Source: Hyella patelloides LEGE 07179 (GTDB taxonomy: Bacteria > Cyanobacteriota > Cyanobacteriia > Cyanobacteriales > Xenococcaceae). Taken from it: 35,931 bases of DNA. The notes beneath the pieces are model-generated. The model was not told where the DNA came from and made no database searches. It saw only the letters and a program-made list of their open reading frames with translations. This document shows, in pieces, positions 1 to 35,931 of this stretch. The position numbers and the translations under genes were made by a program. The number at the start of each line of letters is the position of its first letter. Position 1 is the first letter of the stretch. The DNA is taken from assembly GCF_900659865.1 (NCBI RefSeq), contig NZ_LR213806.1, forward strand, positions 1 through 35,931, in the 5' to 3' direction.

Positions 1-1
1 C

Positions 2-106
2 AGAACTTCCAAAAGGGTTGATACCCTGATTAAAATAGCGATGGATTTAATGAATCCCCAACATCTGCGTAACTGGTTTGCCCACTGCTGCTACTGTCCC
101 TTATAA
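2..106 (+). pseudogene. C-terminal remnant of a transposase (IS630-like), cut by window edge
   Basis: The + strand is open from base 2 to a TAA at 104-106 and encodes 34 residues ending in NPQHLRNWFAHCCYCPL. The WF-H-CYC ending resembles the C-terminus of IS630-type transposases common in cyanobacteria; this is recall, not a search. Nothing more can be said because the rest lies outside the window. It overlaps the 3' end of the convergent gene at 91-420, so the element boundary may lie inside that gene. It could be a complete transposase running in from the left or only a remnant. Confidence 0.4.
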
Positions 107-420
107 ACCTGCAAACCGCTGTAAATGTTTGTGGGCGTATTTTGATTACAGGCTACACCAATACGCACATACATACTGTCATCTTCAGACAAAAGCTTCA
201 AAAGGTCTATCGGTGTATGTACCGATTCTACCAATAGTCTACGAAATTTGATGGTCAATTGTGGTAAAAAATGAGGATTGGCAATTAAAAATAAACTTAT
301 ATGCGGATTCCTTACGATTTCAAAAAGATAACTACATGATAATTTTTTAAATATATCTGGTAGAGTATCAGGATTGCTGGATACCATATAAAGCAATCTG
401 AGATTTTGGCTGTTTACCAT
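91..420 (-). CDS. Small protein with leucine-rich-repeat-variant-like units, possibly 3'-truncated
   Basis: A protein of 109 residues whose sequence repeats a pattern like that of leucine-rich repeat variant (LRV/HEAT-like) proteins: SSNPDTLPDIFKKL, RNPHISLFLIANPHFLPQL, and VRIGVACNQNTPTNI near the end. Such repeats form short helical solenoids that bind other proteins; no enzyme motif is visible. The ATG at 420 has a purine-rich AGGGA upstream. The reading frame stops inside the end of the transposase-like sequence on the other strand, so the last few residues may come from inserted DNA and the protein may have lost further repeats. The function is unknown. Confidence 0.55.
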   Translation of the reverse strand: MVNSQNLRLLYMVSSNPDTLPDIFKKLSCSYLFEIVRNPHISLFLIANPHFLPQLTIKFRRLLVESVHTPIDLLKLLSEDDSMYVRIGVACNQNTPTNIYSGLQVYKGQ

Positions 421-452
421 CAGTTTTCCCTAAATAAATAATGTTATTAGAT

Positions 453-1334
453 TCAGATCATCGAATGTAATTCTACGAGCATCTTTTGCAGAGAGTCTTG
501 CCAATAGGGAGGATAAACACCTACAGCTTTAGTATATTTACCTTTGGATAATACTGAATAATGAGGGCGTGCTGCGGGTGTAGGATATTCAGCCGTGGTA
601 ATTGGTAAAACTGTTTTGATTTTTAAAGGAAAACCTAACTGGGCTGCTTCTTCAAAAATTGCTAAAGCAAAATCATACCAGCTAGCCACCCCACTATTAG
701 TAAAGTGATAGATTCCTGAAGCAATTTGATTATGGGGATTAACTAAATTAGCGATCGCATCAGCAATATCATAAGACCAAGTAGGCGAGCCTATTTGATC
801 TGCTACTACTTTTAATTCTTCTCTAGATGCGCCGAGTCGTAGCATGGTTTTAACAAAGTTACCATGTCCTTTTGAGCCATAAACCCAAGCGGTGCGTAAA
901 ATAATATAGCGATCGCTATTTTGACTAATACCTTGTTCTCCCAGTAATTTGGATTGTCCGTAAATGCCTAAAGGATTAACCGCATCTTCTTCTAAATAAG
1001 GAGTATGATGTTTGCCATCAAAGACATAATCTGTGGATATATGTACCAAATTAGCAGCAATCTCTTGGGTAGCCTGAGCCATAATTTTAGGTGCTACGGC
1101 GTTAATTGCCATTGCCATTTCTGAATCGGTTTCTGCTTTATCTACGGCGGTATAAGCAGATGCATTAACTACGATATCTGGCGCGATTGAGGTAATAGCT
1201 GGTTTAATCTCATCAGACTGAGTTAGATCGAGTTGTTGACGAGTTAGGGTTACTAATTCGCCCAAAGGCTGAAGAGTTGTGAGTAATTCTTGTCCGACTT
1301 GTCCTGTACTGCCGATTAGCAAAATTTTTTTCAT
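453..1334 (-). CDS. rfbD: dTDP-4-dehydrorhamnose reductase
   Basis: Catalyses the last step of dTDP-L-rhamnose synthesis, the NAD(P)H-dependent reduction of dTDP-4-keto-L-rhamnose, in the cytoplasm. The product feeds surface polysaccharide. The 293-residue length is normal for RmlD. The N-terminal Rossmann motif GSTGQVGQ (residues 8-15), the STDYVFDG segment (100-107) and the catalytic Y125-xxx-K129 pair in YGQSK are intact, as expected of an extended short-chain dehydrogenase. It lies 10 bases after rfbC on the same strand, so the two are probably cotranscribed and act in consecutive steps. rfbA and rfbB are not in the window. Confidence 0.95.
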   Translation of the reverse strand: MKKILLIGSTGQVGQELLTTLQPLGELVTLTRQQLDLTQSDEIKPAITSIAPDIVVNASAYTAVDKAETDSEMAMAINAVAPKIMAQATQEIAANLVHISTDYVFDGKHHTPYLEEDAVNPLGIYGQSKLLGEQGISQNSDRYIILRTAWVYGSKGHGNFVKTMLRLGASREELKVVADQIGSPTWSYDIADAIANLVNPHNQIASGIYHFTNSGVASWYDFALAIFEEAAQLGFPLKIKTVLPITTAEYPTPAARPHYSVLSKGKYTKAVGVYPPYWQDSLQKMLVELHSMI

Positions 1335-1344
1335 GTTCCTAAAC

Positions 1345-1890
1345 TCAAGAAAATAACTCGGCTTTTTTTAAAGGTGGTGCAGATTGGTCTTTAGCTGATA
1401 ATATAGGCTCTGCTTCAATTTGCCAATCAATTCCCAAATCGGGATCATTCCACAAGATAGACCTTTCATACTGAGGTGCATAGTAATCAGTGGTCTTATA
1501 AAGAAAATCTGCCGTCTCTGAAAGTACTACAAATCCATGAGCCAAACCTGGAGGAACCCAAAACTGTCTCTTATTTTCTGCACTTAAAAGACAACTTACC
1601 CATTGTCCAAAAGTAGGAGAACTTTTTCTAATATCTACCGCTACATCCAGAACTTCTCCAGCTACCACTCGAACTAATTTTCCTTGAGGCTGCTGTATCT
1701 GATAGTGTAGACCCCGTAAAACATTTTGGCTAGAACGAGAGTGATTATCTTGAACAAACTCAAGTGTAACACCAGTTTCGCTTCCAAACTTTTGGGCATT
1801 AAAACTCTCTAAAAAAAAACCGCGATCGTCGCCGTAAACTTGAGGTTCAATTATCAGAACATCTCTGATTTTCGTTGGGATTACTTTCAT
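1345..1890 (-). CDS. rfbC: dTDP-4-dehydrorhamnose 3,5-epimerase
   Basis: Epimerises dTDP-4-keto-6-deoxyglucose at C3 and C5, giving the substrate of RfbD encoded just downstream. The protein is 181 residues, the usual RmlC size, and forms a cupin fold. Visible family features are the GDDRGFFLESF segment (20-30), the RGLHYQ motif with the catalytic histidine at 62, PPGLAHGF (113-120), and Y131 in the LYKTTDYY segment as the likely general acid. It is the first gene of the rfbC-rfbD pair. The start is the ATG at 1890. Confidence 0.95.
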   Translation of the reverse strand: MKVIPTKIRDVLIIEPQVYGDDRGFFLESFNAQKFGSETGVTLEFVQDNHSRSSQNVLRGLHYQIQQPQGKLVRVVAGEVLDVAVDIRKSSPTFGQWVSCLLSAENKRQFWVPPGLAHGFVVLSETADFLYKTTDYYAPQYERSILWNDPDLGIDWQIEAEPILSAKDQSAPPLKKAELFS

Positions 1891-2034
1891 GAAATCTTTG
1901 CACCGATCGCTGATATTCCATTAAAGATTATTTTCTTCTAATAAGAGCCAATAATCTTTGATTGCACCAGGATAGCATAGGTGATTAATGTAAAAAGGTG
2001 GTGATTTTGAAGCTAAACCAATACTTTTTACCCT

Positions 2035-2181
2035 CTAAAATTTTCCACTCATCAAAAAGCTTACTGGCGCAGGAATCATTTCACCACGAAAATCCAATAA
2101 CTGAACTATCACCAAATAAGCGATCGCGATCGCAATGGAAATAATTCCCGTAATAATCGCTATAATTTTACCTCGATCCAT
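2035..2181 (-). CDS. 48-residue single-pass membrane microprotein
   Basis: A short reading frame starts at the ATG at 2181 and stops at TAG 2037-2035. It begins MDRGKIIAIITGIISIAI, continues as one hydrophobic helix to about residue 29, and ends with LLDFRGEMIPAPVSF and a short polar tail. The Asp/Arg start, single membrane helix and FRGEMIPAP tail look like a small protein family I recall in many cyanobacterial genomes, but I cannot name a function. Its HIP1-type GCGATCGCGATCGC run encodes the Ile-Ala repeat of the helix. It sits between rfbC and petJ on the same strand, with a terminator separating it from petJ. Confidence 0.65.
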   Translation of the reverse strand: MDRGKIIAIITGIISIAIAIAYLVIVQLLDFRGEMIPAPVSFLMSGKF

Positions 2182-2241
2182 AACCAACAACCTCTTCGGT
2201 AACCTTTATCAAGTTTAGGCTTTTTTGGTTTAACTATGGGC

Positions 2242-2284
2242 AAAAAAATAACTCTCAATCTTCATAGTTGTTAGATCGAGAGTT
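2242..2284 (-). terminator. Rho-independent terminator on the petJ strand
   Basis: Read on the minus strand, AACTCTC-G-ATCT (2284-2273) pairs with AGAT-T-GAGAGTT (2261-2250), with one mismatch. A run of seven T residues follows (2248-2242). It lies about 190 bases after the petJ stop and just before the 48-residue membrane protein gene, so it likely ends the petJ transcript. Confidence 0.7.
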
Positions 2285-2473
2285 AATAGTACTAACTGGA
2301 AAAATGATTGCTACATATCAATTTCCGCACCTTTGCTTTAATCATCCTTGTAGCCAACTTAAATCCAGATGATATTACGATGAACACCGAGAACTGGTGA
2401 CTGTTTTGTTGCGCGATCGCGCTAGAACTTAAAACTCATTTCTTGTCCCATCACCGATCGTTAGAATAACTAT

Positions 2474-2809
2474 CTACCAGCCACTATCAGCCTGGGAAAG
2501 TACATAGGTAGCCACGTCTTCAATTTGTGCCTCACTTAATTTACTACCAAAAGCGGGCATGGCATTCTTTCCGTTGGTAACTTGATACTTAATCGCATCT
2601 AAAGAATACATATCGTACTGCTTTAAAGCATCCTGTTTCAAAGTTTTAACAGCGTTAACTACATTATTTCCTCCCATGTGGCAAGCAGCACAGTTAGCAC
2701 CAAATATCTTACCGCCATTAGCAGCATCACCAGCAAAAGCAGGGCTAGCAAAACTGAAGCTGACTACAGTGACGATGGCAAATGCTAGTGCCAATAATCT
2801 TTTAAACAT
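2474..2809 (-). CDS. petJ: Cytochrome c6
   Basis: Soluble lumenal haem protein that carries electrons from cytochrome b6f to photosystem I or to cytochrome oxidase, and replaces plastocyanin when copper is short. The ATG at 2809 is chosen because GAGGAGA lies just upstream. The precursor is 111 residues with a signal peptide ending ASPAFA (residue 26) and a mature part of 85 residues. The haem motif CAACH (mature 14-18) and the axial methionine in KNAMPAFG are present. It is divergent from petE across about 257 bases holding two copies of a likely copper-response operator, which fits the known alternation of the two carriers. Confidence 0.96.
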
Positions 2810-2884
2810 GATTTCTCCTCTCAAAGTCAATTCATTAAATCGTTACCTGTCAATCGTCAGATGCTTTTCTTAGAACTGTCAAAA

Positions 2885-2919
2885 GACAAACTGTCGTATT
2901 TAAACTTTGACAGCTTGTC
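2885..2919. promoter_or_regulatory. Two GAC-N5-GTC operators between petJ and petE (probable PetR sites)
   Basis: GACAAACTGTC lies at 2885-2895 and GACAGCTTGTC at 2909-2919, 24 bases centre to centre. The second is the core of a larger perfect inverted repeat, TTTGACA-N3-TGTCAAA. In Synechocystis a GAC-N5-GTC motif is, as I recall, bound by the BlaI-type regulator PetR, which switches petE and petJ with copper. The right-hand site overlaps TTGACA at 2907-2912, a possible -35 of petE with TAGAAT at 2932-2937 (19-base spacing). One shared control region for both genes is the inference. Confidence 0.65.
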
Positions 2920-2966
2920 AAACTTTTGTAGTAGAATGAATAACTGAGCAATGTAGAAGTCACAGA

Positions 2967-3016
2967 CTCCCTTAAACTCTGGGAGATAAACAACACGAGG
3001 TTGGTTGTAACCGTGT
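2967..3016 (+). promoter_or_regulatory. petE: Two small hairpins in the petE leader
   Basis: CTCCC (2967-2971) can pair with GGGAG (2981-2985). Further on, ACAC-ga-GGTT (2993-3002) can pair with AACC-GTGT (3009-3016), with a two-base bulge. Both lie between the presumed petE promoter and the ATG at 3067, so they would be in the mRNA leader. Roles in stability or translation are possible but not shown. Confidence 0.4.
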
Positions 3017-3066
3017 CTTCAATAACTTTAAGTAAAAAAAGATTACAATATTCAAACGCTATTCAA

Positions 3067-3426
3067 ATGACAAAGAAACTAAGTTTATTATTATCTACTC
3101 TTTTGCTAGTGGTTGCTAGCTTTTTTGTAACCAGCAATCCTGCTATGGCAGAAACTTATGAAATTAAAATGGGTTCTGACAATGGAATGCTCAAGTTTGT
3201 ACCCGAAACAATAACTGTTAAAGAAGGAGATACTGTGAAGTGGGTTAATAACAAAATGGCTCCTCACAATGCAGTATTTGAAAGCGATGCAGTGAAATCT
3301 CACAAAAACCTTGTATTCTCTCCTGGTGAATCTTACGAAACTACTTTTAAAGAATCTGGTGAATACAGCTACTACTGTGAACCCCATCGTGGCGCGGGTA
3401 TGGTAGGTAAAATTATTGTCCAATAG
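3067..3426 (+). CDS. petE: Plastocyanin, short form
   Basis: Lumenal blue-copper protein that shuttles electrons from cytochrome b6f to photosystem I. The ATG at 3067 is preferred to the earlier in-frame TTG at 3001 because it starts a clean signal peptide ([10 protein letters not shown] to SNPAMA, 28 residues). The mature 91-residue protein has all four copper ligands: H39 (APHN), C76, H79 and M84 in [11 protein letters not shown]. It is about seven residues shorter than the Synechocystis-type protein as I recall it; the gap falls in the loop between His39 and the SHKNL segment. It is divergent from petJ and followed by a strong terminator. Confidence 0.96.
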
Positions 3427-3492
3427 AACTTATGATGCTTAGCTCGATCTAATCTGATTGCAGTTAACACAATTTTTCATTTCTCATATTAG

Positions 3493-3519
3493 AGGTTTGG
3501 CGATGCCAAACCTTTTTTT
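3493..3519 (+). terminator. petE Rho-independent terminator
   Basis: A perfect 9-bp stem, AGGTTTGGC (3493-3501) with GCCAAACCT (3505-3513), has a GAT loop and runs into seven T residues (3513-3519). It lies 67 bases after the petE stop. Confidence 0.85.
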
Positions 3520-3617
3520 ATCTCATGAAGATCGAAGTAACCAAACAGTCTGTTAATAAACGAGCGCACTTAGGGAACTATAAAGATTGTAATCACTTAA
3601 ATAATTCTTAGCTAGTA

Positions 3618-4598
3618 ATGTATTCTGTTGCTCATAACTCTTCTGAATCCACCAATTTTGATTCAACCCCAGTGGTACAGACTTGGAATTTGCGAAAAGT
3701 CTACCGTACTGGTTTTTGGATGAATCAAAAAGTTGAATCACTCAAAGACTGTTCTCTGACAGTGTACCAAGGAGAAACATTTGGTTTACTAGGTCCTAAT
3801 GGTGCAGGAAAAACTACTCTGTTAAAAACTTTATTGGGTATTATTCGCCCTACTTCGGGAAAAGGAGTATTATTAGGTAAACCTATAGGCGATCGCTCTG
3901 TCAAACAAAGAATTGGCTACCTTCCAGAAAATGCCTATCTCTACGACTATCTGACTGCTTGGGAATTTTTGGAATTTACGGCTGGTTTATTTCAGATTCC
4001 GACTGCCAAACAACGTAAAAAAATTATCGAACTCTTAGATCTGGTAGGCTTGGCTAAATCTGCTGCACAAAAAAAGAAAATTAAGCAATACTCCAAAGGA
4101 ATGCGCCAAAGGGTAGGAATGGCACAAGCCTTGATTAACGATCCCGATATTGTCTTTCTTGATGAACCCATGTCAGGACTCGATCCTATGGGACGTTATC
4201 GAATGCGAGAAATTGTCCTTTCTTTGAAAAGACAGGGTAAAACAATCTTTTTTAACTCCCATATTTTAGCTGATGTCGAACAAATATGCGATCGCATTGC
4301 CGTACTTGCTTTGGGAGATTTAATTTGTCAAGGTTCTCTTCGCGAACTGCTTGGTAATGGAGATGTCTATCAAGTAGTAGTTAGGGGGGGCGATTCTCAA
4401 AGTTTGAATCCTTGGATTAAAAACCTGGCTTGGGAACACGATCGTTGGTATGGAGAGCTTACAGGACAGCCAGATCGGTTTCTTGCTCACTTAAAAGAAA
4501 TTGATGCTCACTTGATTGGAATGCATTTAGCTCGTCCTTCTTTGGAAGAATTCTTCATGCAACAACTTCGAGAGCGCAATATTGAGTTTAGCCGTTAA
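3618..4598 (+). CDS. ABC transporter ATP-binding protein (ABC-2/CcmA type)
   Basis: Cytoplasmic ATPase subunit of an ABC exporter. Walker A GPNGAGKTT (59-67), the signature YSKGMRQR (158-165), Walker B IVFLDEP (178-184) and an NSHIL H-loop are all intact, so it should hydrolyse ATP. The 326-residue length includes a C-terminal extension of about 90 residues ending in a SLEEFFMQQL segment, typical of the CcmA/NatA-type partners of ABC-2 permeases. No permease gene is next to it, so the cargo cannot be inferred. It follows the petE terminator and starts at the ATG at 3618; no clear ribosome binding site is seen. Confidence 0.88.
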   Translation: MYSVAHNSSESTNFDSTPVVQTWNLRKVYRTGFWMNQKVESLKDCSLTVYQGETFGLLGPNGAGKTTLLKTLLGIIRPTSGKGVLLGKPIGDRSVKQRIGYLPENAYLYDYLTAWEFLEFTAGLFQIPTAKQRKKIIELLDLVGLAKSAAQKKKIKQYSKGMRQRVGMAQALINDPDIVFLDEPMSGLDPMGRYRMREIVLSLKRQGKTIFFNSHILADVEQICDRIAVLALGDLICQGSLRELLGNGDVYQVVVRGGDSQSLNPWIKNLAWEHDRWYGELTGQPDRFLAHLKEIDAHLIGMHLARPSLEEFFMQQLRERNIEFSR

Positions 4599-4869
4599 TT
4601 TGGTAGCTATTGGCTATGAGATTCTCCATCGGAAAGGTTAATAGCTTTTCTGATGGATAGATATTCTGCGTTAAAAATCAGCAAACTTAAACTACTACAT
4701 AGTCTTGAGTTTATTTTTCACTAAACTCAAAAAACTAGATCGAGCAAAATTGCTTTTGCTGAATTAAAGCACGATAAGCAGATATTTTATCTTCTCATCT
4801 ACTAAGTTGAAATTAGCTAACAGAGACAAACACTAGGCGTTTATTCAATACTTTAAATCAGCAACTTTG

Positions 4870-5238
4870 TTAAATCTCTGACAAGACAGATTGAATCTTT
4901 TCTTTTTGATTACTGTCTACAGATTGACTGGGTTGTAGTTGATATTTGATTAAATCTGCCAACTCTTGTAGCTGATTAATCGCTTCTGCACCTTCTAGCT
5001 TCATCAATTCGCGGTCGTCTCTCATTTCTGTCCAGGTGATTCCGTAGTCGGAAACTAAAAAACGAATCAGATGATCGCCTCCTAAACTAACCATGAAAGA
5101 AGCACTATTTAGCTGATTGCCACAGGTGTAACAAGATGCCAAATAACCCTTATTTTCTAATGCGATCGCTAATGCTTGGAGATTCATTACCAAGTCACTG
5201 ACAAATTGACGGTGTTGTTGTGCGAGTCTATTAAACAC
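4870..5238 (-). CDS. DUF1815-like cyanobacterial protein
   Basis: A 122-residue soluble protein with no signal peptide or membrane helix. It starts at a GTG (5238-5236) with a strong GGAGG upstream. Segments such as QFVSDLVMNLQALA, a CYTCGN cysteine pair near residue 41 and RFLVSDYGITWTEMRDD are reminiscent of the DUF1815 family found in cyanobacteria. This match is from memory. The CxxC pair could bind metal or be redox active. It stands alone between two intergenic stretches, and no function is known to me. Confidence 0.65.
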   Translation of the reverse strand: MFNRLAQQHRQFVSDLVMNLQALAIALENKGYLASCYTCGNQLNSASFMVSLGGDHLIRFLVSDYGITWTEMRDDRELMKLEGAEAINQLQELADLIKYQLQPSQSVDSNQKEKIQSVLSEI

Positions 5239-5683
5239 TATTTTCCTCCAAACACCAGTTTATATCTTAGCTGTTTTAAGATTTTTTTAATATTTGCATA
5301 ATTGATGATCGAAATAAACATATCTAACTTTTTCCTATACTTCGTCAGAACTAAAACAAGTCATCCGCGCTCAGAAAGTGAAACAGCAATCATGAAGCCT
5401 ATTCTATTTTAGACATTTTAAAGTTTCCAATAGATAATCTGCATCAAAGAGTTCTTGCTTTCTTTATTTCCATAATGTCTCAAAAAATTTTTTTTATTGT
5501 GATTTGTGATGCAAAAACTCGAAAAATTGTCAAGCAAAAGTAATACAAATATAAGAGTTGTTTACAATAAGCTTTCTGTATCTGATGCTCTTCAGACTTA
5601 TTAATAACCCAGTGACCCAAATCTCACTAAAATACCTGTAAAGTACTCTCAATCGTTAAAAATAACTAGAGCAAGAGAACATA
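5239..5683. other. Intergenic region without a recognised gene (445 bp)
   Basis: The region is AT-rich and separates the divergent DUF1815-like gene and hpnH, so it must hold both promoters. I see no convincing open frame, RNA gene or strong hairpin in it. Confidence 0.5.
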
Positions 5684-6697
5684 ATGGCAGTTCAATTACA
5701 ACAAGCTTTAACCGTAGGTAAGTATTTGGTTACCCAACGTTTGCTAGGGCGGAAAAAATTCCCTTTGGTATTGATGCTAGAGCCTCTATTTCGTTGTAAC
5801 CTAGCCTGTTCGGGTTGCGGAAAAATACAGCATCCCCCAGAAATCTTAAAACAAAATCTCTCTCCCGAAGAGTGCTTCGCAGCAGTAGAAGAATGTGGCG
5901 CACCAGTAGTTTCTATTCCTGGGGGAGAGCCTTTACTACACCCTCAAATCAATGAAATTGTTCGAGGATTAGTAGAACGCAAAAAATTTGTTTACCTCTG
6001 CACCAACGGCTTGTTGCTAGAGAAAAGCTTAGATAAATTTCAACCTTCTCCTTACCTAACTTTTAGTGTTCATTTGGATGGCTTAAAAGAACAGCACGAT
6101 CGATGTGTGGATAGAGAAGGGGTCTTTGATAAAGCGATCTCTGCCATTAAAGCTGCTAAAAGTAAGGGTTTTCGTGTTACTACCAATACAACTGTCTTCG
6201 CTGGAGCAGACCCTCAAGAAATGCCAGAATTTTTCGATTTCCTTGAAAGCCTCAACCTTGATGGAATGATGGTTTCTCCTGGTTACAGTTACGCCTGGGC
6301 TCCCGATCAAGAAAGCTTTTTACAAAGAGAGCAAACTAAAGCTTTATTTAGAGAAATTCTTTCTCCTTGGAAATCAGGTCAGAAAAAATGGAATTTTAAC
6401 CATAATCCCCTATTCTTAGAATTTCTTATGGGAGAACAAGATTTTGACTGTACTCCTTGGGGAAGTCCTAGTTATAGCGTATTGGGCTGGCAGAAACCTT
6501 GTTATCTGTTGAATGAAGGCTATTACAAAAGTTATAAAGAACTAATTGAAAAAACCGATTGGGATAATTATGGCAAAGCTAGCGGAAATCCCAAATGTGC
6601 TGATTGCATGGTGCATTGTGGTTATGAGCCCACAGCAGCCACCGCAGCCCTAGAACCCAATAATATGGGTAAAGCTTTGAGTAGTTTGTTTGGGTAA
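5684..6697 (+). CDS. hpnH: Adenosyl-hopene transferase HpnH (radical SAM)
   Basis: Radical SAM enzyme that joins the adenosyl group of SAM to diploptene, the first step in making the C5 side chain of extended hopanoids such as bacteriohopanetetrol. The 337-residue protein has the cluster-binding CNLACSGC motif (C38, C42, C45), a PGGEPLLHP segment typical of SAM contact, and a C-terminal cysteine cluster, KCADCMVHC. The N-terminus [16 protein letters not shown] and overall length match HpnH as I know it. No other hopanoid gene is in the window; squalene-hopene cyclase must be elsewhere. Confidence 0.9.
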
Positions 6698-7096
6698 ACA
6701 TCAAGGATGAGGGATGAAGGATAAATTATGAATGATGAAATGATGAACTAGGTTAATTGGTCATGGTTAATAACTGATTATTAACTATCTAAACGCCAAT
6801 AATTGCATCGCTTATTCTAAACTTATCTAAAAAAACATCAAACCCTGTAGAGACGTGATATGTGAGGGGCTGTCTCTTGAATTCATTTCCAGAGTTTACT
6901 TGTCAAGAGATGGGGATAAGCCCCGTCGCGTCTCTCTGCAAACAATGTTTATTAACATTATCAGTTTTCCAATACATCAACAACGAACCACTAACAACCA
7001 ACAAAATCCCAAAATTAAAAATTAAATCGCCATTTGTAACAAAATGCAAAGTATAATAACTAAATTAAGTAAACATTATTAGAGACAAGATATTAA
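6698..7096. other. Intergenic region with degenerate repeats and a MITE-like hairpin (399 bp)
   Basis: After the hpnH stop come degenerate heptamers such as GGTTAAT, TGGTCAT, GGTTAAT (about 6751-6785). A nested inverted repeat follows at 6850-6934 (listed separately). A nearby open frame at 6862-7056 has no family features and crosses the inverted repeat, so it is not called. The crtP promoter must lie in the last part. Confidence 0.5.
6850..6934. repeat. MITE-like nested inverted repeat
   Basis: Three stem segments pair in order: GAGACG (6850-6855) with CGTCTC (6929-6934), GGGGCT (6866-6871) with AGCCCC (6919-6924), and TCTCTTGA (6873-6880) with TCAAGAGA (6903-6910). The outer GTAGAGACG/CGTCTCT ends resemble dispersed palindromes common in cyanobacteria. 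There is no coding capacity and no T run directly after it. Confidence 0.55.
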
Positions 7097-8509
<1,413 letters not shown>

Positions 8510-8673
8510 CAATTAAATACTCTCTTATGCAAACTTGCCCCCAGGATGAGAGAATATTAACCGATGGTTAGAGATTATTTCGCCTTAAAACCACGAAACA
8601 GTCTTTAACTAAACTCAAAAAAGCAAATATTTTAGTTTGCCCTTAAATCCACAGTATTTTTGCTTGCTGGTAA

Positions 8674-9603
8674 ATGCTGCAAATATCTAGAACAAAACCG
8701 AAATCGAACTTGATACCTGTTACCGAGGCTTATAACTACTGTCGTACTATTACGGCGGAATACGCCAAAACCTTTTATCTTGGTACTTTATTGATGCCAA
8801 AAGAAAAGCGTAAAGCTATCTGGGCTATTTACGCCTGGTGTCGTAATACCGACGAATTAGTAGATGGTGCAAAAGCACAATACACCACAGAAGATACTTT
8901 AGCAGAATGGGAGCGACAGCTAGAGTCAACTTTCGCAGGTTTACCTTCAGAAGATGCAGATGTAGCTTTAGCAGATACAGTCAAGCGTTATCCGATGGAC
9001 ATTCAGCCCTTTCGAGATATGATTGCAGGGCAACAAATGGACTTATATCGTAACCGCTATCAAACCTTTGAAGAATTAAAACTCTATTGTTATCGGGTAG
9101 CAGGGACAGTAGGTTTAATGTCTAATGCGGTATTAGGTATCAATCAAGGTAATAGTGGTGTACCGTGGGAAAAAAATACTCAACCTTATAATCCTGAGAA
9201 AGAAGCCGTAGCTCTGGGAATTGCTATGCAGTTGACCAATATTCTGCGGGATGTGGGAGAAGATGCTACGAGAGGAAGAATTTATCTACCTTTAGATGAT
9301 TTAGCAGCTTTTGACTACACAGAGAAAGACTTATTAGCTGGAGTTAATGATGATCGCTGGAAGGCAATTATGCGCTTTCAGATTAAGCGAGCCAGAGCCT
9401 ATTACCAACAAGCAGAAAAAGGCATCAGCTATTTAATTCGTGATTCCCATTTACCAGTATGGACATCTTTGATGTTATATCAAGGTATTCTAGATGCTAT
9501 TGAACATAATAATTACGATGTGTTTAATAAACGAGCCTTTGTGAAAAAACCTATTAAAATAGCTTCTTTGCCTATTGCTTGGTTAAGAGCGCAAGTCTTA
9601 TAG
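8674..9603 (+). CDS. crtB: Phytoene synthase
   Basis: Condenses two geranylgeranyl diphosphates to phytoene, the first committed step of carotenoid synthesis, giving the substrate of CrtP encoded upstream. At 309 residues it is full length. Both Asp-rich Mg-diphosphate motifs are present: RNTDELVDGA early and LTNILRDVGEDATRGR later. It starts at the ATG at 8674. Its stop is 22 bases from the end of the convergent response regulator gene. Confidence 0.96.
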   Translation: MLQISRTKPKSNLIPVTEAYNYCRTITAEYAKTFYLGTLLMPKEKRKAIWAIYAWCRNTDELVDGAKAQYTTEDTLAEWERQLESTFAGLPSEDADVALADTVKRYPMDIQPFRDMIAGQQMDLYRNRYQTFEELKLYCYRVAGTVGLMSNAVLGINQGNSGVPWEKNTQPYNPEKEAVALGIAMQLTNILRDVGEDATRGRIYLPLDDLAAFDYTEKDLLAGVNDDRWKAIMRFQIKRARAYYQQAEKGISYLIRDSHLPVWTSLMLYQGILDAIEHNNYDVFNKRAFVKKPIKIASLPIAWLRAQVL

Positions 9604-9625
9604 AAAAAGGCGAATTTAATCAATA

Positions 9626-10486
9626 TTAAAAATTGAATAAGCTATCGAGGAAAATTGGAATAAAAGCAATTAGAAGAAAGGTTGTGAAAATAACGCAGTA
9701 TCGCAAAATAACAATTTCTTTTTTCAATTTATTTAAAGATAAGTGGTATTGGTTTTCTATTAAATTAATACTTTGAGCAAGTTTTGCATAGCGTTTGTGC
9801 CAAATCTCTGGAGTGAATTTATCTTGTTTTTGCTGATTGGCAAAATCTCTTAAACCACTTTTAATTTGTTCAGATACTTGGTTTTGAAAATTATGTAATC
9901 CTTGTCCAAATTCAAATTTGAGACTATTGATTTCTAAATTAAGTTCATCGAAAAGTTGATGACGAATCTGTTTACTCTGAAGCAGAATTTCTTCTTTTAA
10001 TTGAGCAAAATTTTGATTATGATTATTTTCTATAATAGACAATTTACTAGATGTTTTTTCCTCATAGCTAATTAAATCGGAAATCAGATTCTCAAATAGT
10101 CCTGGTCCAAGTTGAAAATAACCTCGCTGCACATGATTAATAGTATCTACTATTTCATATTCTGTAGAAGTATCTTTTAAAAGGTATCCTCTTGCTCCAG
10201 ATTTTACAGCCTTGTCTATACTAGATCTATCTTCATTACTACTCAAAACAATAACTTTTATATTGGAAAATTTTTGGCATATTCTTTGTGTGAGTTCAAA
10301 GCCATTCATTTCTGGCATATCTAAATCAACAATTGCTATATCAACTGCGACTTGATTAATTAACTCTAAAGCTTTAAATCCATTTTCTGCTTCTCCAACT
10401 ATGAGAAAATTTGATTCAGTTCTTAAGATGGTATTTATGGCTTTTCGCGTAAAATTCTGATCGTCTACAATAATAATACGAATCAT
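9626..10486 (-). CDS. Response regulator receiver with coiled coil and C-terminal membrane anchor
   Basis: A NarL-like receiver domain (residues 3-120) has the acidic pair D8-D9, the phosphoacceptor D54 in IVDLDMPE, the switch serines at 82-83 and K104 in GYLLKD. There is no DNA-binding helix-turn-helix. Instead, residues about 125-255 are polar, glutamine-rich and helical, with coiled-coil character. The last 24 residues (263-286) form a hydrophobic helix, so the protein looks tail-anchored in a membrane with the receiver in the cytoplasm. No histidine kinase is adjacent. The output is unknown; it could signal through protein contacts or cluster at a membrane site. Confidence 0.8.
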   Translation of the reverse strand: MIRIIIVDDQNFTRKAINTILRTESNFLIVGEAENGFKALELINQVAVDIAIVDLDMPEMNGFELTQRICQKFSNIKVIVLSSNEDRSSIDKAVKSGARGYLLKDTSTEYEIVDTINHVQRGYFQLGPGLFENLISDLISYEEKTSSKLSIIENNHNQNFAQLKEEILLQSKQIRHQLFDELNLEINSLKFEFGQGLHNFQNQVSEQIKSGLRDFANQQKQDKFTPEIWHKRYAKLAQSINLIENQYHLSLNKLKKEIVILRYCVIFTTFLLIAFIPIFLDSLFNF

Positions 10487-10820
10487 GAATAACTTCTTAT
10501 TTTTATTTAATATTTTTTTAGATAATTATCCTTTATTTCAAGTAAATATTGGATAATTGTGGTAATTTATTTTAATAAATTTATTGTTGTATCTACTATT
10601 TTATAGGGATAGTTTTTGCTATACATTTTCGATAAAAAATAGCTAAAAAAGCCGATTAATATACACTTTTTTCACATTAGCGATCGCTTTTTGGAAATTG
10701 AACTTAATTATTCTTTCAAGAGATTTTGTCTGACCCGTAACTTTGAAAAAATGGAATGAGGATTTTTACTCGATAAATAGTTACAATTATGACTGGCAGC
10801 ACTAGGAAGAAAGAAAGATC
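10487..10820. other. Divergent intergenic region (334 bp)
   Basis: The region separates the response regulator and rbfA, which diverge from it. It is AT-rich with one HIP1 octamer near 10680. I see no gene, and I cannot assign promoters with confidence. Confidence 0.45.
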
Positions 10821-11189
10821 ATGGCTAATAGTCGTCGAGTTTCTCGCGTATCTTCACTAATCAAGCGAGAAGTCAGTCAAATGTTACTCAACGGAATTAA
10901 AGATGACCGTGTTGGGGCAGGAATGGTTAGTATTACAGATATTGATTTGTCTGGAGACTTGCAGCACGCCACAATCTTTGTCAGTATTTACGGTACAGAA
11001 GAAGCCAAAGAAGAGACAATGGAGGGTTTAAAAGCTTCAGAAGGCTTTGTCAGAAAAGAATTAGGACATCGTATTCGTTTGCGTCGTAGCCCAGAAATAA
11101 CCTTTTTAGAAGATAGTTCTTTAGAAAGAGGGGACAAGATGGTGCATCTACTCAATCAAATCAGTCAAGAACGGGAAAGTAAGGGATAA
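10821..11189 (+). CDS. rbfA: Ribosome-binding factor A
   Basis: Cold-shock associated assembly factor that binds the 30S subunit and helps mature the 5' end of 16S rRNA. The 122-residue protein carries the N-terminal [14 protein letters not shown] segment, the [14 protein letters not shown] strand and the [21 protein letters not shown] ending typical of the family. A purine-rich stretch, AGGAAGAAAGAAAG, precedes the ATG at 10821. It is convergent with clpP3, with a long palindrome between the two. Confidence 0.95.
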
Positions 11190-11365
11190 TTAAAACTTTG
11201 TTCTTATTTTTAGGGCTTACACAGTGAAATGCTGAATCAAGGTTCAAGAGAATAGGGAAGAGTCTGTTTCTTGAGGAAGAGGCGGTTGCTTTTTAACCAA
11301 AAGCAATTATCAGTACCAAAATCAAAAATTATGCAAAACAAATGTAAAGCAGTTTACACAATGAT

Positions 11366-11397
11366 TTATCAGAGCAAACAATTGTTTGCCCTGATAA
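11366..11397. repeat. 32-bp near-perfect palindrome between convergent rbfA and clpP3
   Basis: The bases from TTATCAG (11366) to CTGATAA (11397) form a self-complementary sequence with 15 of 16 pairs matching and no loop; the centre is CAAACAATTGTTTG. The only mismatch is A11373 against C11390. No T run follows on either strand, so it is not a standard terminator, although it lies where both transcripts should end. Confidence 0.7.
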
Positions 11398-11472
11398 TGT
11401 AACTTGAGAAAGTGGCGTGATTTATGGAAAGAAGGCTTAGGTTTAATTGCCTATTGCTCTTTCCTCTTTAAT

Positions 11473-12072
11473 CTATGGTTTATCTTCAATTACTTGATCG
11501 ATTAAGCCATATTCTTTAGCTTCTTCGGCAGACATAAAATAATCACGGTCAGTATCTTTTTGAAGTTTTTCAATTGGCTGTCCAGTGTTATCTGCCATCA
11601 TTTGATTGAGTTGGTCGCGGATACGTAGGATTTCTTTGGCTTCAATTTCGATATCTGTCGCCTGTCTGCGTCCTTGAATTCCCCCTAAAGGTTGGTGGAT
11701 CATGATCCGAGAATGAGGTAGTGCAAGGCGTTTACCTTTTGTTCCACCAGCGAGTAGGAATGCGCCCATAGAAGCTGCTAAACCAACACAGATAGTTACA
11801 ACAGGAGACTTGATATGTCTTATGGTGTCATAAATTGCTAAACCAGCAGTCACAGAGCCACCAGGAGAGTTGATATAAAGATATATTGGCTTGCTGGAAT
11901 CTTCAGAATCTAGGTAGAGCATGATGGCAATGATTTGGTTAGCGATACCATCATTAACTCCTCTACCAAGGAAAATAATGCGTTCACGATACAGGCGGTC
12001 ATAAATACTAATCCAGTCACTATAAGATTGACCGGGCATTTGATACGGAACTTTAGGAATACCAATGGGCAT
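11473..12072 (-). CDS. clpP: ATP-dependent Clp protease proteolytic subunit ClpP3
   Basis: Serine protease subunit of the Clp barrel. From the ATG at 12072 the protein has 199 residues and a full triad: S101 in [10 protein letters not shown]126 in IMIHQPLGG and D177 in TDRDYF. An in-frame TTG at 12090 is possible, but the ATG has AAGG about 11 bases upstream and begins [11 protein letters not shown], the usual ClpP3 start. It is 25 bases downstream of clpR on the same strand. In cyanobacteria ClpP3 and ClpR form a mixed, essential core that works with ClpC, which fits this pair. Confidence 0.95.
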
Positions 12073-12097
12073 GAGTTGTAATACCTTCAAATATAAA

Positions 12098-12784
12098 CTA
12101 GGAAAGGGCAGGGACAGGAGTGGGCAAATCTTTAGTGCTTTCTAAAACTTTATCGATCAAGCCATATTCTTTGGCATCTTCAGGAGTCATATAGAGCATC
12201 CTGTCAGTATCTTTGCTGAGTTTTTCCTCTGTTTGACCAGTATTTTTGGCGAAAATTTCCAGTACTGCTTTTTTATTTTCGAGAACTTCTTTAGCTCGAA
12301 TTTGAATATCTGTAGCCTGACCTCTCGCACCCTGGCGAGCCTGATGCAGAATGATAGTTGCATGGGGTAGACTAGCACGGAAACCTTTTGCGCCCGCAGA
12401 TAGAATCATAGCTGCTGTACCCATTGCCTGACCAATGCAGATAGTATGTACTGGAGGCTTAATGTAGCTCATTGTGTCACAAATGGCAAAAGCTTCGGTT
12501 TCAAAACCGATAGAATCCCCTCCATACCAAGATGTACCAGTGGAGTTGATATACATATAAATGGGTTTTTCGGGGTCGTCAAACTGTAAAAACAGCAATT
12601 GAGCAATAATTAATTCGGTAACATCAACCCCTATTTGATCTTTGTACTCATCAGGAGAGACTAAAGGTAGCCCAAGATAGATAATACGTTCTTTGAGTAG
12701 TAATGAAGGTAAATCTGGAGGCGGAGTGCGATAAGAAGCATCTCCTCTGTAGGGTGCTTGAACTGCTTGGATAGGTGAATTCAT
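12098..12784 (-). CDS. clpR: ClpR, catalytically inactive ClpP paralogue
   Basis: Structural, non-proteolytic subunit of the cyanobacterial ClpP3/R core. The 228-residue protein has the ClpP fold but lacks two of three catalytic residues: the serine position reads G122 in GQAMGTAAM and the aspartate position reads M196 in TDRMLYM, while H147 in IILHQ is kept. It also carries an insertion, [11 protein letters not shown], near residues 85-95 that active ClpP proteins lack. It is the first gene of the clpR-clpP3 operon and starts at the ATG at 12784. Confidence 0.95.
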
Positions 12785-12919
12785 AGTTTAAATTAGCTAT
12801 TGCGTTCCTCAATTTCTGGTTATTGTCTACTCTCAAATAAGCTCAAATAACCAAAACAACGGTTAAATACCGAATAAGTAACCTGGTACTGTAGATTTTA
12901 ACGCATTCGCGATGAAGAG

Positions 12920-14551
12920 TTAGTTTTGATTTGGTTCTAACCTGAAGAACATTTGATCGGAATAATTATGGTATGAATCTTTTTTATCAAAGAGAGGCAC
13001 GAGGCGATATCCATAGTTTTTTATCAGATGATTTTTGAGAGATTCTGAGGGATCATACAAAAAGACATCACTGTAAATACCAGATATTGTGAATTTTTGC
13101 CATCGCTCATCTGCGGTGGGTTCAAACAAAAACATAAATTTAGCTGTGTCTCTTAAGTAATGGCTCACTGAAAAGGGTCTAATAAATTCGTCATCAGTTA
13201 AAACATCACTAATGATCAAGGGTCGTTTTGATTCGTTAACAATATTAGCTAATCTATGATGAATATTTTCTCTATCTTTAATCCACCAGACGTTAGTAGA
13301 AGTCATTAATGAGCAAGAAGCTATAGAAATAGAAAGCAGTATAGCAGTTATATTAAGCCACAAAGCAGGATTTCTGCCTAAAAGTTTGTTGCTTAAAGTA
13401 TAGGAGCAGATGATTTGAATACCAAGAAGAGAAGGTATTAGATAATTAGCTCTTAATGTCATTTGTCCCCCTTGACCAAAATCACGCAGTAAAAGTATTA
13501 AAAAGGGAATAAAGATTAAACTAAATAAGAAAAAATAAGCTTTTTTATGACCGTTTTTTGCTAAATACAACAATGAATAGCTAATCAATAATAAAAGTAA
13601 TACTAAATAAAGCAGAAATGGAATTAAAAATTCTAAATCACTACTTGCATTAATATTAAAATCAGCAAAGGGTAAACTAAGGTTACGAATCCAAGCTTTG
13701 GGATATTCTATGATGCTGGATGCAGGGAGTGATGTATAGTTACTGGGAGGATTTTTAATTAAGATTATTATCCAAGGTAAAAATCCTACAATATTAAGTA
13801 CTCCAGTAATACAAAAAGTAATAGTTACCTGATTAAGTCTAAATTTTCCTGAAACGAGAATATAAATAAAGTGAGCCAGATAGGTTAACAACGAAAAGAG
13901 AAAAGTATAGCAACTGATAATCATTGAGTAAGAATAAATCAACCAACCATAAATGGAGGGTTTTTTTTGTACTTTTAAAAGTGCTACACAAGATACTAGG
14001 GTAGTTAACGTCCATAAACTGAATGGTCTGGCTTCTTGAGAATACAAAACATGAAAAGGAGAAACTGCCATAAAAGCAGTAGCCATCCAACTTGTTAATG
14101 GTTGATTGAATAACTCATAACAAAGTAAATACATCAAGGGCAAACAGAGAATTCCTGCTACAACTGATAAAGTGCGGATCGATCCGATCGACTTTCCAAA
14201 TATTTGCGTCCAAAATCTGGCAGTTAAAAAATAAATTGGAGTATGTTGAGGTTCATCTTCAATTAATCCTTGAATAGTGCCTTGATAATTAGCTTTATCA
14301 TTGGGATATTGATATTTCATAATGGTGCTAATATCAACTTCTTTTCCTGTTATTAGCTGCTCTTTGACATCACTTCTAGAATATCCAGAAATAGATAAAG
14401 AGGTGAAACTTTCGTCTAGCCAATATATTTTTTCCTCTAGATTATGGAAGCGAACGAAGATTCCTAAAGACACAATAAGTAAAGCCGTAGTGATAATTAC
14501 ATATTGTAACAACTGAGGTACAATAGCTTTACGATTACTATACGTTGTCAT
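12920..14551 (-). CDS. Membrane glycosyltransferase, GT39/ArnT-like
   Basis: A polytopic membrane protein of 543 residues with roughly a dozen hydrophobic helices, of the class that transfers sugars from polyprenyl-phosphate donors (Pmt/ArnT/RgtA-type). Typical features are the acidic YWLDES motif after the first helix (43-48) and a second lumenal EDEPQHTPIYFL motif (98-109), where acidic residues are thought to serve catalysis or metal binding. FHVLYSQEARPFSL (about 168-181) is also characteristic. It stands alone between clpR and an AT-rich gap. The acceptor is unknown; surface polysaccharide or protein are options. Confidence 0.8.
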   Translation of the reverse strand: MTTYSNRKAIVPQLLQYVIITTALLIVSLGIFVRFHNLEEKIYWLDESFTSLSISGYSRSDVKEQLITGKEVDISTIMKYQYPNDKANYQGTIQGLIEDEPQHTPIYFLTARFWTQIFGKSIGSIRTLSVVAGILCLPLMYLLCYELFNQPLTSWMATAFMAVSPFHVLYSQEARPFSLWTLTTLVSCVALLKVQKKPSIYGWLIYSYSMIISCYTFLFSLLTYLAHFIYILVSGKFRLNQVTITFCITGVLNIVGFLPWIIILIKNPPSNYTSLPASSIIEYPKAWIRNLSLPFADFNINASSDLEFLIPFLLYLVLLLLLISYSLLYLAKNGHKKAYFFLFSLIFIPFLILLLRDFGQGGQMTLRANYLIPSLLGIQIICSYTLSNKLLGRNPALWLNITAILLSISIASCSLMTSTNVWWIKDRENIHHRLANIVNESKRPLIISDVLTDDEFIRPFSVSHYLRDTAKFMFLFEPTADERWQKFTISGIYSDVFLYDPSESLKNHLIKNYGYRLVPLFDKKDSYHNYSDQMFFRLEPNQN

Positions 14552-14900
14552 AAAAGTACTTTATTTAAACTTGATTTTATTTTGATTATAGTACATAAAT
14601 TCTATAAAATTTACTTGTGTAATAAAAAAATAGCAAAAATTGATTTTTGAGTTTATTGATTGCTCTTTAATTAATTAGAATAGCATTTTTAAAGTAAGTA
14701 AGATAACAAATTGCTTTTTAAAGAAGAGATAAAGTAATATTAGTGTATATAAAAAAGACTAATAACCACCATACTGTATTCATTATAAAGTCAGTGTAAA
14801 ATTATAAGTTTTTAATATGAATTTTCGATAAAGTAGTGATTGTTAAGATAGATCAAAATAGAAAATTGATTAATTGTTATTAATAGCTGTTTATAGAAAC
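14552..14900. other. AT-rich divergent intergenic region (349 bp)
   Basis: Strongly AT-rich sequence between the membrane glycosyltransferase and the methylglyoxal synthase/lipid kinase gene, which diverge from it. I see no gene, structured RNA or clear operator here. Confidence 0.5.
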
Positions 14901-16169
14901 ATGGCTTGTACTATTGCTCTGATTGCTCATGATCGCCAAAAAGATGAAATGGTTAGTTTTGTCAATCGTCATCTACCTGTTTTATCTCGTTATCGTTTAA
15001 TTGCTACGGGAACTACAGGAAAAAGAATTCAGGCTGCTAGCGATCTCGAAATTAAAATTCTAGAGCCAGGAATGTTGGGAGGTGATGCTCAAATTGCTGC
15101 CGAAGTGGTAGCCAAAAATGTGGTGGCAGTAATTTTTTTAATCGATCCACTGTATGCTCAACCCCATGAGCCTGATATTGAGGCTTTACTAAGAGTTTGT
15201 AATTTACAAAATGTGCCTTTGGCTACTAATTTAGCTACGGCTGAAGCGATCGCCGAAAGTTTAGCTAATAGTGTAACGGCTCATTTGATTTTTAATCCCG
15301 TATCTGGACAGGGAAATGCAGAGCAAGATTTAAACTTAATTAGAGAGTTATTAGAGCCTCATTTACATTTAGAAGTACATCAAACTACCCCAGATATTAG
15401 CCCTGAAGAATTAGCTAAAAATGCGATCGCTTCGGCTGCAGACATGATTATTGTCTCTGGGGGTGATGGTACTGTATCGGCAGTTGCAGGGGCGGTAATG
15501 GAGACAAGCATTCCATTGGGTATTATTCCCAGAGGTACAGCAAATGCTTTTGCAATGGCATTGGGAATCACGCAACAAATTAACCCCATTAGAAGAGCTT
15601 GTGAAATTATTTTGGCAGGAAAAACTAGAGTGGTTGATGCTGCTCGTTGTAATGGCTCTCCATTGATTTTATTGGCGGGTATTGGCTTTGAAGCAGAAAC
15701 TGTAGCCAGAGCAGATCGAGAGGCAAAAAATCGTTGGGGTTCTCTGGCTTATATCATGGCAGGTTGGCAACAGTTAGATCAACAGATACTCTTTGATGCG
15801 GAAATTGAAATCGATCGTAGCACCCAGAAATTTCAAGCAGGAGCGATTACAGTAGCCAATGCTGCACCTTTAACCTCTATCTTGGCTCAAGGGACGGGTA
15901 AAGTAGTAGCTGATGATGGTTTATTGGATGTTACCATCGCTACGGCAGAAACGAAGCTACAAGCAGTAGTAACTCTTTTAGGTATGTTGGAGTCTGCTCT
16001 AATAAAAACCAATAACGAAATCAATAATGTGGTTCATTTACAAACCAAAAAACTGAAAATTTCCGCTAATCCACCTCAAAAAGTAGTTTTAGATGGCGAA
16101 ATTATTGGTACGACTCCTTTAGAAATTGAATCTGTTCCCCAAGCTTTGACTGTATTTGTTCTCGAATAA
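14901..16169 (+). CDS. Methylglyoxal synthase-diacylglycerol/lipid kinase fusion
   Basis: Two enzymes in one 422-residue chain. Residues 1-125 match methylglyoxal synthase, which converts dihydroxyacetone phosphate to methylglyoxal; the counterparts of the E. coli active-site residues are H10-D11, D62 in GGDAQ, D82, H89 and D92. Residues 126-422 match the DagK/YegS lipid kinase family, with FNPVSGQGN (131-139), the ATP-binding GGDGT (187-191) and PRGTANAFA. The ATG at 14901 is preferred to the in-frame TTG at 14874. Both substrates derive from glycerol-phosphate metabolism, so a link between lipid and triose-phosphate pools is a reasonable guess. I recall such fusions in other cyanobacteria. 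Confidence 0.88.
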   Translation: MACTIALIAHDRQKDEMVSFVNRHLPVLSRYRLIATGTTGKRIQAASDLEIKILEPGMLGGDAQIAAEVVAKNVVAVIFLIDPLYAQPHEPDIEALLRVCNLQNVPLATNLATAEAIAESLANSVTAHLIFNPVSGQGNAEQDLNLIRELLEPHLHLEVHQTTPDISPEELAKNAIASAADMIIVSGGDGTVSAVAGAVMETSIPLGIIPRGTANAFAMALGITQQINPIRRACEIILAGKTRVVDAARCNGSPLILLAGIGFEAETVARADREAKNRWGSLAYIMAGWQQLDQQILFDAEIEIDRSTQKFQAGAITVANAAPLTSILAQGTGKVVADDGLLDVTIATAETKLQAVVTLLGMLESALIKTNNEINNVVHLQTKKLKISANPPQKVVLDGEIIGTTPLEIESVPQALTVFVLE

Positions 16170-16567
16170 ATCATGAGAAAGTAGTAAGTGAAGAGTCTAT
16201 CTATTTCTCAGTAAGTAATATCACTTTATTCAACATGAAACGAGCAAGCTAGGGTTTACGAATGTTTTGAATATACAGTAGCTTAAGAAACGCTTTATAT
16301 AATTTTTGCTTGATACCCAATTTCTAATTCTCAATCACTAATTATCAAACCTAAATTATCCGAAACATTAACTAAAAAATCCCCTAAGTTCATATTATCG
16401 AGCAAAAAAATTAGTATTTTAACGTAATCAATCGATTATTGTTTTGAGAAAATGTCAAGAATTTTATCTGTAATATAGTAAATTTCAACGATGAAAATAG
16501 ATGAAATTATTAGTAATATTGATTTACTTCAATATTTTTATGGCAAAACATCTAGATTTCAAAAAAA
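16170..16567 (+). other. AT-rich intergenic region (398 bp)
   Basis: Sequence between the lipid kinase fusion and the fibro-slime gene, both on the plus strand. It is AT-rich. I find no coding frame with family features and no strong terminator; the promoter of the next gene is presumably in the last 100 bases. Confidence 0.45.
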
Positions 16568-17320
16568 ATGCTTTTAAAACATACAAACTCTTGGAAAGCG
16601 ATCGCTTTTTTTACTATTACTTTTTTAGCAATACTCTTTACGGGTATTATTGGCAACGAAAAAGCTTATACTAACCCCGCACCCAGTTCAATTTATCTTT
16701 CAGGAATTCTGAGAGACTTTCAAGATACTCATCCTGATTTTGAAAGAACTCCAGGGGTAGATGGATTTGATTATGGCTTAGATCATAATATTACTCTGGA
16801 TACTCTTAGTTCTGACAAAAAACCCCAATTTAAGGATGGTAGTTATTCTACAACAACTGAGGATAATTTCGATCAATGGTATCGCAATGTAGCAGGGGTT
16901 AATCAAAGTACTAATTATATTGTTGAGTTGGACGACTCAGATGGTGATGGTACTTATACTTATTACAATGCTTCCTTTTTTCCCTTGGACGGAGTGGCTG
17001 GTTTTGACGAGCAAGGACGTAGCCATAACTATCACTTTACTTACGAATTACATAGTGCTTTTACTTATCAAGGAGGAGAAACTTTTGAATTCCGAGGTGA
17101 TGATGATGTGTGGGTTTATATCAACGGAAAAAAGGTAATCGATCTTGGAGGTGTTCATAGTGAGAAAGTACAATTGGTTAATTTAGATAGCATTGCTAGT
17201 CGTGTTGATATTACTCCTGGGAATAATTATAATTTCGATTTGTTTTTTGCAGAAAGGCATACTGTTCAATCTAATTTTAAAATTCAAACTACGATCGCAT
17301 TTTCCCAAAATGCTGATTAG
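16568..17320 (+). CDS. Secreted fibro-slime domain protein
   Basis: A 250-residue protein with an N-terminal signal or anchor helix (about residues 10-30). The rest is a single fibro-slime domain, a beta-rich module related in pattern to PA14 and found in extracellular bacterial proteins and slime-mould prespore proteins. The key segment FRGDDDVWVYINGKKVIDLG (about 177-196) and the early YLSGILRDF are characteristic. DDSDGDGTY (about 122-130) could bind calcium. It has no sorting motif, so it is probably exported to the periplasm or surface. A terminator follows. The function is unknown; adhesion or carbohydrate binding are guesses. Confidence 0.78.
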   Translation: MLLKHTNSWKAIAFFTITFLAILFTGIIGNEKAYTNPAPSSIYLSGILRDFQDTHPDFERTPGVDGFDYGLDHNITLDTLSSDKKPQFKDGSYSTTTEDNFDQWYRNVAGVNQSTNYIVELDDSDGDGTYTYYNASFFPLDGVAGFDEQGRSHNYHFTYELHSAFTYQGGETFEFRGDDDVWVYINGKKVIDLGGVHSEKVQLVNLDSIASRVDITPGNNYNFDLFFAERHTVQSNFKIQTTIAFSQNAD

Positions 17321-17421
17321 AAATAAGTTGAAAGACAATTTTTTTGTTTAAATGATGTGAGTGTAAATGTTTTACCTCTGCTTTCATTTTAACCAACTTA
17401 AGTATAATTAATTAGTTAAGG

Positions 17422-17447
17422 GTGACTTGTACAGTCACTCTTTTTTT
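17422..17447 (+). terminator. Rho-independent terminator after the fibro-slime gene
   Basis: GTGACT (17422-17427) pairs with AGTCAC (17433-17438), a five-base loop between, then CT and seven T residues (17441-17447). It is 100 bases past the stop codon. Confidence 0.65.
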
Positions 17448-17550
17448 ATGCTAAAAATTATTTTTTTGTTAGCAAATAATATGTCAAAAAAGGGAATTAT
17501 TAAATTAATAAGTGTTTTCTAATTTTATATAATATTTTTTCTAGAAACTA

Positions 17551-18513
17551 ATGACAAATGCCAACCTAGCAACTAATCAATTATCTGGACAAGAAATTTA
17601 TCAGAGAATTTATGACAATATTCAGCAGGTAATGAAAGGACAATCTACCGCTATGAGAAATTTATTAGCTGCTTTTGCTAGCGGAGGTCACGTCTTGTTA
17701 GAAGATTATCCTGGTACTGGTAAAACTACTTTAGCAAAGTCTTTAGCATTATCGATTGATGCCGATTTTAAGCGGATTCAATTTACTCCCGATTTACTTC
17801 CTTCAGATATTTTGGGGATTTCAATTTTCGATCAAAACGAGCGTAGTTTTCGTTTTCATGAGGGACCAATCTTTGCCAATATAGTATTAGTGGATGAGAT
17901 TAATCGTGCTTCTCCTCGTACTCAATCTGCATTACTAGAGGCAATGGCAGAGTCTCAAGTTAGTATTGATGGTGAAATTAAAAAACTAAACGATCTTTTT
18001 TTTGTCATTGCTACACAGAACCCTATAGGTTCACATGGTACTTATCCTTTACCAGAGGCGCAAATGGATCGTTTTGCTCTTCAGTTTAGTTTGGGTTATG
18101 TTTCAGCAGAAGATGAGGTAGATATTCTATCTCAGCAGTTGCAAAAGCATCCCATAGATACTATCAAACCATGTATTTCTATCGGAGAAGCGATCGCTTT
18201 ACGCCAACAGGTACAAAAAATCAGAATTAGTGAAGAAATGAAACGCTACGTAGTGGCTATTATTAATGCTACTCGTTCTGCATCAGGAGTACAACTAGGA
18301 GCTAGTCCCAGAGGTTCTTTAGCTTTAATGAAAGTAGCTCAAGCTTTGGCTTTATTTGATGGTTATGAGTTTGTCACTCCCGAACATATTCAAGAATTAG
18401 CGGTGGCGGTAATTGCTCATCGTTTAGTAATGGAACCCCAAGCAAGTTTTTCAGGAATTACCGCAGCAGGAGTAGTTTCAGAAATTGTTAATTCCACTGC
18501 TGTTCCTAATTAA
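17551..18513 (+). CDS. MoxR-family AAA+ ATPase
   Basis: Cytoplasmic AAA+ chaperone-like ATPase of 320 residues. Walker A YPGTGKTT, Walker B VLVDEINRASPRTQSALLEA and the sensor-1 TQNP segment are intact, and the C-terminal lid continues to the end, so it should be active. MoxR proteins usually act with a DUF58 or von Willebrand A partner in assembling metal or cofactor enzymes, but no such partner is adjacent. It is 235 bases upstream of urtC with degenerate heptamer repeats between, so cotranscription with the urea genes is uncertain. Confidence 0.9.
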   Translation: MTNANLATNQLSGQEIYQRIYDNIQQVMKGQSTAMRNLLAAFASGGHVLLEDYPGTGKTTLAKSLALSIDADFKRIQFTPDLLPSDILGISIFDQNERSFRFHEGPIFANIVLVDEINRASPRTQSALLEAMAESQVSIDGEIKKLNDLFFVIATQNPIGSHGTYPLPEAQMDRFALQFSLGYVSAEDEVDILSQQLQKHPIDTIKPCISIGEAIALRQQVQKIRISEEMKRYVVAIINATRSASGVQLGASPRGSLALMKVAQALALFDGYEFVTPEHIQELAVAVIAHRLVMEPQASFSGITAAGVVSEIVNSTAVPN

Positions 18514-18748
18514 GAAAGAAGTTATTAAGTCAAAAGTAGCAGGTTTTTTGAGTAATAAGTACTGGATATCAACGAACAACAAGCTACAAGCAAACGAACC
18601 AATAAATTAAGAAACCACATCAAATTATTAAAAACAATTAACAACTAACCACTAACAATGAACTACTTGTCTAAGAAGTGTATTATCAGTCACTTTATGT
18701 AAACTGAATGTGGTTTAATGACGGATTAGTAATTATTAATCGTCAGTT

Positions 18749-19924
18749 ATGGATTTCAATCAAGCGATCGCCACAAAAACTAAAAAACAAAAGAAACGAA
18801 AAAGAATTATTGAAATTAGTATTGTTGTTGGTTTAATTATTATTTTTGTTATTATTTTACCTAGTGTTTTACCAGCTTTTAGATTACGTCTTTTGGGGCG
18901 TTTTCTTTCCTTAGCTATTGTAGCTTTGGGTATTGATTTAATATGGGGCTACACGGGGTTATTAAGTTTAGGTCATGGTATATTTTTTGCCTTGGGTGGT
19001 TATGCTTTAGCAATGCATCTCAAGCTACAGTTACCCGATGGGCAATTACCAGAGTTTTTTACTTTATATGGGGTAAGAGAATTACCTTGGTTTTGGCAAC
19101 CTTTTTATTCTTTTCCTTTTACAATACTGGCATTAATTATTATTCCTGGTATTGTAGCTGCACTACTGGGTTATTTAGTCTTTCGTAACCGCATTAAAGG
19201 AGTGTATTTTTCTATTATTACCCAAGCTGCTTTACTGGTATTTTTTAACTTTTTTAACGGACAACAAAAACTTATTAACGGCACTAATGGATTAAAAACA
19301 GATACCGAAAAAATCTTTGATATTTTAGTGAGTTCTAGTAGCGTTCAAAGAACTGTTTATATTCTTACAATACTAGTATTAATCGTAATTTATTATCTTG
19401 GTCGCTGGTTAACCAGTGGTCGTTTTGGTCGCTTATTAATTGCAATTCGTGATGATGAAACTAGAGTCAGATTTTCTGGTTACGATCCTACGGGATATAA
19501 AGTATTAGTCTTTGCAATTTCAGGTGCGATCGCAGGTATTGCAGGAGCATTATATACAATTCAAACAGGAATTATTACCCCTAGTGTAATGAATGTTGCT
19601 TTCTCGATTGAAATGGTAATTTGGGTGGCTGTTGGGGGAAGGGCGACTTTAATTGGGGCAATTATTGGCACGCTTTTAGTTAGATTAGCTCAAACATTTT
19701 TAAGTGAGCGTTTTCCTGAAATCTGGTTATTTTTTCAAGGTTCTTTATTCTTAATTGTTGTTACTGTCTTACCTGATGGTATTGTTGGTTGGTGGCGTAA
19801 TTATGCTTGGCAGAAATTACAACTACTATTAGGTTTACGTAGTCAAACTGTTACTTATCCCAGTTTAGAATCAGATTTTGAAGTCCAGCAAGAAAAACAA
19901 AAATTAAGCGTTAAAGATGAGTAA
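18749..19924 (+). CDS. urtC: Urea ABC transporter permease UrtC
   Basis: Inner-membrane permease of the high-affinity urea/short-chain amide transporter, in the branched-chain amino acid (LivM) family. The 391-residue protein has a Lys/Arg-rich N-terminus followed by about ten hydrophobic helices, with the family segments LGIDLIWGYTGLLSLGHG, GRLLIAIRDDETR and WVAVGGRATLIG. It overlaps urtD by 8 bases (ATGAGTAA), so the two are translationally coupled. Its partners UrtA (binding protein) and UrtB (second permease) are not in this window. Confidence 0.93.
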   Translation: MDFNQAIATKTKKQKKRKRIIEISIVVGLIIIFVIILPSVLPAFRLRLLGRFLSLAIVALGIDLIWGYTGLLSLGHGIFFALGGYALAMHLKLQLPDGQLPEFFTLYGVRELPWFWQPFYSFPFTILALIIIPGIVAALLGYLVFRNRIKGVYFSIITQAALLVFFNFFNGQQKLINGTNGLKTDTEKIFDILVSSSSVQRTVYILTILVLIVIYYLGRWLTSGRFGRLLIAIRDDETRVRFSGYDPTGYKVLVFAISGAIAGIAGALYTIQTGIITPSVMNVAFSIEMVIWVAVGGRATLIGAIIGTLLVRLAQTFLSERFPEIWLFFQGSLFLIVVTVLPDGIVGWWRNYAWQKLQLLLGLRSQTVTYPSLESDFEVQQEKQKLSVKDE

Positions 19925-20666
19925 TAAAATATTAGAAATTCAAGATTTAACAGTGAGTTTTGATGGTTTTAAGGCTCTTAATAATTTAAACTTTAGCATG
20001 AACTCTGGAGAATTAAGAGTAATTATTGGCCCTAACGGAGCAGGAAAAACTACATTTTTAGATGTTATTACAGGAAAAGTACAGCCCACTGTAGGTAGAG
20101 TACTATTTAATGGCAACAATCTTAAAAAAACTCCCGAATATAAAATAGCTCGTATGGGTATTGGACGTAAGTTTCAAACTCCTAGAGTATATCTTAATTT
20201 GACAGTAAGAGAAAATTTAAACTTAGTATGTAATCGTAATAAAAATGTTTTTTCTACTTTGTTTAAAAAGCCTCAATCTACAGAACAAAGAACAGTAGCA
20301 GGATTGCTAGAAACAATTGGTTTAGAAGCCAAAGCCAACGCACCAGCAACTTTACTGTCTCATGGAGAAAAACAACGCTTAGAAATTGGGATGCTAGTAG
20401 CACAATCCCCCGATTTATTATTAGTAGATGAACCTGCTGCTGGTTTAACCGATGAAGAGACAGAAAATGTCGGCAGTCTATTACTTGCTTTAGCAGAAAG
20501 TCACTCTATTATTGCCATTGAACACGATATGGAATTTGTCAGACAAATTGCTAACGATCGAGTAACAGTTTTACACGAAGGCTCAGTACTATGTGAAGGC
20601 ACAATGGAAGAAGTACAAAACGATCCTAGAGTAGTCGAAGTTTATCTTGGAGAAGTGCCTGAGTAA
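19917..20666 (+). CDS. urtD: Urea ABC transporter ATPase UrtD
   Basis: One of two ATPase subunits powering urea import (LivG type). At 249 residues it shows Walker A GPNGAGKTT, signature LSHGEKQRLEIGM, Walker B LLLVDEPAAG and the H-loop EHDMEFVR. The glutamate after Walker B is present, so it should be active. The start overlaps the urtC stop. It is followed by a tandem heptamer repeat and then urtE. Confidence 0.94.
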   Translation: MSNKILEIQDLTVSFDGFKALNNLNFSMNSGELRVIIGPNGAGKTTFLDVITGKVQPTVGRVLFNGNNLKKTPEYKIARMGIGRKFQTPRVYLNLTVRENLNLVCNRNKNVFSTLFKKPQSTEQRTVAGLLETIGLEAKANAPATLLSHGEKQRLEIGMLVAQSPDLLLVDEPAAGLTDEETENVGSLLLALAESHSIIAIEHDMEFVRQIANDRVTVLHEGSVLCEGTMEEVQNDPRVVEVYLGEVPE

Positions 20667-20686
20667 AGGATAAATCATCCTGAATA

Positions 20687-20714
20687 AGTAATGAGTAATG
20701 AGTAATGAGTAATT
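20687..20714. repeat. Tandem AGTAATG heptamers between urtD and urtE
   Basis: Three exact AGTAATG units (20687-20707) are followed by a fourth with one change, AGTAATT (20708-20714). This resembles the short tandemly repeated heptamers (STRR) of cyanobacteria. The unit echoes the ATGAGTAAT start of both urtD and urtE. Confidence 0.75.
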
Positions 20715-20759
20715 ATTGACTACTAATAGTTAATCTTGGAAAATTTATGATGAATAATA

Positions 20760-21500
20760 ATGAGTAATTCACAACCAACTATTAATCAAACTGATTTAAT
20801 GCTGAGGGTTTCTAATATCAATGTTTATTACGGAGAAAGTCATATTCTTAGAAATGTCGATCTAAGTATTCCTTCAGGGCAAATGGTATGCTTAATTGGA
20901 AGAAATGGTGTCGGAAAAACTACCTTTCTTAAAACTATTATGGGATTGTTGAAATCCCGTACAGGAGAAATATTTTTTCAAGATCGACCTATCTCTAAAC
21001 TAACCCCAGATAAAAGAGCCAGAATGGGTATTGGTTACGTACCTCAAGGAAGAGAAATTATTCCTAGAGTATCAGTTAAAGATAACCTTCTTTTGGGCTT
21101 AGAAGCACAACCCAAAGGAAGAAAAGGAAATGAATCAATACCTGAAGAAATATTCGAGCTTTTCCCTGTTTTAAAAACTATGTTATCCCGCATGGGAGGA
21201 GATTTAAGTGGTGGACAGCAACAGCAATTAGCCATTGCAAGAGCCTTAATGGGTAAACCCCGTTTATTGGTTTTAGATGAACCCACCGAGGGTATTCAAC
21301 CATCAATTATTATCGAAATAGAATCGGCGGTAAAACGTATTATTGAAGCTACAGGAATTTCTGTGTTATTAGTAGAGCAGCACTTACATTTTGTCCGTCA
21401 AGCTGATAAGTATTATGCGATGCAAAAGGGCGGTATTGTCGCTTCTGGAAGTACTGAAGAATTAACTCAAGAAGTTATTCAGCAATTTTTAGCTGTTTGA
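20760..21500 (+). CDS. urtE: Urea ABC transporter ATPase UrtE
   Basis: Second ATPase subunit of the urea transporter (LivF type), 246 residues. It contains Walker A GRNGVGKTT, signature LSGGQQQQLAIARAL, Walker B LLVLDEPTEGIQPSI and the H-loop VEQHLHFVRQ. The order urtC-urtD-urtE is the standard one. The 93-base gap from urtD is filled with AGTAATG repeats, so coupling to urtD is looser than that between urtC and urtD. Confidence 0.94.
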   Translation: MSNSQPTINQTDLMLRVSNINVYYGESHILRNVDLSIPSGQMVCLIGRNGVGKTTFLKTIMGLLKSRTGEIFFQDRPISKLTPDKRARMGIGYVPQGREIIPRVSVKDNLLLGLEAQPKGRKGNESIPEEIFELFPVLKTMLSRMGGDLSGGQQQQLAIARALMGKPRLLVLDEPTEGIQPSIIIEIESAVKRIIEATGISVLLVEQHLHFVRQADKYYAMQKGGIVASGSTEELTQEVIQQFLAV

Positions 21501-21544
21501 ATAATAAATAGTAAATAGTATTTACACCTCTATTGTTTGATTAA

Positions 21545-21570
21545 TGTGCGCTAGGCTTCGCTAACGCACA
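21545..21570. repeat. Palindromic repeat after urtE
   Basis: TGTGCG (21545-21550) pairs with CGCACA (21565-21570), and an inner TAG/CTA flanks a GCTTCG loop. The sequence resembles short GC-rich palindromes scattered in cyanobacterial genomes. It lies between convergent genes and has no T run, so a terminator role is doubtful. Confidence 0.55.
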
Positions 21571-21617
21571 AAATCCATGAAGTAATGTTTTCTCGGCAAA
21601 CAATTAGGGTAAAGAAT

Positions 21618-22403
21618 CTAGTTAATAAAAGCCACTTGAGCAGGAGCATTTTGTTGAGGAACCATAAAAGGAGATGAGATATATTTTGCTTGAGAAAGTT
21701 GCTGTGCAATAGTGCTATTTAAAAAAGCAAAGAACCTATAAGTATCTACATCCAAATGCCCCAGTAATTCTGGTGGTTTAGTATGAAAAATAGCCCTTTT
21801 ACCATGATGTTCAAAAAGCTCACTAATCATACAGTACTGTAATCCACATCTTCGGAGATGACGAGCCAAACGGGGTTCCATAATCGCAAAAATATCTAGT
21901 TCTAAATTTAATGCTAAACAAAAAGCTGCCCAATATAAACTCATAGCAATCAAGGGAAAACGCCTTTTGCCACCATTAACATCGGGCAAAATAGTCCCAG
22001 TAGGTATAGTATCGTCTCCTTTTCTTTTTCTAAAATCTTTAAGCACAGCTAAACGGGAAATTTCACAAATATTTTGCCAGTTATATTCTGGGCTAGGGTA
22101 AACCAGATTAGAAGCAAATTTTTGCCAAGGAAATGTCGATCGATCGCTTTCTTGCTGGGGAATAATGATGCGAACACAACCAGCATATACTCCTGTTGGT
22201 TTGTGTTGGAGTAAACAATGAATAGAGTGGCTATCATAAATATCCGTTTCCATACCGTCGGGAAAGTTTTCTGGTGATTCGTAGTTAAGTTCCTCGCAAT
22301 AAACTTGATAACGAATTTTATACACCTCTTGTAGAAGCGATTGATTATCCGCAACTAACAAAGAAAAATATTGGGAAAAATGCTGGCAAATATCAAAGGA
22401 CAT
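21618..22403 (-). CDS. PEP-CTERM/exosortase system-associated acyltransferase (LuxI-like GNAT)
   Basis: A 261-residue soluble protein of the GNAT superfamily, related to acyl-homoserine-lactone synthases. The N-terminal KIRYQVYCEELNYE segment (about residues 28-41) and CEISRLAVLKDFR (about 113-125) are hallmarks of the group annotated as PEP-CTERM/exosortase-associated acyltransferase. Biochemistry of the family is largely unsettled; an N-acyl transfer is likely. No exosortase or PEP-CTERM gene is in the window. It diverges from a glycosyltransferase gene across about 300 bases. Identification rests on motif memory. Confidence 0.7.
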   Translation of the reverse strand: MSFDICQHFSQYFSLLVADNQSLLQEVYKIRYQVYCEELNYESPENFPDGMETDIYDSHSIHCLLQHKPTGVYAGCVRIIIPQQESDRSTFPWQKFASNLVYPSPEYNWQNICEISRLAVLKDFRKRKGDDTIPTGTILPDVNGGKRRFPLIAMSLYWAAFCLALNLELDIFAIMEPRLARHLRRCGLQYCMISELFEHHGKRAIFHTKPPELLGHLDVDTYRFFAFLNSTIAQQLSQAKYISSPFMVPQQNAPAQVAFIN

Positions 22404-22701
22404 TATTAAAAAATAAATTAAATGTAAAAACTTGACAAACTATAATTGTGGTCTTTTATGTTCTAGATTACAGCTAGTTGTAAATTACGAATGTGATCTC
22501 AATTCTTACAAGTAATTGATTTCGATCTATGATTTTGCGAACAGTACTCCGCCTTTTTACGACTAAGCTTGGGTTCACTTAATCAATATTTGCCATGTCA
22601 AAAAACTATGGGTCTGTATATACTCGTATCAGTTGATAATGATTTGATGATTAGAGTCTTATATTTTGCTGAATTTTGCGGAAATAAATGAGAACTTATC
22701 T

Positions 22702-23784
22702 ATGAATACTCCACCTAAACTTTATATTGCTGTTACCAGCCATGGTTTTGGTCATGCTGTTCGAGTCGCATCGGTAGCAGCCGAAATTAAAAAAATTTGT
22801 CTCGATTTAGAGTTAGTTTTTGCCACTACTGCACCACAGTGGCTATTAAAGTCTTATATTACAGATGATTTTATCTACCGTCCTCAAGTGTTTGATGTGG
22901 GAGTAATTCAAACAGATAGCTTAACGATGGATAAATCCGCTACCTTGAACAAAATGGCGGAAATCAAGGCTCAACAAGAAGCAATAATTACCCAAGAAGT
23001 AGAATTTATTCAGCAGAATAATGTGGGTTTAATCTTAGCTGACATTCCTCCTTTGGTTACAGAGATTGCCCAGAAAGCTAATATACCCTGTTGGATGATG
23101 AGTAATTTTGGTTGGGACTTTATTTATCGTCCTTGGGGAGAAGATTTTGCCGAAATAGTAGCCTGGATTACAGAATGTTATGAAAAATGCGATCGCTTAT
23201 TTCGTTTGCCTTTAAATGAATCAATGGCTGCTTTCCCTGTGGTTACAGATGTCGGTTTAACAGGAGGAACACCCAAATATGGTATTGATGAGTTGAAACA
23301 AAAATTTGCGATTACCGCACCTCAAGAAAAAACAGTCTTACTCACTTTTGGCGGTTTAGGTTTACAAGCAATTCCCTATCAAAACTTAGAACGATTTTCT
23401 GATTGGCAGTTTATCACTTTTGATCGTCAAGCTCCCGATCTAGCGAATTTATTAAAGGTAGGAGGCTCGGCTTATCGTCCCGTTGATTTTATGCCTTTGT
23501 GTGGCAGAGTAATCTCTAAACCTGGATATAGTACCTTTGCCGAAGCTTTACGCCTCGAAATTCCCCTAGTATCTTTAACCAGAGAAGACTTTGCCGAATC
23601 TCCAGTTTTATTAAAGGGACTTCAAGATTATTCTGTCCATCAAATAATTAGCAATCAAGATTTTTTTGAGTCCGATTGGAGTTTTCTCTTAAATGATTTA
23701 ACACCACCTCGAACTAAAATTACGTTACCCAAAGATGGTTCAGAAACTATTGCTAAAGAGGTAGTTAATTTTCTGAAAACATAA
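22702..23784 (+). CDS. GT-B family glycosyltransferase
   Basis: A 360-residue protein with the layout of a UDP-sugar glycosyltransferase (MurG/UGT type). The N-terminal Rossmann half begins KLYIAVTSHGFGHAVR, a glycine loop that contacts the acceptor or phosphate. The C-terminal half contains LTFGGLGLQ, RPVDFMPLCGRVISKPGYST (about residues 266-285) and an EALRLEIPLV segment, which form the nucleotide-sugar site. The ATG at 22702 is chosen over an in-frame TTG at 22666 because homologous similarity starts there. There is no signal peptide, so it acts in the cytoplasm. The sugar and acceptor are unknown. Confidence 0.72.
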   Translation: MNTPPKLYIAVTSHGFGHAVRVASVAAEIKKICLDLELVFATTAPQWLLKSYITDDFIYRPQVFDVGVIQTDSLTMDKSATLNKMAEIKAQQEAIITQEVEFIQQNNVGLILADIPPLVTEIAQKANIPCWMMSNFGWDFIYRPWGEDFAEIVAWITECYEKCDRLFRLPLNESMAAFPVVTDVGLTGGTPKYGIDELKQKFAITAPQEKTVLLTFGGLGLQAIPYQNLERFSDWQFITFDRQAPDLANLLKVGGSAYRPVDFMPLCGRVISKPGYSTFAEALRLEIPLVSLTREDFAESPVLLKGLQDYSVHQIISNQDFFESDWSFLLNDLTPPRTKITLPKDGSETIAKEVVNFLKT

Positions 23785-24049
23785 ATATTTGAATAGACTG
23801 AAGTGTGTCATCAATGAGGAAAATGCGATCGCTAATTTAAGTAGTAGAATAACAAAACTAATTACGAAAAAATCAAAGATTTGTTACTAGGAAAAAAAAG
23901 TAACAGTAGGAGTAACCGCTCAATATAATTAGCTTAGCTGCTGTGTCTCCTTGCCAATTAATTCATCAGTTTAAAGTGGGAATTACCTTTTAAGTAGTTT
24001 TTTCTGCCCACCTGCGGTAAAACTTATCGTATACTCAAACAAACGAGAG

Positions 24050-24069
24050 TAAAAACTAATTAGTTTTTA
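24050..24069. repeat. 20-bp perfect palindrome at the isiC stop
   Basis: TAAAAACTAA followed by TTAGTTTTTA is fully self-complementary and contains the isiC stop codon (24058-24056). Because the arm ends in T5A on both strands it might help end transcription, but it is purely AT-rich and weak. Confidence 0.4.
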
Positions 24070-24814
24070 AGGAAGATACTTTAATCGCAGCTTTTTGAAT
24101 ATAGTTTTTTCTGGCTACTGCTTTCCAAAATTCTAAGATTTTTCGGCTTACTTTTTCAGGATAAAAATAATGGGAAAAATGGTTTCCTTGAGGACATTCC
24201 CATAAAACATCTCCTGGTTTGAAATATTCTTGCCAACCTCTCAAAGAGTTGAGGTCTACAATATTATCATTGCTACCACCACACACCATTAAAGGAGATT
24301 TAATACCTCCAGGATTGATATTAACTCGACGAAATAAAGAATGGGGAGAAGGAGAAGTATTTAGGTCTTGTTGCAGAATTAAACTTAAACCTTTAGTATT
24401 ATATTGATTCTGCTGACCAAACATTGTCTGTACCATTTGTGCCAAAATAATTCTTTGACTACAGGGTAAAAATTCCCGCAGAGCATAATAGTGAATTTGC
24501 CAGTCAACCGCAGGATGACAGCCTACTCCTAATAGAGTGAGAGATTTGACTTTATTAGGGTATTTACGAGAATAAAGTAATCCTAATAAACCTCCTGTGC
24601 TATGACCGATTAAATTAACAGGTTGTTGCAGCGAATTAAGATAATTTTCTAAAAACGATAATGCAATTTCTAGGCAACTAGGCTCATCTTGATGTTGATA
24701 ATATTCCCATCTAGCTACTGGTTGGTGATAGGATAAATGCCGTAGCAAATGATTATCAAATCTTTGAAAGCTATGATTAGCTGCTATCCAAACATTATTA
24801 GTTATTTCTGACAT
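24056..24814 (-). CDS. isiC: IsiC, alpha/beta hydrolase of the iron-stress operon
   Basis: A 252-residue alpha/beta hydrolase. The nucleophile elbow GHSTGG, an acid in GGSNDNIVD and a histidine in PQGNHFSHYF form a plausible Ser-Asp-His triad, so it is probably an esterase or lipase; the substrate is unknown. The ATG at 24814 (MSEITNN) is chosen over an upstream in-frame start at 24904, because it lies 4 bases after the stop of the preceding small gene, which suggests translational coupling. Its place downstream of isiB matches isiC of the Synechocystis isiABC operon. No signal peptide is present from this start. Confidence 0.8.
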   Translation of the reverse strand: MSEITNNVWIAANHSFQRFDNHLLRHLSYHQPVARWEYYQHQDEPSCLEIALSFLENYLNSLQQPVNLIGHSTGGLLGLLYSRKYPNKVKSLTLLGVGCHPAVDWQIHYYALREFLPCSQRIILAQMVQTMFGQQNQYNTKGLSLILQQDLNTSPSPHSLFRRVNINPGGIKSPLMVCGGSNDNIVDLNSLRGWQEYFKPGDVLWECPQGNHFSHYFYPEKVSRKILEFWKAVARKNYIQKAAIKVSSLKTN

Positions 24815-24818
24815 TATT

Positions 24819-25115
24819 TTATGAGGTAGAAGAGCTATGATAGTGAATATTCTGAGAATTTTGAAAATTATTAAATCGGCAACTATAGTTAGCTTGAAAA
24901 TCACAGCAGCCTATTGCTGATTCTGATAACGCAATCATAGGATTTATTGGACATTTTAGTCGATAATCTCCTGTAAAATAGGCGCATTTAGAACAAGGAA
25001 TTTGATGAAGCTTTTTTAGATGATTAATGCCCTGACTCAAGCTAAAAATTATTTTGTACAATGTGAAACCAAACACAATAGTCCAAAAGCTTATGCAAAA
25101 TATAGAGTGCAACAT
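24819..25115 (-). CDS. Cys-rich single-pass membrane protein (possible ssl0461 equivalent)
   Basis: A 98-residue protein with one N-terminal membrane helix (about residues 5-27) and a soluble part with five cysteines arranged as CSKC, YRLKCPINP and ALSESAIGCCDF. The CxxC-x10-C pattern with a PxxAL-x5-C tail recalls a small family in cyanobacteria, and may bind a metal or a disulfide partner. It lies between isiB and isiC. In Synechocystis a small gene, ssl0461, belongs to the isiABC transcription unit, so this may be its counterpart; that is inference. It is separated from isiB by a terminator. Confidence 0.7.
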   Translation of the reverse strand: MLHSIFCISFWTIVFGFTLYKIIFSLSQGINHLKKLHQIPCSKCAYFTGDYRLKCPINPMIALSESAIGCCDFQANYSCRFNNFQNSQNIHYHSSSTS

Positions 25116-25244
25116 TATTTTTTATTAGTAATATTTTAATACAGTATCTATCATTAAACAAATACAACCTAATACACTGAGTTTTGTGGTTTTTCTCTAT
25201 CTATTATTCAATTGACATTTAATTCGTTAGCTTGATAATAGCTA

Positions 25245-25301
25245 TAAAAAAGAGGGTTAAGAAAACGCATTTATGGCAATTATTACAATTTTCTTAACCC
25301 T
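25245..25301 (-). terminator. Terminator downstream of isiB
   Basis: A perfect 13-bp inverted repeat, AGGGTTAAGAAAA (25253-25265) with TTTTCTTAACCCT (25289-25301), has a 23-base loop. Read on the minus strand it leads into six T residues (25251-25246). It lies about 120 bases past the isiB stop, so most transcription should stop before the Cys-rich gene and isiC. Confidence 0.7.
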
Positions 25302-25388
25302 GAAAAACAGAAGGAGAATTTTTTTGACAGTATTCAGAACAAATGGTGAAAAGTTAGCAGTAAATAGTTATTTATCTGATGAGATAAA

Positions 25389-25423
25389 AACTAATAACTA
25401 ACAACTGATAACTGGTAACTGAT
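25389..25423. repeat. Five degenerate heptamers at the isiB 3' end
   Basis: AACTAAT, AACTAAC, AACTGAT, AACTGGT and AACTGAT follow one another without gaps and end directly at the isiB stop codon (25424). All share AACT in the first four positions. This is an STRR-like repeat. Confidence 0.7.
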
Positions 25424-25936
25424 TCAAATTCCAAACTCAGATTTAATTTGAGTAGTCCATTCTTTGATACGTGATTCTGTCATATCTGATTGGTTATCTT
25501 CATCTAAAGCCAGTCCAACAAATTTGCCTCCTTTATCTGCTTTAGACGCTTCATGTTCGTATCCATCTGTTGACCAATAACCTACAGTTTTCCCACCCAA
25601 ACTAGAAATTTTATCTTCTAAAATACCCATTGCATCTTGAAAGTTATCTGCGTATCCTAATTGATCTCCTGTGCCAAAATAAGCTACTTTTTTCCCACTA
25701 AAATCGATGTTCTCTAACTCTTCATAAAAGCCATCCCAATCAGATTGTAATTCACCAACATCCCAAGTGGGACAGCCAATAATTAAACATTCATAGTCAG
25801 CAAAATCACCTTCTGTGGCATCTGCAATCTCGTGAGATGTCACAACACTATCGCCACCGAGTTCGGCTTGAATCATTTCTGCTGCTGTTTCGGTTTTACC
25901 TGTGGTTGTACCGTAAAAAAGACCAATTTTAGTCAT
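25424..25936 (-). CDS. isiB: Flavodoxin
   Basis: Small FMN protein that replaces ferredoxin as electron acceptor of photosystem I under iron shortage. The 170-residue length is that of long-chain flavodoxins. The phosphate loop TTTGKTE (10-16), the first FMN-stacking region CPTWDVGELQSDW and the second, FGTGDQLGYADNF, are intact. A TAGGAG ribosome binding site precedes the ATG at 25936. It lies downstream of two CP43' genes, the expected isiA-isiB order, though here separated from them by a terminator and a microprotein gene. Confidence 0.97.
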   Translation of the reverse strand: MTKIGLFYGTTTGKTETAAEMIQAELGGDSVVTSHEIADATEGDFADYECLIIGCPTWDVGELQSDWDGFYEELENIDFSGKKVAYFGTGDQLGYADNFQDAMGILEDKISSLGGKTVGYWSTDGYEHEASKADKGGKFVGLALDEDNQSDMTESRIKEWTTQIKSEFGI

Positions 25937-26007
25937 GGTTACTCCTAGATGTTTACTTAAGTTAAATAATTGTTTTGCTTGAAAAAACTGTATTTGCTTT
26001 TTTTACG

Positions 26008-26142
26008 CTATTGTTTTTGTTGCCGATCGATTACAGGCATTGCTTGTTTACAGTAGAAACAAAACCAGTAAACCCGTTGATGATTGACGTGACGTAGTAA
26101 ATTACCGTTACAGCAAGGACAAATATGTCTGGGGTCAATCAA
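26008..26142 (-). CDS. Zinc-ribbon microprotein upstream of isiB
   Basis: A frame of 44 residues from a TTG at 26142 to TAG at 26010-26008 has two cysteine knuckles, ICPCCNG and FCFYCKQ, around a basic HVNHQRVYW segment. This is the layout of a zinc ribbon and resembles small cyanobacterial proteins I have seen but cannot name. The start is uncertain: the frame is open upstream to a TAG near 26195, the only recognised start there is this TTG, and an ATG with a good GAGG lies in a different frame. A frameshifted longer gene is possible. It could bind nucleic acid or metal. Confidence 0.5.
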   Translation of the reverse strand: MIDPRHICPCCNGNLLRHVNHQRVYWFCFYCKQAMPVIDRQQKQ

Positions 26143-26273
26143 AGCAATAATTTTTAAAATCTCTTGATTTTCATCCTCAAAAAATAACTAACAAATAAAC
26201 TTTCTAAATAGTTGCTGCTTAATTATTTCTTGAGCCAAACTTGGTAGATATTTTAATGATGGAAAAAAGCAGT

Positions 26274-26332
26274 AAAAAAAATCATTTAAGGGATTATTGT
26301 TGTCAGCTTCAGAAATACTTTAACCCCTTAAA
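26274..26332 (-). terminator. Terminator downstream of the CP43'-PsaL gene
   Basis: On the minus strand TTTAAGGG (26332-26325) pairs with CCCTTAAA (26292-26285) across a 32-base loop, followed by TGA and eight T residues (26281-26274). It lies about 240 bases past the stop of the fusion gene. The long loop makes it less certain. Confidence 0.5.
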
Positions 26333-26570
26333 GATATGAGGAAAATGTTGACTTAATCTTATCATTATTAACAATCTATTTCAATAAGAAAATAAAAGTT
26401 TTTTTATTAATAAGAGAAGCTAAGCTAAATACAATCAGCAACATAGCGTTTTGTTCACTAATTGATTTGATAGAAAATAACTATCTATTTTCTTCATCTG
26501 TTCTTTTTATTGGTCTCAAGCTATCATCTTATAGCAGAGCAAACATCACATATTTATTGCTTGCTTATCA
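26333..26570 (-). other. 3' untranslated stretch after the fusion gene
   Basis: AT-rich sequence of 238 bases between the fusion gene stop and the terminator at 26274-26332. I see no gene or strong structure in it. Confidence 0.4.
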
Positions 26571-28082
26571 CTAGAATTTACCAGTAAAAATGTCTTGCAA
26601 CATATTCAAATTGTCATAAATTAAATAAGCAAAAAACGCTCCTCCCAAACCACCAACGAAAAAAGAAGCAGCAAACTGATTCCAGCTAGAAATAGTTTTT
26701 AAAGACTCTGGGACAACAGGATTAGCTGTAGCATAGGTTAAGCGATTGGGCAAAAACTGCTTTTTAAAAGAGACTCTGCCATAAATAAGCAAGCAAGTTG
26801 TCAAAATAACTACCAATCCACAGGCATTTAATAAGCCAAATAGATCGGCCTGGTTGCTATTTCTTTGAGGTCCAAGTAAAGCAAAAGGTCCAAATAAGAG
26901 ATATCCGTGAGCCATGCCAATTTCTAAACCTCGTCGCAATGGAGAAAGCCCAGGACGATATATAGGCAGATATTGCAATAGCCACAAACTAAAATCAGAA
27001 GAGTTTAGAGGAGTTACCAAATTACCAATTTGAGGATTTCCTGCAAAGGTTACTAAAGTATCTCCTTCTTTTATATTGAAACCCGCAGCAACAGCCCTAG
27101 CTCTAGCAGCGTGCCAAATATGTCCTAACAAAAATAAGACAGCAAATACAACATGAAATGTTGCTAACCAGCCTCTAGCAGTGACAACTCCTGTACTTGT
27201 TTCCACCAAGCCGACAGGACCATAGAAGACTTCAGGATAAACGGTATTGTTGACAGTACAAAAATAAGCTGCGAACAATCCCATATAAGAAATTGCACCC
27301 AAACTATAAGAAAGATAAGCCTCTCCAGAATATACTAAAGCGCGACGCGCCCATTTCAGAGGTCTAGTAGCCATATGCCACAAGCCACCAATTAAGCAAA
27401 TCGAGCCAATCCAAATATGACCGCCAACCACATCTTCTAAATTATCTACCGCAGCCATACCTTCTTTACCGTAAGCTCCAAACAAGTAACCAAAGATACG
27501 CCCTGGATTGATTGTCGGGTCAGTAATGATTCTTACTTGTCCCCCATCGCCAACCCAAGGGTCGAATAAACCACCCCAAAACATGGCTTTGAAGACAAGC
27601 AAAAATGCACCAATTCCTAGCAAAGTTAAATGAATTCCAATGATAGATGTCATCTTGTTGTCGTCTTCCCAGTCATAGCCGAAAAAACCCGCAAAAGTGT
27701 CATTTTTTTCTAAGACTTCTTGCCCTAGAAGAGAATGATAGATACCACCAGCACCTAATACTGCCGAAGAAATTAAATGAACTACTGCAATCGCAAAATA
27801 GGGATAAGTATCGATTGCCTGTCCGCCATCTGAGACACCTAAACCCAACGTAGCTAGGTGAGGTAACAATATTAACCCCTGTTCGTACATCGGTAAAACG
27901 GGATTGTACTGCGTCAACTCAAATAGAGTCATCGCTCCCGCCCAAAATACAATTAGTGCTGCTTGAGCTACGTGCGCCCCCAATAATTTACCTGACAAGT
28001 TAATAAAGCGGATATTACCCCTCCACCAACCAACTTCAGGAATTTTATTTTGATTGGGACTTTCTGAAATTACTGCTGTCAT
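26571..28082 (-). CDS. CP43'(IsiA)-PsaL fusion protein
   Basis: A 503-residue chimera. Residues 1-346 are a six-helix CP43'/IsiA chlorophyll-binding protein ([31 protein letters not shown]). Residues 347-503 match photosystem I subunit PsaL along its length: [35 protein letters not shown] and [15 protein letters not shown], ending with a last membrane helix. PsaL forms the centre of PSI trimers, so the chimera could bind antenna chlorophyll directly at that position, or form part of altered PSI assemblies. The ATG at 28082 has AAGG eight bases upstream. It follows another CP43' gene by 123 bases. Similar fusions are known in a few cyanobacteria. Confidence 0.92.
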
Positions 28083-28132
28083 CAATTTACCTTGTTTGTG
28101 TGTATTAAAGCTACCGAGTTCCCAAGTCACTA

Positions 28133-28153
28133 AGTAGCAAGTAGCGAGTAGCG
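28133..28153. repeat. Three AGTAGC(A/G) heptamers between the two leftward CP43' genes
   Basis: AGTAGCA, AGTAGCG and AGTAGCG stand in tandem, followed by a pyrimidine-rich stretch with TTCTGCA and CCTCTGC repeated (about 28168-28205). This is another STRR-like array at a gene boundary. Confidence 0.6.
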
Positions 28154-28205
28154 ATTAAAACATAAATTCTTCTTCTGCACCCTCTGCCTCTTCTGCATCC
28201 TCTGC

Positions 28206-29264
28206 TTAAAAATCAGGCTCAGGAGGAACTAAAGCATGGTCAACTCTTCCTTTTTGTAAATCAAATCCTGCTGCTTTGAGGGCGTGAAAGATATGTCCCT
28301 GTAAGAAAAAGAAAGCCAGCCAAAAATGAGTATTAGCCAACCAAGTTCTTGAAGAGAGCAGGTAAGAATTATTAGAAGTGAAATAAGGAAAAATATTTAA
28401 GCGAATGGATAAAGGCTTACCATAGAATACTTCTGGATAAGCTGTAGTGTTTACCGCACAGTAATAAGCAGCGATAAAACCCATTAAGGCTAATGCACCC
28501 AAACTGTAAGATAGATAGGCTTCTCCCGACCAGACAAAAAGGTTTTTCGTCCAGCCAAAAGGCTTGGTGTTGATATGCCATAAGCCACCAGCAATCAAAA
28601 TTGCCCCTACCCAAATATGACCACCGATGAGGTCTTCAAGGTTATCGACTCCTGCAATCCAGTTTTTACCGACTGCACCAAATAAATAGCCAAAAATAAT
28701 TTCAGGGTTGAGAGTCGGATTGCTAACGATTCGGACATCGGCAATAGTGGAATCGTATAAGCCACCATAGTACATTCCTTTTGCTACTAGTAAAAATACG
28801 CCTAAACCAAGCAAAATCAGATGAATTCCGATAATGTCAGTCATTTTATTGGTGTCTTGCCATTGGTAGCCAAAAAATTCTGAAACACTGCTTAAATACT
28901 TAGGACCCCATAAAGAGTGGAAAATACCGCCAAAGCCCAGAAAAGCTGAAGAAATAAGATGTAAAGCACCAATAACAAAATAAGGATAAGTGCTAACTAC
29001 TTCGCCTCCTGCGCCAACACCCCAACCCAAACTAGCCAAATGAGGTAACAAAATTAACCCCTGTTCGTACATCGGTTGAGTGATATCGAAGCGAGAAAGT
29101 TCAAAAAAAGTAAATGCACCCGCCCAAAAGACAATTAAGCCTCCATGAGCAACGTGCGCCCCTAATAATTTACCTGATATATCTTTCAAACGAGCATTTC
29201 CAGCCCACCAAGGAATATTGAATTTGTCTTCAATGCTTTGAGGGTTTTTAGCTATTGTCGTCAT
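28206..29264 (-). CDS. IsiA/CP43'-family chlorophyll-binding protein, leftward copy
   Basis: Six-helix membrane protein of 352 residues that binds chlorophyll a as antenna, usually around photosystem I. Family segments are [41 protein letters not shown] and [17 protein letters not shown]. The lumenal loop before the last helix is short compared with PSII CP43, so it cannot be psbC. The ATG at 29264 (MTTIAK) is chosen, with GAGG about 11 bases upstream. It is the first gene of the leftward arm, followed by the PsaL fusion and later isiB. It differs clearly from the rightward canonical isiA in the N-terminus and the loop [15 protein letters not shown]. Confidence 0.93.
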
Positions 29265-29652
29265 CGGCGTTCGACCTCTTCGTTGCAATATGTATTGAGA
29301 ATTAAAATCAATAAATTTTTAATTCAGCTTACAATAAAAATTGTCTTATTGAAAAGTATTTTCTTTTATTTTTTATAAAATTATCATTAAGTTATCGATC
29401 GTAAAAAGCGATCGCGTACCAAAAAACTCAATTTACTAAGGTTTTCATGGTTAAAAGCTCTCAATTCAAAAAGCGATCGTGCAACGCCTCACTTCGTGAG
29501 ATCGTCTTACTTATCAAGGAATATTTGCCCTATGTTAATTTTTGTTATAAAAAACTTGCTAAGAGTTATCAATAATGCAAAATGAACTTGTTGCTTTTTA
29601 TTGAGAATAAATAGTAACAAGATTTACAAAACTGAATTATAGAGGTTTCGTT
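29265..29652. promoter_or_regulatory. Divergent control region of the isi locus (388 bp)
   Basis: This region lies between the two outward-facing CP43' genes and must hold both promoters. It is AT-rich apart from HIP1-type sequences (about 29407-29416 and 29472-29479) and a small hairpin, CTCAC-TTC-GTGAG (29488-29500). Two imperfect Fur-like sequences are present. No open frame is convincing. Confidence 0.6.
29373..29391 (-). promoter_or_regulatory. Candidate Fur box of the divergent isi region
   Basis: Read on the minus strand the 19 bases contain TAATGATAAT and agree with 11 of 19 positions of the consensus GATAATGATAATCATTATC, ten of them contiguous. The right half is poor. It lies about 110 bases before the leftward CP43' start. 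A second imperfect candidate, TTTATT-GAG-AATAAA, is at 29597-29611, 42 bases before the rightward isiA. Confidence 0.3.
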
Positions 29653-30750
29653 TTGCAGACATACGATAAACCCCAAGTCAAGTATGATTGGTGGGCGGGT
29701 AACGCTCGTTTTGCCAATTTATCTGGCTTATTTATTTCGGCTCATGCAGCCCAAGCAGCACTGATTGTATTTTGGGCGGGTGCATTTACTTTTTTTGAAC
29801 TTTCTAAATTCGATCCTAGTTTACCGATGGGAGAACAAGGATTAATTTTACTTCCTCATCTAGCCACATTAGGTTTTGGGGTAGGGGAAGGAGGACAGAT
29901 TGTCGATACCTATCCGATGTTTGTCGTCGGTTCGGTACATTTAATTTCTTCTGCTGTTTTGGGTGCGGGTGCATTATTCCATACCTTTAAAGCACCAAGC
30001 GATTTAAAAGAAGCTAGAGGAAAAGCTCGTGATTTTCATTTTGAATGGAACGATCCCAAACAGTTAGGAATTATTCTCGGTCATCATCTGTTATTTTTGG
30101 GTATAGCTGCATTGGCTTTAGTCGCTAGAGCTATGTTTGGTGAAGGACTATACGATGTCAACATTCAAGATGTACGAGTCGTCACCGACCCAACATTGAA
30201 TCCTTTGACTATCTTTGGTTATCAAACCCATTTTGCATCCGTAGATAACCTAGAAGATTTAGTAGGCGGTCACATTTATGTCGGTGTGTTACTAATTGCT
30301 GGCGGTATCTGGCATATTATTACCCCACCTTTAGAATGGGCGAAGAAACAATTAATTTTCTCTGGAGAAGCTATTTTATCTTATTCTCTGGGTGGCATTG
30401 CTTTATGTGGCTTTGTCGCAGCCTATTACTGTGCGGTCAATACCTTGGCTTATCCACCAGAGTTTTATGGCGCACCTTTGGCTATTAAGCTAGGTGTCGT
30501 TCCTTACTTTGAAGACACGGCTACTTTATCTCCAGGGATTCATACGGCTCGCTGTTGGTTAGCTAACACCCATTTTTTCTTAGCGTTCTTCTTCCTTCAA
30601 GGACATCTCTGGCACGCTTTAAGAGCTATTGGGTTTGATTTCAAACGGGTAACTAATGCTCTTGACAATGCAGGAACTCCCCAAGCAGGTGAGCCTTTAG
30701 TCAGCAGTTCAAATGTTAAATCTGCACCTCAGCCCGCAACAGCTGAATAG
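29653..30750 (+). CDS. isiA: Iron-stress chlorophyll-binding protein IsiA (canonical type)
   Basis: The copy that most resembles Synechocystis IsiA, beginning [20 protein letters not shown] and containing [19 protein letters not shown] and [11 protein letters not shown]. It binds chlorophyll a in six membrane helices and forms rings around photosystem I under iron shortage. The 365-residue protein ends in a Pro/Ala/Ser-rich tail of about 30 residues, longer than usual. The start is a TTG (29653) with AGAGG seven bases upstream; no in-frame ATG fits the conserved N-terminus. A terminator-like structure follows, and a further CP43' gene lies 251 bases downstream. Confidence 0.94.
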
Positions 30751-30789
30751 TTTGTAAAGGCTAAATTGGGAAATTCTCTGATTGTCAAA

Positions 30790-30841
30790 CTCGCGTGTTC
30801 CTGGAGCGAGTAAATACGTCGCCAGGATCGCTCGTTTTTTT
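30790..30841 (+). terminator. Terminator with competing hairpins between isiA and the next CP43' gene
   Basis: GAGCGA (30804-30809) pairs with TCGCTC (30828-30833), followed by G and seven T residues (30835-30841). The left arm can instead pair upstream: CTCGC (30790-30794) with GCGAG (30806-30810). A third option is CCTGG (30800-30804) with CCAGG (30822-30826). These are mutually exclusive and look like the terminator/antiterminator layout of an attenuator. Confidence 0.6.
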
Positions 30842-30923
30842 CGTGTTCTCTCTCTCGTCTATTCTAGCTTAGTGCAACCACAGTTTTGCATTAAGCTTTC
30901 TTGCCATTTTGATGTCAAAGAGA

Positions 30924-30963
30924 CTCCGTCGTCCCCATCTCTTGGATCAATGAGACGAAGGAG
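30924..30963 (+). promoter_or_regulatory. Hairpin in the leader of the second rightward CP43' gene
   Basis: CTCC-gt-CGTC (30924-30933) can pair with GACG-aa-GGAG (30954-30963), leaving a two-base internal mismatch and a 20-base loop. It ends 38 bases before the start codon. A possible role in translation or processing is inference. Confidence 0.35.
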
Positions 30964-31001
30964 CTTACTCTGACTCCGTAATTTTTAAAATCTTAGTAAC
31001 G

Positions 31002-32069
31002 ATGACAGCAACAACTTCTTTACAACGGTCTGATAACTATGATTGGTTATCAGGAAATGCTCGTTTAATTAATTTATCTGGTCAATTATTAGGAGCGCAT
31101 ATTGCCCATGCTGGCTTAATTATGTTTTGGGCTGGCTCTATTACTTTATTAGAGGTAACTAATTTTCAGCCTGATGTCGCCTTACCAGAACAAGGACTAT
31201 TATTAATTCCCAATGTAGCTCGTTTGGGTTGGGGTGTTGGTGCAGAAGGAACGATTACAAACCTCTATCCTTATTTTGTTATTGGGATACTACATCTGAT
31301 TGCTTCGGCGGTACTTGGTGCAGGGGGATTATTTCACGTGTTTCGTGGCGTGGCTAATCTCAAAGATGCTCAAGGTCGGGCTGCAAAGTTTCATTATGAA
31401 TGGAATGACCCGCAAAAACTGGGTTTTATTTTGGGTCATCACTTAATCTTTTTGGGTGTGGCTGCATTATTTTTTGCTGGCAAGGCAATATTTTGGGGTG
31501 GTATTTACGATGCTACTATTGCTAATGTACGAATTGTCAGCAATCCTACTCTTAATCCTGTAACTATTTTTGGTTATCTGTTTGGTTTAAGTGATGGTGT
31601 CTGGAATCCTTTAGGTATGGCTGCGGTCGATAATCTAGAAGATATTATTGGTGGTCATATTTGGGTCGGGATAGCTTGTATTGCTGGCGGTGCTTGGCAC
31701 ATCACTACGGAACCTCTGGATTGGGCGAAAAAAGCTTTCACTTACAACGGACACGCAATTCTTTCCTATAGTTTGGCTGGTGTAGCATTAATGGCTTTTA
31801 CTTCAGCTTATTTTGTCGCTTTTAACGATCTTGCTTTTCCTCCTGAATTGTACGGTATAGATAGAAGTTCTTTTGCTGGAACACAGGCTTTACTCTGCGG
31901 AACTTTTCTCGGTGGTCATGTTTGGCACGCTTTCAAAGGAAAAGCTGAAGCAAATGATTTGGGTATTGTGAGCGATACAGATAAATTAAGAGCTACTATT
32001 GCTGGTTTTCTCGTCTTGGCAGTTGTGGTTATTAGTTTGGTTTTACTTTCCCAATCAAGTTTTAATTGA
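31002..32069 (+). CDS. CP43'/Pcb-like antenna protein with short lumenal loop and extra C-terminal helix
   Basis: A 355-residue paralogue of IsiA. The first five helices are conserved ([30 protein letters not shown]), as is GGHVWHAFKG in the sixth. Compared with the neighbouring isiA, the lumenal stretch after FPPELYG is missing about 40 residues. The chain then continues with a polar linker and an additional hydrophobic segment at residues 331-349 (ATIAGFLVLAVVVISLVLL), giving a probable seventh helix. It is the second gene of the rightward arm. It could be an antenna protein for a different photosystem site or chlorophyll pool. Confidence 0.88.
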   Translation: MTATTSLQRSDNYDWLSGNARLINLSGQLLGAHIAHAGLIMFWAGSITLLEVTNFQPDVALPEQGLLLIPNVARLGWGVGAEGTITNLYPYFVIGILHLIASAVLGAGGLFHVFRGVANLKDAQGRAAKFHYEWNDPQKLGFILGHHLIFLGVAALFFAGKAIFWGGIYDATIANVRIVSNPTLNPVTIFGYLFGLSDGVWNPLGMAAVDNLEDIIGGHIWVGIACIAGGAWHITTEPLDWAKKAFTYNGHAILSYSLAGVALMAFTSAYFVAFNDLAFPPELYGIDRSSFAGTQALLCGTFLGGHVWHAFKGKAEANDLGIVSDTDKLRATIAGFLVLAVVVISLVLLSQSSFN

Positions 32070-32171
32070 AATTGAATTTGATGTAGAGGATTTTAAGCTT
32101 ATCCCTGGTGAATACTATTTTGATTTTGATCGACATCTACCGCACTTTTTTTTGGAGTCGAGTAATGAATC

Positions 32172-32558
32172 CTAGTTGTAAGAAATAATCGATAACACCG
32201 CTCCTTGGGGATCGGCAAAGACGGCAAACCTTCCCGTATCAGGAATATCTGTTGGTGGCACAAACACTTTTGCTCCCATTGATTGTGCTAATTCCAAAGT
32301 TTGGTCAACATTCTCCACAGTGACATACATACCCCAGTGTGGTGGTGGGGCTTCTTCGCTGAGAGCATTCTCAGTTGATAAGATGCCCCCAACTGGCTGC
32401 TCTCCTGCCTTGATGGTTATATATGTTTTTCCGCCTTCCATTTCCCGATCTTTCCAAGTCCAGCCAAACAGTTGCTGGTAAAAGTCTTTAGCTGCACCAA
32501 TGTCACTGGTCATAAGTTCACACCAGCTAAACGCACCCTGTTGTTGAAAAGGATTCAT
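32172..32558 (-). CDS. VOC-superfamily (glyoxalase/bleomycin-resistance-like) protein
   Basis: A 128-residue cytoplasmic protein with the paired beta-alpha-beta-beta-beta folds of the vicinal oxygen chelate superfamily. The start GAFSWCELMTSDIGAAKDFY QQLFGW and the ending FAVFADPQGAVLSI are typical. The usual metal-binding His/Glu set is not clear, so the chemistry cannot be named. A GAGGAAA ribosome binding site precedes the ATG at 32558. It is convergent with the CP43' gene to its left and has no evident tie to the isi genes. Confidence 0.82.
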   Translation of the reverse strand: MNPFQQQGAFSWCELMTSDIGAAKDFYQQLFGWTWKDREMEGGKTYITIKAGEQPVGGILSTENALSEEAPPPHWGMYVTVENVDQTLELAQSMGAKVFVPPTDIPDTGRFAVFADPQGAVLSIISYN

Positions 32559-32685
32559 GAAATTTCCTCGTTAAGTTGATTTTATCATCATTACTTTAGT
32601 TCATGTTTACTAAAATACTGCTAAACTTAACAAATTATTTTTATTTTTCTTTCTGTCTCTCAAAAAGCATACTATTCTTGCTAAT

Positions 32686-33639
32686 TTATGGGAAAAGATG
32701 ATAACGATCGCGTCCTTGTTCTTTGGCTTGATATAAGGCAGTATCGGCAGCATTAATTAGGAATTTAACGGAAGATTGTTGATGGGGAATTTCGCTGCTA
32801 ATACCCAAACTAACTGTAATATTTTTATTGATAGGAGAACGATCGTGGACTAGTTTGAGTTCTTTAATTGTTAACTGAATTAGTTGAGTTATTTTAATTG
32901 CTCCTGCTAAATCAGTATTGGGTAAAATAATTGCAAATTCTTCTCCACCATAACGACAAACTAAATCTGAAGATCTTTTAACCGCATTTTTTAAAGCTTC
33001 AGCTACTTTTTTTAAACAGTCATCTCCTGCTGGATGCCCATAGTAGTCATTATAGTTTTTAAAATAATCGATATCGCACAAAATTAAGGATAATGGCTGT
33101 TTTTCTCTTTGTAATCTACCCCATTCTTGCTGTATGTATCGATCGAAATGACGGCGATTAGCAACTTGAGTTAAACCATCAAAGTTAACTAAGTATTGTA
33201 ATTGTTGATTGGCTTTTTCTAATTCTTGGTTTTGTTGAATTATTTTTTTTGCTAGTAATTGTAATTGTAAATGTACTTGAACTCTAGCTAATACTTCTAG
33301 AGCTTGAAATGGTTTAGTAATATAATCAACTGCTCCCAAAGACAAGCCTTTAACTTTATCTTCTGTGTCTTCCAAAGCTGTAATAAATATAATAGGTATC
33401 AGTTGAGTCTTAAGATTAGCCTTTAACTGTCTGCAAGTCTCAAATCCATCTATGCCTTCCATCATAATATCTAATAAAATTAGAGCGGGAGGATCGTATT
33501 CTGATTGGGCGATCGCGCTAGTCCCATCGGTTGCCACCCTAACTTTTAGCCCAACACTTTTTAATACTTGAGAAAGTACTGCTAGATTAGCTGGATTATC
33601 ATCTACAATTAAAATTTCTTCTTGAGCTAATAAATTCAT
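32686..33639 (-). CDS. Response regulator diguanylate cyclase (REC-GGDEF)
   Basis: Makes the second messenger cyclic di-GMP from two GTP. Residues 8-125 are a receiver domain with the phosphoacceptor D57 (ILLDIMM) and K109. A short coiled coil (about 130-150) leads to a GGDEF domain with the active site GGEEF at 231-235. The inhibitory I-site RSSD (222-225) sits five residues before it, so product feedback is expected. The 317-residue length is typical of the WspR/PleD-like class. It follows the hybrid kinase gene by 24 bases on the same strand and is the obvious phosphorylation partner. Confidence 0.94.
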   Translation of the reverse strand: MNLLAQEEILIVDDNPANLAVLSQVLKSVGLKVRVATDGTSAIAQSEYDPPALILLDIMMEGIDGFETCRQLKANLKTQLIPIIFITALEDTEDKVKGLSLGAVDYITKPFQALEVLARVQVHLQLQLLAKKIIQQNQELEKANQQLQYLVNFDGLTQVANRRHFDRYIQQEWGRLQREKQPLSLILCDIDYFKNYNDYYGHPAGDDCLKKVAEALKNAVKRSSDLVCRYGGEEFAIILPNTDLAGAIKITQLIQLTIKELKLVHDRSPINKNITVSLGISSEIPHQQSSVKFLINAADTALYQAKEQGRDRYHLFP

Positions 33640-33663
33640 AATTAGAATTAGCTAATATCTTAG

Positions 33664-35883
33664 TTATTTTTTTATAGTTAAACATTTTTCTATAAAAGAT
33701 TGAATTTGTTTGATTTTAAAATCTTCAGCTAACTGATAAATTTCTTGAGCAAAATAAGATAACTTAGGTTCAATTTGCTCTAAATTTTGTGTTAGTTCAA
33801 CTAATTCATCTAGACTACCCTTCTTGGCAAAATCATATAATTGTTCAAGGGTTGAAAGGTCTGGTGTGGCTATTTCCTGGGAAGTAGAAGTTAATTGTGG
33901 AGATTTAGGTTCTGAAGTATTGGCAACAGCAACGGATTCTTCGTAAATCCAAGTTAATTCTAGATGGATGCGTAGCATTTCTAATAGTGCTTCTGCTTGT
34001 ACTGGTTTGGGTAAAAATTCATTAGCTCCTGCATCAAGACTTTTATACCGATCTGTTTCCATCACACTGGCAGAAGAGGGGATAATAATTACCTCTTGCA
34101 GTTGTGGTAATTTTCTCAGTTGCTCGATAAAGGTAAAACCATCCATCACAGGCATAACCAAATCAGTAATAATTAGATCGGGGGCAAATTGTCGAGCTAA
34201 CTCGAAACCTGCCCGACCATTGTTAGCTTCTTGTATTTCAAAGCCAAGGGGGGCTAAAAGATTAACCAAAACCGAGCGATTTACCCAGCGATCGTCTACT
34301 ACTAATATCTTGTAGCGATCGCCTGTAAAACCGATGATTTTTCCAGCATCAAAGACTCTGGCACTATCCGACCAATCTGTTACTGCTTCTAAATCTAGAT
34401 CGAACCAAAAAGTACTCCCAATATTAGGTTCACTCGCCACCTTGATAGTGCTATCCATCATTTGCACGATTTTTTGACTGATAGGCAAACCCAGTCCCGT
34501 TCCTTCTTTCATCCGAGCGGTATCTCCTACTTGCTCAAAGGGTAAAAATATCTTATCTAATTGAGTCGCGCTCATACCCACCCCTGTATCTTCAACTGTA
34601 AATCTAATTTTTCGCCAAAAAGAAGTATTAGGCTGCGATCTAACATCAAGTTGACTAACTCGAAAAGTGACTCCTCCGCGATCGGTAAATTTGATTGCAT
34701 TACCTAATAAATTAATTAAGACTTGTCGCAAACGTCTTTCATCGCTATAAACCGCAAGAGGTAAAGATTCATCTACCTGATAAGTAAAAGCAATCTGTTT
34801 TTGGTCGGCGCGGATACGGCAAATTTCGGCTACATTTTCTAAAAAAGCAGGGAAATGAAAGTTTTTGAAGTGAAGTTCCATTGTTCTGGCTTCAATTTTA
34901 GAAATATCGAGAATATCATTAATCAGAGTCAGTAAGTGAGAACCGCACTTATAGATCACACCAATGCCTTTTTTCTCCTTATGATTTATGATTTGAGAAC
35001 GTTGCAATATTTGAGCAAAACCTAAAATTCCGTTGAGAGGAGTTCTTAATTCGTGACTCATATTGGCAAGAAACTCACTTTTAGCTTGGTTAGCAGCATC
35101 AGCAATTTCTTTAGCCTCTTGAAGTTCAAAAGTACGTTCTTCAACCCGAATTTCTAACTCTTGATTGGTTGTTTCTAGAGTAGTAAACATTTCTTTTAGT
35201 TGCTGCGCCATTTTGTTAAAAGATTGACCCAAACTTCTCAGTTCATTGATACTGTTAATGGTTACTTGTCGATCTAGTTGACCACCTGCGATCGCTTCTG
35301 AAGCTTGACTCAAACGCATAATGGGTTTGGCAATCCAACGAGAAGTGTAGATACCCAGAACAGTAGCGATACCCAAAGCAGCCAAACAGAGGAAAATAGT
35401 AGTACGAGTATTGGCATTAATTTGTGCCATAAAATCCGATTCTGGCACAGTGACGACAATCAGCCAATCCAAACCAAACTTATCTTTCCAAGGGGTAACT
35501 TGAGCAAAAGTTTTGTGGCGATCGATTTTTAAGTCAAGTTGGTAGCTTTGCTTAATTTGCTCTAAACTGCCAAAACGATTAATTAGATACTCAGTGGTTT
35601 GGGCAATTGTTCGATCTTTACTAACTAAAGCTGATAATCTTTTTGCCTCTCCATCGTTAATCGTATAAAATTGCTCGTCACTAGAAGCAGCGACTATTAG
35701 ACTATTTGGTTCTAAAATAAAAATTTCGGCATTAGGACTAATATCTAACTTGTTTAAGAAATCGCGAATTTGCGATAAGAAGTCGTCCAAAATTAACTTC
35801 GGATTTTTAGCAGAGGATAGATTCAGAACTTCTAAGCCGAAGATAGAGGGCGAGGTTTGAATAAATAATTCCATTGAGGACAA
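33664..35883 (-). CDS. Hybrid histidine kinase, 5' end incomplete or frameshifted
   Basis: From the last in-frame start the protein has 739 residues: the end of an extracellular Cache-like sensor (1-155), one membrane helix (161-180), HAMP (181-233), a coiled coil, HisKA with phosphoacceptor H277 ([11 protein letters not shown]), HATPase with [10 protein letters not shown] (391-400), DTGVGM and GTGLGLP, then a receiver with D574, and a helical tail. The first membrane helix and first half of the sensor are absent. An in-frame TGA lies a few codons upstream. Another frame is open to the window edge, so a frameshift or a truncated gene is possible. The start could be TTG 35883 or ATG 35874. Confidence 0.85.
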
Positions 35884-35931
35884 ATGCGACGACGCTCAAA
35901 ATTTAAGCCTTTCATTTCTTGGGCTGTTACC

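Follow-up and report, generated by a model that had tools for sequence, protein, structure and literature searches.

A CP43'-PsaL fusion gene within an isiA cluster

The window, meaning the whole 35,931-nucleotide stretch of Hyella patelloides LEGE 07179 that was analysed (contig NZ_LR213806.1, positions 1 to 35,931), contains a cluster of isiA-type genes, one of which encodes a CP43' antenna protein fused in frame to a PsaL domain (Table 1). Minus-strand positions 26574-28082 specify 503 residues with zero stops, and the plus strand of the fusion interval has stops throughout. A sequence-only reading had proposed that CP43' runs into PsaL here with no stop between them; this is confirmed by the frame and by both Pfam domains. 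Its coordinates were right, and the strand, which it did not give, is the minus strand. An alternative in-frame GTG lies upstream of the ATG, at 28130; in many relatives M-T-A stands at the position of the ATG.

Table 1. Features of the fusion gene and its surroundings, in window coordinates
Feature	Position	Strand	Details
CP43'-PsaL fusion gene (IsiA2/IsiA4 type)	26571..28082	-	503 aa; ATG 28082; TAG 26571-26573
CP43'/IsiA domain, residues 1-346	27045..28082	-	Pfam, predicted model
CP43'/IsiA domain, six long predicted helices			Residues 30-58, 93-118, 141-168, 215-238, 253-277, 302-332
PsaL domain, residues 344-493	26604..27053	-	Pfam, predicted model
PsaL domain, three long predicted helices			Residues 381-402, 410-439, 464-490
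Interdomain linker, residues 333-362	26997..27086	-	Residues 343-362 at pLDDT <50
Unfused isiA, directly upstream of the fusion, same direction	28206..29264	-	Closest solved chain 9zjt_2 (PsbC homolog), E 3.3e-150
Unfused isiA, divergent	29653..30750	+	Closest solved chain 7y3f_4 (Anabaena IsiA1), E 9.4e-178
Unfused isiA, divergent	31002..32069	+	Closest solved chain 9zjt_3, E 7.8e-116
Flavodoxin (isiB), downstream of the fusion	25424..25936	-	PF00258, E 4e-28
Alpha/beta-hydrolase beside isiB	24056..24904	-	PF00561, E 9e-13; described as a frequent neighbour in such clusters (PMC3610870, available text)
ATTCTCAATA, upstream of the isiA > fusion pair	29293..29302	-	Exact match
ATTCTCAATA, second copy, upstream of the divergent isiA pair	29599..29608	-	Exact match

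Profile searches recognise both halves, far above their cut-offs. The PSII profile PF00421 covers residues 18-291 (E = 9.2e-83) and the PsaL profile PF02605 covers residues 344-493 (192.4 bits against a cut-off of 25), so that the PsaL boundary proposed earlier, at residue 347, lies within a few residues of the start of the match. Residues 347-503, on whose alignment with PsaL the proposal depended, do align: the Pfam match has an E value of 4.5e-57, and a profile of 48 stand-alone PsaL sequences, built without fusions, gives the fusion 206.8 bits compared with 8.7 bits for the best of 1000 shuffles of these residues. The fusion scores above the cut-off of the NCBIfam IsiA/Pcb antenna family TIGR03041 (382.3 versus 335 bits) and below that of TIGR01153 for PSII CP43, psbC (412.6 versus 603.05 bits). 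It does not have the large loop between helices V and VI, the CP43 alignment skipping from 293 to 398 at query residue 293. Seven NCBIfam PsaL equivalogs match the fusion, all under cut-off (best 158.6 versus 322), in a strict test that also leaves the putative far-red-type PsaL of the host under every cut-off.

Each of the four IsiA-type proteins of the window has a different best match among the four IsiA-type chains in 7y3f and 9zjt; 9zjt probably also comes from Anabaena PCC 7120, since a chain sequence is common to the two entries. The gene order isiA > fusion > isiB > hydrolase recurs in 31 of the 80 best named loci, and a window-like divergent isiA pair beside isiA > fusion recurs in 11 of them, including L193-L196. 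The loci nearest in sequence are named Xenococcaceae, Xenococcus, Pleurocapsales and Pleurocapsa. Between the upstream isiA and the fusion lies an 18-base tandem repeat of 1.9 copies (28171-28205). Minus-strand positions 26011-26160, which lie between isiB and the fusion, encode the tail of a small protein with two cysteine pairs, CPCC and CFYC; upstream of this tail the frame, read by eye, seems to be broken by a stop.

Both exact ATTCTCAATA sites in the window fall in the divergent promoter; 0.30 sites were expected and two or more occurred in one of 100 shuffles. The element resembles a Fur half-site and is a candidate for one. Promoter and terminator scans of the window returned fewer hits than the shuffles (6 versus 13.6 and 2 versus 3.0, respectively). 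The antisense RNA IsrR was considered and rejected: Rfam RF01419 matches the strand opposite to each of the window's four isiA genes, but the psbC-type genes in L019 and L022 score higher (184 and 172.2 bits), so the signal tracks the coding DNA of the CP43 family and is no sign of the regulator.

Likeness to Anabaena IsiA2

The closest solved relative of the fusion is IsiA2 from Anabaena PCC 7120 (7y3f_1; E = 8.2e-197), with 64.5% identity over 462 aligned residues. Identity is 70.5% in the CP43' part and 54.5% in the PsaL part, and falls to 23.1% in the 13-residue stretch between them. The predicted model, from 56 sequences, has nine long helices (six plus three), a mean pLDDT of 83.1 and a pTM of 0.63, and its top fold match is again 7y3f_1 (Foldseek E = 1.8e-40; Z of 37.2 over 439 residues, r.m.s.d. 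of 8.8 Å). Given this r.m.s.d. and pTM, the arrangement of the two domains is not well predicted. The VIA list for the model consists mostly of CP43 chains, and the absence of PsaL chains from it is uninformative.

The residues reported to contact PSI in Anabaena (W313, V331, G341 and position 347) correspond to W323, L343, G353 and L359 in the window fusion; the tryptophan and the glycine are unchanged and the remaining two positions are still hydrophobic. Four of the five contacts with the next IsiA (L40, A44, A105, I108 and L113 in Anabaena; F46, A50, A111, I114 and L119 in the window) are unchanged, as are 11 of the 12 histidines of the Anabaena stretch. The residues reported to differ between the Anabaena domain and PsaL (W426, F427, N451 and W454) are S438, F439, A471 and F474 here, with only the phenylalanine kept. 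Among 76 fusions the Anabaena residue is found in two at W426, four at N451, four at W454 and 66 at F427. On this alignment the four residues are not general marks of the fusions, as identity at W426, N451 and W454 is kept in so few. Beyond the GGxGG motif the window protein has a longer tail than the Anabaena stretch; in the fusions of the host's family its length is 22 residues (12 of 12).

The cryo-EM structure of an Anabaena PSI monomer carrying six IsiA shows, in the available text, the C-terminal domain of IsiA2 in the place of PsaL with no PsaL present, and its authors proposed competition between PsaL and IsiA2 (PMC9938196; Nagao et al., 2023). Before this structure, a different arrangement had been put forward from proteomics and AFM for Chro_2988 of Chroococcidiopsis thermalis, in which the fused domain binds the PsaL of PSI from the outside, capping it and blocking trimers instead of replacing it (PMC8827656, in part). 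The presence of both stand-alone PsaL genes in the host genome would fit such a cap. The Anabaena structure speaks against it, as do 22 positions that are at least 95% common to fused and stand-alone PsaL, including R-G-L-E-x-G-x-A-H-G-Y, which would be expected of proteins using the same site, and we regard outside capping as improbable for the window protein.

Distribution and origin of the fusion

A match across both domains was found in at least 13 of the 27 genomes of the host's family, the window's included; among the matches listed, one is cut by a contig end and one has a shortened junction. In the class sample an uninterrupted fused frame is present in at least 66 of 388 cyanobacterial genomes, again including the window's, and among the matches listed two more genomes have an in-frame stop (G178 and G248) and two have split frames (G316 and G343). 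One frame of more than 400 residues with both domains occurs in 74 of the best 80 of 307 confirmed candidates, taken from named genomes, a count that includes L248 (first 90 residues in another frame) and L266 (internal repeat). Because the uninterrupted two-domain frame recurs at this frequency in both surveys, the fusion in the window is not an accident of assembly.

The gene is also functional-looking. The broken relatives in G178 and G248 (in-frame stops) and in G316 and G343 (halves in different frames), together with the Pleurocapsa sp. CCALA 161 copy, from which nearly all of the CP43' part is missing, could be taken to mean that the chimera is decaying or unexpressed. The window copy, however, is uninterrupted and keeps its contact residues and histidines, and it has 45 relatives across the class at 56-81% identity, so that decay is a most improbable explanation. 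The Pleurocapsa copy (L093, which is the same as L216; approximately 3790-4370) is a relic of a second fusion copy, in which the linker and PsaL part follow immediately on the gene start, with PsaL in another frame.

Some unusual contigs were encountered in the survey. A 941-residue 'triple fusion' in Okeania hirsuta (L266, 3817-6639) was set aside, as the additional length comes from an exact repeat within the fusion gene; it brings no new domain and is probably an assembly fault or a recent duplication. Contigs labelled Gracilibacteria and Chloroflexaceae (L206 and L258) carry isiA clusters with the fusion and are most likely cyanobacterial contigs that were wrongly binned. No relative of the fusion was confirmed among the viral contigs searched, and the plasmid search returned one psbC-annotated record that spans 59% of the query and contains no fusion. 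Overall, fusions of this type proved common in the survey, and the PsaL part may have been lost from some relatives.

Trees were built with five of the 81 fused frames left out (L031-L033, cut at an edge; L049, with a stop; L133, short) and the first eight psbC rows kept. In the CP43' tree all 76 fusions lie in one clade of 97 rows with SH-aLRT support of 95 or more, and the same clade is recovered in two sets reduced from the 203 rows of the full tree to 63 and 62 rows (SH-aLRT of 97.9 and 96). The other 21 rows of the clade do not have a fused frame; they are 17 unfused paralogs, the unfused pair L141 and L145, and two frame-split fusions represented by their front halves. The fused domains do not come together in the free PsaL tree. 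Several independent fusions were considered on this account and rejected: the PsaL tree in which the fused domains are constrained together has the higher likelihood (p-AU = 0.841), and the CP43' trees keep the fusions in one clade, with some unfused rows. A single origin is the simpler reading. The unfused rows within the clade may be losses or may reflect ancestry; when nine sampled of the 17 sister paralogs were kept outside the fusions, p-AU was 0.148.

L141 (3030-4136) and L145 (3325-4446) are unfused isiA genes within the fusion clade that end inside the linker, and no PsaL was found in the stretches examined downstream of them. Both features suggest that this pair may have lost its PsaL part, with ancestry as an alternative; the test of loss against ancestry gave a p-AU of 0.146.

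Stand-alone PsaL in the host and the proposed role of the fusion

The search of the host genome for a standard psaL, which the sequence-only reading had suggested as a check, found two stand-alone genes besides the fusion. PsaL1 (contig C171, 160 residues) is closest to chains 6lu1_L, 4l6v_L and 1jb0_L, which we take to be PsaL from trimeric PSI. PsaL2 (contig C278, 189 residues; stretch L273, 2204-8967) is encoded after a second psaA-psaB pair that has a response-regulator-domain gene upstream, and groups at 100% with four further PsaL sequences in the PsaL tree. We infer that PsaL2 and these four partners are of the far-red type because of the second psaA-psaB pair and the longer tail; the psaA-psaB-psaL stretch resembles a portion of a far-red acclimation cluster.

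Four PsaL residues have been linked to PSI trimers, namely Q122, D149, R153 and N157 in Synechocystis numbering (PMC8827656, in part), a numbering that by our own count fits the 4l6v_L chain. PsaL1 and PsaL2 of the host both read Q, D, R and N at these positions, and the window fusion reads Q, Q and T with the last residue absent. In the sets examined, the full set is present in none of 76 fusions, five of five far-red-type sequences and three of 48 stand-alone PsaL, the last drawn mostly from rankings by similarity to the fusion, which means that three of 48 is not a rate for cyanobacteria at large. As 45 of these 48 are also without the full set, its loss is not special to the fusions. Judged by these residues, the fusion is the sole PsaL form in this host that is without the trimer set, unlike the situation in C. 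thermalis (PMC8827656, available text). The fusions in L122 (2636-4120) and L123 (2505-4199) read L, D, R and N, three of the four, and are an unexplained exception. Their PsaL parts stand apart on a long branch (0.8) and their CP43' parts group at 91 with the fusions of L078, L079, L084 and L087; domain exchange is possible.

Taken together, these observations suggest that the window protein, which is of the IsiA2/IsiA4 type, most probably takes the PsaL site and holds PSI as an antenna-loaded monomer under iron stress. In it a six-helix chlorophyll-binding CP43' antenna is joined through a flexible linker to the three-helix PsaL domain. Under conditions that are presumably those of iron shortage, the fused domain would occupy the PsaL site of a PSI monomer instead of ordinary PsaL, and the antenna domain would be pinned beside PsaA as the first member of a short IsiA arc, the remaining IsiA being supplied by the three neighbouring isiA genes. 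The complex would be kept monomeric because the antenna domain obstructs the approach of a neighbouring monomer and the PsaL domain is without most of the trimer-contact residues. PsaL and the fusion would compete for the site, and their ratio would set the share of trimers and antenna-loaded monomers. The best prediction for this host is that the fusion converts trimer-forming PSI to such monomers during iron stress.

Occupancy of the PsaL site and the monomeric state have been shown for Anabaena (PMC9938196, in the text available), and the same action would be expected here by homology. The ideas of an antenna at a fixed place on PSI, an altered oligomer and a stress form of PSI without ordinary PsaL all agree with that structure and are supported by homology. 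The claim that the fusion replaces PsaL also finds support in homology, but as the genome still has its two stand-alone psaL genes, 'replace' is better read as 'compete with'. The mechanism at the PsaL site is very likely right, although it has already been published for a relative. In its favour are the standing of Anabaena IsiA2 as the best solved relative, the conserved contacts and histidines, and the clustering of four IsiA types with flavodoxin. Other observations weigh against it. A PSI1-IsiA13 monomer without PsaL has been described in the absence of such a fusion, the authors suspecting that PsaL was lost in purification (PMC12808642, in part), and IsiA arcs form on PSI monomers of a psaL deletion mutant, likewise without such a fusion (PMC8635728, in part). 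A simple transfer from Anabaena is also opposed by the three differing PsaL-distinguishing residues, the longer tail and the r.m.s.d. to 7y3f_1.

The fusion might instead serve mainly in acclimation to white or far-red light and not in iron stress, being abundant in white light and cleared in far-red light to allow PsaL2 trimers. In C. thermalis PCC 7203 the level of the homologue in white light is approximately 80 times that in far-red light (PMC8827656, as far as its available text goes), and in the host a psaL of the far-red-type clade follows the second psaA-psaB pair. The fusion gene, however, is clustered with genes typical of iron stress (three unfused isiA and flavodoxin), and the host PsaL1 already has the trimer residues, unlike that of C. 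thermalis. A role mainly in light acclimation is therefore unlikely, and a role in iron stress is preferred. A wider form of the preferred reading is a tentative and rather doubtful one: PsaL1, far-red PsaL2 (both of the trimer type) and the fusion might compete for one site, with the fusion as the sole switch from trimers to antenna-loaded monomers on both white-light and far-red PSI. Were this three-way competition to hold, iron stress during far-red growth would give a chlorophyll-f PSI monomer with a chlorophyll-a antenna.

In one molecule the fusion would couple the addition of an antenna to PSI with the keeping of PSI as a monomer. This coupling is well explained in Anabaena, in which the normal PSI is a tetramer. 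The present host is useful since its PsaL looks trimer-forming and apparent far-red PSI genes are also present, and it could serve to separate control of the oligomer by the antenna domain, as a docking block, from control by the altered PsaL tail.

Proteins of this kind have been described before. A PsbC-PsaL hybrid protein was reported in 2013 in Nodularia (Nsp37500) and nine further genomes; its class name, CBPV, is cited there from another paper (PMC3610870). The IsiA-PsaL type has been reported in Trichodesmium (PMC12090762) and in Chroococcidiopsis, with a relative named in Pleurocapsa sp. PCC 7327 (PMC8827656), as far as the available texts of these reports extend. The window fusion is a further member of this widespread, already described type, and the idea that it replaces PsaL is not new. 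The modest additions made here are the host setting, with a trimer-type PsaL1, a far-red-type PsaL2 and the fusion in one genome, the class-wide count and the exceptions.

The window fusion shares with Anabaena PCC 7120 IsiA2 (All4002; PDB entry 7y3f chain 1) the domain order, the nine helices, the companion IsiA types and most of the residues that contact PSI and IsiA. It differs in its longer loop between PsaL helices 2 and 3, its longer C-terminal tail and three of the four residues that separate the Anabaena domain from PsaL. The hosts also differ, as Anabaena forms PSI tetramers (PMC9938196, available text), whereas the PsaL1 of the window host resembles PsaL of trimeric PSI. The CBPV 'PsbC-PsaL hybrid proteins' have the same fusion, with flavodoxin and alpha/beta-hydrolase neighbours, but differ in species, the 2013 list in the available text holding no member of the window lineage (PMC3610870). 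IsiA4 of Leptolyngbya sp. JSC-1 and of Trichodesmium is alike in its C-terminal PsaL domain and its iron-responsive isiA cluster, which in both includes cpcG2 (PMC12090762, in part); inspection of the window's open reading frames recognised no such gene. Finally, Chro_2988 of C. thermalis PCC 7203 is an IsiA-PsaL fusion without the trimer residues in a host with a far-red PsaL2; there the white-light PsaL1 is also without these residues (PMC8827656, in part), whereas the PsaL1 of the window host has all four.
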